Below the pieces are notes generated by a model. It was not told the DNA's origin, did not search any database, and saw only the letters and a program-made list of their open reading frames with translations. A stretch of 64,000 nucleotides of DNA from Streptomyces sp. NBRC 110028 (lineage in GTDB: Bacteria; Actinomycetota; Actinomycetes; Streptomycetales; Streptomycetaceae). Numbering within the stretch: the stretch's first letter is position 1; each line of letters begins with the position of its first letter. Location: positions 1 to 64,000 of the forward strand of contig NZ_BBUZ01000023.1 in NCBI RefSeq assembly GCF_001417735.1, in the 5' to 3' direction. This document shows, one piece after another, positions 1 to 64,000 of the stretch. The position numbers and the translations under genes are program-made.

Positions 1-23
1 ACCCGCTCACTGATCAGGAACGG

Positions 24-1442
24 TTAGCCCATCTCCTCCAACGCCTTGCCCTTGGTCTCCGGCACCCACTTGAGGATGAACGGGATCGAGAGCGCGGCGA
101 AGGCCGTGTATATGACGTAGGTGCCCGACAGGTTCCAGTCCGACAGGCTCGGGAAGCTGGCGGTGATGGCCCAGTTGGCGATCCACTGGGCGGAGGCGGC
201 GACGCCGAGGGCGGCGGCGCGGAGCCTGTTGGGGAACATCTCGCCGAGCAGGACCCAGACGACCACACCCCAGGAGAGCGCGAAGAAGAGCACGAAGGCG
301 TGGGCCGCGATCAGCGCCACGACGCCCTGGCCGTGCGGAAGCTTGCCGTCCACCAGATTCGCGGAGAACGCCCAGGCCACCAGCGCGAGCGAGATCGCCA
401 TACCGGCCGAGCCGATGAGGGCGAGCGGCTTACGGCCGATCCTGTCGACGAAGATCATCGCGATCACGGTGCCGAGGATGTTGATGATCGACGTGGTGAA
501 GGAGTAGAAGAACGAGCCGCTCGGGTCGACGCCGACGGACTGCCACAGCGTCGAGGAGTAGTAGAAGGCCACGTTGATGCCGACGAGCTGCTGGAAGACC
601 GAAAGACCGACGCCGATCCAGACCACCGGCAGCAGCCCGAACCGGCCGCCCATCAGGTCCTTGAAGGTCGACTTGTGCTCGCTGCGCATCGCCTGCTCGA
701 TCTCGCCGACCCGGACGTTCAGGTCGACGGCCTCGCCCTCGACCTCGGCCAGGACCTCCTTGGCCCGGTCGATCCGGCCGACCGAGATCAGGAAGCGGGG
801 GGACTCGGGGATGGCGAAGGACAGCAGCCCGTACAGGACGGCCGGGATGACCATCACCCCGAGCATCCACTGCCAGGCCTCGATACCGCCGATCGTGCCG
901 CGCTGGTCACCGTCGGCGGCGTTGAGGATGCCCCAGTTGACGAGCTGGGAGACGGCGATGCCGATGACGATCGCGGCCTGCTGGAAGGAGGCGAGCCGGC
1001 CACGGTACGCGGGCGGGGCGACCTCGGCGATGTAGGCCGGGCCGATCACCGACGCCATGCCGATGCCGATGCCGCCGAGCACCCGCCACACGGCCAGGTC
1101 CCACAGGGCGAAGGGCAGGGCCGAGCCGACCGCGCTGACGGTGAACAGCAGGGCGGCGATCTGCATGACGCGGATCCGGCCGATCCGGTCGGCTATCCGG
1201 CCGGCGGTGGCCGCGCCGATCGCCGAGCCGATCAGCGCGATGGCGACGACCTGGGCGAGGGCCGCGGACCCGATGTCGTACCGGTCGCGGATGGCTTCGA
1301 CCGCTCCGTTGATCACCGAGCTGTCGTAGCCGAAGAGAAAGCCGCCCATCGCGGCGGCCGCGGTGATGAAGATGACATGGCCGAGATGGTCCGGCCGGGC
1401 CTTACGGCCTTCGGACCCCTGTGCCTGCGCGGTGGTGGTCAA
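24..1442 (-). CDS. glcP: MFS sugar porter, glucose permease GlcP
   Basis: A 472-residue membrane protein of the sugar porter branch of the major facilitator superfamily, expected to import glucose by proton symport. Visible family marks are the helix 2-3 loop GRIADRIGRI, PESPRFL at the end of helix 6, the helix 7 sugar-site motif QQLVGIN, and VPETKG near the C-terminus. I chose a TTG start at 1440-1442 because CAGGAG lies 6 bases upstream and the length then matches GlcP; the longer frame to 1535 adds a proline-rich stretch typical of non-coding DNA. It lies downstream of smc on the same strand, as in S. coelicolor glcP1 (SCO5578). Its promoter region carries paired palindromes (1569-1646), so it probably has its own repressor. 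Confidence 0.93.
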   Translation of the reverse strand: MTTTAQAQGSEGRKARPDHLGHVIFITAAAAMGGFLFGYDSSVINGAVEAIRDRYDIGSAALAQVVAIALIGSAIGAATAGRIADRIGRIRVMQIAALLFTVSAVGSALPFALWDLAVWRVLGGIGIGMASVIGPAYIAEVAPPAYRGRLASFQQAAIVIGIAVSQLVNWGILNAADGDQRGTIGGIEAWQWMLGVMVIPAVLYGLLSFAIPESPRFLISVGRIDRAKEVLAEVEGEAVDLNVRVGEIEQAMRSEHKSTFKDLMGGRFGLLPVVWIGVGLSVFQQLVGINVAFYYSSTLWQSVGVDPSGSFFYSFTTSIINILGTVIAMIFVDRIGRKPLALIGSAGMAISLALVAWAFSANLVDGKLPHGQGVVALIAAHAFVLFFALSWGVVVWVLLGEMFPNRLRAAALGVAASAQWIANWAITASFPSLSDWNLSGTYVIYTAFAALSIPFILKWVPETKGKALEEMG

Positions 1443-1559
1443 CGTGAACTCCTGTGGCCCGTCCGGCAACGCTGCCGGACGTGGGGGGCAGACCCTTGAC
1501 GGTGGAGGCGGAGCCGTGGGAGGTTCGGCCACCACTTAAAGGTAAAAGCGACGTTGCAG

Positions 1560-1646
1560 AGACTATTCCTTCAAGTTTCGAAGTCAATAGGTGGTGACCA
1601 AGAAGTTACGCTGCACCCTTTGCGCCATTGACTTCAAGTATTGAAG
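1560..1646 (-). promoter_or_regulatory. glcP promoter with two palindromic operators
   Basis: On the minus strand TTGACT (1582-1587) and TAGTCT (1560-1565) lie 16 bases apart and could be -35 and -10 boxes. The near-palindrome CTTCAAGTTTCGAAG (1569-1583) covers the spacer between them. A second, perfect copy with arms CTTCAA and TTGAAG is at 1632-1646, directly after the smc stop codon. The centres are 63 bases apart, close to six helical turns. This arrangement suggests a dimer or tetramer repressor, possibly of the ROK type that controls sugar uptake in actinomycetes; the identity is inference. Confidence 0.55.
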
Positions 1647-1649
1647 CGG

Positions 1650-4600
1650 TCACCGCAGGCGCTGACTGATGACCTTTGACACTCCGTCGCCCTGCATCGA
1701 GACGCCGTACAGCGCGTCCGCGACCTCCATCGTCCGCTTCTGGTGAGTGATCACGATCAGCTGGGACGACTCCTGCAGCTCCTCCATGATCCGGATCAGC
1801 CGCTGCAGATTGGTGTCGTCCAGCGCCGCCTCGACCTCGTCCATCACATAGAACGGGCTCGGCCGCGCCTTGAAGATCGACACCAGCAGCGCCACGGCCG
1901 TCAGTGAGCGCTCCCCACCGGACAGCAGGGACAGCCGCTTGACCTTCTTGCCCGGCGGCCGCGCCTCCACGTCCACGCCCGTGGTCAGCATGTTGTCCGG
2001 GTCGGTGAGCACCAAGCGCCCCTCACCGCCCGGGAAGAGCCGCGAGAAGACGCCCTCGAACTCGCGCGCGGTGTCCCGGTACGCCTCCGTGAACACCTGC
2101 TCGACCCGCTCGTCGACCTCCTTGACCACCTGGAGGAGATCCGCCCGCGTCTTCTTCAGGTCCTCCAGCTGCTCGCTCAGGAACTGATGCCGCTCCTCCA
2201 GCGCCGCGAACTCCTCCAGCGCCAGCGGATTGACCTTGCCCAGCTGCTGGTACGCCCGCTCGGCGGCCTTCAGCCGCTTCTCCTGCTGCGCCCGGACGTA
2301 AGCCACCGGCCGGTTGCGCGGGTGCTCAGGATCCTCCGGAAGCTCCTCGCCCTCGGCGGGCGGGGACGGCGGTACGAGCTGGTCGGGGCCGTACTCGGCG
2401 ATCAGCCCGGCGGGCTCCACGCCCAGCTCCTCCAGCGCCTTCGACTCCAGCTGCTCGATCCGCATCCGCTTCTCGGCACCCAGAACCTCGCCCCGGTGCA
2501 CCGAGTCCGTCAGCTTGTCCAGCTCGCCCTTGAGGTCACGGCCCCGGCCACGGGCGGTCTCCAGCTCGCGTTCGCGCGTCGCCTTGGCGCGCTCGGCCAC
2601 GTCCCGCTCCTCGGCGGCGCGTACGAGCGACACCTCCACATGCGCCAGCAACTGCCGGGTTCCGGCCGCCACCGCCGACGCCACCCGCGCCTCGTGGCGC
2701 AACCGGGCGCGCCGCTGTTCGGCGCGCGCCCGCGCTTCGCGCTCGGCGCGCGCGCCCCGGTCGAGCGCGTCGGCCCGCCCCGCGAGCCCCTTCACCCGCT
2801 CCTCATGCGTACGGGCCTGGAGCCGCGCCTCCATCTCGGTCTGCCGGGCGTTGGCGCCGTCCGCGGCGAGCCGGTCCCGTACGGAGGTGTCCGGCTCCTC
2901 CTCCCCCGGCTGCTCCTCGGCCACCGCCAGCCGCTCGGCCAGTTCCTCGGCCTCCTCGGTCGCCTTCTCCAGCGCCTCCTCGGCCCGAGCGGCGGCCGCG
3001 GCCGACCGCTCCGCCTCCCCCGCCGCGCCCCGCGCCTGCCCGGACAACCGGCCGAGGGACTGCGCGACCTGCGACTTCTCCCGGTCCGCCGCGCTGCGCC
3101 GGGCCGCCAGCTCTTCCACCAGCGCGGCGCACTCGGCACGCCGCTCCTTCGCCGCGCGCTGCGCCCCGGCCAGCTCCTCGCACCGTACGGCCAGCTCCTC
3201 CAGCTCCGTCGCCGCCTCGTCGACCGACGCCTGCACCTCCAGCAGACTGGGCGCCCCGGCGGACCCGCCCTGCGCGAAGTGCGCCCCGAGCAGATCGCCG
3301 TCGGCGGTCACCGCGGTCAACTCGGGGTGCGCCCGGACGACTTCCTCGGCCTCCTCCAGCGTGCCGACGGCGACGATCCCGTCCAGCAGCCGCCGCACGG
3401 CCCCCACCAGCCCGGCGGGCCCGTCCACCAGCCCCGCCACCCGCGGCGGCCCCCCGGTGGGCCGCGGTGCCCGCACGGACGCCTCCCCCGGACGCGCTCC
3501 CTCGGCGGCGACCACAACGGCGTGAGCGGGCTGCGCGCCTGCCGCGTCGGCGGCGGGCGCCCGCGTGGCCGGGACCACGGCCGCGCCGTCCCCCGTGGCC
3601 TGCTCGTCCCCGACGCCCGGCTCGTCCGGTGTGGCGGTGTCCGGGGTCCGCGAGCCGGGCACGGCGGCGTTCCCCGCGCGCTCACCGGAATCGGCGGGTG
3701 CCGGGCCGCCGAGGGTGCGGGTCGGGAGGAGGGTGGCGCGGCCCGCGTCTTCGGTGCGCAGGAGGCGGATCGCCTCGGCGGCGGCCGCGGGGTCGGTGAC
3801 GGCGAGGGCGTCGGCGGCGGCGCCCAGGGCCGCGGCGACCGGGACCTCGAAGCCGGGGGTGACGGTGAGCAGTTCGGCGGCCGGGCCGAGGAGGCCGGTG
3901 AGGCGGTCGGCCGCGGCCATCAGGGCGCCGGTGCCGTCCTTGCGGCGCAGGCCGAGCGCCAGGGCGTCGTGGCGGGCGGCGGTCGCGGCGCGGTCGCGTT
4001 CGGCGGCGGTGGCGGCCTCGCGGGCCGCGCTCAGCGCCGTCTCCGCCTCGGCCAGCTCCCGCTTGGCGGCCTCGTGGCGTTCGGCCAATTCCGCGTCGTC
4101 CGCGTCGAGCCCGTCGACCTCGGCCTTGAGCTGTTCGTACTCCTCCTGCGCGGCGGTGGCCCGGGCCTGGGCCTCGTCGCGGGCGGCGGCCAGCCGTTCG
4201 ATCTCGGCGCGGGCCGAAGCGGCCCGGCCGCGGGCGGCGTTGACCTGGCCCTGCAGCCGGGCGAGCCCTTCGCGGCGGTCGGCGATGGCGCGGGCCACGT
4301 CCTTCAGCCGGCGCTCCTCCTGCGCCAGGCTCCGTTCGAGTTCCGCGCGGTGCGCGACGGTGTCGTCCAGGGCGCGGCCGGCCGCCTCCAGGGCGGCTTC
4401 CAGCTCGGCCTCCTGCTCCCGGATACGGGCCGCCTCGCGCTCCATGTCCTCCGGGTCGCGGCCGCGCCGCTCCTCGGCTGGGGCGGTGGTCGCGCTCTTG
4501 ACCCGGGCGTCGGCCAGACTGATCGTGCCGCGCACCCGCTCGGCGAGCTGGGACAGCTCGTACCAGGTCTGCTGGGCGTCGCGCAGCCGTGGTGCGAGCT

Positions 4601-5432
4601 GCCGCACCTGTTCCTCCAGGACGGCCTCGCGCTGCTGGGCGGTGCGCAGCTCGGCCTCCGTGGCCTCCTTGCGCTTCTTCAGCTCGGCCTCGTCGGCGAC
4701 CTCGGTGCGCAGCGCCTCGCGCAGGGTGACCAGGTCGTCGGCGAGCAGCCGCAGCCGGGCGTCGCGCAGGTCGGCCTGGATGACGGCGGCGCGGCGGGCG
4801 ACGGCGGCCTGGCGGCCGAGGGGCTTGAGCTGGCGCCGCAGCTCGTCGGTGAGGTCCTGGACGCGGGCGAGGTTGGCCTGCATCGCGTCCAGCTTCCGCA
4901 GTGCCTTCTCCTTGCGCCTGCGGTGCTTGAGGACGCCCGCGGCCTCCTCGATGAACGCGCGGCGGCCGGTCGGGTCGGCGTGCAGGACGCCGTCGAGCTG
5001 GCCCTGGCCGACGATGACGTGCATCTCGCGGCCGATGCCGGAGTCGGACAGCAGTTCCTGGATGTCCAGCAGCCGGCAGGTGTCGCCGTTGAGCTGGTAC
5101 TCGCTGCCGCCGTTGCGGAACATGATCCGCGTGATGGTGACTTCGGCGTAGTCGATGGGCAGCGCGCCATCGGCGTTGTCGATGGTGAGGGAGACCTCGG
5201 CGCGGCCGAGCGGGGGGCGGCCGGTGGTCCCGGCGAAGATGACGTCCTCCATCTTGCCGCCGCGCAGCGACTTGGCGCCCTGTTCTCCCATGACCCAGGA
5301 GAGTGCGTCCACGACGTTGGACTTGCCCGACCCGTTGGGGCCGACGACGCAGGTGATACCCGGCTCGAAGCGGAGCGTCGTGGCGGAGGCGAAGGACTTG
5401 AAGCCTCGTAGGGTCAGGCTCTTCAGGTGCAC
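1650..5432 (-). CDS. smc: Chromosome condensation and segregation ATPase SMC
   Basis: SMC ATPase of 1260 residues that compacts and segregates chromosomes with ScpA and ScpB. Walker A GPNGSGKS is at residues 31-38, the signature LSGGERS near 1170, and Walker B FYVMDE near 1194. Long heptad-rich coiled coils flank a hinge. The protein is about 75 residues longer than I recall for Streptomyces SMC (near 1186); the excess is an Ala/Pro/Gly-rich, low-complexity stretch at about residues 572-660 (bases 3445-3720) in the hinge, between LLPTRTLGG and GPPRVAGLV. The ATG start gives the conserved N-terminus MHLKSLTLRGFKSFAS. glcP follows on the same strand. Confidence 0.97.
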   Translation of the reverse strand: MHLKSLTLRGFKSFASATTLRFEPGITCVVGPNGSGKSNVVDALSWVMGEQGAKSLRGGKMEDVIFAGTTGRPPLGRAEVSLTIDNADGALPIDYAEVTITRIMFRNGGSEYQLNGDTCRLLDIQELLSDSGIGREMHVIVGQGQLDGVLHADPTGRRAFIEEAAGVLKHRRRKEKALRKLDAMQANLARVQDLTDELRRQLKPLGRQAAVARRAAVIQADLRDARLRLLADDLVTLREALRTEVADEAELKKRKEATEAELRTAQQREAVLEEQVRQLAPRLRDAQQTWYELSQLAERVRGTISLADARVKSATTAPAEERRGRDPEDMEREAARIREQEAELEAALEAAGRALDDTVAHRAELERSLAQEERRLKDVARAIADRREGLARLQGQVNAARGRAASARAEIERLAAARDEAQARATAAQEEYEQLKAEVDGLDADDAELAERHEAAKRELAEAETALSAAREAATAAERDRAATAARHDALALGLRRKDGTGALMAAADRLTGLLGPAAELLTVTPGFEVPVAAALGAAADALAVTDPAAAAEAIRLLRTEDAGRATLLPTRTLGGPAPADSGERAGNAAVPGSRTPDTATPDEPGVGDEQATGDGAAVVPATRAPAADAAGAQPAHAVVVAAEGARPGEASVRAPRPTGGPPRVAGLVDGPAGLVGAVRRLLDGIVAVGTLEEAEEVVRAHPELTAVTADGDLLGAHFAQGGSAGAPSLLEVQASVDEAATELEELAVRCEELAGAQRAAKERRAECAALVEELAARRSAADREKSQVAQSLGRLSGQARGAAGEAERSAAAAARAEEALEKATEEAEELAERLAVAEEQPGEEEPDTSVRDRLAADGANARQTEMEARLQARTHEERVKGLAGRADALDRGARAEREARARAEQRRARLRHEARVASAVAAGTRQLLAHVEVSLVRAAEERDVAERAKATRERELETARGRGRDLKGELDKLTDSVHRGEVLGAEKRMRIEQLESKALEELGVEPAGLIAEYGPDQLVPPSPPAEGEELPEDPEHPRNRPVAYVRAQQEKRLKAAERAYQQLGKVNPLALEEFAALEERHQFLSEQLEDLKKTRADLLQVVKEVDERVEQVFTEAYRDTAREFEGVFSRLFPGGEGRLVLTDPDNMLTTGVDVEARPPGKKVKRLSLLSGGERSLTAVALLVSIFKARPSPFYVMDEVEAALDDTNLQRLIRIMEELQESSQLIVITHQKRTMEVADALYGVSMQGDGVSKVISQRLR

Positions 5433-5598
5433 GCCGTTGGACTCTACCGTCCGGGCCCTGTCCGGCCTCGTCCCGCGCGCGGGGCGCCGCGGGCCCGCCC
5501 CGGCTTTTTCCCGCTTTCCTCAAAGATCGGTTTCACCGGTGAGGGGGAGGGGCACATCAGTCGGTAAGGGAAAGCCGGACGAACGCGGGGGAACGACG

Positions 5599-5620
5599 AA
5601 GGGACGCCGAGGCGTCCCTT
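5599..5620. terminator. Hairpin between the small coiled-coil gene and smc
   Basis: Arms AAGGGACGCC (5599-5608) and GGCGTCCCTT (5611-5620) form a perfect inverted repeat in the gap between the stop of the small coiled-coil gene (5672) and the smc start (5432), both on the minus strand. It likely terminates the upstream transcript before smc. No long U tract follows, as is usual in Streptomyces. Confidence 0.5.
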
Positions 5621-5671
5621 GAAGATTCTCAAGCGGCTGACGGTTCAGCCCGACCGGCCCGAGGGCTGGGG

Positions 5672-5878
5672 TCAGGCGAGCGCAGGCTCCGCCTGGGATA
5701 CGTCGATGCTTTCGAGCAGCGAGTCGCCGTGACGAGCGGCGGCGGACAGCGCGTCGTTTTCGGCCTGGATCCGAACCAGCTCGGATTCAAGATCCTGAAC
5801 GCGCTGCTGAAGCCGTCGCATCTCGGCGAGGACTCGGGGGTCGGAACCGCCGACGTAACCGAGAAGCGCCTTTGCCAT
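5672..5878 (-). CDS. Small conserved coiled-coil protein
   Basis: A 68-residue protein starting MAKALLGYVGGSDPRVLAEM and continuing with a heptad-like stretch (RRLQQRVQDLESELVRI) that should form a short coiled coil. I chose the internal ATG at 5876-5878 because GGAGGA lies just upstream and the family sequence begins MAKALLGY; the longer frame adds unrelated residues. I know the family only as a small conserved actinobacterial protein of unknown role. It sits upstream of smc on the same strand, separated by a hairpin, so co-transcription is uncertain. Confidence 0.8.
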   Translation of the reverse strand: MAKALLGYVGGSDPRVLAEMRRLQQRVQDLESELVRIQAENDALSAAARHGDSLLESIDVSQAEPALA

Positions 5879-6264
5879 GATGGATGGTCCTCCACACTGA
5901 GTGACCGACCGAAGCGGTGGTGGGTCGTGAGGTATTTCGCACCCGCGATGTCCGCCGATATTGCCATGCTGAGGTGGCGGACAAGTTAAGGTGCGCGGGG
6001 ACTTCCAGAGTCTCACCAATTGGTTTGAGGGTCAACACGATCACATGCCGCCGGGCACCGCGAGGGCCGAGAGCACACGGGGCGGCAGCTGCGCCGCCCG
6101 CTCTCCAGAGGGCCCGTAGCGGTTGGGGATCTTCCTACGCTCCGCAGCCTTCCACGGAGCGGCGACATTCGCAACCATCAGCCGGTTTCTGCTCACGGCG
6201 CGCACGGAAGGCGTGGTCGGCGGGGCGCCGGAAGAGGGCGGAACGGGGCCCCGAGGGGGCTCGC
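5879..6264 (-). promoter_or_regulatory. 386-base gap with a candidate promoter
   Basis: No convincing gene is seen here. On the minus strand TTGACC (6030-6035) and GACTCT (6007-6012) are spaced by 17 bases and flank the perfect palindrome ACCAATTGGT (6015-6024), which would sit in the spacer of a promoter for the small coiled-coil gene. The palindrome is AT-rich against a GC-rich background, so it may be an operator. The remainder (6040-6264) looks like the 3' flank of the acylphosphatase gene. Confidence 0.4.
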
Positions 6265-6546
6265 TCAGCGGATCTCGAAGCTGTCGTAGCCGCCGCGCGG
6301 TGTGTCCCAGATCTCGGTGACACCGTCGACACGCCCGGGCGTGTCGCCCTCCCGCAACCAGTCGAGCAGCTGTTCGCACCCCGCGCGCGGACCCTCCGCG
6401 ACGACCTGGACGCGGCCGTCGGAGAGGTTGGAGGCGAATCCGGCGAGGCCTCCGATGCGCAGCGCGTTGGCCCGGGTGAACCACCGGAAGCCGACGCCCT
6501 GGACACGGCCGCGGACCCACGCGGTGAGGCGCACGTTGTCGTTCAT
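6265..6546 (-). CDS. acyP: Acylphosphatase
   Basis: A 93-residue enzyme that hydrolyses carboxyl-phosphate bonds such as acetyl phosphate or 1,3-bisphosphoglycerate. The signature [13 protein letters not shown] near residues 11-23 contains the phosphate-binding loop and catalytic Arg, and [11 protein letters not shown] near residue 40 contains the catalytic Asn. Size and order match the family exactly. The neighbourhood (smc, acylphosphatase, mutM, rnc) is the usual Streptomyces order. It is divergent from the CAP-domain gene; 6547-6702 serves both. Confidence 0.93.
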
Positions 6547-6631
6547 GTCTGCACGCTAACCGGCTAATTGGCGCCTCGGCACCTCCACCTCCTGCCGCAT
6601 GGCGTACAGTCCCGGCTCAGCGAGACTCACT

Positions 6632-6676
6632 CACACGAGTGACACATGAGTTGACCACACGAGCCACACATTTGAC
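6632..6676 (+). repeat. Short direct repeat upstream of the CAP-domain gene
   Basis: Three elements occur twice in the same order: CACACGAG (6632-6639 and 6656-6663), ACACAT (6642-6647 and 6666-6671) and TTGAC (6651-6655 and 6672-6676). The period is 24 bases for the first two and 21 for the third. The repeat lies 27-71 bases before the start codon at 6703, in the divergent control region, and could be a tandem activator or repressor site. Confidence 0.5.
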
Positions 6677-6702
6677 GCTCTCGTGCACAAGGAAGGCAGG
6701 AG

Positions 6703-7620
6703 ATGGGCCGCCATCGACGATCTGCCCCCGGAACCGCGACGCCGCCCGTGGTGGGCGCCGGCCGCCACCGGGGACCGCGCCGTAGCCCTCTCGCACCGGT
6801 GAGGACCGGGCTGTTGAGTGTGTCCGCCGCGGTCGCGGTGAGCGCCGTGGCCATGGCCTCCGGGTTGGTCCCGGGCCCCGCGGGTCTCGGCGGCAGTGAG
6901 CCCGCCGGGCAGCAGGTGCAGGCCGGCGGGTCGCCCGGCACCGGCCCGGACACCCAGGACCCGGGGACCGGCTTCCCGGCGGGCGGCGCGGGGACGTCGA
7001 CGGGCCCCGGCGACGACACCCCGCAGGCGCCGTCCACGACCCCCTCCGCGACCCCCTCGAAGCCCGCCGGAACGCCGTCCACGACACCGTCGGACGAGCA
7101 CCCGAGCTCCCCGTCCGGCAGCAAACCCGGCGGCTCCCCGGACGGCGGCGGCTCGGGCGGCGGGGGCTCGGACTCGACCCCTCCGCCCCGGACGCCCACG
7201 ACGGATCCGGTGCCCAGCCTGCCGCCGGAGAAGCCCGACCGGGCGGCGGCGGCCGAGAAGGCGGTCATCGCCCTGGTGAACCAGGAGCGGGCCACGGCCG
7301 GCTGCCAGCCGGTGACCGAGGACCCGAAACTCGCCCAGCTGGCGCAGGACTTCGCCGACGACATGGCGATACGCGACTTCTTCGACCACCTCGACCCGGA
7401 CGGCCAGGACCCCTGGGAGCGCGCCAAGCTCGCGGGCATCCTGGACCTGGGCGGGGAGAACATCGGCCGCGGCCAGACCACCGCGCAGGCCGTGATGGAC
7501 TCGTGGATGGACAGCCCCGACCACCGGGCGAACATCCTCAACTGCCAGTACAAGACACTCGGCGTCGGCGCGCACTTCGGCGACGACGGCCCCTGGTGGA
7601 CCCAGGACTTCGGCTACTAG
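6703..7620 (+). CDS. Secreted CAP-domain (SCP/YkwD-like) protein
   Basis: A 305-residue protein. A basic N-terminus (MGRHRRS) is followed by a hydrophobic segment at about residues 35-55 (a signal peptide or membrane anchor), then a Pro/Gly/Ser/Thr-rich linker at about 60-180, and a C-terminal CAP domain. The domain has the family landmarks LVNQERATAGC, FFDHLDPDG, GENIGRG, DSWMDSPDHRANIL and a final TQDFGY. The function of bacterial CAP proteins is mostly unknown; the linker suggests a cell-wall or extracellular location. GGAAGG lies 6 bases before the ATG. The two Cys in the CAP domain (GC at the start, NC in the HRANILNC segment) could form a disulfide. Confidence 0.88.
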   Translation: MGRHRRSAPGTATPPVVGAGRHRGPRRSPLAPVRTGLLSVSAAVAVSAVAMASGLVPGPAGLGGSEPAGQQVQAGGSPGTGPDTQDPGTGFPAGGAGTSTGPGDDTPQAPSTTPSATPSKPAGTPSTTPSDEHPSSPSGSKPGGSPDGGGSGGGGSDSTPPPRTPTTDPVPSLPPEKPDRAAAAEKAVIALVNQERATAGCQPVTEDPKLAQLAQDFADDMAIRDFFDHLDPDGQDPWERAKLAGILDLGGENIGRGQTTAQAVMDSWMDSPDHRANILNCQYKTLGVGAHFGDDGPWWTQDFGY

Positions 7621-7734
7621 AGCGACAAACGGGCGGTCCGGGTGTCACGTGTACGCACACCGGGCCGTCCCGGCATGCCCGCTTACCGGATGACAGCGCG
7701 ACCCATCGGAGAGCGCTGCGCGTATGGTAGGTGC

Positions 7735-8148
7735 ATGGAATGTGAACGCACCGCCGGGAGCCGTCCGCGGGCGGACGCCGCCGGGGACGCGGCCTTCGAC
7801 GTGTTCGCGCGCGCCTGTCCGTCCCGCGCCACGCTGGAGCATGTCACCGGCAAGTGGGGCAGCCTCACCCTGACCGCGCTGCACGAGAGCGGCTGCCGCT
7901 TCAACGAGCTGCGGCGCCGGGTCGACGGCGTCAGCGAGAAGATGCTGTCCCAGACGCTGCACGCGCTGGAGCGGGACGGTCTGGTGCACCGCGAGGCCCA
8001 GCTGGTCAATCCGCCGCGCGTGGACTACCGGCTCACCCCGCTGGGGCACGCGGTCGCCGAGCGACTGCTGTCGCTGATCGGCCTGGTCGAGGAGCGGATG
8101 CCGGAGGTGCTGAGCGCCCGGGAGGCCTACGACGGGCGGCGCGCCTAG
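7735..8148 (+). CDS. HxlR-family transcriptional regulator
   Basis: A 137-residue winged-helix regulator. The family core is clear: [19 protein letters not shown], then [29 protein letters not shown] (recognition helix and wing) and [12 protein letters not shown]. The Cys before PSR is the conserved residue that senses oxidants or electrophiles in some members; a second Cys is at position 3. I chose the ATG at 7735. TATGGT at 7723-7728 would place the transcript start on the ATG, so the mRNA may be leaderless. Its target is not obvious, since it follows the CAP gene and converges on mutM. Its stop codon shares a CCTAGG hexamer with that of mutM. Confidence 0.88.
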
Positions 8149-9074
8149 GGGGTGTCTGGTCGGGAGCCCGGCCTGATCGGCAAGACACCCCTTTGGAGGG
8201 CCGAGGCCCCGGCCGAGCGCGGCGGGCGCTGACAGCGCGGGCAGAAGTAGCTGGAGCGGTTCATCCAGGGGCGGCGGCGCATGGCGGTGCCGCAGCGGCG
8301 GCACGGCTCGTCCTCCCGGCCGTACGCGTCGAGGGAGCGCTCGAAGTACCCCGACTCGCCGTTCACATTGACGTAGAGGCTGTCGAAGCTGGTGCCGCCC
8401 ACGGCCAGCGCCGCGCTCATGACATCCCGCACATGGCCGAGGAGTTCGGTGGAGCGCGGCCGGGTGAGGGTGGCGGTCGGCCGGTCGTAGTGCAGCCGGG
8501 CGCGCCACAGCGCCTCGTCGGCGTAGATGTTGCCGACGCCGCTGATCAGCGACTGGTCGAGCAGGGCGCGCTTGACGGTCGTACGGCGGCGGCGCAGCGC
8601 GAGGTGGAAGGCCGCCTCGTCGAAGGCGGGGTCCAGCGGGTCGCGGGCGATGTGGGCGATGGCGTCCGGCAGCCCCTCCAGGTCGCCGGGCACGGAGCCG
8701 TGCAGCGAGAGCCCACCGAAGGTGCGCTGGTCGACGAAGCGCAGCTCGGTGCCCAGGTCGTCGGCGAACCGGACCCGGATGCGCAGGTGCTTCTCGTCCG
8801 GGGCGTCGCCGGGCTGGACCAGCAGCTGGCCGCTCATGCCGAGGTGGGCGAGCACCGCTTCGGCGGTGTCCTCCAACGGCAGCCACAGATACTTGCCGCG
8901 GCGGCGGACCGCCCCGGTGCGGCGGCCCTTGAGGCGGGCCGCGAAGTCCTCCGCGCCGCCGAGGTGGCGGCGCACCGCGCGGGGGTGCAGCACCTGGACC
9001 TCGGCGACCGTGCGGTCGCTGATCCAGCGCTCCAGACCGCGTCGGACCACCTCGACCTCGGGCAGCTCGGGCAA
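8145..9074 (-). CDS. mutM: Formamidopyrimidine-DNA glycosylase
   Basis: A 309-residue base-excision repair enzyme that removes 8-oxoguanine and cuts the abasic site. I chose the TTG at 9072-9074 because the enzyme needs Pro2 as catalytic nucleophile ([13 protein letters not shown]), and AGGAGA precedes it. The H2TH region is around [18 protein letters not shown], and the C-terminal zinc finger is CRRCG...YFCPRC. The last 20 or so residues (from [12 protein letters not shown]) lie beyond the normal end of the family and are encoded by a dispersed repeat at 8146-8191, so they are probably a non-functional tail. rnc lies upstream on the same strand, 66 bases away. Confidence 0.95.
8146..8191. 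repeat. Dispersed inverted-repeat element, copy A
   Basis: A 46-base copy of a repeat also found near 12285, 25316 and 25498. It begins TAGGGGGTGTC and ends AGACACCCC; the outer nine bases GGGGTGTCT pair with AGACACCCC, and the inside holds CGGGAGCCCGGC. It lies at the convergent ends of the HxlR gene and mutM, encodes the last residues of MutM, and could act as a transcription terminator. Confidence 0.75.
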
Positions 9075-9140
9075 CGTGTCTCCTGAAGGAGGGATCACCG
9101 GCACTCCGGCCCCGGTCGGTGACCGGGGCCGGGACGGTGC

Positions 9141-10097
9141 CTATCGGGTGGTGGTCGCCGAGTCCGCGGCCGGGGCGCTCGTGGCCTCGGCGCCTTCGGC
9201 GACCGCCTCGGCCTCGGCCGCCGCCTCCGCCTCGACCGCTGCCTCCGCCTTGGCCTCGGCTTCCGCCGCGGCCTTCGCTTCGGACTCGGCTCTCGCTTCG
9301 GTCTCGGCCTTCGTCTGCGCCTCGTCGGCGGCCGCGCGGATCGCGCGCCAGGCGGCCTCGGCCGCCTGCTGCTCGGCTTCCTTCTTGCTGCGGCCGGTGC
9401 CGGTGCCGTACGCGACACCACCGACGCGGGCGGCAGCCGTGAAGGTCTTCTCGTGGTCGGGCCCGGTCTCGGAGACCAGGTACTCCGGAACCCCAAGACC
9501 CTCGGTGGCGGTCAGCTCCTGGAGGCTGGTCTTCCAGTCCAGGCCGGCGCCGAGGTTCGAGGACTTCTCGATCAGTGGGTCGAAGAGCCGGTGCACCAGT
9601 TCGGCGGCGGCGTCGAGTCCCCGGTCGAGATAGACCGCGCCGATCACCGCTTCCAGGGTGTCGGCGAGAATGGATGCCTTGTCCCTGCCCCCGGTGCCCT
9701 CTTCGCCCCGGCCGAGCCGGATGAAGGCGCCGAGGTCCAGCCCCCGGCCCACCTCGGCGAGCGCGCGCGAGTTCACCACCGCGGCCCGCAGCTTGGCCAG
9801 CTGGCCCTCGGGCAGGTCCGGGTGGATGCGGTACAGCGTGTCTGTGACCACCAGGCCGAGCACGGAATCCCCGAGGAATTCCAGCCGCTCGTTGGTGGGC
9901 AGCCCGCCGTTCTCGTACGCGAAGGAGCGATGGGTCAGCGCACGCACCAGAAGGGCGGACTCGAGTTGATACCCGAGCCGCCCTTCCAGGATCGTGTGGG
10001 ACGAGGCCTTGTCCGCCTGGACCGTATCGCCGCCGCGCTGATGACCTCCGCGAGGTTCACCCGCGCGCTTGCGGGACGGCGTGCTGGCGTCCGACAT
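9141..10097 (-). CDS. rnc: Ribonuclease III (AbsB)
   Basis: A double-stranded RNA endonuclease of 318 residues, called AbsB in Streptomyces because its loss affects antibiotic production globally. The catalytic signature [13 protein letters not shown] is present, with the second acidic cluster [13 protein letters not shown]. The double-stranded RNA binding domain runs from DWKTSLQEL to [20 protein letters not shown]-terminal tail of about 75 residues, almost only Ala and Glu with some Lys, follows. The start is either ATG at 10097 or GTG at 10109; I prefer the ATG because GGCGGG is better spaced from it. rpmF ends 19 bases upstream, so the two are co-transcribed. Confidence 0.95.
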
Positions 10098-10116
10098 AGA
10101 GCCTGTCACCCGCCGA

Positions 10117-10290
10117 TCAGACCTCGAGGACCTGGCGGCGGTTGTAGGTGCCGCAGCTCGGGCACGCGATGTGCTGCTGCTTCGGCTCGTGGCAGCGCTC
10201 GCACGCCACCAGGGTGGGGACCGCAGCCTTCCACTGCGACCGGCGGTGGCGCGTGTTGCTGCGCGACATCTTCCGCTTCGGAACAGCCAC
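10117..10290 (-). CDS. rpmF: 50S ribosomal protein L32
   Basis: A 57-residue ribosomal protein starting [20 protein letters not shown], which is diagnostic of bL32. The zinc ribbon has four Cys in two pairs (CERC and CPSC), so this is the zinc-binding form. The GTG start at 10288-10290 has AGGAGA upstream, inside the end of the DUF177 gene. The DUF177-rpmF-rnc order is conserved widely in bacteria. Confidence 0.97.
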
Positions 10291-10292
10291 GG

Positions 10293-10955
10293 CTACTTCT
10301 CCTGTGGGTCATCCCCGCGCTGGCGGGGGGCGTTGTCCTTCTCGCCGTCCTGAATGGACTCGGCGAGTCCCTGCAATGCCGCCCAACGGATGTCGACGGC
10401 TTCGTGGTGGTGGTCCGGGTCGTCCGCGAGCCGCGCACCGCAATCGGCACACAGCCCGGGGCAGTCCTCCCGGCACACCGGCTGCAGCGGCAGTGACAGC
10501 ACCACCGCGTCGCGCAGCACGGGCTCGAGGTCGAACAGGTCGGCCTCGAGGAAGAGCGTGTCCTCCTCCTCGGCGTCGTCACCGGTGTCCGCGTCGCGGC
10601 TCCGGTCGTCGGCGTCGGGGTAGGAGTACATCTCCTGGAAGTCCGCTTCGAGCTCTCGCTCCAGCGGCTCCAGACACCTTACGCACTCCCCCGTGAGCGG
10701 TGCACGGGCGGTGCCTGTGACAAGCACCCCTTCCATGACCGACTCCAGGCGGAGATCAAGCTCCACGGTCACACCCTCCCGCACCCCGATGACCTCGATG
10801 CCGAGGTCCTTGGGGGCCGCCACGGAGCGGGAGACCCGCTTCAGCGCACCAGGACGCCGCCCCAGCTCGCGTGTGTCGAACACGAGGGGGGCACGGTGGT
10901 CGAGGCGGGCGTTCAGGGCTTCCTGCTTTCTACGCTGCGGCGGGCCGCCCGGCAC
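10293..10955 (-). CDS. DUF177 (YceD) family protein
   Basis: About 215 residues. The conserved core is [21 protein letters not shown], then [22 protein letters not shown], and a cysteine-containing motif [13 protein letters not shown] near the C-terminus. DUF177 proteins are encoded directly before rpmF in most bacteria and have been linked to 23S rRNA or ribosome assembly; the exact role is uncertain. The start is uncertain: I used the GTG at 10953-10955, but no good ribosome site precedes it, and a CTG at about 10918, just after AGGAAG and directly before AACGCCCGC, fits the family N-terminus better. The stop is 2 bases before the rpmF start. Confidence 0.85.
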
Positions 10956-11045
10956 GGACTTGAAGCGGGCAGCCGAGATCGCGGACGTACGCGCGACCGA
11001 AGAGCCAGGATACTGGACGGGCCGCCCCAGGCCCAATCGGGTTCC

Positions 11046-12188
11046 CTAGTGCCCCTGCTCGTACTGGCGCAACTGATCGAGGTCGATCATGCTCGTGTCG
11101 AACAGGCTGGTCTCGTCGAGCGCGGCGCCCGGCTGCTGCGGGGAGTACGGGGGCTGCTGCGGCTGCTGCTGGGCGTAGCCGTTCGGGTCGTAGCCCTGGG
11201 GCTGCTGCCATCCGTAGGTGTCCTGCTGCTGGTAGCCGTTCTGCTGCGGATATCCGGCCTGCTGCCCGTAGGGGTCGGGCTGTTGTCCGTAGCCCTGCTG
11301 CTGATAGCCGTACGCGTCCTGCTGCTGATAGCCCGCGGCGGCGTAGTAACCGGCGTCGGCCGCCGCCGGTTCCATCGCGGCGGGGTCCATCGCCGCCGGA
11401 TCCATCGCCGCGGGCTGTACGGCGGTGGGCTGGACGACGGGCGGCTGCGCGGCGGCGGGCCGCACGAGCGCGTCCTGGGACTGGGCCAGCTCCGCGTAGT
11501 AGTCGTCGTCGCTGGTCCGCAGGGCCTGGGCGGTCGCGTCCTGGGCGGCCATGTGGGCGCCCAGCTCATCGGCCGGGCGGGAGCCGAGCAGCTTCTGCCG
11601 GCCCCGGCCGACCGCCTCCAGGGTCTTGCCGAGAACCGCGGAGACGGCCCCCAGCTTGGTGTCCACGTACTCGTCGGCGCGCTGCCGCAGCGTCTGCGGA
11701 TCGGCGCTGCGCTCCGGCTCGTCGTCCATGCCGTCGCCGCCGGACGTGCGGCCGAGCAGCTTGTCGCGGCCGCGGTCGACCGAACCGATGGTCTTGGTCA
11801 GCACGACCTCGAAGTTGGCGAGCTTGCTGTCGACGTAGTCGTCGGCCTCGGCGCGGATCTCCTCGGCCTCCCGGCGGGCCTCCCCGAGGATCCGGTCGGC
11901 CTCCTCCTGGGACGTGCGGGCCACCTCGGTCTCCGAGATCAGCCGGGCGCGCTCGGCGTGCGCGGCCTCGACGATCCGCGTCGCCTCCTGGCGGGCGTCG
12001 TCCACCATCCGGTCCCGCCCGCCGATCAGCTCCTCGGCATGGGCGAGGGAGTCGGGGAGCGCGGCGCGCACCTCTTCGAGCATGGCGAGCAGCTCGGCGC
12101 GGTTGACCACGCACGAGGCCGACATGGGCATTCCCCGGGCGCTGCCGACGGCGCTCACGATCTCGTCGAGCTTCTTCTGCACGTCCAC
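11046..12188 (-). CDS. DivIVA-like coiled-coil protein with Gln/Tyr-rich tail
   Basis: A 380-residue protein. The N-terminal 190 residues form a long charged coiled coil resembling DivIVA or the ATP synthase b subunit (MVDDARQEATRIVEAAHAER, EEADRILGEARREAEEIRAEADDYVDSKLANF). A YVDSKL/YVDTKL repeat occurs twice, around residues 140 and 190. The remainder is low complexity: AAMDPAAMDP repeats, then a Gln/Tyr/Gly-rich tail (GYQQQDAYGYQQQGYGQQ) ending in the conserved-looking LDETSLFDTSMIDLDQL. The start is GTG 12186-12188 or the GTG six bases inside. The role is probably in cell growth or division, or scaffolding; this is inference from the fold type. It lies in the conserved coaD-rpmF segment. 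Confidence 0.85.
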   Translation of the reverse strand: MDVQKKLDEIVSAVGSARGMPMSASCVVNRAELLAMLEEVRAALPDSLAHAEELIGGRDRMVDDARQEATRIVEAAHAERARLISETEVARTSQEEADRILGEARREAEEIRAEADDYVDSKLANFEVVLTKTIGSVDRGRDKLLGRTSGGDGMDDEPERSADPQTLRQRADEYVDTKLGAVSAVLGKTLEAVGRGRQKLLGSRPADELGAHMAAQDATAQALRTSDDDYYAELAQSQDALVRPAAAQPPVVQPTAVQPAAMDPAAMDPAAMEPAAADAGYYAAAGYQQQDAYGYQQQGYGQQPDPYGQQAGYPQQNGYQQQDTYGWQQPQGYDPNGYAQQQPQQPPYSPQQPGAALDETSLFDTSMIDLDQLRQYEQGH

Positions 12189-12284
12189 CTTGGGTGCTCG
12201 CAGTCTGAGTCGGAAGGGATGAGACGGGACCGACTGTACGGCCAGCGGGCGCCTGCCCGACACCCGCTGACGCACCGTCAGTCG

Positions 12285-12327
12285 TAGGGGGTGTCCTGCC
12301 GGTCATGCCGGGCTCCCGACGCCCGGC
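12285..12327. repeat. Dispersed inverted-repeat element, copy B
   Basis: Begins TAGGGGGTGTCCTGCC and continues with GGTCATGCCGGGCTCCCG. This matches the reverse complement of copy D (25498-25530) with few changes. It lies in the gap between coaD and the DivIVA-like gene. A second inverted segment (GCCGGGC and GCCCGGC) allows a hairpin. Confidence 0.7.
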
Positions 12328-12348
12328 ACAGCACCTCGCGGCTCGCGG

Positions 12349-12858
12349 TCACTTCCGCCGGAGCCGGTCGGCCAGGGCCTCCAGGACGAGCGGCGGCACC
12401 AGGTGGGAGATGTCGCCGCCCCAGGCCGCGACCTCCTTGACCAGGCTGGAGGAGAGGAAGCTGTAGGTGGGGTTGGTGGGCACGAAGAGGGTCTCCACGC
12501 CCGACAGGCCGTTGTTCATCTGGGCCATCTGCAGCTCGTAGTCGAAGTCGCTGACGGCCCGCAGCCCCTTGACGATGGCGGGGATGTCACGCTGCTTGCA
12601 GAAGTCCACGAGCAGCCCGTGGAAGGACTCCACCTCGACATTGCCGTACTCGGCGGTGGTCTGGCGGAGCAGATCCATCCGCTCCTCCACCGTGAACAGC
12701 CCCTGCTTGGACTTGTTGATCATCACGGCGACGTGGACGACGTCGTACAGCTTGGACGCTCGGGCGATGATGTCCAGGTGCCCATTGGTGACGGGGTCGA
12801 AGGACCCCGGACAGACTGCGCGGCGCAACGGAAGTTCCTCGCTCTCGGGTCCGGTCAT
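12349..12858 (-). CDS. coaD: Phosphopantetheine adenylyltransferase
   Basis: A 169-residue enzyme that joins ATP and 4'-phosphopantetheine to make dephospho-CoA. The nucleotidyltransferase motif is [15 protein letters not shown] (residues about 17-31, with the T/HxGH box), and the C-terminal motif [12 protein letters not shown] is the family's ISSTxVR equivalent. The ATG at 12856-12858 overlaps the rsmD stop by four bases (ATGA), implying translational coupling. The rsmD-coaD pairing is standard in bacteria. Confidence 0.97.
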
Positions 12859-13442
12859 GACGCGTTGTCGCACGTCGAGGCGGCGCGACCGTACCAAAGC
12901 GTGCCCTCGCCGTAGCGACGGGACCGCAGTCCCTCGAAACCGGCCGGCCACCCGAACTCCCCGCCTCTGGTGCTGCGCTCCACGGTGACCAGCGCGTCGG
13001 GTGCGAGCCAGCCTTTGCCACGGAGTGTGAGCAGGATCTCGCGGAGATCGTCATCGGTGACGGCGTAGGGCGGGTCCAGGAAGACGACGTCGTACGGCCC
13101 GGCGGCCGGGGGCGGGCCACCGACGGTCACCGCGGCCTTCGCGGTCCGCAGCTCCGCGCCGGGCAGCCCCAGCGCCCGGATGTTCTCCCGGATGGTGCGG
13201 GCGGCGCGCGCGTCCGACTCGACCAGCAGCACATGGGCCGCGCCCCGGGACAGCGCCTCCAGGCCGACCGCGCCGGAGCCGCCGTACAGATCGAGGACCC
13301 GGGCCCCGCTCAGCGAGCCGAGCAGCGACTCCCAGGTGGAGAACAGGCCCTCGCGTGCCCGGTCCGAGGTGGGTCGGGTGCCGTTTCCCGGCGGCACGGC
13401 CAGGCGGCGTCCGCCGGCCGCTCCGGCGATCACGCGGGTCAT
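12855..13442 (-). CDS. rsmD: 16S rRNA (guanine966-N2)-methyltransferase RsmD
   Basis: A 195-residue SAM-dependent methyltransferase that modifies G966 of 16S rRNA during 30S assembly. Motif I is [18 protein letters not shown], and the catalytic N6/N2 motif is FLDPPY. The start ATG at 13440-13442 gives the family N-terminus [14 protein letters not shown]. It ends in an ATGA overlap with coaD and follows recG after 140 bases. Confidence 0.96.
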
Positions 13443-13582
13443 GGGTGTTGGCAGTCCTTCGCGGTGGTCGTCACGGTGGTGGTCGCGGTGGTCGGGGCAG
13501 CGGCCGGCGGTTACGTCGGGCCGCCGCCCCTCCACGATATGGCGTCCGGCGCCGCTCGGGACCCCCGCGTGGCGGTGCCGGC

Positions 13583-16500
13583 TCATCCCTTGTCGAGGAA
13601 TTCCTCCCGCTCCTTGTCCAGCAGGGCGTCCAGCGCGGTGCGCAGCTCCGGGTAGCCGGCCAGCTCGGGATCGGCCGTGACGATCGCGGTGGCCTCCTCC
13701 CGGGCGGCGGCGATGACCTCCTCGTCGTCGATGACGGCGAGCACCCGCAGCGAGGAGCGGACGCCGGACTGGGCCTGGCCGAGCACATCGCCCTCGCGGC
13801 GCTGCTCCAGGTCGATCCGGGACAGCTCGAAGCCGTCGAGCGTGGCGGCGACCGCGCCGAGCCGCACCCGGGCGGGGCTCGCCTCGGGCATCTCGGTCAC
13901 CAGCAGGCACAGCCCCGGGGCCGAGCCCCGCCCGACCCGGCCGCGCAACTGGTGCAGCTGGGAGACGCCGAACCGGTCGGCGTCCATGATCACCATGGCG
14001 GTGGCGTTGGGCACGTTGACGCCCACCTCGATGACGGTCGTGGCGACCAGCACGTCCACCCCGCCCGCGGCGAAGCGGCGCATCACCTCGTCCTTGGCCT
14101 CCGGCGCCATCCGGCCGTGCAGCACCTCCACCCGCAGATCGCTCAGCGGGCCCGCGGCGAGCTTGTCGGCGACGTCGAGGACGGCGAGCGGCGGGCGCTT
14201 CTCCGCTTCGTCCCCGGCGCTCTTCTCCTTGTCCTCGGACGTCTTCTGCTTCGCGGCCTTGGCCGCCTTCGCCGCGTTCGCCGCCTTCTCGTCGTCTTCC
14301 TCGTCTCCGATGCGCGGGCACACCACATACGCCTGGTGTCCGCCCGCCACCTCCTCCCGCACCCGCTCCCAGGTCCGGGCCAGGAAGTGCGGCTTGTCCT
14401 TGGCGGGCACCACATGGGAGGCGATCGGGGAACGGCCGGACGGCAGCTGGTCCAGGACGGAGGTCTCCAGGTCGCCGAAGACGGTCATGGCGACGGTCCG
14501 CGGAATGGGGGTGGCCGTCATCACCAGCAGGTGCGGGGGCTGCTTGCCCTTGGAGCGCAGGGCGTCGCGCTGCTCGACCCCGAAGCGGTGCTGCTCGTCG
14601 ACCACGACCAGGCCCAGGTCGTGGAACTGGACCTTGTCCTCGATCAGGGCGTGGGTGCCGATCACGATCCCGGCCTCGCCGGTGACCAGGTCCAGCAGCG
14701 CCTGGCGGCGGGCGGCGGCCCCCATGGAGCCGGTGAGCAGCACGACCTTGGTGCCCTGCTCGGCGCCGCCGAGCATGCCCCCTTCGGCCAGCTCGCCCAT
14801 CATCTCGGTGATCGACCGGTGGTGCTGCTGGGCCAGGACCTCCGTCGGCGCGAGCATCGCCGCCTGTCCCCCGGCGTCGACGACGCCGAGCATCGCGCGC
14901 AGCGCGACCATGGTGTTGTGGGTCACCGTGAAGTGGTCCGTGACGTAGGCATGGCTCGGGTGAGCGACGCTGATGCACTGGACCGGTTTGCGGCCGACGT
15001 ACTCCACAGCCCTGATTCCGCGCCGGAAGGTGTTGCACTTCGGCCGCCTCCGGAGGCGTGCCGCCTTTCTGGTCAGCCTGAAGGGCACGTACGCGTCGGG
15101 CAATGCGACGGAGACGACGAAGGCCGCACTCTTTGGCAGGACCCTGGCGCGGCCGCCGAGGGAGCGCACCAGCCACGCCACATCATCGGCCAGTTGACGC
15201 GACGCGGAGCAGTACGAGACGTCCAGGCCGTCCGACTGCACGGTGCCGTCCGTGTCCATCAGACCTTGGAGCAGCGCGAGTCGATCCTTGATCGTTGCGT
15301 TCTTGTAGGCGGCCGGAACGAATTTCTCGTGCGACGTGGCACCCCAGAGCCCGAAGCCCCGCAGCGCTTGAATCACCGGGTTTCTCCGAGTGTCCCCCTT
15401 GGGCACGGACATCTGGATCGTGTAGTCGCAGCGTGAACCGGGCACCGGAACGAGCCGACAATCCGGAGCCATGGCCTCCGTTGCCGCTTGGACGATTTCG
15501 GCATCAGCGCTGGAAAGTCGCAGATTGTGACGGAACGAGCCATCCCCGAGGAGGAGGCCGAAAAAATAGGGTTCGAGCGAAAGATCCGTACTGTCCTCAA
15601 GGTCGGTCGGCTGCGCGACGGGGAGGTACCACTTGGACGACCCATTGGCCTTGAACAGGTCGCCCCTGATGTCACGGGTCGACATCACTTTGGGCTCCTG
15701 CCCACGAGCCCAAGCACAGCTCGTCCCCACGATCCACAGGTGCTCGTCGTCGCATTCGACACTGGTCCCGTCCGACAGGACCAAGCGCCATACGTCGCGC
15801 TCACCCTGGGGAAAGACCCCGTCGATGATCGCACGCTCCCCGGAGGGCACCACCACCTCGTCACCCGGGGACATGTCTCCCATCGGCCGGTAGCCCCGCG
15901 GCGTCAGCACCAGGGAGTCGAGCGGCTGCGCCTTGCCGGATCCGACCTCGCCCTGGAGCAGCCGGTGCATGGGGTGGTCGGTGGCCAGGTCGGCGAAGAT
16001 CTCGGCGCTGACCTTCCGCTGGCCCTCGGTGAGGGTGAACGGCAGCCGGGCGTCGAAGGCGTCCAGCAGGCCGCCTTCCACCGGCCTGCGGGGCGCGGCG
16101 GGCGCCGTCGCGTCGGCCTGGCGGCGGCGGGCGAGGGCGACCTGCAGGACGAACGCCTCGTCCCACTTGAGCCGGTCGCGCGCCGCGGCGATGTCGGCCT
16201 TGGTGCGCGGCCGGTGGATGCTCCGCAGCGCCTCGGGCAGCGTGGCCAGCCCGCGGCCCTCGCGCAGGCTTTCGGGCAGCGGATCGACCAGCCCGTCCAG
16301 CGCGGCGTCCTCCCGGCCCGCCGGGCCCAGCACGGTGTCGACGGCCTGCTGGATCTGCCAGGACTCCATCTGCTTGCAGGCCGGATACAGCGGCAGCAGC
16401 TGGTTGGCGAACGCCTCCACGGCCTCCGAGCCGCTGTCCGGGCGCAGCAGCTTGTACTCGGGGTGCGCCAGCTGCCGCTTGTGGTTGAAGACCGAGACCT

Positions 16501-16861
16501 TCCCCGCGAACATGGCGCGGCTGCCGGGCAGCAGCTCCGCGCGCGGCTTGTGGACGCCCTTGCCGAAGAAGACGAGCTGGAGGCGGCCGCCGCCATCGGT
16601 GATGGTGACCTCCAGCCGCTGTCCCCGGCCGCTGTTGAACTTGTGCACGCGGGCGTCCGCGACCTGCGCGACGACGGTCACATGCTCGTCCAGGGGCAGG
16701 TCGGACAGGCGCGTCAGCTCGCCGCGCTCCGCGTACCGCCGCGGGTAGTGGTGCAGCAGGTCGCCGACCGTGTGCAGGCCGAGGTGCTCGGCCATCACCT
16801 TCGCGGTGTTGCCGCCGAGGACTTTCTTCAGGGGTTCATCCAGCACGGGCACGCAGTCCAT
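13583..16861 (-). CDS. recG: ATP-dependent DNA helicase RecG with an intein
   Basis: RecG remodels stalled replication forks and branched DNA. The 1092-residue reading frame contains about 753 residues of RecG plus a 339-residue intein (14915-15931). Visible parts are the N-terminal wedge/OB domain, Walker A split as GEVGSGK-intein-T, the DEQH box in VVVDEQHRFG, motif III MTATPIPRT, and motif VI QLRGRVGRG. After VVCPRI there is a charged Lys/Ala/Glu insertion of about 40 residues. I chose the ATG at 16859-16861; a longer start adds 7 residues. The frame is open throughout, so splicing is needed to rebuild the P-loop and give an active helicase. rsmD lies downstream, and the fakA-like gene ends 51 bases upstream. 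Confidence 0.96.
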   Translation of the reverse strand: MDCVPVLDEPLKKVLGGNTAKVMAEHLGLHTVGDLLHHYPRRYAERGELTRLSDLPLDEHVTVVAQVADARVHKFNSGRGQRLEVTITDGGGRLQLVFFGKGVHKPRAELLPGSRAMFAGKVSVFNHKRQLAHPEYKLLRPDSGSEAVEAFANQLLPLYPACKQMESWQIQQAVDTVLGPAGREDAALDGLVDPLPESLREGRGLATLPEALRSIHRPRTKADIAAARDRLKWDEAFVLQVALARRRQADATAPAAPRRPVEGGLLDAFDARLPFTLTEGQRKVSAEIFADLATDHPMHRLLQGEVGSGKAQPLDSLVLTPRGYRPMGDMSPGDEVVVPSGERAIIDGVFPQGERDVWRLVLSDGTSVECDDEHLWIVGTSCAWARGQEPKVMSTRDIRGDLFKANGSSKWYLPVAQPTDLEDSTDLSLEPYFFGLLLGDGSFRHNLRLSSADAEIVQAATEAMAPDCRLVPVPGSRCDYTIQMSVPKGDTRRNPVIQALRGFGLWGATSHEKFVPAAYKNATIKDRLALLQGLMDTDGTVQSDGLDVSYCSASRQLADDVAWLVRSLGGRARVLPKSAAFVVSVALPDAYVPFRLTRKAARLRRRPKCNTFRRGIRAVEYVGRKPVQCISVAHPSHAYVTDHFTVTHNTMVALRAMLGVVDAGGQAAMLAPTEVLAQQHHRSITEMMGELAEGGMLGGAEQGTKVVLLTGSMGAAARRQALLDLVTGEAGIVIGTHALIEDKVQFHDLGLVVVDEQHRFGVEQRDALRSKGKQPPHLLVMTATPIPRTVAMTVFGDLETSVLDQLPSGRSPIASHVVPAKDKPHFLARTWERVREEVAGGHQAYVVCPRIGDEEDDEKAANAAKAAKAAKQKTSEDKEKSAGDEAEKRPPLAVLDVADKLAAGPLSDLRVEVLHGRMAPEAKDEVMRRFAAGGVDVLVATTVIEVGVNVPNATAMVIMDADRFGVSQLHQLRGRVGRGSAPGLCLLVTEMPEASPARVRLGAVAATLDGFELSRIDLEQRREGDVLGQAQSGVRSSLRVLAVIDDEEVIAAAREEATAIVTADPELAGYPELRTALDALLDKEREEFLDKG
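14915..15931 (-). mobile_element. Class 3-type intein with LAGLIDADG endonuclease in RecG
   Basis: A 339-residue in-frame insertion after the Walker A Lys of RecG. It starts with Ala, not Cys or Ser (AQPLDSLVLTP), and ends in VTHN followed by Thr as the +1 residue. All three class 3 marks are present: His64-x-Trp66 in block B (CDDEHLW), Cys319 in block F (VQCISV) and Thr337 in block G, just before His338-Asn339. In this class the block F Cys is the first nucleophile. Two endonuclease motifs, FGLLLGDGSF (124-133) and LLQGLMDTDG (220-229), look intact, so it may still home. Base composition is less GC-rich than the flanks, supporting acquisition by transfer. The insertion site, a helicase P-loop, is typical of class 3 inteins. 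Confidence 0.9.
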
Positions 16862-16912
16862 TGCACACCACGCCACCGACAAGCGGGGGCATTCACCGGG
16901 TCATGCCCGGGA

Positions 16913-18601
16913 TCATTCGACGCCTATGATCAGCGGCGCGGAGGGCTGGCCGCCCCGGTAGACGACGGTGTCGACGGCGAAGTGGCCCTCCCGTACGTGC
17001 CGCTCCAGCCGCTCGGCGATCTCGTCCGGGAGGTCCGCGCCGAGCACCAGCGTGACCATCTCCCCGCCCGCGGCCAGCATCCGGTCCAGGACCGTCTCGG
17101 CGGTCGGGGCCAGCTCGGCGCCGATCACCGCCACATCGCCGTCGATCAGGCCCAGGACGTCCCCGGCCTGGCAGACCCCGGCCATGGTCCAGGACCGGTG
17201 CTCGGCGACGGCCAGTTCGGCGCAGCGGGTGGCGCCCGCGGCGGAGGTCATCGCGACGACGTCCTCGTCGAAGCTGCGGGCGGGCTCGTGCACGGCGAGC
17301 GCGGCGATGCCCTGGACCGGGGAGCGGGTGGGGATGACGGCGACCCGCACGCCCTCGGCGCGGGCCTGCGCTGCGGCGGCCGCGGCCGGGTGGCGCAGCC
17401 CGGCGTCGTTGGGCAGCAGCACCACCTCGCGGGCGTGGGCCCGCCGGATCGCCTCGGCCAGTTCGCTGCCGCCGGGCGGCTTCCCGGGGTCGGTGGCGAC
17501 CACGGTGGCCCCGGCCTCGGCGCACAGCGCGGCGAGGCCGTCGCCGGGGACGACGGCGACGACGGCGCGGCTCACGCGCTCGCCGGGCGGCCCGTCCGGC
17601 CGCCGCTCGGGGAGGTCCGGCTCCGGGGCGGCGGGGCGGCGCTCGGCGGGGGCGCCGAAGTGGGTGATGCGGATGCGGTACGGGCGTCCGGCCTGGATGC
17701 CCGCCTCCACCGCGGCGCCCGCGTCGTCCACATGGACGTGGACGTTCCACAGTCCGTCGCCGCCGACGATCACGAGCGAGTCACCGAGTGCGTCCAACCG
17801 CTCGCGCAGGGCCGCGACGGCGCCGTCACCGGCTTCCAGGAGGTAGATCACCTCGAACGCGGGCCCGTCGGCGGAACAGTCCACCGGCCCGGCCCCGGCG
17901 ATCTCCCCGGCGGGCGCGGGGATGGCGGGAGCCGCGGGCGGCGCCGCCGGGGGCTCGCCGGACAGCGCCTCGGTGAGCCCGCCCAACACCGTGACCAGGC
18001 CGTAGCCGCCCGCGTCGACGACGCCCGCGCGGGCCAGGACGTCGAGCTGCCCCGGGGTCGCCTGGAGCGCGGCGCGCGCCTCTTCGTACGCCGCGCGCGC
18101 CACCGCGCCGACGTCCCCGGTGGCCCGCTCCGCGCCCTCCGCCGCGGCCACGGCCACGGTCAGCACGGTCCCCTCGACGGGGTGCGCGACGGCGAGGTAC
18201 GCCAGGTCGACGGCGCGCCGCAGCGCCCGCCGCAGTCCGTCCGCCTCGTCGCCGCTGTCCGTACGGTCGCCCTCGGCCAGCACGTCCGCCATGCCGCGCA
18301 GCAGCTGGGCCAGGATGGTGCCGGAGTTGCCGCGCGCGCCTATCAGGGCGCCGTGGGCCATGGCGCGCACCACGTCGGCGAGGCTGGGGCGGGCGGCACC
18401 GGCCGAGGCGGGGTGGCGCTCGAAGGCGGCGTCGACGGCCTGGGCGGCGGACTCGACGGTCAGATACAGATTGGTGCCGGTGTCGCCGTCCGCGACCGGA
18501 TAGACGTTGATCGCGTCGATGTCCTCGCGGGCCCGGCCCAGCGCGTCCAGCGCGAGCCCGCACCAGATCCGTACCGCATCGGCGTCGAGCGTGTGCGGCA
18601 C
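16913..18601 (-). CDS. DAK2/DhaL-domain kinase, FakA-like
   Basis: A 562-residue protein. The N-terminal DhaL/DAK2 ATP-binding domain has NVYPVADGDTGTNLYLTV (the Mg-binding aspartates) and GARGNSGTILAQLLRGMA; a central linker with Ala/Pro runs at about residues 215-240, and the C-terminal half resembles the FakA C-domain (GGDGLWNVHVHVDDAGAAVEAG). FakA phosphorylates fatty acids bound to a FakB (DegV) partner; no DegV gene is adjacent. The GTG start at 18599-18601 has GAGGAG seven bases upstream; a longer frame adds a Pro/Ser stretch. Position upstream of recG matches other Streptomyces, where it is often annotated as a dihydroxyacetone kinase. Confidence 0.88.
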   Translation of the reverse strand: MPHTLDADAVRIWCGLALDALGRAREDIDAINVYPVADGDTGTNLYLTVESAAQAVDAAFERHPASAGAARPSLADVVRAMAHGALIGARGNSGTILAQLLRGMADVLAEGDRTDSGDEADGLRRALRRAVDLAYLAVAHPVEGTVLTVAVAAAEGAERATGDVGAVARAAYEEARAALQATPGQLDVLARAGVVDAGGYGLVTVLGGLTEALSGEPPAAPPAAPAIPAPAGEIAGAGPVDCSADGPAFEVIYLLEAGDGAVAALRERLDALGDSLVIVGGDGLWNVHVHVDDAGAAVEAGIQAGRPYRIRITHFGAPAERRPAAPEPDLPERRPDGPPGERVSRAVVAVVPGDGLAALCAEAGATVVATDPGKPPGGSELAEAIRRAHAREVVLLPNDAGLRHPAAAAAAQARAEGVRVAVIPTRSPVQGIAALAVHEPARSFDEDVVAMTSAAGATRCAELAVAEHRSWTMAGVCQAGDVLGLIDGDVAVIGAELAPTAETVLDRMLAAGGEMVTLVLGADLPDEIAERLERHVREGHFAVDTVVYRGGQPSAPLIIGVE

Positions 18602-18720
18602 GTACGTACTCCTCGGGACGGTGAGGGATGTCTCAGGGGACGGGGACGGGGACGGGTCGGGCATCGCGTCATCGCAGGCTAGTCGGCGCCCACCGCGGGT
18701 GCTGGGGCAGCCATGATAGT

Positions 18721-18885
18721 TTCGTTGTACGGGAGTGGCCGTTGTATGCTGCTCCGGTTGCCCGATGAGAGTCGGGCTATTCCCCCTGGCGCCGCCGGTC
18801 TTCCACGATCTTGGTTACGCCGGGGTTCCCGATAAGTTTCTGTCTCCTCGCGGGAAGCGAGGCTGACCCGTCTTTGGAGTAACCC
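18721..18885 (+). promoter_or_regulatory. rpmB promoter and structured leader
   Basis: TTCGTT (18721-18726) and TATGCT (18745-18750), spaced by 18 bases, could drive rpmB. The transcript would have a leader of about 130 bases with two hairpins: GCCCGA paired with TCGGGC, and CCTCGC paired with GCGAGG. GGAG lies just before the GTG start. No known riboswitch is recognised; autogenous control by ribosomal protein is possible but unsupported. Confidence 0.45.
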
Positions 18886-19071
18886 GTGGCTGCCAACTGC
18901 GACGTCTGCGGCAAGGGGCCGGGCTTCGGCAACAACATCTCGCACTCGCACCGCCGCACCCGCCGTCGTTGGAACCCCAACATCCAGACGGTGCGCGCTG
19001 TGGTCGGTCGGACCCCGAAGCGGCTCAATGTCTGCACCTCGTGCATCAAGGCCGGCAAGGTCTCGCGCTAG
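18886..19071 (+). CDS. rpmB: 50S ribosomal protein L28
   Basis: A 61-residue ribosomal protein, GTG start with TTTGGAG upstream. The sequence [32 protein letters not shown] is split here for description: the CDVC pair and the CTSC pair near the C-terminus form a zinc site, and [11 protein letters not shown] is the family hallmark. The gene is divergent from the fakA-like gene, and a strong terminator follows. Confidence 0.97.
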
Positions 19072-19111
19072 GCGCACGCCTTCCCCCGCGCGAGCGGGAT
19101 TCCGGTTGCCG

Positions 19112-19141
19112 AGGCCGGTCCACCATGACGTGGACCGGCCT
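19112..19141. terminator. Terminator between rpmB and thiD
   Basis: Arms AGGCCGGTCCAC (19112-19123) and GTGGACCGGCCT (19130-19141) form a perfect 12-base stem with a six-base loop, followed by TTT on the plus strand and preceded by GCCG. It separates the convergent rpmB and thiD genes and probably works in both directions. Confidence 0.8.
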
Positions 19142-19155
19142 TTACGCATGCTCCG

Positions 19156-20007
19156 CTACGGACCGGGCGGGGCGGTCAGCCAGCCGTGGTCGACCGGGCC
19201 GATGCCCGCGCCCAGGGGGAAGCCCGCGGCGATCGCGCCCGTGACGTACTCCTTGGCCGCCGTGACGGCCTCCGGGACCGCCATGCCGCCCGCGAGGTAG
19301 GTGGCGATCGCCGAGGCGAGGGTGCAGCCGGTGCCATGGGTGTGGCGGTTGTCATGGCGGGGCGCCCGCAGCCAGTGCTCCTCGGTGCCGTCGGTGAGCA
19401 GGTCCACCGCGTCACCCCGCAGATGGCCGCCCTTGATCAGCGCCCAGCGCGGGCCGAAGTCCAGCACCGCGCGTGCCGCCCGCCGCAGATCGCCCTCCGA
19501 ACCGACCCGGATGCCGGTCAACTGGGCCACCTCGTCCAGGTTGGGGGTGGCGACGGTGGCGGTGGGCAGCAGCTTGGTGCGGACCGCGTCCAGCGCCTCG
19601 GCGACCAGCAGCGGGTCGCCGTGCTTGGAGACCCCGACCGGGTCGACGACCACGGGGGCGGGCAGCCCCGCCAGCAGCCCGGCGACGGTCTCGACCAGCT
19701 CGGTGGTGGCCAGCATGCCCGTCTTGACCGCCTGGACGCCGATGTCGTCCACGACGCTGCGGAACTGGGCGCGGACCGCCTCGGCGGGCAGTTCCCAGGC
19801 GCCCTGGACGCCCTGGGAGTTCTGTGCCGTCACCGCGGTGAGCACGCTCATCCCGTGCGCGCCCAGGGCCAGCATCGTCTTCAGGTCGGCCTGGATGCCC
19901 GCACCGCCGCCGGAATCCGACCCGGCGACGGTGAGGACGCGGACGGGCACCCGGTGGTCGCGGGGGACGCGGGGTGCGCCGGGCGCGCGGGGGTCATCGG
20001 TAGACAT
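19156..20007 (-). CDS. thiD: Hydroxymethylpyrimidine/phosphomethylpyrimidine kinase
   Basis: A 283-residue ribokinase-fold enzyme that phosphorylates HMP and HMP-P for thiamine synthesis. Motifs are [20 protein letters not shown] at the N-terminal substrate site, [23 protein letters not shown], and the anion hole/catalytic [12 protein letters not shown] near the C-terminus. I chose the ATG at 20005-20007; about 20 residues precede the conserved core. thiL ends 17 bases upstream, so the two form an operon. Confidence 0.95.
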
Positions 20008-20023
20008 GGCCATATGGCCGAAT

Positions 20024-20992
20024 CTACTCGGCGCCCTGGTCATCCCCGAAATGGTCCCAGCCCGCGTGCACCCAGGGCGCTCCGTCGACCGTCACCTGCG
20101 GCAGCGCCGACGGGTTGAGCACCTCGCCGATCACCTTCCAGCGGGCGGGCAGCTTCACGTCCGAAGGGAAGGTGGCCACGATCGCGTGGTCCTCTCCCCC
20201 GCTGAGCACCCACAGGATCGGGTCGACGCCCACCGCCTGCCCGATGTCCGACATCTGCGAGGGGATGTCGATGTCCCCCGAGCGCAGATCGATACGGACC
20301 TGGCTGGCCTCGGCGATGTGCCCGAGGTCGGCCACCAGTCCGTCGCTGACGTCGGTCATCGCGGTCGCGCCCAGTCCGGCGGCGGCCGGTCCCGCGTGGT
20401 ACGGCGGCTCCGGGCGCCGGTGCGCCTCGACGAAGGCGCGCGGCGAGCGGAAGCCGCGCGAGAGCACCGCGTGCCCGGCGGCCGACCAGCCCAGCCAGCC
20501 GGTGACGGCGACAACGTCGCCCGGCCGGGCACCGGATCGGGTGACCGGCTCGTGGTTGCGCAGATCGCCCAGGGCGGTGATGGCGATGGTGATGGCGTCC
20601 CCGCGCACCACGTCGCCGCCGACCACGGCGGCGCCCGCCACCTGGCATTCGTCGCGGATCCCGTCCATCATCTCGGCCGGCCAGGTCACCGGCAGATCCG
20701 CGGGCACCACCAGGCCCAGCAGCAGCGCGGTCGGCACCGCGCCCATGGCCGCGATGTCCGCGAGGTTCTGGGCGGCGGCCTTGCGGCCGACGTCATAGGC
20801 GGTGGACCAGTCCCGGCGGAAGTGCCTGCCCTCCAGCAGGACGTCCGTACTGGCCACCACCCTGCGGTCCGGTGCGGCCACGACCGCGGCGTCGTCACCG
20901 GGCCCCAGCTTCACCGCCGAGGTGGTGGTGAGCCGGGAAGTGAGCTCTCTGATGAGCCCGAACTCCCCCAACTCGCCCACGGTGCCCTTCAT
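20024..20992 (-). CDS. thiL: Thiamine-monophosphate kinase
   Basis: A 322-residue enzyme that makes thiamine diphosphate from thiamine monophosphate. The family marks are [12 protein letters not shown] at the N-terminus, [10 protein letters not shown] (metal and ATP binding), [36 protein letters not shown] and [14 protein letters not shown]. The ATG start at 20990-20992 has AAGGGG upstream. It heads the thiL-thiD pair and is divergent from the stand-alone RAM gene at 21130; 20993-21129 is the shared control region. Confidence 0.96.
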
Positions 20993-21129
20993 CGCATTGC
21001 CCCTTCGTGCTCGTGGCCCTGTGCCCGCCGCGCCGCGCACCCCGCGCGGGTCTCCCCTCGCCGCGTGGCGACGCGGTACCGTGGCGTCCCTTCTCCCCAC
21101 ATGATCCTCGTAGCCGCCCTGGAGGTTCC

Positions 21130-21363
21130 GTGGTACAGGCGTACATCCTGATCCAGACCGAGGTCGGCAAGGCGTCGGCCGTCGCCGACGTCATCGCCAA
21201 GTTCCCGGGAGTGATACAGGCCGAGGACGTCACGGGTCCGTACGACGTGATCGTGCGCGCCCAGGCCGAGACGGTTGACGAACTCGGCCGCATGGTGGTC
21301 GCGAAAGTCCAGCAAGTGGAAGGGATCACGCGCACGCTCACCTGTCCGGTGGTGCATATCTGA
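21130..21363 (+). CDS. Stand-alone Lrp/AsnC RAM-domain protein
   Basis: A 77-residue protein consisting only of the ligand-binding RAM domain of Lrp/AsnC regulators ([50 protein letters not shown]). There is no DNA-binding helix-turn-helix. The GTG start at 21130 has GGAGG immediately upstream, and no room for an N-terminal domain exists. Stand-alone RAM proteins oligomerise and bind amino acids; here it may modulate a full-length Lrp protein or simply bind a metabolite. It lies between thiL and ddlA. Confidence 0.88.
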
Positions 21364-21516
21364 ATCCCGCTCCCCGCGTGCTCGGCCGGTGGGTTCCGCA
21401 CACCGGCGCCGGGGACGTACGCCCGCGAGGCCGATGCTCTGATCGGCCTCGCGGGCCCCGCCGAGAAGACCGCTCCGGTGAGTGTGGTGTGACGGACGCG
21501 GGCCTGCCGGGCAGGC

Positions 21517-22689
21517 CTAGCGCAGCCCCGTGGAGCGGCGCAGCGCGGCCTGGATGAGCCGGTCCACCAGCTCCGGGTAGCTCACGCCGCTCTCCTGCCA
21601 CATGCGCGGGTACATGGAGATCGGGGTGAAGCCGGGCATCGTGTTGATCTCGTTGATCACGAACTCGCCGCTGTCCAGCAGGAAGAAGTCCGCGCGCACC
21701 AGGCCCTCGCAGGACACCGCGTCGAACGCGCGCACCGCCAGCTCCCGGACCCGCTCGGTCTGCTCGGCGGTGAGCGGCGCGGGCACGACACCGGGGGCCG
21801 CGTCGATGTACTTGGCCTCGAAGTCGTAGAAGTCGTGGGTGGAGACCGGGGGGATCTCGGCGGGCACACTGGCCCGGGGCCCGTCCTCGAACTCCAGCAC
21901 CCCGCACTCGATCTCGCGGCCGCGCAGCAGCGCCTCCACGATGACCTTCGGGTCGTGGTGCCGGGCGGTCTCGATGGCCTCGTCCAGCTGCTCGGGGCCG
22001 TCGACCTTGGTGATGCCGATGGAGGAGCCGGCCCGCGAGGGCTTCACGAAGACCGGCCAGCCGTGCTCACCGGCGAACTCGGTGATCCTGGCGCGGGCGG
22101 CGGCGGGGTCCCGCTCCCAGTCGCGGGGACGGATCACCTCGTACGGGCCGACGGGCAGCCCGAACGAGACGAATACCCGCTTCATGTACTCCTTGTCCAT
22201 GCCGACGGCGGAGGCCAGCACCCCGGCGCCCACATAGGGCACGCCGGACAGCTCCAGCAGCCCCTGGAGGGTGCCGTCCTCGCCGTACGGGCCGTGGAGC
22301 ATGGGGAAGACGACGTCGACGTCGCCGAGCGCCTTCGGCACCGCGCCCGGCTCGCTGTAGACGACCTCGCGGCTGCCCGGGTCGACCGGCAGCACGACCG
22401 ACCCCTCCGCGGACTCGGCGAGCCGTTCGACGCTCGGGAGCTGCCGGTCCGCGATGGCCATCCGCTCAGGCGCGTCGGCGGTCAGCGCCCAACGGCCGTC
22501 CGCCGTGATGCCGATCGGCAGCACGTCGTACTTCTCGCGGTCGATGGCGCGCAGCACGGCCCCCGCGGTGACCACGGAAATGGCGTGCTCGGAGCTGCGG
22601 CCACCGAAGACGACGGCGACGCGCGGCTTCCGCGGCTCACCGGCGGAGGAAACCGGGGCAGGGGTTGAGGAAGGAGTCTGGCTGCTCAT
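21517..22689 (-). CDS. ddlA: D-alanine--D-alanine ligase
   Basis: A 390-residue ATP-grasp enzyme that makes the D-Ala-D-Ala dipeptide for peptidoglycan. Landmarks are VVFGGRSSEHAISV at the N-terminal substrate site, HGPYGEDGTLQGLLEL, VKPSRAGSSIGITKV (ATP binding) and INTMPGFTPISMYP (Mg and second D-Ala site). The omega loop reads FYDFEAKYID with Tyr, as in dipeptide ligases, not the VanA-type D-lactate ligases. gpsA lies upstream on the same strand, 34 bases away. Confidence 0.96.
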   Translation of the reverse strand: MSSQTPSSTPAPVSSAGEPRKPRVAVVFGGRSSEHAISVVTAGAVLRAIDREKYDVLPIGITADGRWALTADAPERMAIADRQLPSVERLAESAEGSVVLPVDPGSREVVYSEPGAVPKALGDVDVVFPMLHGPYGEDGTLQGLLELSGVPYVGAGVLASAVGMDKEYMKRVFVSFGLPVGPYEVIRPRDWERDPAAARARITEFAGEHGWPVFVKPSRAGSSIGITKVDGPEQLDEAIETARHHDPKVIVEALLRGREIECGVLEFEDGPRASVPAEIPPVSTHDFYDFEAKYIDAAPGVVPAPLTAEQTERVRELAVRAFDAVSCEGLVRADFFLLDSGEFVINEINTMPGFTPISMYPRMWQESGVSYPELVDRLIQAALRRSTGLR

Positions 22690-22723
22690 ATCGCGTTGAG
22701 GTTACCTTGCGGTTCGGACGACG

Positions 22724-23725
22724 TCAGTGCCGCTCGGCCTTCGCGCTGCGCGACATCAGCTCTTTGAGCGCGACGAGCGGCTGTTTGCCGTCGTGGACGA
22801 TGCCCACCACCGTCTCCGTGATCGGCATGTCGACGTCGTGGCGCCGGGCGAGAGCCAGTACGGACTCGCACGATTTGACGCCCTCAGCCGTCTGCCGGGT
22901 GACCGCGATGGTCTCCTCCAGGGTCATGCCGCGGCCCAGGTTGGTGCCGAAGGTGTGGTTGCGGGACAGCGGCGAGGAGCAGGTGGCGACCAGGTCGCCC
23001 ATGCCCGCCAGGCCCGCGAAGGTGTGCGCGTCGGCGCCCATCGCCAGGCCCAGCCGGGTCGTTTCGGCGAGCCCGCGGGTGATGAGGGACGCCTTGGCGT
23101 TGTCGCCGAGGCCCATGCCGTCCGCGATGCCGACGGCCAGCGCGATGACGTTCTTCACCGCGCCGCCGAGTTCGCAGCCCACCACGTCGGTGTTGGTGTA
23201 CGGGCGGAAGTAGGGGGTGTGGCAGGCGGTCTGGAGGCGGCGTGCCACGTCCTCGTCCCGGCAGGCCACCACGGATGCCGCGGGCTGCCGGGCGGCGATC
23301 TCCTTGGCGAGATTGGGGCCGGTGAGCACCGCGACGCGCTCCGCGGGCGCGTCGGCGACCTCCGCGATGACCTCGCTCATGCGCTTGGCGGTGCCGAGCT
23401 CGACGCCCTTCATCAGGGAGACCAGCACGGTGTCGGCGGGCAGCAGCGGGGCCCATGCGGCGAGGTTGCCGCGCAGCGTCTGGGAGGGCACGGAGAAGAC
23501 GGTGAACTCCGCGTCGCGCGCGGCCTCGGCCGGGTCGGTGGTGGCCCGGACCCCGTCGGGGAGGCGGATGCCGGGGAAGTAGTCGGGATTGGTGCGGCCG
23601 GTGTTGATGGCCTCGACGACATCGGGCCGGCGGCCCCACAGCGTCACCTCGCAGCCGGCGTCGGCGAGCACCATCGCGAAGGCGGTGCCCCAGGAGCCGG
23701 TGCCGTAGACGGCGCAGCGCGTCAC
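22724..23725 (-). CDS. gpsA: NAD(P)H-dependent glycerol-3-phosphate dehydrogenase
   Basis: A 333-residue enzyme that reduces dihydroxyacetone phosphate to sn-glycerol-3-phosphate, the backbone of phospholipids. The Rossmann motif is VYGTGSWGTAFAMVLAD at the N-terminus, followed by SLMKGVE, the catalytic Lys region ELGGAVKNVIALAVGI and TCSSPLSRNHTFG. The GTG start overlaps the plsC stop by four bases (GTGA), so translation is coupled. plsC-gpsA-ddlA is a lipid and cell-wall gene run typical of Streptomyces. Confidence 0.97.
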   Translation of the reverse strand: MTRCAVYGTGSWGTAFAMVLADAGCEVTLWGRRPDVVEAINTGRTNPDYFPGIRLPDGVRATTDPAEAARDAEFTVFSVPSQTLRGNLAAWAPLLPADTVLVSLMKGVELGTAKRMSEVIAEVADAPAERVAVLTGPNLAKEIAARQPAASVVACRDEDVARRLQTACHTPYFRPYTNTDVVGCELGGAVKNVIALAVGIADGMGLGDNAKASLITRGLAETTRLGLAMGADAHTFAGLAGMGDLVATCSSPLSRNHTFGTNLGRGMTLEETIAVTRQTAEGVKSCESVLALARRHDVDMPITETVVGIVHDGKQPLVALKELMSRSAKAERH

Positions 23726-24498
23726 TTGCTCTCCTCTTCGGCCGCGGGGCTCTCGGCCACCGGGTGCGGGTGGTCGGCGATGTACGGCCGGTCGGCGGAG
23801 ACCTCACGTACCCGGGCGGGCACCGGCTCGCCGCGGACCTCGGCGAGGAGTTCGGTGACCGCGGTCATGATGGTGTCGGTGGCCGCCCGCAGTACGTCGG
23901 CGGTGGGCTCCTGGCCGTAGTACTCGGACAGGTCCACCGGTGGGCCCGCGTGCACCTTGAGGGTCTTGCGCGGGAAGAGCCGGACCTTCTTCTCCCTGGC
24001 GTACGGCGGTACGGCCTCGTTGGCGCCCCACTGGGCGACCGGGATGACCGGCGCCTTGGTCAGCAGGGCGACCCGGGCGGCGCCGGTCTTGCCGCGCATC
24101 GGCCACATGTCGGGGTCGCGGGTCAGGGTGCCCTCGGGGTAGAAGGCCACGCACTCGCCCTTGTTGATGGCGTCGACGGCGGCCCGGAAGGCGTTGGCCG
24201 CGTCGGTCGACTCGCGGTAGACGGGGATCTGGCCGGTGCCGCGCAGCATGGTGCCCACGAAGCCGCCCTTGAAGAGGGCGGCCTTGGCGAGGAAGCGGGG
24301 CACGCGTCCGCTGTTGTACTGGAAGTGGGCGTAGGAGAGCGGGTCGAGATACGAGTTGTGATTGATCGCGGTGATAAAACCACCGTCGGCGGGAATGTGC
24401 TCCATTCCGTGCCAGTCCCGCTTGAACAGAACCACCAGTGGCGGTTTCACCATGACCGCCGCCATGCGGTACCAGAAGCCGATTCTGCGGCCGGACAC
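23722..24498 (-). CDS. plsC: 1-acyl-sn-glycerol-3-phosphate acyltransferase
   Basis: A 258-residue membrane-associated acyltransferase that makes phosphatidic acid from lysophosphatidic acid. The catalytic HX4D box is NHNSYLD, and the phosphate-binding box is FYPEGTLTRD. A hydrophobic N-terminal segment (about residues 4-20) anchors it. I chose the GTG at 24496-24498, nine bases after AGGAGG; the ATG at 24507 touches the ribosome site and is unlikely. It overlaps gpsA, which supplies its pathway precursor. Confidence 0.93.
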   Translation of the reverse strand: MSGRRIGFWYRMAAVMVKPPLVVLFKRDWHGMEHIPADGGFITAINHNSYLDPLSYAHFQYNSGRVPRFLAKAALFKGGFVGTMLRGTGQIPVYRESTDAANAFRAAVDAINKGECVAFYPEGTLTRDPDMWPMRGKTGAARVALLTKAPVIPVAQWGANEAVPPYAREKKVRLFPRKTLKVHAGPPVDLSEYYGQEPTADVLRAATDTIMTAVTELLAEVRGEPVPARVREVSADRPYIADHPHPVAESPAAEEESK

Positions 24499-24640
24499 TC
24501 GGAACATCCTCCTCTTGGACCCTGCTGACCTGCTGGCTTGCTGCCGTCCGGGCAGCCGCACAAGTGTCGCTCCAGGTACTCGGTCTGTCGAGGACACCGT
24601 AACCCCGCGACGTCCGGTGCGAGCCGGGCAGCAGGCGAGA

Positions 24641-25318
24641 ATGGAGTCCGTGGGAAGAAACGCAAGCCCTGTGTTGTGGACGCTGGTGGTGCCGCTCAAA
24701 CCCCTGTCACGGGCGAAGAGCAGGCTCTCCGACGCCGCCGGAGACACCCTCCGGCCGGGTCTCGCGCTGGCGTTCGCCAAGGACACGGTGGGCGCCGCGC
24801 TGGCCGGCCGGAGCGTCGGCGGGGTGACCGTGGTCACCGACGATCCGCTCGCCGGGCGCGAGCTGGCGGCCCTCGGCGCCCGGATCCTGCCCGATACGCC
24901 GGGGCGCGGGCTGAACGCGGCGCTCGCGCACGGCGCCCGGGCGGTCCGGGAGGACCGCCCCGGGGCCTTTGTGGCGGCGCTGAACGCCGATCTCCCGGCG
25001 CTGCGGACAGCCGACCTCGACCAGGTGCTCGAAGCCGCCGCGGGCTTCCCACGCGCCTTTCTGGCGGACGCGGCGGGCGTCGGCACGACCCTCCTCGGGG
25101 CGGCACCGGGCACCGACCTCGCCCCCGCCTTCGGGGGCGCCTCCCGGGCCCGGCACCGGGCGTCCGGGGCGTACGAGATCGAGCTGCCCGGGGTCGATTC
25201 GGTGCGCCGCGACGTGGACACCGGCGAGGATCTGCGGGCAGCGCTGGCGCTGGGCGTGGGCACCCACACGGCCCGGCTGTGCGGCGCCCCGCGGGCCGCG
25301 CCCCTGCCCGGCACGTAG
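24641..25318 (+). CDS. cofC: Phospho-lactate/phosphoenolpyruvate guanylyltransferase
   Basis: A 225-residue nucleotidyltransferase of the CofC/FbiD family that activates 2-phospholactate or phosphoenolpyruvate with GTP in coenzyme F420 synthesis. Motifs are VVPLKPLSRAKSRLSDAA at the N-terminus, VTDDPLAG, and ALNADLPALRTADL. In actinobacteria the FbiD form is thought to use phosphoenolpyruvate. The start is ATG 24641 or, with a better ribosome site (GGAG), GTG 24650. The gene is divergent from plsC. Its TAG stop is the first three bases of a repeat element (copy C). Confidence 0.9.
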   Translation: MESVGRNASPVLWTLVVPLKPLSRAKSRLSDAAGDTLRPGLALAFAKDTVGAALAGRSVGGVTVVTDDPLAGRELAALGARILPDTPGRGLNAALAHGARAVREDRPGAFVAALNADLPALRTADLDQVLEAAAGFPRAFLADAAGVGTTLLGAAPGTDLAPAFGGASRARHRASGAYEIELPGVDSVRRDVDTGEDLRAALALGVGTHTARLCGAPRAAPLPGT

Positions 25319-25530
25319 GGGGTGTCTTGCGGATCAGGCCGGATCAGCGAGCGGCGTCTGGGGCAGGGGGCACCTCCCAGCGGTAGCCGGGGGAAGCGCG
25401 CAACCCGCCTGAGGAGAGCGCGGCGGCGCTGCGTGCGACGAGCGCGGGGCCGCGAGGTGCCACCCGCCGCGCGGCAGCGGCTGATGTCACAGCGGCGCCG
25501 GGAGCCCGGCATGATCCACAAGGCACCCCC
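25316..25530. mobile_element. MITE-like element with terminal inverted repeats (copies C and D)
   Basis: About 215 bases bounded by imperfect inverted repeats of roughly 25 bases. The left end reads GGGGGTGTCTTGCGGATCAG and the right end, reversed, GGGGGTGCCTTGTGGATCAT, each followed by GCCGG. A nested inverted pair GGCACCTC and GAGGTGCC lies inside. There is no reading frame of note, so it is a non-autonomous element. The left end supplies the cofC stop codon. Related single ends occur at 8146 and 12285. Confidence 0.7.
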
Positions 25531-25580
25531 AGGGGTGCCCCGGAGGGAGGCGGCGGGCGGTGCGGACTAGGCTGGCGGGT

Positions 25581-25784
25581 ATGCAGGGAACGGCCTACAC
25601 CTACGACCCCGACGCCCGCACGGGCAGTGTGCTGCTCGACGACGGCACTCCTCTGCCCTTCGACGCGGCGGCGTTCGACGCCGGGGGGCTGCGGATGCTG
25701 CGGCCCGGGCAGCGGGTGCGGATCGAGGTGGCGGGCGAGGGCGCCGAGCGGCGCGTCGTCTTCGTCACCCTGCAGACGTTCTGA
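25581..25784 (+). CDS. Small OB-like (cold-shock-like) protein
   Basis: A 67-residue protein with a pattern like a cold-shock domain: TYDPDARTGSVLLDDGTPLPFDA, then LRPGQRVRIEVAGEG and RRVVFVTLQTF, which would form beta strands of an OB fold. The usual RNA-binding aromatic motifs (KGFGFI, FVHF) are missing, so nucleic-acid binding is uncertain. TAGGCT at 25568-25573 sits about 7 bases before the ATG, suggesting a leaderless transcript. It is next to the MITE-like element and convergent with hupS. Confidence 0.72.
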   Translation: MQGTAYTYDPDARTGSVLLDDGTPLPFDAAAFDAGGLRMLRPGQRVRIEVAGEGAERRVVFVTLQTF

Positions 25785-25883
25785 CCTCCCCGGCGGCGGT
25801 GCCGGGCCCGTGACGCACCGCGGGCCGGGCTCCCTCTTCGGAGCCCGGCCCGGCGCGTGAACGGTGCCGCTGCGCGGCGACGA

Positions 25884-26471
25884 CTAGCGCTTCCTGGCGG
25901 TGGTGGACTTCTTGGCCGGGGCCTTGCGCGCGGTCGTCTTGCGCGCCGGGGCCTTCTTCGCGGTGGCCTTCTTGGCGGTGGCCTTCTTCGCCGGAGCCGC
26001 CTTCTTGGCAGTGGCCTTCGCCGCCGGGGCCTTCTTCGCGGGCGCCTTCTTGGCGGTGGCCTTCTTGGCGGTGGCCTTCTTCGCCGGAGCCGCCTTCTTG
26101 GCGGTGGCCTTCTTGGCCGCGGCCTTCTTCGCGGCGGCCTGGAGGCTGCCCTTGGGGGCCTTTTTCACGGCCACCTCGCCGCCTCGAGGCAGCTTCTTCG
26201 ATCCGCTCACCAGGTCCTTGAAACCCTGGCCCGCGCGGAAACGGGGCACCGAGGTCTTCTTGACCCGCACACGCTCCCCGGTCTGCGGGTTACGGGCGTA
26301 CCGGGCGGGCCGTTCCACCTTCTCGAACGAACCGAAACCGGTGACTGAAACTCGATCCCCGCCGACCACCGCGCGGACGATGGCGTCCAGTACCGCGTCG
26401 ACCGCGTCGGCGGCCTGCTGTCGTCCGCCGACCTTGTCTGCAATCGCTTCTACGAGCTGCGCCTTGTTCAC
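25884..26471 (-). CDS. hupS: Nucleoid protein HupS: HU domain with histone H1-like tail
   Basis: A 195-residue DNA-binding protein. Residues 1-92 form an HU domain ([36 protein letters not shown]). The rest is a Lys/Ala tail of repeated AAKKATAKK and PAKKA units, like histone H1. In S. coelicolor the sporulation-associated homologue (SCO5556) compacts spore DNA and gives heat resistance. The GTG start has AAGGGGAAGAC upstream. An AT-rich control region at 26490-26575, with GATATATA, precedes it. Confidence 0.96.
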
Positions 26472-26489
26472 GTCTTCCCCTTCGGAGAC

Positions 26490-26575
26490 ATTGCCGGAAC
26501 GAATGTGTTCAAGCTTTTTCGCACGTTAGGCAGATATATACCGCAAATCAAACACGAAACGGGCTAATCACCCTT
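26490..26575 (-). promoter_or_regulatory. AT-rich hupS promoter region
   Basis: Upstream of hupS, 26515-26575 is unusually AT-rich for this genome and contains CAGATATATACC (26531-26542), which could hold the -10 box on the minus strand, with TTTGATTT further upstream. Exact -35 spacing is not convincing, so an alternative sigma factor or activator is possible, in line with developmental control of hupS. Confidence 0.4.
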
Positions 26576-26596
26576 GTGCCGCAACGCACTCGGTCG

Positions 26597-26842
26597 TCAT
26601 GGACTTCGGTCGGAGTCGGGATCTTCGGGGAAACGGCCCTCGTCGAGGTCGTTCATCAACCGCTCCAGACGCCTTGCCGCGTCTGCGAGATCGTGTTTCG
26701 CCGCTGCCGTGATCACCAGCAGCTTCCGGGACAGCGCCATCCGTACGCCCTCCGGGACTTGCAGTGTGCGCACCCTTGTGTGCGCTTCCTTGAGCCGGTC
26801 GGCGACAAGACCGTAGAGCTCGAGTTGGCCGTCGCGTTCCAT
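26597..26842 (-). CDS. Conserved hypothetical small helical protein
   Basis: An 81-residue protein beginning MERDGQLELYGLVADRLKEA. It is mostly helical with many charged residues (LKEAHTRVRTLQVPEGVRMALSRKLLVITAAAKHDLADAARRLERLMNDLDEG). I recognise no domain; the same small gene occupies the gap between hupS and leuD in other Streptomyces as I recall. I chose the ATG at 26840-26842 because the longer frame adds a Trp/Arg-rich stretch unlike a protein start. The ribosome site is weak. Confidence 0.65.
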   Translation of the reverse strand: MERDGQLELYGLVADRLKEAHTRVRTLQVPEGVRMALSRKLLVITAAAKHDLADAARRLERLMNDLDEGRFPEDPDSDRSP

Positions 26843-26965
26843 GCACTGATTGTGCCATCTGAGGCGAGTTGTCGCTTCACGGGGCCTCAACATGACGATG
26901 CGCCGCCAGTCCGAGGACTGGCGGCGCATCATGCCAAACCCGCTCTGTGCAGGGGAAACCGGGGG

Positions 26966-27559
26966 TCAGAGCACCGTCGTGCTGGGCTTGAAGGAGGGAC
27001 GGCGAGCCTCGTACGCGACGATGTCGGCCTCCTCCCTGAGGGTGAGGCTGATGTCATCCAGCCCCTCCAGGAGTCGCCACCGGGCGTTCTCGTCAAGCTC
27101 AAAATCAGCCGTGATTCCCTCGGCCCGAACCTGACGGTCGACGAGGTCCACGGTGACCTCCGCGGTGGGGTCCGCCTCGACCAGCTCCCACAGCCGGTCC
27201 ACGGTCTCCTGCGGCAGGAGGACGGTCAGCAGCCCGTTCTTGAGGGAGTTGCCCCGGAAGATGTCGGCGAAGCGCGAGGAGATCACGGCTTTGAAGCCGT
27301 AGTTCTGCAGCGCCCACACCGCGTGCTCGCGCGAGGAGCCGGTGCCGAAGTCGGGACCGGCCACCAGAACCGTCCCACCCTTGTGCTCGGGCCGGTTGAG
27401 GACGAACTCCGGGTCCTTGCGCCAGGCCTCGAACAGCCCGTCCTCGAAACCGTCGCGGGTGACCTTCTTGAGCCAGTGCGCGGGGATGATCTGGTCCGTG
27501 TCGACGTTGCTGCGGCGCAGCGGAACGGCCCGGCCGGTGTGCGTGGTGAATGCTTCCAT
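26966..27559 (-). CDS. leuD: 3-isopropylmalate dehydratase small subunit
   Basis: A 197-residue subunit that, with LeuC, isomerises 2-isopropylmalate to 3-isopropylmalate. Marks are [15 protein letters not shown] near the N-terminus (substrate loop), [17 protein letters not shown] and [17 protein letters not shown]. The ATG is six bases after the leuC stop, so both are in one operon. Control is probably by NdgR, encoded divergently upstream of leuC. Confidence 0.97.
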
Positions 27560-27565
27560 GGCTGC

Positions 27566-28996
27566 TCAGACCCCCACGGGAACGGTGACGTCGGCGTCGG
27601 ACAGGTCGGCGGGCGAGGCCAGATGGCCGAGCACCGCGGTGGCGGCGGCGACCTGCGGCGAGACCAGGTGGGTACGGCCGCCCTTGCCCTGCCTGCCCTC
27701 GAAGTTGCGGTTGGAGGTGGACGCCGAGCGCTCACCGGGGGCGAGCTGGTCGGGGTTCATGCCCAGACACATCGAGCAGCCCGCGTGCCGCCACTCGGCG
27801 CCGGCCTGGGTGAACACCTTGTCCAGCCCCTCCTCCACGGCCTGCAGCGCCACCCGCACCGAGCCCGGGACCACCAGCATCCGGACCCCGTCGGCCACCG
27901 AACGGCCCTGCAGGATCGAGGCCGCCGAGCGCAGGTCCTCGATGCGGCCGTTGGTGCAGGAGCCGACGAAGACGGTGTCCACCTTGATGTCGCGCAGCGG
28001 CTGACCCGCCGTCAGACCCATGTACTCCAGGGCCTTCTCGGCGGCGAACCGCTCGCTGGCGTCCTCGAAGCCTGCCGGGTCCGGTACCGACTCCGACAGC
28101 GGCGCGCCCTGGCCGGGGTTGGTGCCCCAGGTGACGAACGGGGCCAGCTCGGAGGCGTCGATGACCACCTCGCGGTCGAACACCGCGTCGTCGTCGGTGC
28201 GCAGCGTGCGCCAGTACGCGACGGCCGCGTCCCACTCCTCGCCCTGCGGGGCGTGCGGGCGGCCCTCCAGATAGGCGAAGGTGGTCTCGTCGGGGGCGAT
28301 CATGCCCGCCCGGGCGCCCGCCTCGATGGACATGTTGCACACGGTCATCCGGGACTCCATCGAGAGCTTCTCGATGGCCGGGCCGCGGTACTCGATGACG
28401 AAGCCCTGGCCGCCGCCGGTGCCGATGCGGGCGATGATCGCCAGGATCAGGTCCTTGGCGGTGACGCTCTCGGGCAGCTCGCCCTCGACCGTTACGGCCA
28501 TGGTCTTGAACGGCGCGAGCGGCAGCGTCTGGGTGGCCAGCACGTGCTCGACCTGGCTGGTGCCGATGCCGAACGCGAGCGCGCCGAAAGCGCCGTGGGT
28601 GGAGGTGTGGCTGTCACCGCAGACCACGGTGGTGCCGGGCTGGGTCAGCCCCAGCTGCGGTCCCACGACGTGGACGACGCCCTGCTCGACGTCGCCGAGC
28701 GGGTGCAGACGCACCCCGAACTCCGCGCAGTTCTTGCGCAGCGTCTCCAACTGGGTGCGGGAAACAGGGTCCGCGATCGGCTTGTCGATGTCGAGGGTCG
28801 GGGTGTTGTGATCCTCGGTCGCGAGGGTGAGATCGGTACGGCGCACCTGGCGTCCGGCCTTGCGGAGGCCGTCGAACGCCTGCGGGCTGGTCACCTCGTG
28901 CAGCAGGTGCAGATCGATGAAGAGGAGGTCCGGCTCGCCATCGGCGTGCCGGACGACGTGGTCGTCCCAGACCTTCTCCGCGAGTGTCCGTCCCAT
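27566..28996 (-). CDS. leuC: 3-isopropylmalate dehydratase large subunit
   Basis: A 476-residue [4Fe-4S] enzyme of leucine synthesis. The iron-sulfur Cys residues are in [10 protein letters not shown] and [11 protein letters not shown], and the active-site region [21 protein letters not shown] is intact. The ATG start at 28994-28996 has GGAGGG six bases upstream. The operon is leuCD; ndgR is divergent, with a palindromic operator at 29106-29126. Confidence 0.97.
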
Positions 28997-29105
28997 CGCT
29001 TTCCCTCCGGCCGGCCTCATCGCCGGCCCAACTCGTGTCGAGTGCGTGCCCTGGCCTGCGGGCCCGCCAGTTCCAGAGTGGCGGGTATCCCGGAAAATTG
29101 AACTT

Positions 29106-29126
29106 GCGTTTCACACTGTGAGACGC
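29106..29126. promoter_or_regulatory. NdgR (IclR-type) operator candidate
   Basis: A 21-base palindrome with arms GCGTTTCACA and TGTGAGACGC around a central C; 9 of 10 positions pair. It lies 12 bases before the ndgR start codon and 110 bases from the leuC start. NdgR is known to bind the ndgR-leuC intergenic region in S. coelicolor, so this is the most likely site, giving autoregulation and leuCD control. Confidence 0.7.
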
Positions 29127-29138
29127 GAGTATCGTTTC

Positions 29139-29855
29139 ATGGACAACTCTAGCGGCGTCGGCGTTCTCGACAAGGCGGCTCTGGTACTGAGCGCTCTGGA
29201 GTCCGGTCCGGCCACCCTCGCGGGGCTGGTCGGGGCCACCGGTCTCGCGCGCCCCACGGCGCACCGACTCGCGGTCGCACTCGAGCACCACCGGATGGTG
29301 GCGCGTGACATGCAAGGCCGCTTCATTCTGGGCCCGCGCCTGGCCGAGCTGGCCGCGGCGGCGGGCGAGGACCGGCTGCTCGCCACGGCCGGGCCGGTCC
29401 TCACCCACCTCAGGGACGTGACCGGGGAGAGCGCGCAGCTCTACCGGCGCCAGGGCGACATGCGCATCTGCGTCGCGGCGGCCGAGCGGCTGTCCGGACT
29501 GCGGGACACCGTGCCGGTCGGCTCCACCCTCCCCATGAAGGCGGGCTCGGCGGCCCAGATCCTCATGGCCTGGGAGGAGCCGGAGCGGCTGCACCGGGGC
29601 CTGCAGGGCGCCCGCTTCACCGCGACGGCGCTGTCCGGCGTACGGCGGCGGGGCTGGGCCCAGTCGATCGGCGAGCGGGAGCCGGGCGTCGCGTCCGTGT
29701 CCGCGCCGGTGCGCGGCCCGTCCAACCGCGTGGTCGCCGCCGTCTCGGTCTCCGGACCGATCGAGCGGCTGACCCGCCACCCGGGCCGCATGCACGCCCA
29801 AGCCGTCATCGACGCGGCCGCCCGCCTCTCCGACGCGCTCCGCAGGGGCAACTGA
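29139..29855 (+). CDS. ndgR: IclR-family regulator NdgR
   Basis: A 238-residue regulator, the same length as S. coelicolor NdgR. The N-terminal winged helix is VGVLDKAALVLSALESG...LARPTAHRLAVALEHH, and the C-terminal IclR effector domain includes LPMKAGSAAQIL, REPGVASVSAPVRG and AAVSVSGPIERL. NdgR controls leucine and other amino-acid genes and nitrogen-dependent growth and antibiotic production. Divergent from leuC, convergent with the DUF4188 gene (37-base gap). Confidence 0.95.
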   Translation: MDNSSGVGVLDKAALVLSALESGPATLAGLVGATGLARPTAHRLAVALEHHRMVARDMQGRFILGPRLAELAAAAGEDRLLATAGPVLTHLRDVTGESAQLYRRQGDMRICVAAAERLSGLRDTVPVGSTLPMKAGSAAQILMAWEEPERLHRGLQGARFTATALSGVRRRGWAQSIGEREPGVASVSAPVRGPSNRVVAAVSVSGPIERLTRHPGRMHAQAVIDAAARLSDALRRGN

Positions 29856-29892
29856 TCACGGCGTCACGACGCCCACCGCACCCTCACACGTC

Positions 29893-30375
29893 CTACAGCG
29901 ACAGCCGGTCGGCCGCGCGCTCGCCGCGGCGGCCGACCGGGACGACTCCGGTGGCCTTGGCCAGCCCGAACGCCGGCATGTCCCAGTAGATCGCCTCATG
30001 CGCACCGGCCGGCACGGCGTACGTCTCGTGCCAGATGCCAACCCTCCCCCGCCCCTCCCGCACCCGCCGGTTGAACGCGGCCCAGGCCGGGCGGTGCCCC
30101 TTGTCCTGCGCGGAGGCGTAGGCCAGCAGCTTCTCGTGCGAGTCCCAGTACTGGACGACGCACAGCACCCGGGGCGGGCCGGCCAGCAGCTGGTAGCCCA
30201 GCAACCCGCTCTCCTCGTCCCGGGACAGCTCGCGCAGCATCTTCGGCATGGCCGTGAACACCGGCCACCAGTCGCGCAGCGCGCGGAAGCGGTTGACGCG
30301 CATCCCGATGAGGAAGACGGTCACCTCCCCCTCGGCCTCGGCGGTCATACGGCCTTCGATCACATCGGCACCCAT
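29893..30375 (-). CDS. DUF4188 family protein
   Basis: A 160-residue soluble protein with a dimeric ferredoxin-like fold expected. Family marks are VFLIGMRVNRFRALRDWWPV, AMPKMLREL, GPPRVLCVVQYWDSHEKLLAYA, FNRRVREGRGRVGIWHETYAV and EAIYWDMPAFGLAKATG. The biochemical role is unknown; members sit beside regulators and have been likened to monooxygenases. It is divergent from a MerR gene that has tandem operators between the two, so it is probably the regulator's main target, perhaps in response to a small toxic molecule. Confidence 0.85.
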   Translation of the reverse strand: MGADVIEGRMTAEAEGEVTVFLIGMRVNRFRALRDWWPVFTAMPKMLRELSRDEESGLLGYQLLAGPPRVLCVVQYWDSHEKLLAYASAQDKGHRPAWAAFNRRVREGRGRVGIWHETYAVPAGAHEAIYWDMPAFGLAKATGVVPVGRRGERAADRLSL

Positions 30376-30406
30376 GGTGATCCCCTCGTTCCGGCGCCAC
30401 GGTAGT

Positions 30407-30453
30407 CTTGGATAGTGAAGCTATCCAAGACTTGGATAGTGCCACTCTCCAAG
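30407..30453. promoter_or_regulatory. Tandem MerR operators between DUF4188 and merR genes
   Basis: The first palindrome has arms CTTGGATAG (30407-30415) and CTATCCAAG (30421-30429), perfect over nine bases with a five-base spacer. The second has arms CTTGGATAG (30431-30439) and CTCTCCAAG (30445-30453), with one mismatch and the same spacer. The inner arms also form a third palindrome around a single A at 30430. The sites lie 30-54 bases before the MerR ATG and 32 bases before the divergent gene. Confidence 0.8.
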
Positions 30454-30482
30454 AACGGGCGCAAGGGAAGGCTGTATACGGC

Positions 30483-31130
30483 ATGCGACTGGCGGAGCTG
30501 AGCGAACGCAGCGGGGTGTCCACCGCGACGATCAAGTACTACCTGCGCGAAGGTCTGCTGCCGCCCGGCGAACGCCTCACCGCCACGAAAGCGGAGTACG
30601 GGGAGGAACATCTGCGCAGGCTGCGGCTGATCCGGGCGCTGATCCAGGTCGGCCGGATGCCGGTGGCCACCGCGCGCGAGGTACTGAAGGCCGCCGAGGA
30701 CGAGTCGCTGAGCCAGCACCTGCGACTGGGGGCCGCGATCTGGGCGCTGCCGCACAGCCCGAGTCCCGAGCAGGGCGCCCCGGAGACGGCCCGCGCCCGG
30801 GAGCAGGCGGACGCACTGCTGGAGCGGCTGGGCTGGGCGGCCCACGACCGGAAGACCGAGACCCCCTCCCCCGCCTACGGGATGCTGGTGGAGGCCATCG
30901 CCTCGCTGGCCCGCCTCGGATACCCGCATGACACCGAGCACTTGCTGCCGTACGCCCGGCTGGTGTCCGAACTGGCCGTCCACGAACTGGATGTGGTGGA
31001 GACGCACGACACGCCCGGCGAGCAGATCGAAGCGTCCGTCGCCCTGACGGTGCTGTACGAACCGGTACTGCTGAGCCTGCGGCGGCTCGCCCACGCCGAG
31101 GAGTCCGGCCGCCGCTTCGACGAGGCATAA
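30483..31130 (+). CDS. MerR-family transcriptional regulator
   Basis: A 215-residue regulator. The N-terminal winged-helix is MRLAELSERSGVSTATIKYYLREGLLPPGERLTA, split here at the turn after IKYYLREG, followed by RLRLIRALIQVGRMPVATAREVL, the family's dimerisation helix. The C-terminal 120 residues lack Cys metal ligands, so it senses an organic molecule, not a metal. I chose the ATG at 30483; the longer frame from 30408 would run through the operators. A strong terminator follows. Confidence 0.9.
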   Translation: MRLAELSERSGVSTATIKYYLREGLLPPGERLTATKAEYGEEHLRRLRLIRALIQVGRMPVATAREVLKAAEDESLSQHLRLGAAIWALPHSPSPEQGAPETARAREQADALLERLGWAAHDRKTETPSPAYGMLVEAIASLARLGYPHDTEHLLPYARLVSELAVHELDVVETHDTPGEQIEASVALTVLYEPVLLSLRRLAHAEESGRRFDEA

Positions 31131-31148
31131 GGACCGGGGCACGACGAA

Positions 31149-31178
31149 AAGGCCCTCCGTGTCACCACGGAGGGCCTT
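31149..31178. terminator. Bidirectional terminator between merR gene and tRNA cluster
   Basis: Arms AAGGCCCTCCGTG (31149-31161) and CACGGAGGGCCTT (31166-31178) form a perfect 13-base stem with a TCAC loop. It starts 19 bases after the MerR stop and ends 9 bases before the last tRNA gene on the other strand, so it likely ends both transcripts. Confidence 0.9.
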
Positions 31179-31187
31179 CCCTATAGG

Positions 31188-31260
31188 TACCCCCGACCGG
31201 ATTCGAACCGGCGCTACCGCCTTGAGAGGGCGGCGTGCTAGGCCGCTACACAACGGGGGC
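31188..31260 (-). tRNA. tRNA-Glu (CTC)
   Basis: A 73-base tRNA on the minus strand. The acceptor GCCCCCG pairs with CGGGGGT, the anticodon loop CTCTCAA between CCGCC and GGCGG gives CTC, and the T arm has GGTTCGAATCC. The CCA end is not encoded. It is the last gene of the five-tRNA cluster and identical to the copy at 31371-31443. Confidence 0.97.
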
Positions 31261-31285
31261 CTGAATCAGCACATCCTGCACTGCG

Positions 31286-31357
31286 CTGGGCTACCAGGAC
31301 TCGAACCTAGACTAAATGAACCAGAATCACTCGTGCTGCCAATTACACCATAGCCCA
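31286..31357 (-). tRNA. tRNA-Gln (CTG)
   Basis: A 72-base tRNA on the minus strand. The acceptor TGGGCTA pairs with TAGCCCA, the anticodon loop TTCTGGT gives CTG, and the T arm holds GGTTCGAACC. The acceptor stem differs by one base pair from the second tRNA-Gln in this cluster. No glutaminyl-tRNA synthetase is expected in Streptomyces, so it is first charged with Glu and then amidated. Confidence 0.97.
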
Positions 31358-31370
31358 TGGTATAGACCAG

Positions 31371-31443
31371 TACCCCCGACCGGATTCGAACCGGCGCTAC
31401 CGCCTTGAGAGGGCGGCGTGCTAGGCCGCTACACAACGGGGGC
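31371..31443 (-). tRNA. tRNA-Glu (CTC)
   Basis: A 73-base tRNA identical to the gene at 31188-31260, including the anticodon stem CCGCC/GGCGG and loop CTCTCAA. Identical copies so close to each other are a recombination risk and indicate recent duplication or conversion. Confidence 0.97.
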
Positions 31444-31474
31444 CCTAGCGATCTCCATAACCTCTGGAGATCCG

Positions 31475-31547
31475 TACCCCCGACCGGATTCGAACCGGCG
31501 CTACTGCCTTGAGAGGGCAGCGTGCTAGGCCGCTACACAACGGGGGC
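31475..31547 (-). tRNA. tRNA-Glu (CTC), variant
   Basis: A 73-base tRNA like the other two Glu copies, but the anticodon stem reads CTGCC/GGCAG: one C-G pair is replaced by T-A on both strands, a compensatory change that proves the stem is under selection. The anticodon is CTC. Confidence 0.97.
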
Positions 31548-31597
31548 TTGATCCTGCTTGATCAAGAGATTCACGAAGAAATCGAGAAGATCTCTTG

Positions 31598-31669
31598 CTG
31601 GGGTACCAGGACTCGAACCTAGACTAAGTGAACCAGAATCACTCGTGCTGCCAATTACACCATACCCCA
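31598..31669 (-). tRNA. tRNA-Gln (CTG), variant
   Basis: A 72-base tRNA with acceptor TGGGGTA paired with TACCCCA, one compensatory base pair different from the other tRNA-Gln. The anticodon loop is TTCTGGT. It is the first gene of the cluster in the direction of transcription, 168 bases downstream of the gltX stop on the same strand. Confidence 0.97.
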
Positions 31670-31836
31670 CCAAAACTCCACCTCTGTCGAGGTGTTGTCC
31701 GGCTTGCGTCCCGATCCGGCCTTTCGGCCCGCCCGGGCGGCGCAGGAAGAACATTACCCGATGGTGGACGGGCCACCAAAACGGATTGCCCGGGCGGTGG
31801 CGCCGCGTGCCGGGCACGCGGCGCCCCCTGGCGGCG

Positions 31837-33333
31837 TCAGACCGACAGCTTGGCCAGCGCCGCGTCGATGCGGGCCAGGGTGCGCTCGCGCCCCAGCACC
31901 TCCAGGGACTCGAACAGCGGCAGACCGACCGTGCGGCCGGTGACGGCGACACGGACCGGGGCCTGCGCCTTGCCCAGCTTCAGGCCGTGCTCCTCACCGG
32001 CGGCGAGGACGGCCTCCTTGAGGGGTTCGGCCTTCCAGTCCGCCTCGGCGAGTTCGGCGATCTTCGTACGGGCGGTGGAGAGCAGGGCGTCCGCGCCGGG
32101 CTTCATGGCCTTCGTCCACGACGCCTCGTCCTCCACCGGCTCCGCCAGGAAGAGGAAGTCGACGTTGGCGGTGATGTCGGACAGCACCGTCAACCGGGTC
32201 TGGGCCAGCGGGGCCAGCGCCTCGAAGGCGGCCGCGTCGAAGCGGTCCGGGGACCAGGGCGCGTGCGGGGCCCGCAGCCAGGGGCCGCACGCCTCGATGA
32301 AGGTCTTGACGTCCAGCTGCCGGATGTGGTCCGCGTTGATCGCCTCGGCCTTCTTGAGATCGAAGCGCGCCGGGTTGGCGTTGACACCGGAGATGTCGAA
32401 CGCGGCGACCATCTCCTCCAGGGAGAAGACGTCCCGGTCGGCCGAGAGCGACCAGCCCAGCAGGGACAGGTAGTTGAGCAGCCCCTCGGGGAGGAAGCCG
32501 CGCTCCCGGTAGAGGTTGAGCGACGACTGGGGGTCGCGCTTGGACAGCTTCTTGTTGCCCTCGCCCATGACGTACGGCAGATGCCCGAAGGCGGGCACCT
32601 GGCCACCCCCCACGCCGATCTCGGCGAGCGCCCGGTAGAGCGCGATCTGGCGCGGGGTGGAGGACAGCAGGTCCTCGCCGCGCAGCACATGGGTGATCTC
32701 CATCAGCGCGTCGTCGACGGGGTTGACGAGCGTGTAGAGGGGGGCCCCGTTGGCGCGCACGATGCCGTAGTCCGGAACGTTGTCCGGGGTGAAGGTCAGC
32801 TCGCCGCGCACCAGGTCGGTGAAGGTGATCGGCTCATCCGGCATCCGGAAGCGGACGATCGAGGCACGGCCCTCGGCCTCGTGCGCCGCGATCTGCTCGG
32901 GGCTGAGCGTGCGGCAGGTGCCGTCGTAGCCGGAGGGACGGCCGGCCTTGCGGGCGGCCTCGCGGCGCTCCTCCAGCTCCTCGGCCGTGCAGTAGCAGCG
33001 GTAGGCGTGGCCGGCGTCCAGCAGCTTGGCCGCGACGTCGGCGTAGGTCTCCATGCGCTGCGACTGGCGGTAGGGCGCGTACGGGCCGCCGATCTCGGGG
33101 CCCTCGTCCCAGTCGAAGCCCAGCCAGCGCATGGCGTCCAGCAGCTGCGCGTACGACTCCTCGGAGTCGCGCGCGGCATCGGTGTCCTCGATGCGGAAGA
33201 CCAGGGTGCCGCCGTGGTGGCGGGCGAACGCCCAGTTGAAGAGGGCGGTGCGGACCAGGCCCACATGGGGGTTGCCGGTGGGCGAGGGACAGAAACGAAC
33301 CCGCACGGGGGCGGGGGAGCTTGCGCTAGCCAC
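31837..33333 (-). CDS. gltX: Glutamyl-tRNA synthetase
   Basis: A 498-residue class I synthetase that attaches Glu to tRNA-Glu and, in bacteria without GlnRS, also to tRNA-Gln. The HIGH-type motif is [10 protein letters not shown], the KMSKS-type motif is KKLSKRD, and the catalytic fold contains [10 protein letters not shown]. The GTG start at 33331-33333 overlaps the stop of the upstream fumarylacetoacetase-family gene by eight bases. Five tRNA genes for Glu and Gln lie downstream on the same strand, and they may share its transcript. Confidence 0.97.
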
Positions 33334-34117
33334 GCTTGATCACCTTGTTGGTGAGAGTGCCGATGCCTTCGATGGTGACGGCGACCTCGTCGCCGACGGT
33401 GAGCGGGCCGACGCCCGCCGGGGTGCCCGTGAGCACGACGTCGCCGGGGAGCAGCGTCATCGCCTCGGTGATGTGCACGATCAGGTCCTCGATGGAGCGG
33501 ACCATCTCGCTGGTACGGCCCAGCTGCCGCTGCTCGCCGTTGACGGTGCACATGATCCCGAGGTCACCGGCCCGCTCCAGGTCGATGCCGGTCTCCACCC
33601 AGGGGCCCAGCGGACAGGAGGCGTCGAAGCCCTTCGCCCGGCCCCACTGCTTCTCGCGCCGCTGCGCGTCGCGCGCGGTGATGTCGTTGCCGCAGGTGTA
33701 GCCGAGGATGACATCGGCCACCCGCTCGCGCGGGACCTCGCGGCACATGCGTCCGATGACCACGGCCAGCTCGGCCTCGTGGTGCACCTCGGAGGAGAAG
33801 GAGGGGTAGGCGACGGGGTCGCCGGGGCCGATCACCGAGGTGGACGGCTTGAAGAAGACGACCGGGACGTCGGGGACCTCGTTGTTGAGTTCGGCGGCGT
33901 GCTCGGCGTAGTTGCGGCCGATCCCGATGACCTTGTTGGGCAGGACGGGCGGCAGCAGCCGGACCTTGCTGAGGGGGATCTTCTGCCCCGAGCGCTCGAA
34001 TTCGGCGAAGGGGTGTCCCTTGATGATGTCGACGACGGGGCCGCCCTGGTCGGACGGCTCGCCCTCGACCACTCCGAAGGCGACGTTGCCATCGATGGAG
34101 AATCTGGCGATGCGCAC
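33326..34117 (-). CDS. Fumarylacetoacetate hydrolase family protein
   Basis: A 263-residue metal-dependent hydrolase or decarboxylase. Typical elements are [29 protein letters not shown], the metal ligands in [25 protein letters not shown] and [13 protein letters not shown]. Substrates in this family include fumarylpyruvate, acylpyruvates and oxaloacetate; the sequence does not decide which. The GTG start at 34115-34117 precedes MRIARFS. It overlaps gltX, as in other Streptomyces, so the two are co-expressed. Confidence 0.92.
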
Positions 34118-34249
34118 GGGAAGCTGGTGCCTCTTATCTGAACTCGCTGGAGACTGACGCTCCAGGCTATCGCCCCGCCTCCCGCGCGCCGCCGGGTCGG
34201 CTCGCCGTCCCCCGTGCGGGGTCGTCGGAACCGAGCCGAAACAAGCGGC

Positions 34250-34441
34250 TCAGTGGCCGGGGGCCTCTACGGGGGCCTCCATCAGCACGGTGCGCCGGGG
34301 GTTGGCGGTCCGGGTGGGCAGTTCGACGGGGTGCTCCGGCTGTTCGCCGGTCTCGGTCCGCAGGTCCTCGGCGTCAGCGAGATGGGCCAGGGTGGTGCGC
34401 CGGGGGTTGGCTATCGTGCGGAACATCATCGTCGTCTTCAC
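34250..34441 (-). CDS. Small peptide with duplicated NPRRT motif
   Basis: A 63-residue peptide that I do not recognise. The start is GTG 34441, ten bases after GAGG, giving MKTTMMFRTIANPRRTTLAH. Two copies of the motif RT(I)ANPRRTxL occur, at about residues 8-18 and 44-53, joined by an acidic linker (ADAEDLRTETGEQPEHP). The two copies share an exact 18-base DNA core. There is no Cys and no signal peptide. It lies alone between the gltX operon and the conservon promoter region. It could be a ribosomally made peptide precursor, a signalling peptide or a small regulator; nothing here proves one. Confidence 0.6.
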   Translation of the reverse strand: MKTTMMFRTIANPRRTTLAHLADAEDLRTETGEQPEHPVELPTRTANPRRTVLMEAPVEAPGH

Positions 34442-35036
34442 TGGGTTTACGCCTCGCGTTGTTGTCGTATCCACTGGTGGGGTAAAGCGTCAGGCTAGGT
34501 CCGGCCTTGCCCATGCAATCGCGGAAAAAGTCTTGACCAGCATGTGATTTTGCTCACGAATGATCGGGCAAATGCCATATTCGCGGCACGTGATCCGCGC
34601 CCCGAAACGGACATTGCATCCCCGAAGCAGACGTTCCGCTCTTGATCATCGCTAGCCGGACACGCCTTATGCGCGATCAACTCGTTCACAAAAGTCCGTT
34701 ATCGCGGACATGACTTTCTACGTCCGGTAATAAGGCCCGTACTGAGCGTCACGCGCGTCACAGCCTCACCCCTTGCCCTTGTTGCAGCATCCGGCACTGT
34801 GCTGGAATTCCCGGGACCGCCGCGGGATCAGCCGGCGCGCATGGGGGCGCAGGACAGAGAGGCGCCGAGCGGCGGGGGCTCCTCCTGTCGGTATACGAAA
34901 GGAAGCGCGCCGGTCACTCACGACCGAAATGGGGGGCCGCGGTCCCCTCGACTCGACACCGCTCCACCGCTGACCCGGTGGGGCGCCTGGTCCAGAGGTT
35001 GCGACGCTAGTGCAGGGACGTTTCAAGAGGGATGGT
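34442..35036 (+). promoter_or_regulatory. 595-base control region before conservon 1
   Basis: No gene is seen. The part 34510-34745 is AT-rich for this genome, with TTGACC at 34533-34538 and ACGAAT 17 bases later as a weak plus-strand promoter candidate. Short stretches such as CACGTGATCCGCG and repeated TGATC/GATCA near 34585-34680 suggest regulator sites. From 34765 to 35036 sequence is GC-rich leader; AGAGGG before the ATG at 35037 is the ribosome site of cvnA1. The long upstream region suggests complex control of the conservon. Confidence 0.4.
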
Positions 35037-38000
35037 ATGGAGTCTCCCCAGGCCCGCCAGGGCCGCGGGGAAGCTTCGGTGGACCCGGAGCCGCGCGGTG
35101 GGACCGACCGCGGCTCCTCCCCCCAGCGCGCCCAGGGCGGCGGGCGGCCCCCGGCCGACCAGGGCCCCGAGGGCGGCGCCCAGAGCGCTACGAAGACCAG
35201 CGCGCCCGGCGGTGGCGGTGGCGCCGCCGAGTCCACCGCGCCGGTGACGTCCAGCGGGCCCGGTGCCCGGATGGCCCTCAAGAACTGGCGCATCAGTACC
35301 CGGCTGGTCTCCCTGCTGGCGCTCCCCGTGGTCGCCGCGACCACGCTGGGAGCGCTCCGTATCGACACCTCGCTGGACAACATCCAGCAGCTCGACCAGA
35401 TGAAGCTGCTCACCGACATGACGCAGCAGGCCACTCAGCTGTCGAACGCGCTCCAGGCGGAGCGGGACAAGTCGGCGGGGCCGCTGGCCAGCAAGGGCAA
35501 CGAGAAGGACGACGGTGTCGTCTCCACGCGCGAGGACACCAACCGCGCGATCGCGGCCTTCCGCAAGGCGACCGACAACGTCGAGCCGGGCGATCAGTCG
35601 ATGGCCGGTGTGCAGTCGACGCTCGTCAACATCGACCGCCAGCTCGGCAAGATCAACGATATCCGCGACACGGCGTACGACAACAGCCAGTACTACTCGC
35701 TGACGGTCCAGGACTACAACGAGCTGATCAACTCGCTGCTGTCGCTGTCGCAGGACATGGCGCAGGCGACCAGCAACCGCGCGATGATCAACAACACCCG
35801 CGCGCTCGCCACCTTCTCCTCCGCCAAGGAGTACGCCTCCATCCAGCGCGCGCTCATCAGCGCCGCCCTCGCCGACCCCAAGGGCGCCCAGTTCTCCGCC
35901 AACGACAGCCGGTTCGCCAGGACCGCGGTCGACAAGGAGAACGAGGCGCTGGGCAGCTTCAAGCAGATCCGCCAGGGCAACTCCGAGGACCTGCTGGAGC
36001 CGCTGGACAACCGCCCGGACATCAAGGCGGCGACCATGTACGCCGACCGGGCGGTGCGCGACCCGGACGGTCTCAAGGCCGAGAAGCGCACCTATCTGGA
36101 CTGGTACGACCAGGACAGTATCAAGATCGACGAGATGGGCAAGATCGAGCAGACGCTGCTCAGCGAGATGACGCAGAAGTCTCGTGAGCTGCGCGACTCC
36201 GCCCAGCAGGACGCGATCCTCAACGGTGCGCTGATCCTGCTCGTCCTCGGTGTCTCGCTGGTCGGCGCGTTCGTGGTGGCCCGGTCCATGGTCCGCTCGC
36301 TGCGGCGGCTGCAGGACACCGCGCAGGACGTCGCCGAGAAGCGGCTGCCCGAGCTGGTCAAGCAGCTGTCCGAGTCCGACCCGCAGGACGTGGACACCTC
36401 CGTCGAGTCCGTCGGCGTGCACAGCCGGGACGAGATCGGCAGGGTGGCCGCGGCCTTCGACGACGTGCACCGCGAGGCGGTCCGGCTGGCCGCCGAGCAG
36501 GCGCTGCTGCGGGGCAACGTCAACGCGATGTTCACCAACCTCTCGCGCCGCAGCCAGGGCCTCATCCAGCGCCAGCTCTCGCTCATCTCCGAGCTGGAGA
36601 GCCGCGAGGCCGACCCGGACCAGCTGTCCTCGCTGTTCAAGCTGGACCACCTCGCGACCCGCATGCGCCGTAACGGCGAGAACCTGCTGGTCCTCGCGGG
36701 CGAGGAGCCCGGCCGCCGCTGGACCCGGCCGGTCCCGCTGGTGGACGTGCTCCGCGCGGCCGCCTCCGAAGTGGAGCAGTACGAGCGCATCGAACTCAGC
36801 TCGGTCCCTGCGACCGAGGTCGCCGGCCGGGTCGTCAACGACCTCGTGCACCTGCTCGCCGAGCTGCTGGAGAACGCGACCTCCTTCTCCTCCCCGCAGA
36901 CCAAGGTCAAGGTCACCGGTCACGCGCTGCCCGACGGGCGGGTGCTGGTCGAGATCCACGACACCGGCATCGGTCTGTCGCCCGAGGACCTGGCCGCGAT
37001 CAACGAGCGGCTGGCCTCCCCGCCCACGGTCGACGTGTCGGTGTCCCGGCGCATGGGCCTGTTCGTGGTCGGCCGGCTGTCGCTGCGTCACGGCATCCGC
37101 ATCCAGCTCCGGCCGTCCGACTCGGGCGGTACGACGGCGCTGGTCATGCTGCCGGTGGACGTCGCCCAGGGCGGCCGCAAGCCCGTGCCGCAGGGCGCCG
37201 GCGGCAAGGGTGGCGCACCTGGCGTCCAGGGCGGCCCGGGTGCCGGCGGGCAGGGCAACGGCTCGGCGGGACTGCTCGGTTCGACGCCCTCGCGGCGGCA
37301 GGTCCCCGGCGCGGGTTCGCGCACCGCGCTGCCCGGCAACGGCGGCCTGCCGACCCGGTCGGCCGGTGCGGGCGCGGGTGCCGGCCCGGCAGGAGGCACC
37401 CCCTCCGGCCCGAACCTCTTCGAGGCGCCCGGACGGTCGGCCACCCCGCAGCGGAACGAACCCCCGGCCGGTCCCCCGGCCGGACCCGGCAGCGGTGCCG
37501 GTGACCCCTCCGGCCGTCCCCCGCTGCCCGCGCGCGGCGACCAGGGTCCGACGGTCGCCCCGCCGACCGGTGCGCCCGGCCGCGCCGACGCGGGCGACCA
37601 GGGCAACCGGCTGCAGCTGCCGTCGCGCGACCCGGCACGTGAGCTTCCCGGTCCGCAGCAGCCCGGCACCAGCTGGGGCGCGCGGCGTTCCGAGGACGAC
37701 TGGCCGACGGGCCGGCGGGACGCGGGCGACCAGCCGCGCGGGCACGAGGAGCCCGAGACCACGGGCCAGTTCGCCCGCCCGGACCTCGGTCCCGGCTCGG
37801 GCGAGCGGCGCGATCCGTTCGGCAACCGCGGTCCCGGCGACACCGGTGAGCTGCCTCAGCTGAGCGACGGCCCCAACCTGTTCGAGCCACGCCGCGGACC
37901 GGGCGACACGGGCGAGTTCCCGCGCCCGGACTTCGGCCGCGGGCCCGGCGACACCAGCGAATTCCAGCGCCCCGACTTCAGCCGCGGCCCCGGCGACACC

Positions 38001-38924
38001 AGCGAATTCCAGCGCCCCGACTTCAGCCGCGGCCCCGGCGACACCAGCGAATTCCAGCGCCCCGACTTCAGCCGCGGCCCCGGCGACACCAGCGAATTCC
38101 AGCGCCCCGACTTCAGCCGCGGCCCCGGCGACACCAGCGAATTCCAGCGCCCCGACTTCGGCCGCGGCCCCGGCGACACCAGCGAGTTCGCCCGGCCGGA
38201 GCTGGGCCAGGGGCCCGGCGACACCGGCCAGTTCCCGCAGGTGCGGGACGACCGGAACCAGCGCGGCGGCCGCCCGGACGACGCTCTGCCGCCCGCCGCC
38301 GGTCCCGGCGACGGCCGGACGCCGATATTCGACACCATCGAATCCACCTGGCTCCACGACCAGCCCGAGACCCCGGGCAGCCGGGGCGACGGCGGCCGCT
38401 ACCCCGCGGAGCCGCCCGCCCAGGCTCCCGAGCGGCCCGCACAGCCTCAGCAGCCGTCGTCCTGGAACACCGACGAGTTGGGCGGTGCCGGGGCAGGCGG
38501 TGCCGGGGCAGGCGGTGCCGGGGCGGCCGGGAGCGGCGGCCCGGGCGAGACCAACGGTGCCCAGCGCACCGGCGGCACCAACGGCTCCGGTTTCCAGGGG
38601 CTGGGCGGTGCGGGATCCGCGTGGCAGTCGTCGGCCAACGACGAGCGCTGGCGCCGCGCCGGGCAGATCCGCGAGCCCGCCGCCGGCGGTATCACGTCGT
38701 CCGGCTTGCCACGGCGGGTGCCCCGCGCGAATCTCGTGGAGGGCGCCGCACAGCCGTCGCAGCAGCCCGAGCAGGTGGGGCCCCAGGTGTCTCGCGCGCC
38801 CGATGACGTACGCGGGAGGCTGACCAACCTCCGCCGGGGTATTCAGCAGGGCCGTCGGGCCGGAACCGGTCTGGACGGCAATCATGATCGCGGCGTAGGC
38901 CCGACTTACCAGCAGGAGCGTTAG
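35037..38924 (+). CDS. cvnA1: Conservon sensor histidine kinase-like protein CvnA1
   Basis: A 1295-residue membrane protein that heads the first conservon. A disordered N-terminus is followed by a membrane segment (STRLVSLLALPVVAATTLGAL), a nitrate/nitrite-sensor-like extracellular domain, a second membrane segment (LILLVLGVSLVGAFVVA), a HAMP linker, and a GHKL ATPase domain with HLLAELLENATSFS (N box) and EIHDTGIGLSPEDL (G1 box). A phosphoacceptor His region is not obvious, as in other CvnA proteins. A C-terminal tail of about 570 residues is Pro/Gly-rich and carries 45-base repeats (GPGDTSEFQRPDFSR) at bases 37896-38210. The ATG 35037 has AGAGGG upstream. Confidence 0.93.
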   Translation: MESPQARQGRGEASVDPEPRGGTDRGSSPQRAQGGGRPPADQGPEGGAQSATKTSAPGGGGGAAESTAPVTSSGPGARMALKNWRISTRLVSLLALPVVAATTLGALRIDTSLDNIQQLDQMKLLTDMTQQATQLSNALQAERDKSAGPLASKGNEKDDGVVSTREDTNRAIAAFRKATDNVEPGDQSMAGVQSTLVNIDRQLGKINDIRDTAYDNSQYYSLTVQDYNELINSLLSLSQDMAQATSNRAMINNTRALATFSSAKEYASIQRALISAALADPKGAQFSANDSRFARTAVDKENEALGSFKQIRQGNSEDLLEPLDNRPDIKAATMYADRAVRDPDGLKAEKRTYLDWYDQDSIKIDEMGKIEQTLLSEMTQKSRELRDSAQQDAILNGALILLVLGVSLVGAFVVARSMVRSLRRLQDTAQDVAEKRLPELVKQLSESDPQDVDTSVESVGVHSRDEIGRVAAAFDDVHREAVRLAAEQALLRGNVNAMFTNLSRRSQGLIQRQLSLISELESREADPDQLSSLFKLDHLATRMRRNGENLLVLAGEEPGRRWTRPVPLVDVLRAAASEVEQYERIELSSVPATEVAGRVVNDLVHLLAELLENATSFSSPQTKVKVTGHALPDGRVLVEIHDTGIGLSPEDLAAINERLASPPTVDVSVSRRMGLFVVGRLSLRHGIRIQLRPSDSGGTTALVMLPVDVAQGGRKPVPQGAGGKGGAPGVQGGPGAGGQGNGSAGLLGSTPSRRQVPGAGSRTALPGNGGLPTRSAGAGAGAGPAGGTPSGPNLFEAPGRSATPQRNEPPAGPPAGPGSGAGDPSGRPPLPARGDQGPTVAPPTGAPGRADAGDQGNRLQLPSRDPARELPGPQQPGTSWGARRSEDDWPTGRRDAGDQPRGHEEPETTGQFARPDLGPGSGERRDPFGNRGPGDTGELPQLSDGPNLFEPRRGPGDTGEFPRPDFGRGPGDTSEFQRPDFSRGPGDTSEFQRPDFSRGPGDTSEFQRPDFSRGPGDTSEFQRPDFSRGPGDTSEFQRPDFGRGPGDTSEFARPELGQGPGDTGQFPQVRDDRNQRGGRPDDALPPAAGPGDGRTPIFDTIESTWLHDQPETPGSRGDGGRYPAEPPAQAPERPAQPQQPSSWNTDELGGAGAGGAGAGGAGAAGSGGPGETNGAQRTGGTNGSGFQGLGGAGSAWQSSANDERWRRAGQIREPAAGGITSSGLPRRVPRANLVEGAAQPSQQPEQVGPQVSRAPDDVRGRLTNLRRGIQQGRRAGTGLDGNHDRGVGPTYQQER
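37896..38210 (+). repeat. Tandem 45-base repeat in cvnA1
   Basis: Seven consecutive 45-base units, in frame, each encoding GPGDT(S/G)EFxRPDFxR or a close variant. Units 2-6 (37941-38165) are almost identical at the DNA level, each with a GAATTC; the outer units have diverged (EFPRPDFGR and EFARPELGQ). Near-identity of the central copies indicates recent expansion by slippage or unequal crossing-over, so copy number is likely to vary between strains. Confidence 0.95.
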
Positions 38925-39347
38925 TTGAGCCCGATGAGCCAGGCGGCGCAGAATCTGAACTGGTTGATCACCAATTTCGTGGACAACACCCCCGGGGTGT
39001 CCCACACCGTGGTGGTCTCCGCCGACGGACTCCTTCTGGCGATGTCCGAAGGCTTCCCCCGTGACCGAGCCGATCAACTGGCGGCGGTCGCCTCCGGCCT
39101 GACCTCGCTCACCACCGGGGCCTCGCGCATCTTCGAGGGTGGCACGGTCAACCAGACCGTGGTGGAGATGGAACGGGGCTTCCTTTTCATCATGTCCATC
39201 TCCGACGGCTCCTCCCTCGCCGTACTCGCCCACCCGGAGTGCGACATCGGCCTCGTCGGCTACGAGATGGCCCTGCTCGTCGATCGCGCGGGCACCGTCC
39301 TCACCCCCGACCTGCGCGCCGAACTGCAAGGCAGCCTGTTGAACTGA
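38925..39347 (+). CDS. cvnB1: Roadblock/LC7 protein CvnB1
   Basis: A 140-residue roadblock/LC7 domain protein (NLNWLITNFVDNTPGVSHTV, SADGLLLAMSEGFPRDRADQLAAV, GFLFIMSISDGSSLAVLAHP). In conservons it works with the CvnD GTPase, perhaps as its activating or scaffold partner, by analogy with MglB. I chose the TTG at 38925, directly after the cvnA1 stop, because AGGAG is seven bases upstream; an ATG in frame at 38934 is too far from it. Its product differs from CvnB2 at very few positions. Confidence 0.95.
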   Translation: MSPMSQAAQNLNWLITNFVDNTPGVSHTVVVSADGLLLAMSEGFPRDRADQLAAVASGLTSLTTGASRIFEGGTVNQTVVEMERGFLFIMSISDGSSLAVLAHPECDIGLVGYEMALLVDRAGTVLTPDLRAELQGSLLN

Positions 39348-39360
39348 CCACCCACCGACC

Positions 39361-39382
39361 GCTCCGGCCGTACGGCCGGAGC
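39361..39382. other. Perfect 22-base palindrome between cvnB1 and cvnC1
   Basis: The 22 bases 39361-39382 are an exact palindrome whose half is GCTCCGGCCGT. As RNA it forms a stable hairpin in the 96-base gap between cvnB1 and cvnC1. A hairpin of different sequence occupies the same place in conservon 2, so it may set the expression ratio of the AB and CD genes. Confidence 0.7.
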
Positions 39383-39443
39383 GCCCCCCACCGGCCCCGA
39401 CCGACGGCACACGTCGTCACCTTGTTGTCCGACCGGAGGACTC

Positions 39444-39854
39444 ATGACCCCGCCCCCTGCCTCGACCGGCCCGTACGGCGGCCATCACCACACGCCGTAC
39501 GGGGGTGAAGGCGACCAGCCATTGGTGCGTCCCTACGCCATGACCGGAGGCCGGACCCGGCCGCGCTACCAGCTCGCCATCGAGGCACTGGTCAGCACCA
39601 CGGCCGACCCCGCGCATCTGGCGGGGCTGCTCCCCGAGCACCAGCGCATCTGCCATCTCTGCGGGGAGGTCAAGTCCGTCGCGGAGGTCTCGGCCCTGCT
39701 GAACATACCCCTCGGCGTGGCGCGGATTCTGGTGGCCGACCTGGCGGAGGCCGGCATGGTGGCCATTCACCAGCCGGGGGGCAGCTCGGAGACGGGCGGT
39801 ACGCCGGATGTGACATTGCTCGAAAGGGTGCTCAGTGGACTTCGCAAGCTCTAG
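39444..39854 (+). CDS. cvnC1: DUF742 protein CvnC1
   Basis: A 136-residue DUF742 protein with a winged-helix-like fold. After a Pro/Gly/His-rich start, the core reads PLVRPYAMTGGRTRPRYQLA, EHQRICHLCGEVKSVAEVSA, IPLGVARILVADLAEAGMVAIH and ERVLSGLRKL. The conserved Cys pair CHLC is present. DUF742 proteins connect the sensor-like CvnA and the GTPase CvnD in the conservon complex. ATG at 39444 has a CCGGAGGACTC ribosome site. Its 3' end overlaps cvnD1 by 20 bases. Confidence 0.95.
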   Translation: MTPPPASTGPYGGHHHTPYGGEGDQPLVRPYAMTGGRTRPRYQLAIEALVSTTADPAHLAGLLPEHQRICHLCGEVKSVAEVSALLNIPLGVARILVADLAEAGMVAIHQPGGSSETGGTPDVTLLERVLSGLRKL

Positions 39855-40422
39855 CGGCGGCGCCCCGCCCGCCCGCGCGACCACCTCGGCGAAGATCGTG
39901 GTGGCGGGCGGCTTCGGCGTGGGCAAGACCACGTTCGTCGGCGCGGTCTCGGAGATCGACCCGCTGCGTACCGAAGCCGTGATGACCTCCGCCTCGGCGG
40001 GGATCGACGACCTGAGCCATGTGCAGGACAAGACCACGACGACCGTGGCGATGGACTTCGGCCGCATCACGCTGGACGACGATCTGATCCTGTATCTGTT
40101 CGGCACCCCGGGCCAGGACCGGTTCTGGTTCATGTGGGACGACCTGGTCCGCGGCGCCATCGGCGCCGTCGTCCTCGTCGACACCCGCCGCCTCGCCGAC
40201 TGCTTCCCCGCCGTCGACTACTTCGAGAACTCCGGACTGCCCTTCGTCATCGCCCTCAACGGGTTCGACGGACACCAGCCCTACACCCCGGAGGAAGTCC
40301 GCGAGGCCCTGCAGATCGGCCCGGACACCCCGATCATCACCACCGACGCGCGCCACCGCGGCGAAACCAAGAGCGCCCTCATCACCTTGGTCGAGCACGC
40401 GCTGATGGCCCGGCTCAAGTAG
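39835..40422 (+). CDS. cvnD1: Ras-like GTPase CvnD1
   Basis: A 195-residue small GTPase of the MglA/CvnD group. The P-loop is GGFGVGKTTFVG, switch II contains FGTPGQDRFWFMW (Gln where Ras has its catalytic residue), and ALNGFDGHQP is an N-x-x-D-like base-recognition motif. The GTG start lies within cvnC1 so translation is coupled. Long stretches are identical in DNA to cvnD2. No cytochrome P450 gene (cvnE), present in some conservons, follows. Confidence 0.96.
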   Translation: MDFASSSGGAPPARATTSAKIVVAGGFGVGKTTFVGAVSEIDPLRTEAVMTSASAGIDDLSHVQDKTTTTVAMDFGRITLDDDLILYLFGTPGQDRFWFMWDDLVRGAIGAVVLVDTRRLADCFPAVDYFENSGLPFVIALNGFDGHQPYTPEEVREALQIGPDTPIITTDARHRGETKSALITLVEHALMARLK

Positions 40423-40759
40423 GAGCCGAGCGCCGGAGGTTGTGCGGCAGCAAAGGTACGAGCGGGCTGTGTCCGACGACATGGCCCGCGCGTGCCTTCA
40501 TAACGTTTCGACAGAGAAAAACCCGGCTCGTCGACACGGACCGCATGCGATCGACTCCGTTGCGCGTTCAATTAGTTCGGCATTTGACGTGGCTCATCCT
40601 TAACGCCCGTTTTATCTCTGGTCTAGACAACAGACTGAGCGGTTTGCACAGTGTTTGGAAAGCACCTGCGGGGCGTGCTGGAATTCGCTGAACTGGGCAG
40701 TAGAGGGCTCAACTGGGAACGGCACGAGATCGGTGCCGACGCCGAGAGGTTTTGGTCGA
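40423..40759 (+). promoter_or_regulatory. 337-base gap with probable conservon 2 promoter
   Basis: No gene is seen. The middle (40500-40660) is AT-rich. TTGACG at 40587-40592 could be a -35 box, with TTTATC about 21 bases later, so the spacing is poor. GTCTAGAC at 40621-40628 is an 8-base palindrome. GAGAGG precedes the GTG start of cvnA2. The region suggests conservon 2 has its own promoter rather than depending on conservon 1. Confidence 0.4.
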
Positions 40760-43700
40760 GTGAGGCGAAGCACGCCGGACCCCGCGCAAGAAGCGCGAGG
40801 GAACTTCACCCCGCCGCCGCGTACACGCACAGCGGCTCCGCCCGCAGATGCGTCGGATCCACCCGCCCCCGCCGGTGGCCGGATCACCCCGCGGAACTGG
40901 GGGGTGCGCACGCGGCTGTACGCCATTTTGCTCATCCCCGTGCTGGTGGCCCTGGTCTTCGGTGGCTTCCAGGTGTCGGCGTCGGTCGCCACCTGGAACG
41001 AGGCGCAGGACGCGGAGCGCACCGCCAAGGTGGTCCGGGCCGCCGAGACCTACGCCCACGCCCTGGTCGACGAGCGCGACCGCACCGCCGGCCCTCTGCT
41101 GACCGGCACGAATGAGGACTTGGTGCGCAAGGTGCGCGCGACGACCGACGCGGCGGCGAAGAAGTTCGACCGGGCCGTGGCCGGCATGCCGCAGACGGCG
41201 CCCCTCAAGCGGCGCCTCAGGGCGTTCAAATCGCTCGAACCCCAGCTGGCGGCGGTGCGGCGGAACGCCTACACCGACCGGCTGGGCGCGGTGAAGACCG
41301 AAGAGGGATACGTCGCCGTCGAGCACGGGCTGACCGAGTTCGCCAACGAACTGGGCCTGGGCACCGGCAACATCACCTCCTACGGCCGCACGGTCTACGC
41401 GGTCTCGCTGGCCAAGGGCGCCGAGTCGCTGCAGCGCTCCATCGGCACCCATCTGCTGGTCAAGCCGGGTCCGTCGGCGGCCGACCGCAAGACCCAGCTG
41501 ACCGCTTTCGGCAGCTATGTCTACCTGGAGGGCATCGCCCTCGCGGAGTTCAACGCCGCCGGCACCCCGGAGGACGTGACCCGGCTCGAGGACACCTTCA
41601 CCGCGGCCAAGAAGCGGGCGCGGGCGCAGAGCGCCGAGGCCAAGCGGAAGGCCGAGGCGGCGGGGAAGACGTACACCGAACCGCCCTCCATGGACCGGAT
41701 GATCCAGGCCATCGCCGGTGGGTCGGACCCCAAGGATCTGGCGGACCAGGGCATCACGCCGGACACCTGGTTCGCCGCGTCCACCATCAAGTTCGACGCC
41801 TACCGCGAAGCCGAGCAGAACCTCGTCGACAAGGCTGTGAACGAGGCATCGCAAATATCCGCGAACGCAAAGCAGGACACGATCGTGAACGCCGCGATCG
41901 TGCTCGTCGCGCTGCTCGTGGCGTTCATCGTGGCCGGCCGGATGGCCCGCTCGATGAGCCACAGCATGCTCCAGCTGCGCAACGCCGCCTTCGACGTCGC
42001 CGAGCAGCGGCTGCCCATGGTGGTCGACCAGCTCTCCCGTACCGACCCGGGCCGGGTGAACACCCGGGTCACCCCGATCCCGATCAACACCCGGGACGAA
42101 CTGGGCGAGGTCGCCCGCGCCTTCGACCAGGTGCACCGCGAGGCGATCCGTCTCGCGGCCGAGCAGGCGATGCTGCGGGGCAACGTCAACGCGATCTTCA
42201 CGAACCTTTCCAGTCGCAATCAGGGCCTGATCGAGCGGCAGCTCACCCTGATCTCCGAACTGGAGGCCCGGGAGGCCGATCCGGACCAGCTGGAGCACCT
42301 CTTCCGGCTGGACCACCTGGCCACCCGCATGCGGCGCAACGGCGAGAACCTGCTGATCCTCGCGGGCGAGGAGCCGGGCCGCCGCTGGAACCAGCCGGTG
42401 CCCCTGATCGACGTGCTGCGCGCCGCCTCGTCCGAGGTGGAGTCGTACGAGCGGATCGAGCTGGCCGGAATCTCGGAGAGCGAGATCCACGGCACGGCGG
42501 TGACCGACCTCGTCCACCTGCTCGCCGAGCTGCTGGAGAACGCCACCACCTTCTCCTCGCCGCACACCAAGGTGCGGGTCACCGCGACCCGGCTGCCGGA
42601 CGGCCGGGTGGTGGTCGAGATCCACGACAAGGGCATCGGCCTGACCGCCGAGGACTTCGCCGACATCAACCACAAGCTGGCCAAGCCGCCGACCGTGGAC
42701 GCCGCGGTCTCGCAGCGCATGGGCCTGTTCGTGGTCGGCCGCCTCGCCGACCGGCACGGCATCCGGGTGCAACTGCGCCCGGCCGGTGAGCAGGCGGGCA
42801 CCACCTCGCTGGTGATGCTGCCCGAGGCGATCACCCACGGCGGTGGCGGCGAGGAGCTGACCCAGGAGGACTTCACGGTCTCCCGGATCGCCCCGGAGCC
42901 CGGGCCGCGGCCCGCCTACAGCCCCGAGGACGCCGCGCTGTCCTCCCGTACGGCCGCCGAGCTGGGCTTCGACGACTCCTCGTACGCCCAGGAGCAGTTC
43001 CAGCGGCAGTACGGCGGGCTGCAGGCCATGCAGCACGGGCAGGAGCCGCGACACGACCCGGCCGGGCCGGATTTGCTGGCCCAACCCGGCCCCGGGCCGG
43101 CCGGTCCGGGGTACCAGGATTCCGCCTTCTCTGAACCGGAAGCGGACTTCAGCGTCCAGACGGAGCCGGAACAACAGCCGTACGTGGGCTACAACTCACC
43201 TCCCCAGCAGGGAGAGTGGGGCGATTCCGGATCTTTTGAAATGCCCTTCGCGTCGCAGTTCGGGACGCAAACGGAATCGGGACCCGGCGGTCCCGAAGTT
43301 TCCCGGGACCGCGTAGAGTTCCACCGTCCGGGCCCCTCTCCGAGCGGCGTCCACTCGGTGACCGACGCAGGGCTTCCGCGTCGCGACAAGCAGTGGCAGC
43401 CGACCGAGGAGACAGGGGCACAGGCGGCAGTCGGGGAACCGGCGGCGGCCGCGGTGCCGGAACGGCCGCGGCAGGCCCCGCAGGAGGACGGTAACCGGTG
43501 GCAGTCGGAGAACGACCAGCGCTGGCACCGCGCCGAACAGCTCCGCGAGCCGAAGGCCGGCGGGGTCACCTCCTCCGGTCTGCCCCGGAGGGTGCCCAAG
43601 GCCAACCTGGTCGAGGGCGCCGCGGAGCCCACCGGACAGGGTGGCCCTCAGGTCTCCCGGGCCCCGGAGGACATCCGCGGCAGGCTCAGCAACCTGCGCC

Positions 43701-43804
43701 GCGGCATCCAGCGGGGACGCGACGCGGGAGCCGGGATCACCCCGCGTGACCAGCATGACCAACAGGGCTTCGGCCCCGGCAGCACCTACGATCAGGAGCG
43801 TTAG
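40760..43804 (+). CDS. cvnA2: Conservon sensor histidine kinase-like protein CvnA2
   Basis: A 1014-residue paralogue of CvnA1 with the same order: membrane segment (TRLYAILLIPVLVALVFGGF), extracellular sensing domain, second membrane segment (AAIVLVALLVAFIVAG), HAMP linker, GHKL ATPase domain (HLLAELLENATTFS, EIHDKGIGLTAEDF), and a shorter Pro/Gln-rich tail without the 45-base repeats. The tail ends like CvnA1 (SSGLPRRVPKANLVEGAA and LSNLRRGIQRGR). The extracellular domain has diverged strongly, so the ligand probably differs. GTG 40760 has GAGAGG ten bases upstream. Confidence 0.92.
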   Translation: MRRSTPDPAQEARGNFTPPPRTRTAAPPADASDPPAPAGGRITPRNWGVRTRLYAILLIPVLVALVFGGFQVSASVATWNEAQDAERTAKVVRAAETYAHALVDERDRTAGPLLTGTNEDLVRKVRATTDAAAKKFDRAVAGMPQTAPLKRRLRAFKSLEPQLAAVRRNAYTDRLGAVKTEEGYVAVEHGLTEFANELGLGTGNITSYGRTVYAVSLAKGAESLQRSIGTHLLVKPGPSAADRKTQLTAFGSYVYLEGIALAEFNAAGTPEDVTRLEDTFTAAKKRARAQSAEAKRKAEAAGKTYTEPPSMDRMIQAIAGGSDPKDLADQGITPDTWFAASTIKFDAYREAEQNLVDKAVNEASQISANAKQDTIVNAAIVLVALLVAFIVAGRMARSMSHSMLQLRNAAFDVAEQRLPMVVDQLSRTDPGRVNTRVTPIPINTRDELGEVARAFDQVHREAIRLAAEQAMLRGNVNAIFTNLSSRNQGLIERQLTLISELEAREADPDQLEHLFRLDHLATRMRRNGENLLILAGEEPGRRWNQPVPLIDVLRAASSEVESYERIELAGISESEIHGTAVTDLVHLLAELLENATTFSSPHTKVRVTATRLPDGRVVVEIHDKGIGLTAEDFADINHKLAKPPTVDAAVSQRMGLFVVGRLADRHGIRVQLRPAGEQAGTTSLVMLPEAITHGGGGEELTQEDFTVSRIAPEPGPRPAYSPEDAALSSRTAAELGFDDSSYAQEQFQRQYGGLQAMQHGQEPRHDPAGPDLLAQPGPGPAGPGYQDSAFSEPEADFSVQTEPEQQPYVGYNSPPQQGEWGDSGSFEMPFASQFGTQTESGPGGPEVSRDRVEFHRPGPSPSGVHSVTDAGLPRRDKQWQPTEETGAQAAVGEPAAAAVPERPRQAPQEDGNRWQSENDQRWHRAEQLREPKAGGVTSSGLPRRVPKANLVEGAAEPTGQGGPQVSRAPEDIRGRLSNLRRGIQRGRDAGAGITPRDQHDQQGFGPGSTYDQER

Positions 43805-43805
43805 T

Positions 43806-44228
43806 GTGAGCCCGATGAGCCAGGCGGCGCAGAACCTGAACTGGTTGATCACCAACTTCGTGGACAACACCCCCGGGGTGTCCCACACCGTGGTGGTCTC
43901 CGCCGACGGACTCCTTCTGGCGATGTCCGAAGGCTTCCCCCGTGACCGAGCCGATCAACTGGCGGCGGTCGCCTCCGGCCTGACCTCGCTCACCGCCGGA
44001 GCCTCCCGCATCTTCGAAGGCGGCGCGGTCAACCAGACCGTCGTCGAAATGGAACGAGGCTTCCTCTTCATCATGTCCATCTCCGACGGCTCCTCCCTCG
44101 CCGTACTCGCCCACCCGGAGTGCGACATCGGCCTCGTCGGCTACGAGATGGCCCTGCTCGTCGATCGCGCGGGCAACGTCCTCACCCCCGACCTGCGCGC
44201 GGAATTGCAAGGCAGTCTTCTCAACTAG
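43806..44228 (+). CDS. cvnB2: Roadblock/LC7 protein CvnB2
   Basis: A 140-residue roadblock/LC7 protein, nearly identical to CvnB1 (differences seen: TTGAS to TAGAS, GGTVN to GGAVN, GTVLT to GNVLT). The GTG start at 43806 sits one base after the cvnA2 stop, with AGGAG upstream. The strong DNA identity with cvnB1, unlike the flanking cvnA genes, suggests conversion between the copies. It likely partners CvnD2, but with such identity could also partner CvnD1. Confidence 0.95.
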   Translation: MSPMSQAAQNLNWLITNFVDNTPGVSHTVVVSADGLLLAMSEGFPRDRADQLAAVASGLTSLTAGASRIFEGGAVNQTVVEMERGFLFIMSISDGSSLAVLAHPECDIGLVGYEMALLVDRAGNVLTPDLRAELQGSLLN

Positions 44229-44246
44229 CAAACATGGAGTGCGTTT

Positions 44247-44278
44247 CGCGCCACCGCGCCATAGGGTGCGGTGGCGCG
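44247..44278. other. Hairpin between cvnB2 and cvnC2
   Basis: Arms CGCGCCACCGC (44247-44257) and GCGGTGGCGCG (44268-44278) form a perfect 11-base stem with a ten-base loop, 18 bases after the cvnB2 stop. There is no U tract, and cvnC2 continues downstream, so it may be a partial terminator or RNA-processing site. Confidence 0.7.
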
Positions 44279-44315
44279 ACCGGCCGACAGGCACGTTGGA
44301 GTTGGAGGAGGAAAC

Positions 44316-44990
44316 GTGGCAACGCCCCCTAGCGGATATCCGTACGGCCATGGGCAGCCGTCCGAACCGCGCGGAGAAGCCCCGATGAAGCGCTTCAACT
44401 TCCCCTCCGCACCGAGCCGCCAGGCCCGCTCCCCGTACCCGGGCGAACCGTCCCCGGAGTACCCCGGCGAGCAGCCCCAGGAGCCGATGCCCCCGCAGCC
44501 CTGGGCCCCACAGGGCCAGCAGGACCTCTACGCGCCTTCCTACGCGCCTCCCGAGAGTCCTATGTACGAACCACCGCAGCCACCCCGCATCCAGCCCGTA
44601 CAGCCACCTCAGCGCCTCGCTCCGGAACCTTCCCCGACGGGAGGCGCGCATAACCCCCTGGTGCGCCCGTACGCCATGACCGGGGGCCGGACCCGGCCCC
44701 GGTACCAGCTCGCCATCGAGGCACTGGTACACACCACGGCCGATCCCACCCAGCTCCAGGGCCAATTGCCCGAGCACCAGCGGATCTGCCACCTGTGCCG
44801 CGAGATCAAGTCGGTCGCCGAGATCTCCGCACTGCTCACCATCCCCCTCGGCGTCGCCCGAATCCTCGTAGCCGACCTGGCTGAGGCCGGGCTCGTCGCC
44901 ATTCACCAGCCCGGCGGCGACGAGTCCGCCGGCGGCCAGCCTGACGTGACACTGCTCGAAAGGGTGCTCAGTGGACTTCGCAAGCTCTAG
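44316..44990 (+). CDS. cvnC2: DUF742 protein CvnC2
   Basis: A 224-residue DUF742 protein. Its C-terminal 120 residues match CvnC1 closely (PLVRPYAMTGGRTRPRYQLA, EHQRICHLCREIKSVAEISA), while the N-terminal 105 residues are a Pro/Gln/Tyr-rich disordered extension that CvnC1 lacks. The GTG start at 44316 follows a strong GGAGGAGG site. The end overlaps cvnD2 by 20 bases, as in conservon 1. Confidence 0.95.
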   Translation: MATPPSGYPYGHGQPSEPRGEAPMKRFNFPSAPSRQARSPYPGEPSPEYPGEQPQEPMPPQPWAPQGQQDLYAPSYAPPESPMYEPPQPPRIQPVQPPQRLAPEPSPTGGAHNPLVRPYAMTGGRTRPRYQLAIEALVHTTADPTQLQGQLPEHQRICHLCREIKSVAEISALLTIPLGVARILVADLAEAGLVAIHQPGGDESAGGQPDVTLLERVLSGLRKL

Positions 44991-45549
44991 CGGTGCAGCC
45001 CGCTCCACCACCTCCGCGAAGATCGTGGTGGCGGGCGGCTTCGGCGTGGGCAAGACCACGTTCGTCGGCGCGGTCTCGGAGATCAACCCGCTGCGTACCG
45101 AAGCCGTGATGACCTCCGCCTCCGCGGGGATCGACGATCTCACCCACGCGCCGGACAAGACCACCACCACGGTGGCCATGGACTTCGGCCGCATCACGCT
45201 CGACCAGGACCTGATCCTGTACCTGTTCGGCACCCCCGGACAGGACCGGTTCTGGTTCATGTGGGACGACCTGGTCCGCGGCGCCATCGGCGCCGTCGTC
45301 CTCGTCGACACCCGCCGCCTCGCCGACTGCTTCCCCGCCGTCGACTACTTCGAGAACTCCGGACTGCCCTTCGTCATCGCCCTCAACGGCTTCGACGGAC
45401 ACCAGCCCTACAGTCCCGAAGAGGTCCGCGAGGCCCTGCAGATCGGCCCCGACGCGCCGATCATCATCACCGACGCTCGCCACCGCAGCGAGGCCAAGAG
45501 CGCGCTGATCACGCTGGTCGAGCACGCGCTGATGGCCCGGCTGCGTTAG
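44971..45549 (+). CDS. cvnD2: Ras-like GTPase CvnD2
   Basis: A 192-residue small GTPase with the same motifs as CvnD1 (P-loop GGFGVGKTTFVG, switch II FGTPGQDRFWFMW, ALNGFDGHQP). The DNA from about 45240 to 45392 is identical to the matching part of cvnD1. It closes conservon 2. Two very long perfect palindromes directly downstream probably terminate transcription. Confidence 0.96.
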   Translation: MDFASSSGAARSTTSAKIVVAGGFGVGKTTFVGAVSEINPLRTEAVMTSASAGIDDLTHAPDKTTTTVAMDFGRITLDQDLILYLFGTPGQDRFWFMWDDLVRGAIGAVVLVDTRRLADCFPAVDYFENSGLPFVIALNGFDGHQPYSPEEVREALQIGPDAPIIITDARHRSEAKSALITLVEHALMARLR

Positions 45550-45552
45550 GGT

Positions 45553-45600
45553 GTCCGGTTCGGTTCCCGCGGGCCCCGGCCCGCGGGAACCGAACCGGAC
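45553..45600. terminator. 23-base-stem perfect palindrome after cvnD2
   Basis: Arms at 45553-45575 and 45578-45600 are perfect reverse complements over 23 bases, with only two bases between them; the arm begins GTCCGGTTCGGTTCCCG. It starts four bases after the cvnD2 stop. The stem is unusually long for a terminator. Confidence 0.85.
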
Positions 45601-45614
45601 CGCCGGTGCCGGAT

Positions 45615-45659
45615 ACGCGAAATCCCCCGCCCTCCATCGGAGGGCGGGGGATTTCGCGT
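45615..45659. terminator. 21-base-stem terminator between cvnD2 and accE
   Basis: Arms at 45615-45635 and 45639-45659 pair perfectly over 21 bases around the loop ATC; the arm begins ACGCGAAATCCCCCGCCC. It lies 15 bases after the previous palindrome and 17 bases before the accE stop on the opposite strand, so it is a bidirectional terminator for the convergent operons. Confidence 0.92.
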
Positions 45660-45676
45660 GCGTCGGGCGGGGCGCG

Positions 45677-45919
45677 TCAGCCCTGCCAGCTGTGCGGCGC
45701 GCTGAACGCCGGGCGGCGCTCCAGACGGCGCCAGCGCGCGGCGCTGCGGCGCGGGCGGGCCTCGGCGCCGTCACGGGAGTGACCGGCGGTGGCGGCGGCG
45801 CGGGCGAGCAGCACCGCGGTGACGGCGGCCAGCTCCTCGGCGTCGGCGTGGCCCTTCTCGACCCGGACCAGGGTGGCGGCCGCCGAGGCGGGGCCGGCGA
45901 TGTCGGTGGGCGTGCTCAC
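45677..45919 (-). CDS. accE: Acyl-CoA carboxylase epsilon subunit
   Basis: An 80-residue subunit of the actinobacterial acyl-CoA carboxylase. The sequence is of low similarity between species, but the pattern is right: a helical core (VRVEKGHADAEELAAVTAVLLARAAA) and a basic C-terminus ending in SAPHSWQG, with the Trp seen in AccE/PccE. It lies 24 bases downstream of accB on the same strand, as expected for the subunit that stimulates the beta subunit. GTG start at 45917-45919. Confidence 0.9.
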   Translation of the reverse strand: MSTPTDIAGPASAAATLVRVEKGHADAEELAAVTAVLLARAAATAGHSRDGAEARPRRSAARWRRLERRPAFSAPHSWQG

Positions 45920-45943
45920 GGTGTGTTCGTCTCCCTCGTGGCG

Positions 45944-47527
45944 TTACTGCGGCGGGTTGCCGTGCTTGCGGGACGGCAGGTCGGCGTGCTTGTCGCGCAG
46001 CATCGCCAGGGACCGGATGAGGACCTCACGGGTTTCGGACGGGTCGATGACGTCGTCCACCAGGCCCCGCTCGGCCGCGTAATAGGGGTGCATCAGCTCG
46101 GACTTGTACTCCTTGACCATGCGCGCGCGCATGGCCTCGGGGTCGTCCGCGTCGGCGATCTGACGGCGGAAGATCACGTTGGCGGCGCCCTCGGCGCCCA
46201 TCACCGCGATCTCGTTGGTCGGCCAGGCGTAGGTCAGGTCGGCGCCGATGGACTGGGAGTCCATGACGATGTACGCGCCGCCGTACGCCTTGCGCAGGAT
46301 GACCGAGATCCGCGGCACGGTCGCGTTGCAGTACGCGTACAGCATCTTGGCGCCGTGCCGGATGATCCCGCCGTGCTCCTGGTCGACGCCGGGCAGGAAG
46401 CCGGGCACGTCCAGGAAGGTGATCAGCGGGATGTTGAACGCGTCGCACATCTGGATGAAGCGCGCGGACTTCTCCGACGCCTCGATGTCCAGCACCCCGG
46501 CCAGCGACTGCGGCTGGTTGGCGATGATGCCCACCACCTGGCCGTCGAGCCGGGTCAGCGCGCAGATGATGTTGGTCGCCCAGCGCTCGTGGACCTCCAG
46601 GTACTCGCCGTCGTCGACGATCTCCTCGATGACCTTGCGCATGTCGTACGGGCGGTTGCCGTCGGCCGGGACGAGGTCGAGCAGCGCCTCGCCGCGCCGG
46701 GCGGCCGGGTCGTCGGACTCGACGGTCGGCGGGTTCTCCCGGTTGTTCTGCGGCAGCAGCGAGAGGAGGTAGCGCACCTCCTCCAGGCAGGTCTCCTCGT
46801 CGTCGTACGCGAAGTGGCACACGCCCGAGGTCTCGGCGTGCACGTCCGCGCCGCCCAGACCGTTCTGGCTGACCTTCTCCCCGGTCACCGCCTGGACCAC
46901 ATCGGGTCCGGTGATGAACATCTGGGACGTCTCGCGGACCATGAACACGAAGTCCGTGAGCGCCGGGGAGTAGGCGGCGCCACCGGCGCACGGGCCGAGC
47001 ATCACGCTGATCTGCGGGATGACGCCGGACGCCTTGGTGTTGCGCTGGAAGATGCCGCCGTAGCCCGCGAGCGCCGAGACGCCCTCCTGGATACGGGCCC
47101 CCGCGCCGTCGTTGAGGGACACCAGCGGCGCCCCGGCCGAGATGGCCATGTCCATGATCTTGTGGATCTTGGTGGCGTGGGCCTCGCCCAGCGCCCCGCC
47201 GAAGATCCGGAAGTCGTGTGCGTAAACGAACACCGTCCGCCCGTGGACGGTCCCCCAGCCGGTGACGACCCCGTCGGTGTAGGGCTTCTTGGCCTCGAGC
47301 CCGAATCCGGTCGCGCGGTGCCGCCGCAGCGGCTCCACCTCGTTGAAGGACCCCTCGTCCAGCAGGAGATCGATCCGCTCGCGAGCCGTCAGCTTGCCCT
47401 TGGCCTTCTGGGCCTCGGTCGCCCGCTCGCTCGGGCCGCGCCGAGCCTGCTCGCGGATCGCGTGCAGCTCGGCGACGCGCCCGCGGACGTCACTCGCCTC
47501 TTCGGGCGCACCTTCGAGATTGGTCAT
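45944..47527 (-). CDS. accB: Acetyl-CoA carboxylase beta subunit AccB
   Basis: A 527-residue carboxyltransferase subunit that transfers carboxyl groups from biotin to acetyl-CoA (and propionyl-CoA), supplying malonyl-CoA. Oxyanion-hole motifs are GAGARIQEG and GGAYIVMDS. Residue 420 in GGAYI is Ile; in S. coelicolor the Ile/Asp choice at this position separates acetyl-accepting AccB from propionyl-specific PccB, so this is the AccB type. The ATG at 47525-47527 gives the expected length; the longer frame is spurious. It partners a separately encoded biotin subunit (AccA) and AccE. Confidence 0.96.
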   Translation of the reverse strand: MTNLEGAPEEASDVRGRVAELHAIREQARRGPSERATEAQKAKGKLTARERIDLLLDEGSFNEVEPLRRHRATGFGLEAKKPYTDGVVTGWGTVHGRTVFVYAHDFRIFGGALGEAHATKIHKIMDMAISAGAPLVSLNDGAGARIQEGVSALAGYGGIFQRNTKASGVIPQISVMLGPCAGGAAYSPALTDFVFMVRETSQMFITGPDVVQAVTGEKVSQNGLGGADVHAETSGVCHFAYDDEETCLEEVRYLLSLLPQNNRENPPTVESDDPAARRGEALLDLVPADGNRPYDMRKVIEEIVDDGEYLEVHERWATNIICALTRLDGQVVGIIANQPQSLAGVLDIEASEKSARFIQMCDAFNIPLITFLDVPGFLPGVDQEHGGIIRHGAKMLYAYCNATVPRISVILRKAYGGAYIVMDSQSIGADLTYAWPTNEIAVMGAEGAANVIFRRQIADADDPEAMRARMVKEYKSELMHPYYAAERGLVDDVIDPSETREVLIRSLAMLRDKHADLPSRKHGNPPQ

Positions 47528-47752
47528 GGAACGACGGTACGTTCCCGGGCCCCCGGAAACGCATGTCAATTCCATACAACGTCGGGCCCGTTTTCGTGGG
47601 CAGGCGGAACAGAACTGGACAGCGGATTTCCCCTTACCCGTGACCCCCAAGGGTGAGGAGCGCTGTCGGCACCCCACAATCCTATGGGCGACGCACCGTG
47701 ACCAGTGGGGCCCGATCACCCGGATGGTCGGCACCCGCCGGGCCCATCGGGT

Positions 47753-50143
47753 CTAGAGCGCGATCTCGCAGCGGTGGGTGGCGCAGGCCGTGCCGGGGGT
47801 GACGCGCAGCCGCAGCGCGCCGCCGGTGGCCAGCACCTCGACCGTGGCGTCATGGGCCCGCACGTCGCGCACCGGGTGCGCCCACAGGACGTCGAACGGT
47901 TCACCGGTCCGGGGCGGCTCGGCGACGGCGAGGTGCGCGGTGTGCCGGCCGGTACGGCGCAGCAGCACGCTCGCGGGGGCGCTCGCGGTGAGCGGACCGG
48001 CCGTACCCGGGGTCCAGAAGTTCGCGGCCGTGACGCCGAGCGACGGGATGGTGATGGCCTGCCGGGCGCCCGAGTTGGCGAGCACGGTCAGCCAGCGGCG
48101 GTCGGCGGCGCGGGCGGCAGTTACGGCCGGGCCCGCGCCCGGCATCAGGAGGTAGGCGTAGTCCGCGCCGTCGGGGTCGGTGCCGTGGTCGTACCAGAGG
48201 GTGAGGTAGCGGCGGGTGATCGGTTCCGGGGAGCCGCCGGTGTTGATGTCCCGCCAGGAGCCGGTGCGGGCCTCGCGGCGCGTGCGGAGGGTGGCGCCAC
48301 CGGGGAAGACATAGCCGCCGTGCCCGGCCAGATGCGCCCAGCGCGCCCGGGTATGGGTGCGGGTCCGCTCCGGTGCGGCGGGCCGGGGGAGCCCGTCGAC
48401 GGTGAGGGTGGGGGTGCCGTCGGCGCCGAGGGCGCGGTTGTCGACGACGGTGACGACGGGGGCGCCGTCGCGGGCGGTGATGTCCGCGCCGAGGCAGACG
48501 ATCGCGTCGGCCACGCAGAACCAGGACTTCTTGGCGCGCAGGGTGGAGCCGAGGCCGCGCAGGTCCTGGCCGATGGCGGCGAACTCGCCGTCGGTGGTGC
48601 CGCCGACCCAGCGCGCGGCGGGTTTGGGCTCGCCCCAGCCGCCGCCCTCGTTGTCGGCCAGCGGCCGGGCGGAGGCGGTGGTTCCGGGCAGCCGGTAGGG
48701 GTCGACGGTGGGCCAGAAGCCGTCCGTGTACTGGGTCGCGGTGTCGCCCCCGGCCCACCAGGACAGCATTCCGGCGCCGGTGTGCCAGCCGCGCGGGTGC
48801 TCGCCGTTGCCGTTCTCGTAGTACGCGATCCGGTCCGAGGCCATGGCCAGGGCGGCGGTCCAGCCGGGGCGCCGGTGGACGGCCCGGTCCATGGCGGGGA
48901 ACAGCCGGTGGCCCACGGGTTCGGGCAGCGCCGGTCCTGGCTCCTTCGCCACGGCCTCCAGCCGGGCCAGGTCGGCGACGCCGAACTGCGGGTCGGTCAG
49001 CACGGGGTTGCTGGTGTCGCGTTCGATCCAGCCCCTGACCATGCCGTTCCAGCGCTTCCGCGCGGCGTCGTCCGCGCCCGCGCCGAGCAGGGCGATGGCG
49101 GCGAGGAGCAGATGGCCTCGCTGGTGGTCGCTCTGGGTGATGCCGCGTGGATCGTCTCTCTGGACGCCGCGGCTGACGGCCCGGCCGGAGACGCCGTCCA
49201 TCATCAGCCCGTCGTGCAGCAGGGGTGCGTACGCGTGCTCGACGCTGTCCAGGACGATCCGCCGGTTCGGGTCGGTGACCTCCCACTCCGACCCGGCCAG
49301 CAGGGCGAAGAGCCGGCCGAGGCCGTCGAGCAGGACATAGCCGTAGGTGCCGGAGTAGGCGACCCAGGTGTGCTGGATGAACGATCCGTCGGCGTAGAGC
49401 CCGTCGCCCTTCGTCACGTACGGGAAGACGGGCGAGAGCGCGTCCCGGGCGAGCGCGACCTTGGCGGGCGCCGCGCCGAGGATGCCGCGCAGGGCCACGA
49501 CGCGGCACAGGTCGACGCGGTTGGCGCCGGTGCTGGTGCCGGTGTAGTCGCCGAGCATGGTGTCGGGGACGAAGTGGTCGACGGCGGCCAGAGCGCGCTC
49601 CCGCCGCTCGTCGCCGAGCCGGTCGTACAGGATCGCGAGGGTGTCCAGGAGCAGCCGGGGGCTGCCGATCTGCCACTCCCACCAGTTGCCGTAGCGGGTG
49701 GTGGCGGGGTGGTAGACGGTGGCGTCGAGGTGGTCGATGCCGCGGGCGATGTCGTCGGCGAGACCGGGGTCGCCGGTGAGGCCGGTGCCGGGCTGGGCGT
49801 ACGCCTGGGCCATGGTGTTCAGCCGGGCGTAGCTCTGGGTGATCCCGGCGGGCGGGTCGAAGGGCTGGTCGGGCCAGAGCGAGGCGGCGGCGGGCGCCAT
49901 GGCGGCGCGGAACCGGGTGGCCAGGCGGCCGGTCTCGGCCAGGCGGGAGGCGTACGGCTCGGCGGCGGGATCGTAGCCGGTGCCGAGCGTGAGGTCGGTC
50001 CAGCGGCGGCGCAGGGCGGCGAAGTCCGGCCCGGCGGCACCGGCCGCGTGGGCGGGCGGGGCGAGGGCGGGGCATAACGCCCCGGTGGCGGCCACGGCCA
50101 GGAAGCCCCGCCGGGACCAGGGGCCGATCGGACGCGCCGGCAT
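47753..50143 (-). CDS. Tat-exported polysaccharide lyase family 8
   Basis: A 796-residue secreted lyase of the hyaluronate/chondroitin/xanthan lyase family. The N-terminus has a Tat signal (SRRGFLAVAATGALC). The alpha/alpha toroid has the active-site elements NWWEWQIGSPR (Asn), DGSFIQHTWVAYSGTYGYV (His and Tyr), and GEHPRGWHTGAGMLSWW, followed by the beta-sandwich C-terminal domains. The substrate is not decided by sequence here. ATG 50143 has AGGAGGTCCC upstream. It lies between accB and cimA on the same strand, with accB starting 226 bases downstream. Confidence 0.93.
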   Translation of the reverse strand: MPARPIGPWSRRGFLAVAATGALCPALAPPAHAAGAAGPDFAALRRRWTDLTLGTGYDPAAEPYASRLAETGRLATRFRAAMAPAAASLWPDQPFDPPAGITQSYARLNTMAQAYAQPGTGLTGDPGLADDIARGIDHLDATVYHPATTRYGNWWEWQIGSPRLLLDTLAILYDRLGDERRERALAAVDHFVPDTMLGDYTGTSTGANRVDLCRVVALRGILGAAPAKVALARDALSPVFPYVTKGDGLYADGSFIQHTWVAYSGTYGYVLLDGLGRLFALLAGSEWEVTDPNRRIVLDSVEHAYAPLLHDGLMMDGVSGRAVSRGVQRDDPRGITQSDHQRGHLLLAAIALLGAGADDAARKRWNGMVRGWIERDTSNPVLTDPQFGVADLARLEAVAKEPGPALPEPVGHRLFPAMDRAVHRRPGWTAALAMASDRIAYYENGNGEHPRGWHTGAGMLSWWAGGDTATQYTDGFWPTVDPYRLPGTTASARPLADNEGGGWGEPKPAARWVGGTTDGEFAAIGQDLRGLGSTLRAKKSWFCVADAIVCLGADITARDGAPVVTVVDNRALGADGTPTLTVDGLPRPAAPERTRTHTRARWAHLAGHGGYVFPGGATLRTRREARTGSWRDINTGGSPEPITRRYLTLWYDHGTDPDGADYAYLLMPGAGPAVTAARAADRRWLTVLANSGARQAITIPSLGVTAANFWTPGTAGPLTASAPASVLLRRTGRHTAHLAVAEPPRTGEPFDVLWAHPVRDVRAHDATVEVLATGGALRLRVTPGTACATHRCEIAL

Positions 50144-50242
50144 GGGACCTCCTGCGGTGGGCGGACCTGCTGCGGGAACCCGGGCAGCTTCGATGATGCC
50201 CGGGTTCACCACCTTCCATACGGCCCGCGCCGCCGAAGCCCG

Positions 50243-51841
50243 CTATTCCTGCGGCTCCACCCCGGCCCGCAGCAGCCCGTACGCGTAGGCGTCGTCCAGC
50301 GCCTGCCAGGAGGCGTCGATCACGTTCTCGGCGACGCCGACCGTGGACCACTCCCCCTGTCCGTCCGTGGTCGAGACGAGCACCCGGGTCGTGGACTCGG
50401 TGCCGTGCTTGCCCTCCAGGATGCGGACCTTGTAGTCCACCAGCTCCATCTTGGCCAGCTGCGGATAGATCCGCTCCAGGCCCACGCGCAGCGCCTTGTC
50501 CAGCGCGTTGACCGGGCCGTTGCCCTCCGCCGTGGCGACGATGCGCTCGCCCTTGGCCCACAGCTTCACGGTCGCCTCGTTGGCGTGGGTGCCGTCCGGG
50601 CGGGTCTCGACGATCGCGCGCCAGGACTCGACCCGGAAGTAGCGGCGGGTCCGGCCCTCGGCCTCCGCGCGCAGCAGCAGCTCGAACGAGGCGTCGGCGG
50701 CCTCGTACGTGTACCCCGCCAGCTCGCGCTCCTTGACCCGCTCGACCACCCGCCCCACCAGCGCCCGGTCACCGCCGAGGTCGACGCCCAGCTCCTTGCC
50801 CTTCAGCTCGATCGAGGCGCGGCCCGCCATGTCGGAGACCAGCATGCGCATCGTGTTGCCGACCCGCTCGGGGTCGATGTGCTGGTACAGATCCGGGTCG
50901 ACCTTGATCGCGGAGGCGTGCAGTCCGGCCTTGTGGGCGAAGGCGGAAACACCCACATAGGGCTGGTGCGTGGACGGCGTCAGATTGACGACCTCGGCGA
51001 TCGCGTGCGAGATCCGGGTCATCTCCTGCATCGCACCGGGCGGCAGCACCCGGCGGCCGTACTTCAGCTCCAGGGCGGCGACGACGGGGAACAGGTTGGC
51101 GTTGCCGACCCGCTCGCCGTAGCCGTTGGCGGTGCACTGCACGTGGGTGGCGCCCGCGTCGACCGCGGCCAGGGTGTTGGCGACGGCGCAGCCGGTGTCG
51201 TCCTGGGCGTGGATGCCCAGGCGCGCGCCGGTGTCGGCCAGGACGGTGCGGACCACGGCGTCGATCTGGCCGGGCAGCATGCCGCCGTTGGTGTCGCAGA
51301 GGATCACCACGTCGGCGCCCGCCTCGTGGGCGGCGGAGACGACCCGCTTGGCGTAGTCGGCGTTGGCGCGGTAGCCGTCGAAGAAGTGCTCGCAGTCGAG
51401 AAACACCCGGCGGCCCTGGGACCGCAGGTAGGCGACGGTGTCGCGGACCATCGCCAGGTTCTCCTCCAGCGTGGTGCGCAGGGCCAGCTCCACATGGCGG
51501 TCGTGGGACTTGGCCACCAGGGTGATCACCGGGGCACCCGAGTCCAGCAGCGCCTTGACCTGCGCGTCATCCTCGGCGCGGACGCCCGCCTTGCGGGTCG
51601 CGCCGAACGCGACGAGCTGGGCGTGCTTGAAGTCGATCTCCGCTTGGGCGCGGGCGAAGAACTCCGTGTCCCGCGGGTTCGCGCCGGGCCAGCCGCCCTC
51701 GATGAAGCCCACGCCGAAGTCGTCCAGGTGACGGGCGATGGTGAGCTTGTCGGCGACCGTCAGGTTGATGCCCTCGCGCTGCGCGCCGTCGCGCAGCGTG
51801 GTGTCGAAGACGTGGAAGCTGTCGTCGGGCCGATCCTTCAT
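50243..51841 (-). CDS. cimA: (R)-citramalate synthase
   Basis: A 532-residue enzyme of the isopropylmalate/citramalate synthase family. The catalytic signature FDTTLRDGAQREGINL, the metal ligands in GIHAQDDTGCAVANTLAAVDAG, and the C-terminal LeuA-type regulatory domain (from about residue 390) are present. CimA makes citramalate from acetyl-CoA and pyruvate for isoleucine. The length and the sequence in the first 200 residues fit CimA better than LeuA. The leader (51842-52167) has a micro-ORF with two Ile codons and a terminator, suggesting attenuation by isoleucine. ilvE lies upstream. Confidence 0.93.
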   Translation of the reverse strand: MKDRPDDSFHVFDTTLRDGAQREGINLTVADKLTIARHLDDFGVGFIEGGWPGANPRDTEFFARAQAEIDFKHAQLVAFGATRKAGVRAEDDAQVKALLDSGAPVITLVAKSHDRHVELALRTTLEENLAMVRDTVAYLRSQGRRVFLDCEHFFDGYRANADYAKRVVSAAHEAGADVVILCDTNGGMLPGQIDAVVRTVLADTGARLGIHAQDDTGCAVANTLAAVDAGATHVQCTANGYGERVGNANLFPVVAALELKYGRRVLPPGAMQEMTRISHAIAEVVNLTPSTHQPYVGVSAFAHKAGLHASAIKVDPDLYQHIDPERVGNTMRMLVSDMAGRASIELKGKELGVDLGGDRALVGRVVERVKERELAGYTYEAADASFELLLRAEAEGRTRRYFRVESWRAIVETRPDGTHANEATVKLWAKGERIVATAEGNGPVNALDKALRVGLERIYPQLAKMELVDYKVRILEGKHGTESTTRVLVSTTDGQGEWSTVGVAENVIDASWQALDDAYAYGLLRAGVEPQE

Positions 51842-51944
51842 GGTGGTCTGGCTCCTGTCGGGGTGGATCTCGGGCTACCGGAATAACCGGTTCCGCGCCC
51901 TCCTATGATCCCGCACACTCCGCCTCCGGTGGGATGGTCCGGAA

Positions 51945-51977
51945 AACGAAAAGACCCCTCGCGGGTGCGAGAGGTCT
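51945..51977 (-). terminator. U-tailed intrinsic terminator or attenuator before cimA
   Basis: On the minus strand AGACCTCTCGC (51977-51967) pairs with GCGAGGGGTCT (51962-51952), 11 pairs including one G-U, with the loop ACCC, followed by TTTTCGTTTT. A U tract is uncommon in Streptomyces. It ends 103 bases before the cimA start. It may be a plain ilvE terminator or, more interestingly, an attenuator of cimA. Confidence 0.8.
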
Positions 51978-52029
51978 GCGCGCGGGTCTGGGGCACGGTG
52001 GCCGCGCCGTACCGGGTCGTACGGGGCGA

Positions 52030-52065
52030 TCACTGCGGACCGGCGCGCCTGCTGCCAATAATCAT
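52030..52065 (-). CDS. Candidate leader peptide MIIGSRRAGPQ
   Basis: A 12-codon frame (ATG to TGA) encoding MIIGSRRAGPQ. Codons 2 and 3 are both ATT, a rare Ile codon in this very GC-rich genome, which would slow ribosomes when charged tRNA-Ile is scarce. It stops 53 bases before a terminator hairpin and about 190 bases before cimA. There is no clear ribosome site, and the ATTATT could instead be part of a -10 box, so it is a proposal. Confidence 0.4.
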   Translation of the reverse strand: MIIGSRRAGPQ

Positions 52066-52167
52066 GGCGAACGAGAGCACGGGGGCAGTCAAGCACATTC
52101 CGCCCCCGCGCTCCCGTCCGTCTCAGAATGCGAGCTATGAGCCCCCGAGAAGGCCCCGTCAACCGCC

Positions 52168-53253
52168 TCAGCCGATGCGGTGGAGCCAGCCGTGGGGGTC
52201 GGGGGCGGCGCCGGTCTGGATGTCCAGCAGCGCCTTGCGCAGCTTCATCGTGACCTCGCCGGGCTGCCCGTCGGCCACCGTCCAGCTCGCGCGGGCGGAC
52301 TTGACCGAGCCGACCGGGGTGATCACGGCCGCGGTGCCGCAGGCGAAGACCTCGGTGAGGCTGCCGTCCGCGGTCGCCTCGCGCCAGTCGTCGACCGAGA
52401 TCCGGCCCTCGGCGACCTCGTAGCCGAGGTCGGCGGCGATCCGCAGCAGCGAGGCGCGGGTGATCCCGGGCAGCAGCGCCCCGGACAGCTCCGGGGTGAC
52501 GATGCGGTTCCCGTACACGAAGTACAGGTTCATGCCGCCCATCTCCTCGATCCAGCGGCGCTCGATGGCGTCCAGCCAGACCACCTGGTCGCAGCCCTGC
52601 TCGGCGGCCTGCGCCTGGGCCACCAGCGAGGCGGCGTAGTTGCCGCCCGCCTTGGCGGTGCCGGTGCCGCCGGGCGCCGCGCGCACGTACTCCTCGGACA
52701 GCCAGACGGAGACCGGCTGGACGCCACGGGAGAAGTAGGCGCCGGCCGGGGAGGCGATCAGGACGAACATGTATTCGTTGGCGGGACGGACCCCCAGGCC
52801 CACCTCGGTCGCGAACATGAACGGCCGCAGGTACAGGGACTCCTCACCACTGCCCGGCACCCACGCCCGGTCCTGGGTGACCAGGGCGTCGCAGGCCGCG
52901 AGGAACAGGTCGACCGGCAGCTCGGGCATCGCCATGCGGCGGGCGGAGGCCTGGAAGCGCTCGGCGTTCTGGTCGGGGCGGAAGGTGGCCACGGTCCCGT
53001 CGGGCTGGCGGTACGCCTTGAGCCCTTCGAAGATCGTCTGTGCGTAGTGCAGCGTCATGTTCGCCGGGTCGAGCGAGAGCGGGGCGTAGGGCACGAGCTG
53101 GGCCTCGTGCCAACCGCGGCCCTCCGTCCACTTGATGGTCACCATGTGGTCGGTGAAGTGGCGGCCGAATCCGGGATTGGCCAGGATCTCCTCCCGCTCC
53201 GCGTCGGAGAGCGGGTGCGAGGAGGGCTTGAGCTCGATCGAGGGCGTCGTCAT
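52168..53253 (-). CDS. ilvE: Branched-chain amino acid aminotransferase
   Basis: A 361-residue class IV aminotransferase that makes Val, Leu and Ile from their keto acids. Conserved parts are [15 protein letters not shown] (PLP-domain start), the PLP Lys in [32 protein letters not shown] and [19 protein letters not shown] at 53251-53253 gives the correct length. It lies between leuB (upstream) and cimA (downstream) on the same strand, separated from leuB by a hairpin, so it has its own promoter in 53254-53347. Confidence 0.96.
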
Positions 53254-53347
53254 GAGTGGTAGTCCTTCACTTCCGTTGTGGCGGACCGCGCTCACACCAT
53301 CCTGCCCGTGATCGGTACTAGGACGTCCAAGCTTCCCTGAACACGGC

Positions 53348-53380
53348 GGCCCCACGAGCGATTATCGCTGACGTGGGGCC
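53348..53380. terminator. Hairpin after leuB
   Basis: Arms GGCCCCACG (53348-53356) and CGTGGGGCC (53372-53380) enclose a nested stem of AGCGA and TCGCT with a TTA loop. The structure lies 80 bases downstream of the leuB stop and 95 bases upstream of the ilvE start, and probably ends leuB transcription. Confidence 0.75.
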
Positions 53381-53459
53381 GAAGACGTGAAGGATGCGTG
53401 CGAAGTGCGCGGCCCGAGGTCGATGGTCGCACCCAGCCGCGCACGGACGCAGGCTGGGG

Positions 53460-54497
53460 TCAGCCGGATACTCGCGCGGCGAGCGCGTCGCCGATCTCGT
53501 CGGTGGTGCGCGCCGCGTCCCGCTCGGCGAGGTCCTCGGCGACGGCGGCCTCGATACGGGCCGCCTCGTCCGCGTAGCCGAGGTGCTGGAGGAGCAGGGC
53601 CACCGACAGGATGGTCGCGGTCGGGTCGGCCTTGCCGGTGCCCGCGATGTCCGGCGCGGAGCCGTGGACCGGCTCGAACATCGACGGGAAGGCGCCGGAG
53701 GGGTTGATGTTGCCGCTCGCGGCGAGCCCGATGCCGCCGGTGACGGCGGCGGCGAGGTCGGTGAGGATGTCACCGAAGAGGTTGTCCGTCACGATCACGT
53801 CGAACCGCTCGGGCTGGGTGACGAAGAAGATCGTCGCGGCGTCGACGTGCAGGTAGTCCGTGGTGACGTCGGGGTATTCGGCGCCGACCTCGTCGAAGAT
53901 GTTCTTCCACAGGTGGCCGGCGTGCACCAGGACGTTGTTCTTGTGCACGAGGGTCAGCTTCTTGCGCGGGCGGCTGTTGGCGCGCTCGTACGCGTCCCGG
54001 ACGACGCGCTCGACGCCGTACGCGGTGTTCAGGCTGACCTCGGTGGCGACCTCGGCCGGGGTACCGGTCCGCAGCGAGCCGCCGTTGCCCACGTACGGGC
54101 CCTCGGTGCCCTCCCGGACGACGACGAAGTCGATGTCCGGGCGCCCGGCCAGCGGGGTGGCCGTGTTCGGGAAGAGCTTCGACGGACGCAGGTTGACGTA
54201 GTGGTCGAAGGCGAAGCGCAGCTTGAGCAGCAGCCCGCGCTCCAGCACCCCGGACGGGACCGACGGGTCGCCGATCGCGCCGAGGAGGATCGCGTCGTGC
54301 TCCTTCAGCGACTCCAGCTCGGCCTCGGTCAGGGTCTCGCCGGTGGCGTGCCAGCGCTTGGCGCCGAGGTCGTAACTCTTGGTCTCCAGCTTCACGTCCT
54401 GAGGAAGGACGGACCTCAGCACCTTGAGGCCCTGGGCCACGACTTCCTGGCCGATACCGTCACCGGGGATCACTGCGAGGCGAATGCTGCGAGACAT
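53460..54497 (-). CDS. leuB: 3-isopropylmalate dehydrogenase
   Basis: A 345-residue enzyme that oxidises 3-isopropylmalate to the keto acid in leucine synthesis. Motifs are [11 protein letters not shown] at the N-terminus, [23 protein letters not shown], and the metal and NAD site [20 protein letters not shown] and [19 protein letters not shown]. The ATG start is at 54495-54497. It is separate from leuCD (26-29 kb), as in S. coelicolor, and next to ilvE. Confidence 0.97.
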
Positions 54498-54626
54498 ACC
54501 CGGACCCTACCCCTCGTCCCATCCCATGACATCGCTCGTCCGCCATACGGACAGATCGCCCACCGGACAGGCCGCGTTCACCCGGAGTACGGCGTGGTGT
54601 CGCCCGCGCGGGGGAGATTCCGGATC

Positions 54627-56210
54627 ATGCATACACCACGGTTCGGCATTCCGGAGCCGCTAGCGAGCCGGATGACCATGGCGGAGCAGCACGAGTACCT
54701 GCGCGACGCCTTCCCCCGCCGACGGGTGCTGCGCGGGGGCGCCGCGACGGCCGGGGCGGCCGCGGTGGCGCTGGGCGGCGCGGGCTGCGCCGGGGCCACC
54801 GGGTCCAAGCAGTCGCCGGCGGGGGACGCCCGGCCCGCGGCGGCGAAGGTGGACGGCGCGCTGGTGGCGCCCTTCGGCCGCCATCTGGCCCTCGGTGCCG
54901 ACCCGACGACGCAGATGCGGGTCTCCTGGCAGGTGCCGTTCGCGGTGAAGCGGCCGTATCTGCGGATCGGACTCCGTCCGACGGAGCTGACCCGGAAGGT
55001 CGAGGCCGAGGTCCGCCATCTGCACACCCCGTCGCTCGGCGACCAGCTGCCCGCGGTCGACCAGTACTACCTGCACGCCGCGGTGGACGGGCTGAGCCCC
55101 GACGTCACCTACTACTACGGCGTCGGCCACGAGGGCTACGACCCCGCCGACCCGCGCCACTTCACCTCGCTGGGCACCTTCCGCACCGCCCCCGACCGGC
55201 GGGAGAAGTTCGTCTTCACCGCCTTCGGCGACCAGGGGGTGAGCTACGACGCGCTCGCCAACGACCGGTTGATCCTGGGCCAGAACCCGTCGTTCCATCT
55301 GCACGCCGGGGACATCTGCTACGCGGACACCACCGGCCACGGCAAGAAGTCCGACCTGTACGACGCCCGGGTCTGGGACACCTTCCTCGCCCAGACCGAC
55401 CCGGTCGCGGCGAGCGTGCCGTGGATGGTGACGACCGGGAACCACGACATGGAGGCCTGGTACTCCCCCGACGGCTACGGCGGACAGCTGGCCCGCTGGT
55501 CGCTCCCGGACAACGGGCCCGACCCCCGCAAGGCGCCCGGCGTCTACTCGTTCACCTACGCGGGCGTGGGCGTCGTCGCGCTGGACGCCAACGACGTGAG
55601 CTACGAGATCCCCGCCAACAAGGGCTACACGGGCGGCGAGCAGACCCGCTGGCTGGACCGGCGGCTCGGGCGGCTGCGCGCGCGGGACGACATCGACTTC
55701 CTGGTGGTCTTCTTCCACCACTGCGCGTACTCCACGACCAGCTCACACGCCTCGGACGGCGGGGTGCGCGACGCGTGGGTGCCGCTGTTCGAGAAGCACC
55801 AGGTGGATCTGGTCATCAACGGCCACAACCACGTCTACGAGCGCACCGACGCCATCCGCGGCGGCAAGGTGGCCCGCACGGTGCCGGTCGGCGGGAGCGC
55901 GGACGCCGTGCGCGACGGGATCGTGTACGTCACGGCGGGCGGCGCCGGAGCGGACCTGTACGAGTTCCCGGTGCCCGACAGCTACGAGGGGCACGTCAAG
56001 GACCTCGACGAGGTGAAGAGCTACCACTGGACGAAGGACGGGGAGAAGGACAAGGACACCGTGGAGTGGTCACGGGTCCGCTACACCGGCTTCTCGTTCC
56101 TCGCGGTGGAGGTGGAGCCGGGCACGGACCCGCGCCTGAAGGTCTCGGCACTGGCGGAGTCCGGGGAGCGGGTGGACCACTTCGAGGTCACCCGCCCCGC
56201 TTCTCGGTGA
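54627..56210 (+). CDS. Tat-exported metallophosphoesterase (purple acid phosphatase type)
   Basis: A 527-residue phosphatase. The N-terminus has a Tat motif (FPRRRVLRGG) and a hydrophobic segment ending GGAGCAG; the Cys may be a lipid anchor, though the lipobox is imperfect. A fibronectin-like N-terminal domain precedes the metal centre: FGDQG, HAGDICYADT, VTTGNHDMEAW, FFHHCAYS and INGHNHVYERT, the five blocks of purple acid phosphatases. It likely releases phosphate outside the cell. The ATG 54627 follows GGGGGAG; ATGs at 54672 and 54678 are alternatives. Divergent from leuB. Confidence 0.93.
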   Translation: MHTPRFGIPEPLASRMTMAEQHEYLRDAFPRRRVLRGGAATAGAAAVALGGAGCAGATGSKQSPAGDARPAAAKVDGALVAPFGRHLALGADPTTQMRVSWQVPFAVKRPYLRIGLRPTELTRKVEAEVRHLHTPSLGDQLPAVDQYYLHAAVDGLSPDVTYYYGVGHEGYDPADPRHFTSLGTFRTAPDRREKFVFTAFGDQGVSYDALANDRLILGQNPSFHLHAGDICYADTTGHGKKSDLYDARVWDTFLAQTDPVAASVPWMVTTGNHDMEAWYSPDGYGGQLARWSLPDNGPDPRKAPGVYSFTYAGVGVVALDANDVSYEIPANKGYTGGEQTRWLDRRLGRLRARDDIDFLVVFFHHCAYSTTSSHASDGGVRDAWVPLFEKHQVDLVINGHNHVYERTDAIRGGKVARTVPVGGSADAVRDGIVYVTAGGAGADLYEFPVPDSYEGHVKDLDEVKSYHWTKDGEKDKDTVEWSRVRYTGFSFLAVEVEPGTDPRLKVSALAESGERVDHFEVTRPASR

Positions 56211-56217
56211 CCGCGTC

Positions 56218-56340
56218 TCAGTGACCGGTGGAGCCGCCGTTGTCGCGGCGGTCGAGCGCGCGCTGGAGCGCGGCGGCGGCGTTCCGCCGGTCGGTGTCGT
56301 CGTTCTTGCGGCGGACCCTGCGGACAGTCTGCTCGGCCAT
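56218..56340 (-). CDS. Small basic protein (40 residues)
   Basis: A 40-residue frame starting MAEQTVRRVRRKNDDTDRRN, continuing AAAALQRALDRRDNGG and ending STGH. It has AGAGGAG at a sensible distance before the ATG and is too short for usual gene finders. It is rich in Arg and Asp with a helical central part. It ends 7 bases after the convergent phosphatase stop. Function unknown; a DNA- or RNA-binding role is possible from its charge. Confidence 0.6.
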   Translation of the reverse strand: MAEQTVRRVRRKNDDTDRRNAAAALQRALDRRDNGGSTGH

Positions 56341-56787
56341 GGTTCACGTCTCCTCTGCTGAACCCCGGCACGCGGCCGGGAGGAATCCCCGAGAAGGTGG
56401 CTGCCGTAAAGGGGCGGGGGCCTGGGTGCGGCAGGGATCACCTGCGCGGATGCACCGGGCCACGTCCGCCGTCGCTCGATGGAGCGGGACGTTCGGCTTC
56501 CACAAAAGTAAGGCAGCGGAGCGTCAGTGTCTGCACAATTAGTCGGACGTCCTACTATCTGAGACGAGTCATGGCCGAGGCCGACCCCCGTCCGACCTCG
56601 ACCATGGCTGGTTATCGACGTAAACTACGGTAAATAACGCTGACTTGAATGCAAGACGCTAGCATTCGCGCCCCTCGGGCGTCCACAGGTTTATGCCGTT
56701 TCACCCCCTCTCGACGCACGCCGCCCCCGACCGGCTCGCAGCCGGGTCGAGGGCGGGGCTCAAGGGCGGCGCGGGGCGCCGGGCGGA
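56341..56787. other. 447-base region without a clear gene
   Basis: From 56341 to about 56500 it is likely the control region of the small basic gene on the minus strand. From 56500 to 56680 it is AT-rich, with a 20-codon plus-strand frame (56571-56633, beginning MAEADPRPTST) that has no ribosome site. The inverted repeat GAATGC (56647-56652) and GCATTC (56662-56667) may be the end of the pruA transcript. Nothing else is recognised. Confidence 0.4.
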
Positions 56788-58419
<1,632 letters not shown>

Positions 58420-58477
58420 GATCGCCGTTGTCTCCTTTGTCGTGAGGGTCGTCGTGGTGGTCGTGAGCCGAGGGCTG

Positions 58478-59404
58478 TCAGCCGCGGCCGGCGAGCGAGC
58501 GCAGGAAGAACGCGAGGTTCGCGGGGCGCTCGGCGAGCCGGCGCATGAAGTACCCATACCAGTCTGTTCCATACGGGACGTAAACCCGCATACGGTGACC
58601 TTCCGCGACCAGCCGCTCCTGCTCGGCCGGACGGATGCCGTACAGCATCTGGAACTCGTACTCGTCCTTCTTGCGGCCGAGGCGGTGCCCGAGGTCCTGC
58701 GCGATGGCGACCATGCGCGGATCGTGCGAGCCGACCATGGGATAGCCGTCGCCGGACATCAGGATCTTCAGGCAGCGCACGAAGGCCCGGTCCACCTCGC
58801 GCTTGTCCTGGTGGGCGACCGAGGCGGGCTCGTTGTACGCGCCCTTCACCAGCCGCACCCGCGAGCCTTCCCCGGCGAGCGCGCGGCAGTCGTCCTCGGT
58901 ACGGAAGAGGTACGACTGGACGACCGCCCCGGTCTGCGGGAACCGGGTGCGCAGCTCGCCGAGGATCGCGAGGGTGGAGTCCACGGTGGTGTGGTCCTCC
59001 ATGTCGAGGGTGACCGTCGTCCCGGCCGCCGCCGCGGCCTCGACGACCGGGGTCACATGGGCGAGGGCGACGTCGTGGCCGCCGGGCAGCGCCTGGCCGA
59101 AGGCGGAGAGCTTCACCGACATCTCCGCGCGGGCCCCGAGCCCCTCCCCGGCCAGCGCCTCGGTCAGCGCCAGATAGGCGTCCCGGCTGCGCAGCGCCTC
59201 GGAGCGGTCGGTAACGTCCTCGCCCAGGTGGTCGAGGGTGACCTCCAGGCCGTGGGAGGTGAGCCCCCGCACCGCGGCCATGGATTCGGCCAGCCGTTCA
59301 CCGGCGACGAACCGGTCCACCATGGGGCGGGTGACCGGCGCGCCGGACACGATCCGGCGGATGGCAGCGCTGCGCGAAGCGGCGAGCAGCACGGGTCCCA
59401 GCAC
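58478..59404 (-). CDS. putA: Proline dehydrogenase
   Basis: A 308-residue FAD-dependent enzyme that starts proline breakdown. The family motifs are EMSVKLSAFGQ, the FAD-binding VRLVKGAYNEPASV, VGSHDPRM and the C-terminal EFQMLYGIRP and YVPYGTDWYGYFMRRLAERPAN. The length is that of the monofunctional actinobacterial enzyme. GTG start at 59402-59404. It is divergent from the PucR-type gene, which likely controls it. Confidence 0.95.
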   Translation of the reverse strand: MLGPVLLAASRSAAIRRIVSGAPVTRPMVDRFVAGERLAESMAAVRGLTSHGLEVTLDHLGEDVTDRSEALRSRDAYLALTEALAGEGLGARAEMSVKLSAFGQALPGGHDVALAHVTPVVEAAAAAGTTVTLDMEDHTTVDSTLAILGELRTRFPQTGAVVQSYLFRTEDDCRALAGEGSRVRLVKGAYNEPASVAHQDKREVDRAFVRCLKILMSGDGYPMVGSHDPRMVAIAQDLGHRLGRKKDEYEFQMLYGIRPAEQERLVAEGHRMRVYVPYGTDWYGYFMRRLAERPANLAFFLRSLAGRG

Positions 59405-59485
59405 AGGGCACCTCCACGATGACGGCCGGTGAACGGCTCCGACAACTCACCGTGAAACCTAAGGATCGCGCGGAACCGGGACCAT

Positions 59486-59500
59486 CGACAGCTGTCACGC
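59486..59500. promoter_or_regulatory. Palindrome in the putA-pucR divergent region
   Basis: The ten-base perfect palindrome GACAGCTGTC lies within 59486-59500 in the 167-base gap between the divergent putA and PucR-type genes. A looser pair, TGTC and GACA, follows around 59508-59525. It is a candidate operator for the regulator. Confidence 0.4.
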
Positions 59501-59571
59501 ATCCGTGTCCGGGATCTCAGACACCTGTATGAGAGGCTGATCCCGCAGTCGGGGAAGGAGGCCGGAGCGCC

Positions 59572-60864
59572 ATGCGCGAGGACTATCAGCAGCTGGTGGA
59601 CGAGATCACCGCGACGCTCGGGGCGCCCGCGACCCTGGAGAACCGCGACTTCGCGCTGATCGCCTTCGGGGCGCAGGACAGCGACGACGCCGAGGAACCG
59701 ACGCTGGACCCGGTCCGTACCCGCTCCATCCTGCAGCGCCGCTCGACGGCGGCGGTGCGGGCCTGGTTCGAGGCGTTCGGGATCGCCCGGGCGCAGGCAC
59801 CGCTGCGGATCCCGCCGGACCCGGGGGCCGGGGTCTTCATGGGCCGCATCTGCCTGCCGGTGCGGCACCGGGGCGTCGTCCACGGCTATGTCTGGCTGCT
59901 GGACGACGGCCACCTCTCCGACCTGGAGCTGGGCGGTCCCGGCGGTCCGCCCTCGGACCCGCGGCTGGTCCGGGCGATGGAGACCACGGCCCGGATCGGC
60001 GCCCTGCTGGCGGCCGAGGCACGGGCCGGGGAGGAACTGGGCGAGCTGCTGCGCGAACTGCTCACCGGGCCGCCCGCCACCCGCGACGCGGCCTGCTCGG
60101 GCCTGCACACCGCGCTGCGCGGCACGGCCGACGGGCCGATGGCGCTGGTGGCGGTCCTGCCGTGGGTTCCGGGCACGGGCGAGGACGAGGACCACCCGGG
60201 CCTGCCCCACCTGCCGGGCATCGCCGCGGCCTGTGTGATCCCCGACGAGACGGCGCTGGCCGCCCTCGTCCGGCTGCGCGCCCCCACCTCGCTCGGCCCC
60301 GCCCGGGCCACCGCCGAGCAGCTCCTCCGCTCCCCCCGCGCCGCGGCCCCCGACGGCGCGCCGCCCGCCCATCCCCTCCACGTGCCCGGCGCCGCGCCGG
60401 CGGCCCGGGGCGGCGGGCCACACGGCGCGGACCTCCCGTGCGGCGGCGGCCGGGAGAGCGGCGCCGGGCTCAGCGAGGCGCGGCGCGGGCTGGACGAGCT
60501 GCCCGCCGCCTGGCGCGAGGCGCTGTCCGCCGCCCGGGCCGCGCGGGCCGACGCCCGGCTCGACCCGATCGCGGAGTGGACGGCCATCGGCCCGTACCGG
60601 CTGCTGGCCACGCTCCCCATGGCGACCCCCGACGCCGCCGTGCGCCCCCTCCTGGAGCGCGCGCACGCGGAACTGGCCCGCACCGCCGAAACGTTCCTGG
60701 ACTGCGCGGGCCAGGCGAGCCGCACCGCCCAGATCCTCGGGATCCACCGGCAGACGCTCTACTACCGCCTCTCCCGGGTACGCCAGCTCACCGGCCTGGA
60801 CCTCGACGCGGGCGACGACCGCCTGCTCCTCCACATGGCCCTCAAGGCCGCCCGGCTGCGGTAG
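59572..60864 (+). CDS. PucR/CdaR-type regulator of proline catabolism
   Basis: A 430-residue regulator. The C-terminal PucR helix-turn-helix (HTH_30) is clear: ARTAETFLDCAGQASRTAQILGIHRQTLYYRLSRVRQLTGLDLDAG, described here from residues about 375 to 420. The N-terminal half is GAF-like (RDFALIAFGAQD, GRICLPVRHRGVVHGYVWLLDD). A Pro/Ala/Gly-rich linker is at about 245-310. Its divergent position beside putA-pruA indicates that it activates them in response to proline or a derivative. ATG has GGAGG upstream. Confidence 0.9.
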   Translation: MREDYQQLVDEITATLGAPATLENRDFALIAFGAQDSDDAEEPTLDPVRTRSILQRRSTAAVRAWFEAFGIARAQAPLRIPPDPGAGVFMGRICLPVRHRGVVHGYVWLLDDGHLSDLELGGPGGPPSDPRLVRAMETTARIGALLAAEARAGEELGELLRELLTGPPATRDAACSGLHTALRGTADGPMALVAVLPWVPGTGEDEDHPGLPHLPGIAAACVIPDETALAALVRLRAPTSLGPARATAEQLLRSPRAAAPDGAPPAHPLHVPGAAPAARGGGPHGADLPCGGGRESGAGLSEARRGLDELPAAWREALSAARAARADARLDPIAEWTAIGPYRLLATLPMATPDAAVRPLLERAHAELARTAETFLDCAGQASRTAQILGIHRQTLYYRLSRVRQLTGLDLDAGDDRLLLHMALKAARLR

Positions 60865-60904
60865 CACCGCTCCGGGCCGGCGCGGCCCGCTCAGCCGGAC
60901 GCGC

Positions 60905-61498
60905 TCAGCCGGCCGGGGCCGGGGGCGTGCCGCCGACGACGCGGCGCATCGCCTCGATCAGGTCCCGGGCGTCGGGCGCATGGCCGGGGTTGATGGCCTG
61001 CTGGACGGCCATCCCGCTCACCAGGGTCAGATAGAACGAGCCCAGCACCCGGGAGGTCTCCTTATCGACCTCGCCTCCTTCGACGCCGTGGAAGAGCCCC
61101 ACCAGCCCCTGGCGTGCCTCCGGCTGGGCGCGGTCGAAGGCCTCCCGCAGCGCGGGGTCGTGCTCGGCCTGCATGACGGCCTCCAGTTGGGCCCGCCACA
61201 TCGCCTGGTGCTTGCCGAACAGTTCGAGGGCCCGGGACCAGCCCGACTCGAAACGGTCCGTCAGCTCACCGCCGGTCGTGGTGTCCTGGGCGAGGGATGC
61301 CTGGACCTCGTCGGCCCAGTCGCTCATGGCCGCGAACAGCGCCTCCCGTATGAGGGCGTCCTTGGAGCCGTAGTGGTAGCCGATGGACGCGAGATTGGCG
61401 CCCGAGGCGGCCACGATGTCCCGCGCGGTCGTGCGTGACCAGCCCTTTTCCAGCAGGCAGCGCTTCGCCCCGGCCAGCAGATCCTCTCGATGTCCCAT
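60905..61498 (-). CDS. TetR-family transcriptional regulator
   Basis: A 197-residue regulator. The N-terminal helix-turn-helix reads RTTARDIVAASGANLASIGYHYGSKDALI, followed by an all-helical ligand-binding domain with no close match that I can name. A 27-base palindrome lies 22 bases upstream of the start codon and is its probable operator; the same site is 95 bases before the divergent GH6 gene. It may repress itself and the polysaccharide-degrading genes, though the latter is less certain. Confidence 0.9.
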   Translation of the reverse strand: MGHREDLLAGAKRCLLEKGWSRTTARDIVAASGANLASIGYHYGSKDALIREALFAAMSDWADEVQASLAQDTTTGGELTDRFESGWSRALELFGKHQAMWRAQLEAVMQAEHDPALREAFDRAQPEARQGLVGLFHGVEGGEVDKETSRVLGSFYLTLVSGMAVQQAINPGHAPDARDLIEAMRRVVGGTPPAPAG

Positions 61499-61520
61499 GA
61501 CGTCAGCCTATCCCCGGCCC

Positions 61521-61547
61521 CATACAAGCGTCTAAGACGCCCGTATG
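61521..61547. promoter_or_regulatory. TetR operator palindrome
   Basis: Arms CATACAAGCGTCT (61521-61533) and AGACGCCCGTATG (61535-61547) around a central A; 11 of 13 positions pair. The site covers TTAGAC, a likely -35 box of the tetR gene on the minus strand, with TAGGCT downstream. It is the expected size and symmetry for a TetR dimer or pair of dimers. Confidence 0.8.
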
Positions 61548-61642
61548 CCGGGACATCACGGACGGCAACCTTTCGGCGCTCGGCGGCAACCAGGAAGCAG
61601 TCCCGTCTCCCGTCCCCCGGTCCGCGAGAGGACTGATGCAGC

Positions 61643-62599
61643 ATGCGTGTCATCAGAGCGTTGGCGGCCGCCGCGCTCGCCACCACCTTCCTGGTCGGCG
61701 CGGGCCAGGCATCCCGCGCCGCCGCGGGCGAACTGCCCTCCGTCACCGCCTTCTTCAACGACCCCGGCTCGCAAGTCAACAAGTGGGTCGCCGCCAACCC
61801 GAACGACTCCCGCCGGGCCCGTATCGCCTCGCGGATCGCGTCCCAGCCCCAGGGCGTCTGGTTCTCGCGGTACACCCCGGGCACCGTCACCGAGGACGTC
61901 CGTAAGGTCACCTCGGCCGCCTCCGCCAAGGGCCAGGTGCCGGTGCTGGTCGCCTACCAGCTCCCCAACCGCGACTGCGGCGGCGCCTCGGCGGGCGGGG
62001 CCCCCGATCTGGCGAGCTACGACGCCTGGATGCGCGGTTTCGCCGCCGGGCTGGGCAGCGGGCCCTCGGTCGTCATCCTCGAACCGGACTCGATCGCGCT
62101 CATCAGCTGTCTGTCGCCCGCCGAGCTGAGCGGCCGCTACGCCTCGCTCGCCCGCGCCTCCGCCACCATCCACGCCGCCGCGCCCAAGGCCCGGGTGTAC
62201 TTCGACGCCGGTCACTCCGCCTGGAACAGCCCCGCCGTCCAGGCCTCCCGACTGCGCTCGGCGGGCGTGCTGAGCAGCGGTGACGGTATCTACAGCAACG
62301 TCTCCAACTACCGCCGCACCGCCGACGAGGTGGCCTTCGCCAAGGCCGTGCTGGCCCAGTTCGGCGGCTCCTCGGGCCTCACCGCGGTCATCGACACCAG
62401 CCGCAACGGCAACGGCCCCGCGCCCGGCGACACCTGGTGCGACCCGCGCGGCCGCAAGGTCGGCGAGAACCCGACGGCGGGCACCGGCGATCCGGCGATC
62501 GACGCCTATCTGTGGATCAAGCCGCCGGGCGAACTGGACGGCTGCGCGGGGGCGGCGGGCTCGTTCTCGCCGGACTACGCGTACGAGATGGCGGGCTAG
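61643..62599 (+). CDS. Secreted GH6 glycoside hydrolase (cellulase)
   Basis: A 318-residue secreted endoglucanase or cellobiohydrolase of family 6. The signal peptide (RALAAAALATTFLVGAGQA) ends near residue 27. Catalytic elements are VLVAYQLPNRDCGG (family 6 Asp region), VILEPDSIALI (catalytic acid Asp), VIDTSRNGNGP and LWIKPPGELDG. No carbohydrate-binding module is attached, so it is a stand-alone catalytic domain. ATG 61643 follows GAGAGGA. The pectate lyase gene starts 3 bases after its stop, implying co-translation. Confidence 0.93.
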   Translation: MRVIRALAAAALATTFLVGAGQASRAAAGELPSVTAFFNDPGSQVNKWVAANPNDSRRARIASRIASQPQGVWFSRYTPGTVTEDVRKVTSAASAKGQVPVLVAYQLPNRDCGGASAGGAPDLASYDAWMRGFAAGLGSGPSVVILEPDSIALISCLSPAELSGRYASLARASATIHAAAPKARVYFDAGHSAWNSPAVQASRLRSAGVLSSGDGIYSNVSNYRRTADEVAFAKAVLAQFGGSSGLTAVIDTSRNGNGPAPGDTWCDPRGRKVGENPTAGTGDPAIDAYLWIKPPGELDGCAGAAGSFSPDYAYEMAG

Positions 62600-62602
62600 G
62601 GC

Positions 62603-64000
62603 GTGTTGCGCCGATCCGCGTACGCCGCGGCGGCCGCGCTCCTGTGCGCCGTACTGGCCGCACCGGGCGGGGCCGCCGCGGCACCCTCCGCGGCGCCATC
62701 CGCGCCATCGGCCCGGCCCACCGGCTGGGCCACGGCGGGCCCCGGCACCACCGGAGGGGCGGGCGCCGCGCCCGACAGCGTCCATGTGGTCCGCACCCGC
62801 GCCGAGCTGCGGGACGCCCTCGCGGGCCACGGCGATCCGACGGCCCCCAAGGTCATCCGCGTGCGCGGCCACCTGGACGGCAACGAGGCCGACGACGGCC
62901 GCCTCCTGGGCGCCCAGGACTACGCCCCCGGCTGGGACCTGCGGCGCTACATGGACTGCTTCGGGCCCGACGGTACGGCGTGGAGCGACGACCGCTACGC
63001 GTGGTGCAAGCGGATGCGCACGCTCCGCGTCACCGGCTCGAACGCCCAGAAGCAGCAGATCCAGCTCACCGTGCCCAGCAACACCACGATCCTGGGCACC
63101 GGCCGGGACGCGGCCCTGCTCGGCGTCTATCTGACCGTCAACACCGGCCGGAACATCGTCATCCGCAACCTCCGCTTCGAGGCTCCCGCCGACCACTTCC
63201 CCAGCTGGGACCCGGGCGACGGCGCGAGCGGCGCGTGGAACGCGCGCTTCGACTCGCTGTCCATCGTCACCGGCCGCAACATCTGGATCGACCACTGCGC
63301 CTTCTCCGACGGCCGCTACCCCACCAGCCGGGCGGCCGTCGGCTTCCACGGCAAGCGCGTCGAACACCACGACGGGCTGCTGGACATGGAGGACGGCACG
63401 GACTTCGTGACCGTCTCCTCCAGCCGCTTCAGCGACCACGAGAAGACCCTGCTGATCGGCTCCGGCGACGGCAAGGGCGACCGCGACCGCGGCCATCTGC
63501 GGATCACCTTTCACCACAACCTGTTCTCCGACACCGCGCAGCGCAGCCCCCGCGTCCGGTTCGGCCAGGTGCACACGTACAACAACTACTTCCGCGGCTC
63601 CACCGACGCCCCCGATTACCCGATGCGCGGTCAGGCACTGGGCGGTAGCTCCTATTTCCTGGGCGCCGGGCTCGAATCGAAGATCGTCTCCGAGTACGAC
63701 GTCTTCACCCACACGGGCCCGGGCGCCTCCCCCGACATCACGGTGGCCACCTTCCACGGCAACCAGTTCTCGGCCACCGGCGCCACGTACAACGGCCGCC
63801 GCGTCGACGTGAACCGGATCGCCCGAGCGAAGTTCGAGGCCGAGGCCGCCCGGGCCCGAGCGGAGGCCGACTCCTCGGGCACCGAGCCGCCTGAGTGGGC
63901 ACTGCGCACCTTCACGACGGACACCGGCTGGACCCCGGCCGACGTCTACCGCTACCGCCCACAGCGCTCGGCGGGGGCGGTGATACGGACGGTGCTGCGC
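62603..64000 (+). CDS. Secreted pectate lyase, PL1 family (partial)
   Basis: Runs off the window in frame (466 codons seen). It starts GTG at 62603, three bases after the GH6 stop; TTG at 62606 is an alternative. A signal peptide (RRSAYAAAAALLCAVLAAPGGAAA) leads into the parallel beta-helix: NIVIRNLRFEAPADHFP, IWIDHCAFSDG, DGLLDMEDGTDFVTVSSSRF (calcium-binding Asp residues) and FHHNLFSDTAQRSPRVRFG, whose RSPRVRFG holds the catalytic Arg. This enzyme cleaves pectate by beta-elimination. The 3' end and any C-terminal module are outside the window. Confidence 0.93.
   Translation, partial: MLRRSAYAAAAALLCAVLAAPGGAAAAPSAAPSAPSARPTGWATAGPGTTGGAGAAPDSVHVVRTRAELRDALAGHGDPTAPKVIRVRGHLDGNEADDGRLLGAQDYAPGWDLRRYMDCFGPDGTAWSDDRYAWCKRMRTLRVTGSNAQKQQIQLTVPSNTTILGTGRDAALLGVYLTVNTGRNIVIRNLRFEAPADHFPSWDPGDGASGAWNARFDSLSIVTGRNIWIDHCAFSDGRYPTSRAAVGFHGKRVEHHDGLLDMEDGTDFVTVSSSRFSDHEKTLLIGSGDGKGDRDRGHLRITFHHNLFSDTAQRSPRVRFGQVHTYNNYFRGSTDAPDYPMRGQALGGSSYFLGAGLESKIVSEYDVFTHTGPGASPDITVATFHGNQFSATGATYNGRRVDVNRIARAKFEAEAARARAEADSSGTEPPEWALRTFTTDTGWTPADVYRYRPQRSAGAVIRTVLR

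Follow-up and report, generated by a model that had tools for sequence, protein, structure and literature searches.

A candidate isoleucine-responsive leader-peptide attenuator upstream of cimA in Streptomyces and other Actinomycetes

The window analysed here is the whole stretch of 64,000 nucleotides from Streptomyces sp. NBRC 110028 (contig NZ_BBUZ01000023.1, positions 1 to 64,000). On its minus strand it carries a gene that we take to be cimA, the name coming from a first-pass annotation of the sequence and from general knowledge of the protein family. The gene ilvE is found on the same strand, upstream of the leader described below and inside the frame 52168-53355. Between the two genes, at 51945-52065, the first-pass annotation had placed a possible isoleucine-sensing attenuator, made of a micro-ORF MIIGSRRAGPQ with two ATT codons, a U-tailed terminator and an internal hairpin with arms CCGTAC and GTACGG, all lying upstream of cimA. 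The micro-ORF is present at 52030-52065 (minus strand) and cimA does follow the leader. The terminator was also recovered, with 11 pairs and then a T run, and it is the sole terminator-like site in 51600-52400, where shuffled sequences average 0.2. It stands between the leader ORF and the structural gene, as in leader-peptide attenuators. The whole leader unit extends from about 51942 to 52092, broader than previously described, and its features are collected in Table 1.

Table 1. Features of the cimA leader unit in the window (peptides are given up to the stop codon)
Feature	Position	Strand	Remarks
-10-like hexamer TTGACT	52087..52092	-	6 nt upstream of GTG
Leader-peptide ORF MLSFAMIIGSRRAGPQ	52030..52080	-	start GTG 52080, stop TGA 52030; predicted leaderless, transcription start 52080
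Putative regulatory isoleucine codons ATT ATT (codons 7, 8)	52057..52062	-	
P0 5' arm GCGCGCCGGTC	52038..52048	-	within ORF; 14 and 11 nt after first bases of the two ATT codons
P1, Streptomyces-type hairpin in P0 loop	51994..52037	-	holds the CCGTAC/GTACGG arms
P0 3' arm GACCCGCGCGC	51978..51988	-	ends immediately before terminator
Intrinsic terminator hairpin	51952..51977	-	11 pairs then T run
U-rich terminator tail	51942..51951	-	
Likely cimA ribosome site GACAGGAG	51852-51859	-	
cimA, (R)-citramalate synthase, presumed regulated gene	50243..51841	-	

Genomes were scanned with CimA and the best 80 of the 590 loci were fetched (79 titled Streptomyces and one Actinacidiphila); the leader was found at all 80. 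These relatives and the window are called the Streptomyces set below, 81 leaders of which 79 are distinct. An in-frame start and an open ORF were present in 81/81 leaders, with GTG in 77 and ATG in 3. In the remaining one (L037) the GTG lies 18 nt upstream of the inner ATG owing to a frame-keeping insertion of 3 nt. The ATG start given to the micro-ORF in the first-pass annotation is very probably wrong. The constant frame opens at GTG 52080, 15 nt further upstream, and in 17 of the 81 leaders the position of the inner ATG reads ACG or GTG, which rules that codon out as a general start. The ORF ends in RAGPQ in 71/81 leaders and, through a one-base shift, in another way in 10/81, whereas every one of the 81, the shifted-frame leaders included, retains the RNA CGCGCCGGTCC; the tail of the peptide is thus not the conserved thing.

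A hexamer of the form xAxxxT precedes the start in 78/81 leaders, at a spacing of 6 nt (75 leaders) or 7 nt (3 leaders), and its commonest version is CAGACT (50/81). Among the three exceptions, the window and L040 both read TTGACT, a weaker match shared by these two only, and this atypical hexamer of the window itself speaks against the attenuator. The third, L037, was missed by the fixed offset of the script owing to the insertion and reads CAAACT 6 nt before the GTG. In S. lividans 17% of the transcripts are leaderless, and their promoters have A at position 2 (94.5%) and T at position 6 (97.4%) of the hexamer, at a mean spacing of 6.3 nt (PMC8079986, in excerpt). The hexamer and spacing of the cimA leaders fit these promoters, which suggests that transcription starts at the leader GTG and that the ORF very probably begins at GTG 52080 as a leaderless start. 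Such a start would answer both doubts that had been attached to the micro-ORF, the absent ribosome site and the reading of ATTATT as a -10 box. ATTATT was rejected in that role, since 78/81 leaders have the -10-like hexamer upstream of the start codon at a distance of 6 or 7 nt.

The consensus fold of the Streptomyces set was obtained from an alignment of 62 of the 81 leaders, with a mean column identity of 81%. In this fold a long helix, P0, is formed by GCGCGCcGGTC, within the ORF, and GACCcGCGCGC, which abuts the terminator, and its pairs are invariant. Compensatory changes were seen in P1 (for example G-C to A-U in 13/62 rows, columns 57/90) and in the terminator (C-G to U-A in 3/62 rows). 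The CCGTAC/GTACGG arms proposed earlier do exist, at 52019-52024 and 52007-52012, but they are the tip of P1, a Streptomyces elaboration within the longer helix P0. Across families the length of the P0 loop ranges between 3 and about 40 nt, and beyond the genus most loops, at 3-22 nt, are too short for P1. As most leaders of other families have no room for this hairpin, it was rejected as a core element.

Two models were used for the search beyond the genus, R1, which describes the whole leader, and R2, which describes P0 and the terminator only. For the comparison of families, 60 R1 matches were fetched and 51 P0-terminator segments were aligned, 48 of them from these 60 loci and 3 from the Streptomyces set; the script that found the segments required a hairpin at most 5 nt from the terminator, which favours abutment. 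Both sides had changed in 5/9 of the P0 pairs, with 93.4% of the cells paired. Over the whole structure 93.9% of the cells were paired, compared with 41.7-55.9% when one side was slid. Four of the five measures of covariation were reached by 0/500 shuffles, and the fifth, the count of further pair types, by 107/500. What the families have in common is mainly the pairing of the helices and, at the foot of P0, the GCGCG. The gap between P0 and the terminator was measured in 164 leaders (L192 left aside). Of these, 146 have no nucleotide between the two, 17 have one and a single leader has two. The loci outside the genus had been found via layout models that favour small gaps, but in the 80 measured leaders of the Streptomyces set, which was gathered by CimA alone, the gap was 0 nt throughout.

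R1 gave a single match in the window's genome, at this locus (E 5.7e-38, the window being among the source sequences of R1), and matches in 137/296 genomes of the class at E <=0.01; CimA was found in 236/296. R2 matched 212/296 genomes of the class and 95/114 genera, including 36/36 genomes of the window's genus, and outside the class it matched other families of the phylum at E <=1e-5. Of 150 listed R2 places, 105 are directly upstream of a listed CimA and 4 are not, with no CimA listed for the other 41. Among the matches listed, 45/150 CimA genomes have no R2 directly upstream, which weighs against the attenuator, although some matches were weaker than those listed. In G025 and G044, to name two, CimA is present with no R2 match at all. 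The element is common in the class, not universal. No Rfam family reached its gathering score over the leader, and a permissive scan returned microRNA models only, far below their cut-offs, the best of them around the promoter (E 4.7e-5). A T-box was looked for as well; the permissive scan of 51842-52167 gave no match to one, and only tRNAs were found at gathering score in the window.

Conservation of the isoleucine codons across cimA leaders was a check proposed by the first-pass annotation as one that could refute it; the codons were kept in 81/81 leaders of the Streptomyces set, so the check did not refute the proposal. Codon 7 is ATT in all 81, and codon 8 is ATT in 55, ATC in 19, ATG in 6 and ACC in 1, so that isoleucine is encoded there in 74/81. 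The rarity of ATT, also pointed out earlier, was borne out by the 32 likely genes of the window, in which it accounts for 7 of 511 isoleucine codons (1.4%).

A survey of codons across the class covered 100 loci, 60 from the R1 list and 40 from the R2 list, chosen for breadth and not at random. The ORFs were chosen by the -10-like hexamer and the positions of start and stop, without regard to codons, and 86 cimA leaders from 85 genomes of the class were parsed, the window's genome excluded. At least one isoleucine codon was present within 24 nt upstream of P0 in 86/86 parsed cimA leaders and at least two in 78. The share of isoleucine among the codons of this stretch was 31.5% in frame vs 0.2% and 0.8% in the other frames. 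R1 includes the isoleucine codons and might favour them, whereas R2 was built without ORF sequence; among the cimA leaders chosen from the R2 list, isoleucine was present in 37/37, two or more codons in 32/37 and ATT in 35/37. Thus a short ORF with end-product codons was found in 81/81 and 86/86 leaders, and its kept start, frame and codons suggest that it is translated. In the 86 leaders the last isoleucine codon begins 12 to 5 nt ahead of P0, whereas the end of the ORF spans -1 to +17 nt relative to the P0 start, as would be expected if the position of the codon, and not the peptide or the stop, matters. In the Streptomyces set P0 follows the first bases of the two codons at 14 and 11 nt, or at 13 and 10 nt in the shifted frame. 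The script called no ORF for L135 (ilvB) and L136 (cimA), the latter ending in TCITT when read by eye.

The leader is real and conserved, and its most likely role, judged from sequence, is that of an isoleucine attenuator of cimA. We hold with good confidence that it acts as an isoleucine-specific leader-peptide transcription attenuator gated by a ribosome at P0. The core of the earlier proposal is therefore strongly supported by the codons (codon 7 ATT in 81/81, codon 8 isoleucine in 74/81, isoleucine before P0 in 86/86); its start codon, its worry over the -10 box and the role it gave to the hairpin were wrong or incomplete, and no alternative structure competing with the terminator was found.

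The front edge of a ribosome reaches about 11-13 nt beyond the first base of the codon in its A site. When isoleucine is ample, the ribosome would continue over the P0 5' arm to the stop and cover most of that arm there; P0 would be unable to fold, the terminator would fold and transcription would end before cimA. When tRNA-Ile is uncharged, the ribosome would stall at ATT, its leading edge close to where P0 begins, and P0 would fold. The folded P0, 0-2 nt from the terminator, would then impede completion of the terminator at the polymerase exit, and cimA would be transcribed. The reach of the ribosome and the spacing of the isoleucine codons together imply that stalling should permit P0 and normal translation prevent it, a stalled ribosome leaving the control hairpin free and a ribosome at the stop covering it. 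P0 would have to oppose termination if such regulation is to make physiological sense. We infer the translation, the stalling, the read-through and the effect of P0 alike. In ilvB1 of Mycobacterium tuberculosis, for which a ribosome footprint of 26 nt was used, reporter tests support an anti-terminator role (PMC13236596, in excerpt).

Folding with ribosome masks was carried out on six leaders in a first run and then on 165, without L129 (no called terminator), L136 (no ORF) and one leader of the Streptomyces set with a changed P0. With a mask ending before P0 the 5' arm was paired (mean 0.98), and with 10 nt of P0 masked P0 could not pair, by construction. The mean probability of terminator formation was 0.985 with no ribosome, 0.986 with the ribosome stalled and 0.971 with the ribosome at the stop, two leaders at probability 0 (L168 and L192) being probably due to misplacement of the hairpin by the script. 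Since the terminator was favoured in all three ribosome states, folding alone yields no switch, and in the predicted folds P0 and the terminator can coexist. Before the terminator 3' arm was made, the 5' arm was sequestered at 0.013 with the ribosome stalled, 0.256 at the stop and 0.225 with no ribosome, which in these models is the opposite of the pattern of a classical antiterminator.

How P0 would disarm the terminator is a matter of hypothesis, and pause-based and factor-based versions are alternatives to hindrance by abutting. The latter was proposed because the contact is conserved (gap 0-2 nt) and no competing pairing is supported; to us the chances that a folded P0 hinders the abutting terminator appear evenly balanced. 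Rather unlikely, but worth weighing for this last step only, is that P0 serves as a pause or synchronising hairpin for the polymerase and that ribosome-polymerase contact or NusA, NusG or Rho decides. This would be equally consistent with the anatomy and with no competing helix having been found, and, as the terminator hairpin ends only about 75-140 nt after the start codon, the ribosome and the polymerase would be close. A pause role alone, however, leaves the abutment of 0-1 nt (163/164) unexplained, though a pause hairpin could be constrained too.

We consider it improbable that the last step is that of a classical attenuator. In such a step the ribosome stalled at isoleucine would let an antiterminator form that shares bases with the terminator, either in the manner of trp or with the loop of the first hairpin bound to the terminator 3' shoulder, a pairing proposed for Corynebacterium ilvB-II. 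Leader-peptide attenuators are known to work through base-sharing antiterminators, the ilvB-II model has the loop pairing with the terminator (PMC10272879, in excerpt), and in some leaders C-rich P0 loops could, by eye, pair with the G-rich 3' arm. An alternative structure had also been considered by the first-pass annotation, but neither folding with ribosome masks nor comparison of pairing in own and swapped sequences found an antiterminator sharing terminator bases. Own sequences showed no advantage over swapped ones in the pairing of the loop with the 3' arm (p 0.955 for 77 leaders of the Streptomyces set and 0.73 for 84 others), while the control pair was reached by 0/5000 permutations in both. 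For either P0 arm or the loop with the terminator 5' arm, swapped sequences paired more strongly than own ones (p 0.998 or more), other arm pairs were unsupported, and the terminator was favoured in nearly all folded leaders. Among the 85 leaders outside the Streptomyces set only the P0 and terminator pairings were favoured in own sequences, with the exception of a weak signal between the ORF end and the P0 3' arm (p 0.01) that leaves the terminator untouched; as the sequences are related, the small p values for P0 and the terminator are not probabilities, and the negatives are the point.

That the leader is a riboswitch-like RNA binding a ligand or a protein, with an incidental ORF, is very doubtful. 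Leaders of the Streptomyces set are very highly conserved in sequence (mean column identity of 81% over 62 leaders), which would suit such an RNA, but across families the loops vary, with mainly the helix pairing and the P0 foot kept, what is conserved in the ORF is its isoleucine codons, and no Rfam family matched the leader at gathering score; a riboswitch was rejected on these grounds, and a T-box on the lack of an Rfam T-box match at the leader. The least credible reading does away with the attenuator and takes ATTATT as a -10 box, the micro-ORF as fortuitous and the hairpin as an ilvE terminator. It could draw on the position of ilvE, which in the window precedes the leader in the same orientation and in 18/80 relatives ends <=500 nt from it. 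Against this, start, frame and isoleucine codons are all conserved, the -10-like hexamer lies before the GTG, and ilvE occurs within up to 2.5 kb upstream in only 28/80 relatives, all 28 of which keep the leader. The leader goes with cimA, and the hairpin was rejected as an ilvE terminator.

Leader-peptide attenuation of ilvB, leuS, trp and other genes in Actinobacteria is known or has been proposed (PMC1262725, PMC8079986, PMC10272879 and PMC13236596, all in excerpt). The ilvL leader of Streptomyces ilvBHC, MRTRILVLGKRVG (Table 4 of PMC8079986), resembles the cimA leader in its leaderless peptide, end-product codons, hairpins and U-rich stretch, and differs from it in carrying Ile, Val and Leu codons and lying upstream of ilvB. 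The leuS leader of Streptomyces, MRAVRLLLSEPR (same table), has the same layout as the cimA leader, with leucine codons instead and a place upstream of leucyl-tRNA synthetase; leuS attenuators also appear in PMC1262725. The same Table 4 holds eight S. lividans leader peptides, none of them for cimA. In the ilvB-II motif of Corynebacterium (PMC10272879), as in the cimA leader, a uORF with branched-chain codons runs over a first hairpin, named P1 there, and is followed by a terminator, P2; reporter expression was lower in rich than in minimal medium. Unlike the cimA leader, that motif is upstream of ilvB, and the loop-pairing antiterminator proposed for it was unsupported for the leaders tested here. 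The ilvB1 attenuator of M. tuberculosis (PMC13236596) follows the same logic, in that a ribosome stalled on branched-chain codons permits an anti-terminator and a ribosome at the stop masks it, and changing four codons abolished the response. It differs from the cimA leader in its LVVI codons and, by the description of that paper, in its mutually exclusive hairpins. The LEU element of leuA (PMC1262725) is a pseudoknot whose base stem pairs Leu codons to the ribosome site of the gene, whereas the cimA leaders have Ile codons and a terminator instead. For amino acid pathways beyond the ones it lists, PMC1262725 (in excerpt) reports that conserved structures are lacking ahead of the genes. In the open-access literature searched, we found no report of a cimA attenuator and none of a hairpin disarming a terminator by abutment. 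The cimA target and the isoleucine specificity appear to be new; the kind of attenuator was already known.

The same module was found before other branched-chain genes; the gene names at the loci outside the window are our reading of the translated products. In the window's genome R2 has three sites at E <=5, before cimA, leuS and ilvB (the last named by its leader). The leuS leader is MRAVRLLLSGPR (L177, G000:C28:299686-299769, plus) and the ilvB-type leader, read by eye, is MRTRILVLGQRVG (L178, G000:C23:72585-72678, minus), and both share the P0-terminator layout. Several branched-chain codons of these two leaders end in A or T (by eye), an uncommon choice for this genome. In other genomes of the class, ilvB leaders end in LVIP, LVVG or IVVVRWRAA, with Leu, Val and Ile codons, a leuA leader reads MTNLLLT, with Leu codons, and leaders of threonine dehydratase, the other entry into isoleucine synthesis, end in LMAIT or LMAITWARD. 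Outside the class 14 loci were fetched, with clear examples for ilvB (ending in RVLVLVM and SFVLILM), leuA (MSQNLLLT) and leuS (MAAALLLSPPR); others were less clear, and L264 is a plain terminator. Among the 20 loci of this round, L264 included, L249, L252 and L253 gave no clear reading and the script found no ORF for L256, L260 and L262. The codons match the gene, Ile for cimA, Leu, Val and Ile for ilvB, Leu for leuA and leuS, and an ending in AIT for threonine dehydratase.

Tentatively, these leaders may represent one standard two-hairpin module for branched-chain genes spread over the Actinomycetota, with no bases common to sensor hairpin and terminator. In such a module the ribosome-gated hairpin would disarm the terminator by abutting it and not by out-pairing it, and a swap of only the codons before the hairpin would change the target (Ile for cimA, threonine dehydratase and small ACT-like proteins, Leu, Val and Ile for ilvB, Leu for leuA and leuS). 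The class is used to make antibiotics, and branched-chain precursors feed polyketide synthesis. If the cimA attenuator holds true, the committed citramalate route to isoleucine would gain a direct end-product switch across much of the class, and the amino acid sensed could be predicted from two or three codons beside the hairpin. Without a competing antiterminator, how a hairpin disarms a neighbouring terminator would become a clean and testable question. Mutation of the leader codons of S. coelicolor ilvB left regulation unaffected, as told in the excerpted text of PMC1262725, which counts against the attenuator; the arrangement described here may itself bear on those mutations, which do not fit classical attenuation.

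Some loci showed further variants of the module. In two genomes, the module with an LMAIT ending stands before a likely threonine dehydratase (L195 in G111 and L153 in G152), and their cimA has no listed R2 match upstream. Two others have a second leader of the isoleucine type, MFALVIIM (L134, G183) and MFTPRIII (L211, G102), before a small ACT-like protein that is perhaps a regulatory subunit. In the window's genus, extra isoleucine-type leaders, MLHRLIISWSVSAPT (L248, G478) and MLCQLIISCSVSAPT (L250, G496), precede a protein that looks, by eye, like the CimA C-terminal part standing alone. At L251 (G480), MQRRLIISARVPAPR precedes an ACT-like frame, near the start of which is a stretch, MFGTTLRNGSQ, like the N-terminus of CimA. 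Outside the class, the R2 match at L260 (G349), with codons for RVLLIT, lies before a frame resembling prephenate dehydratase.
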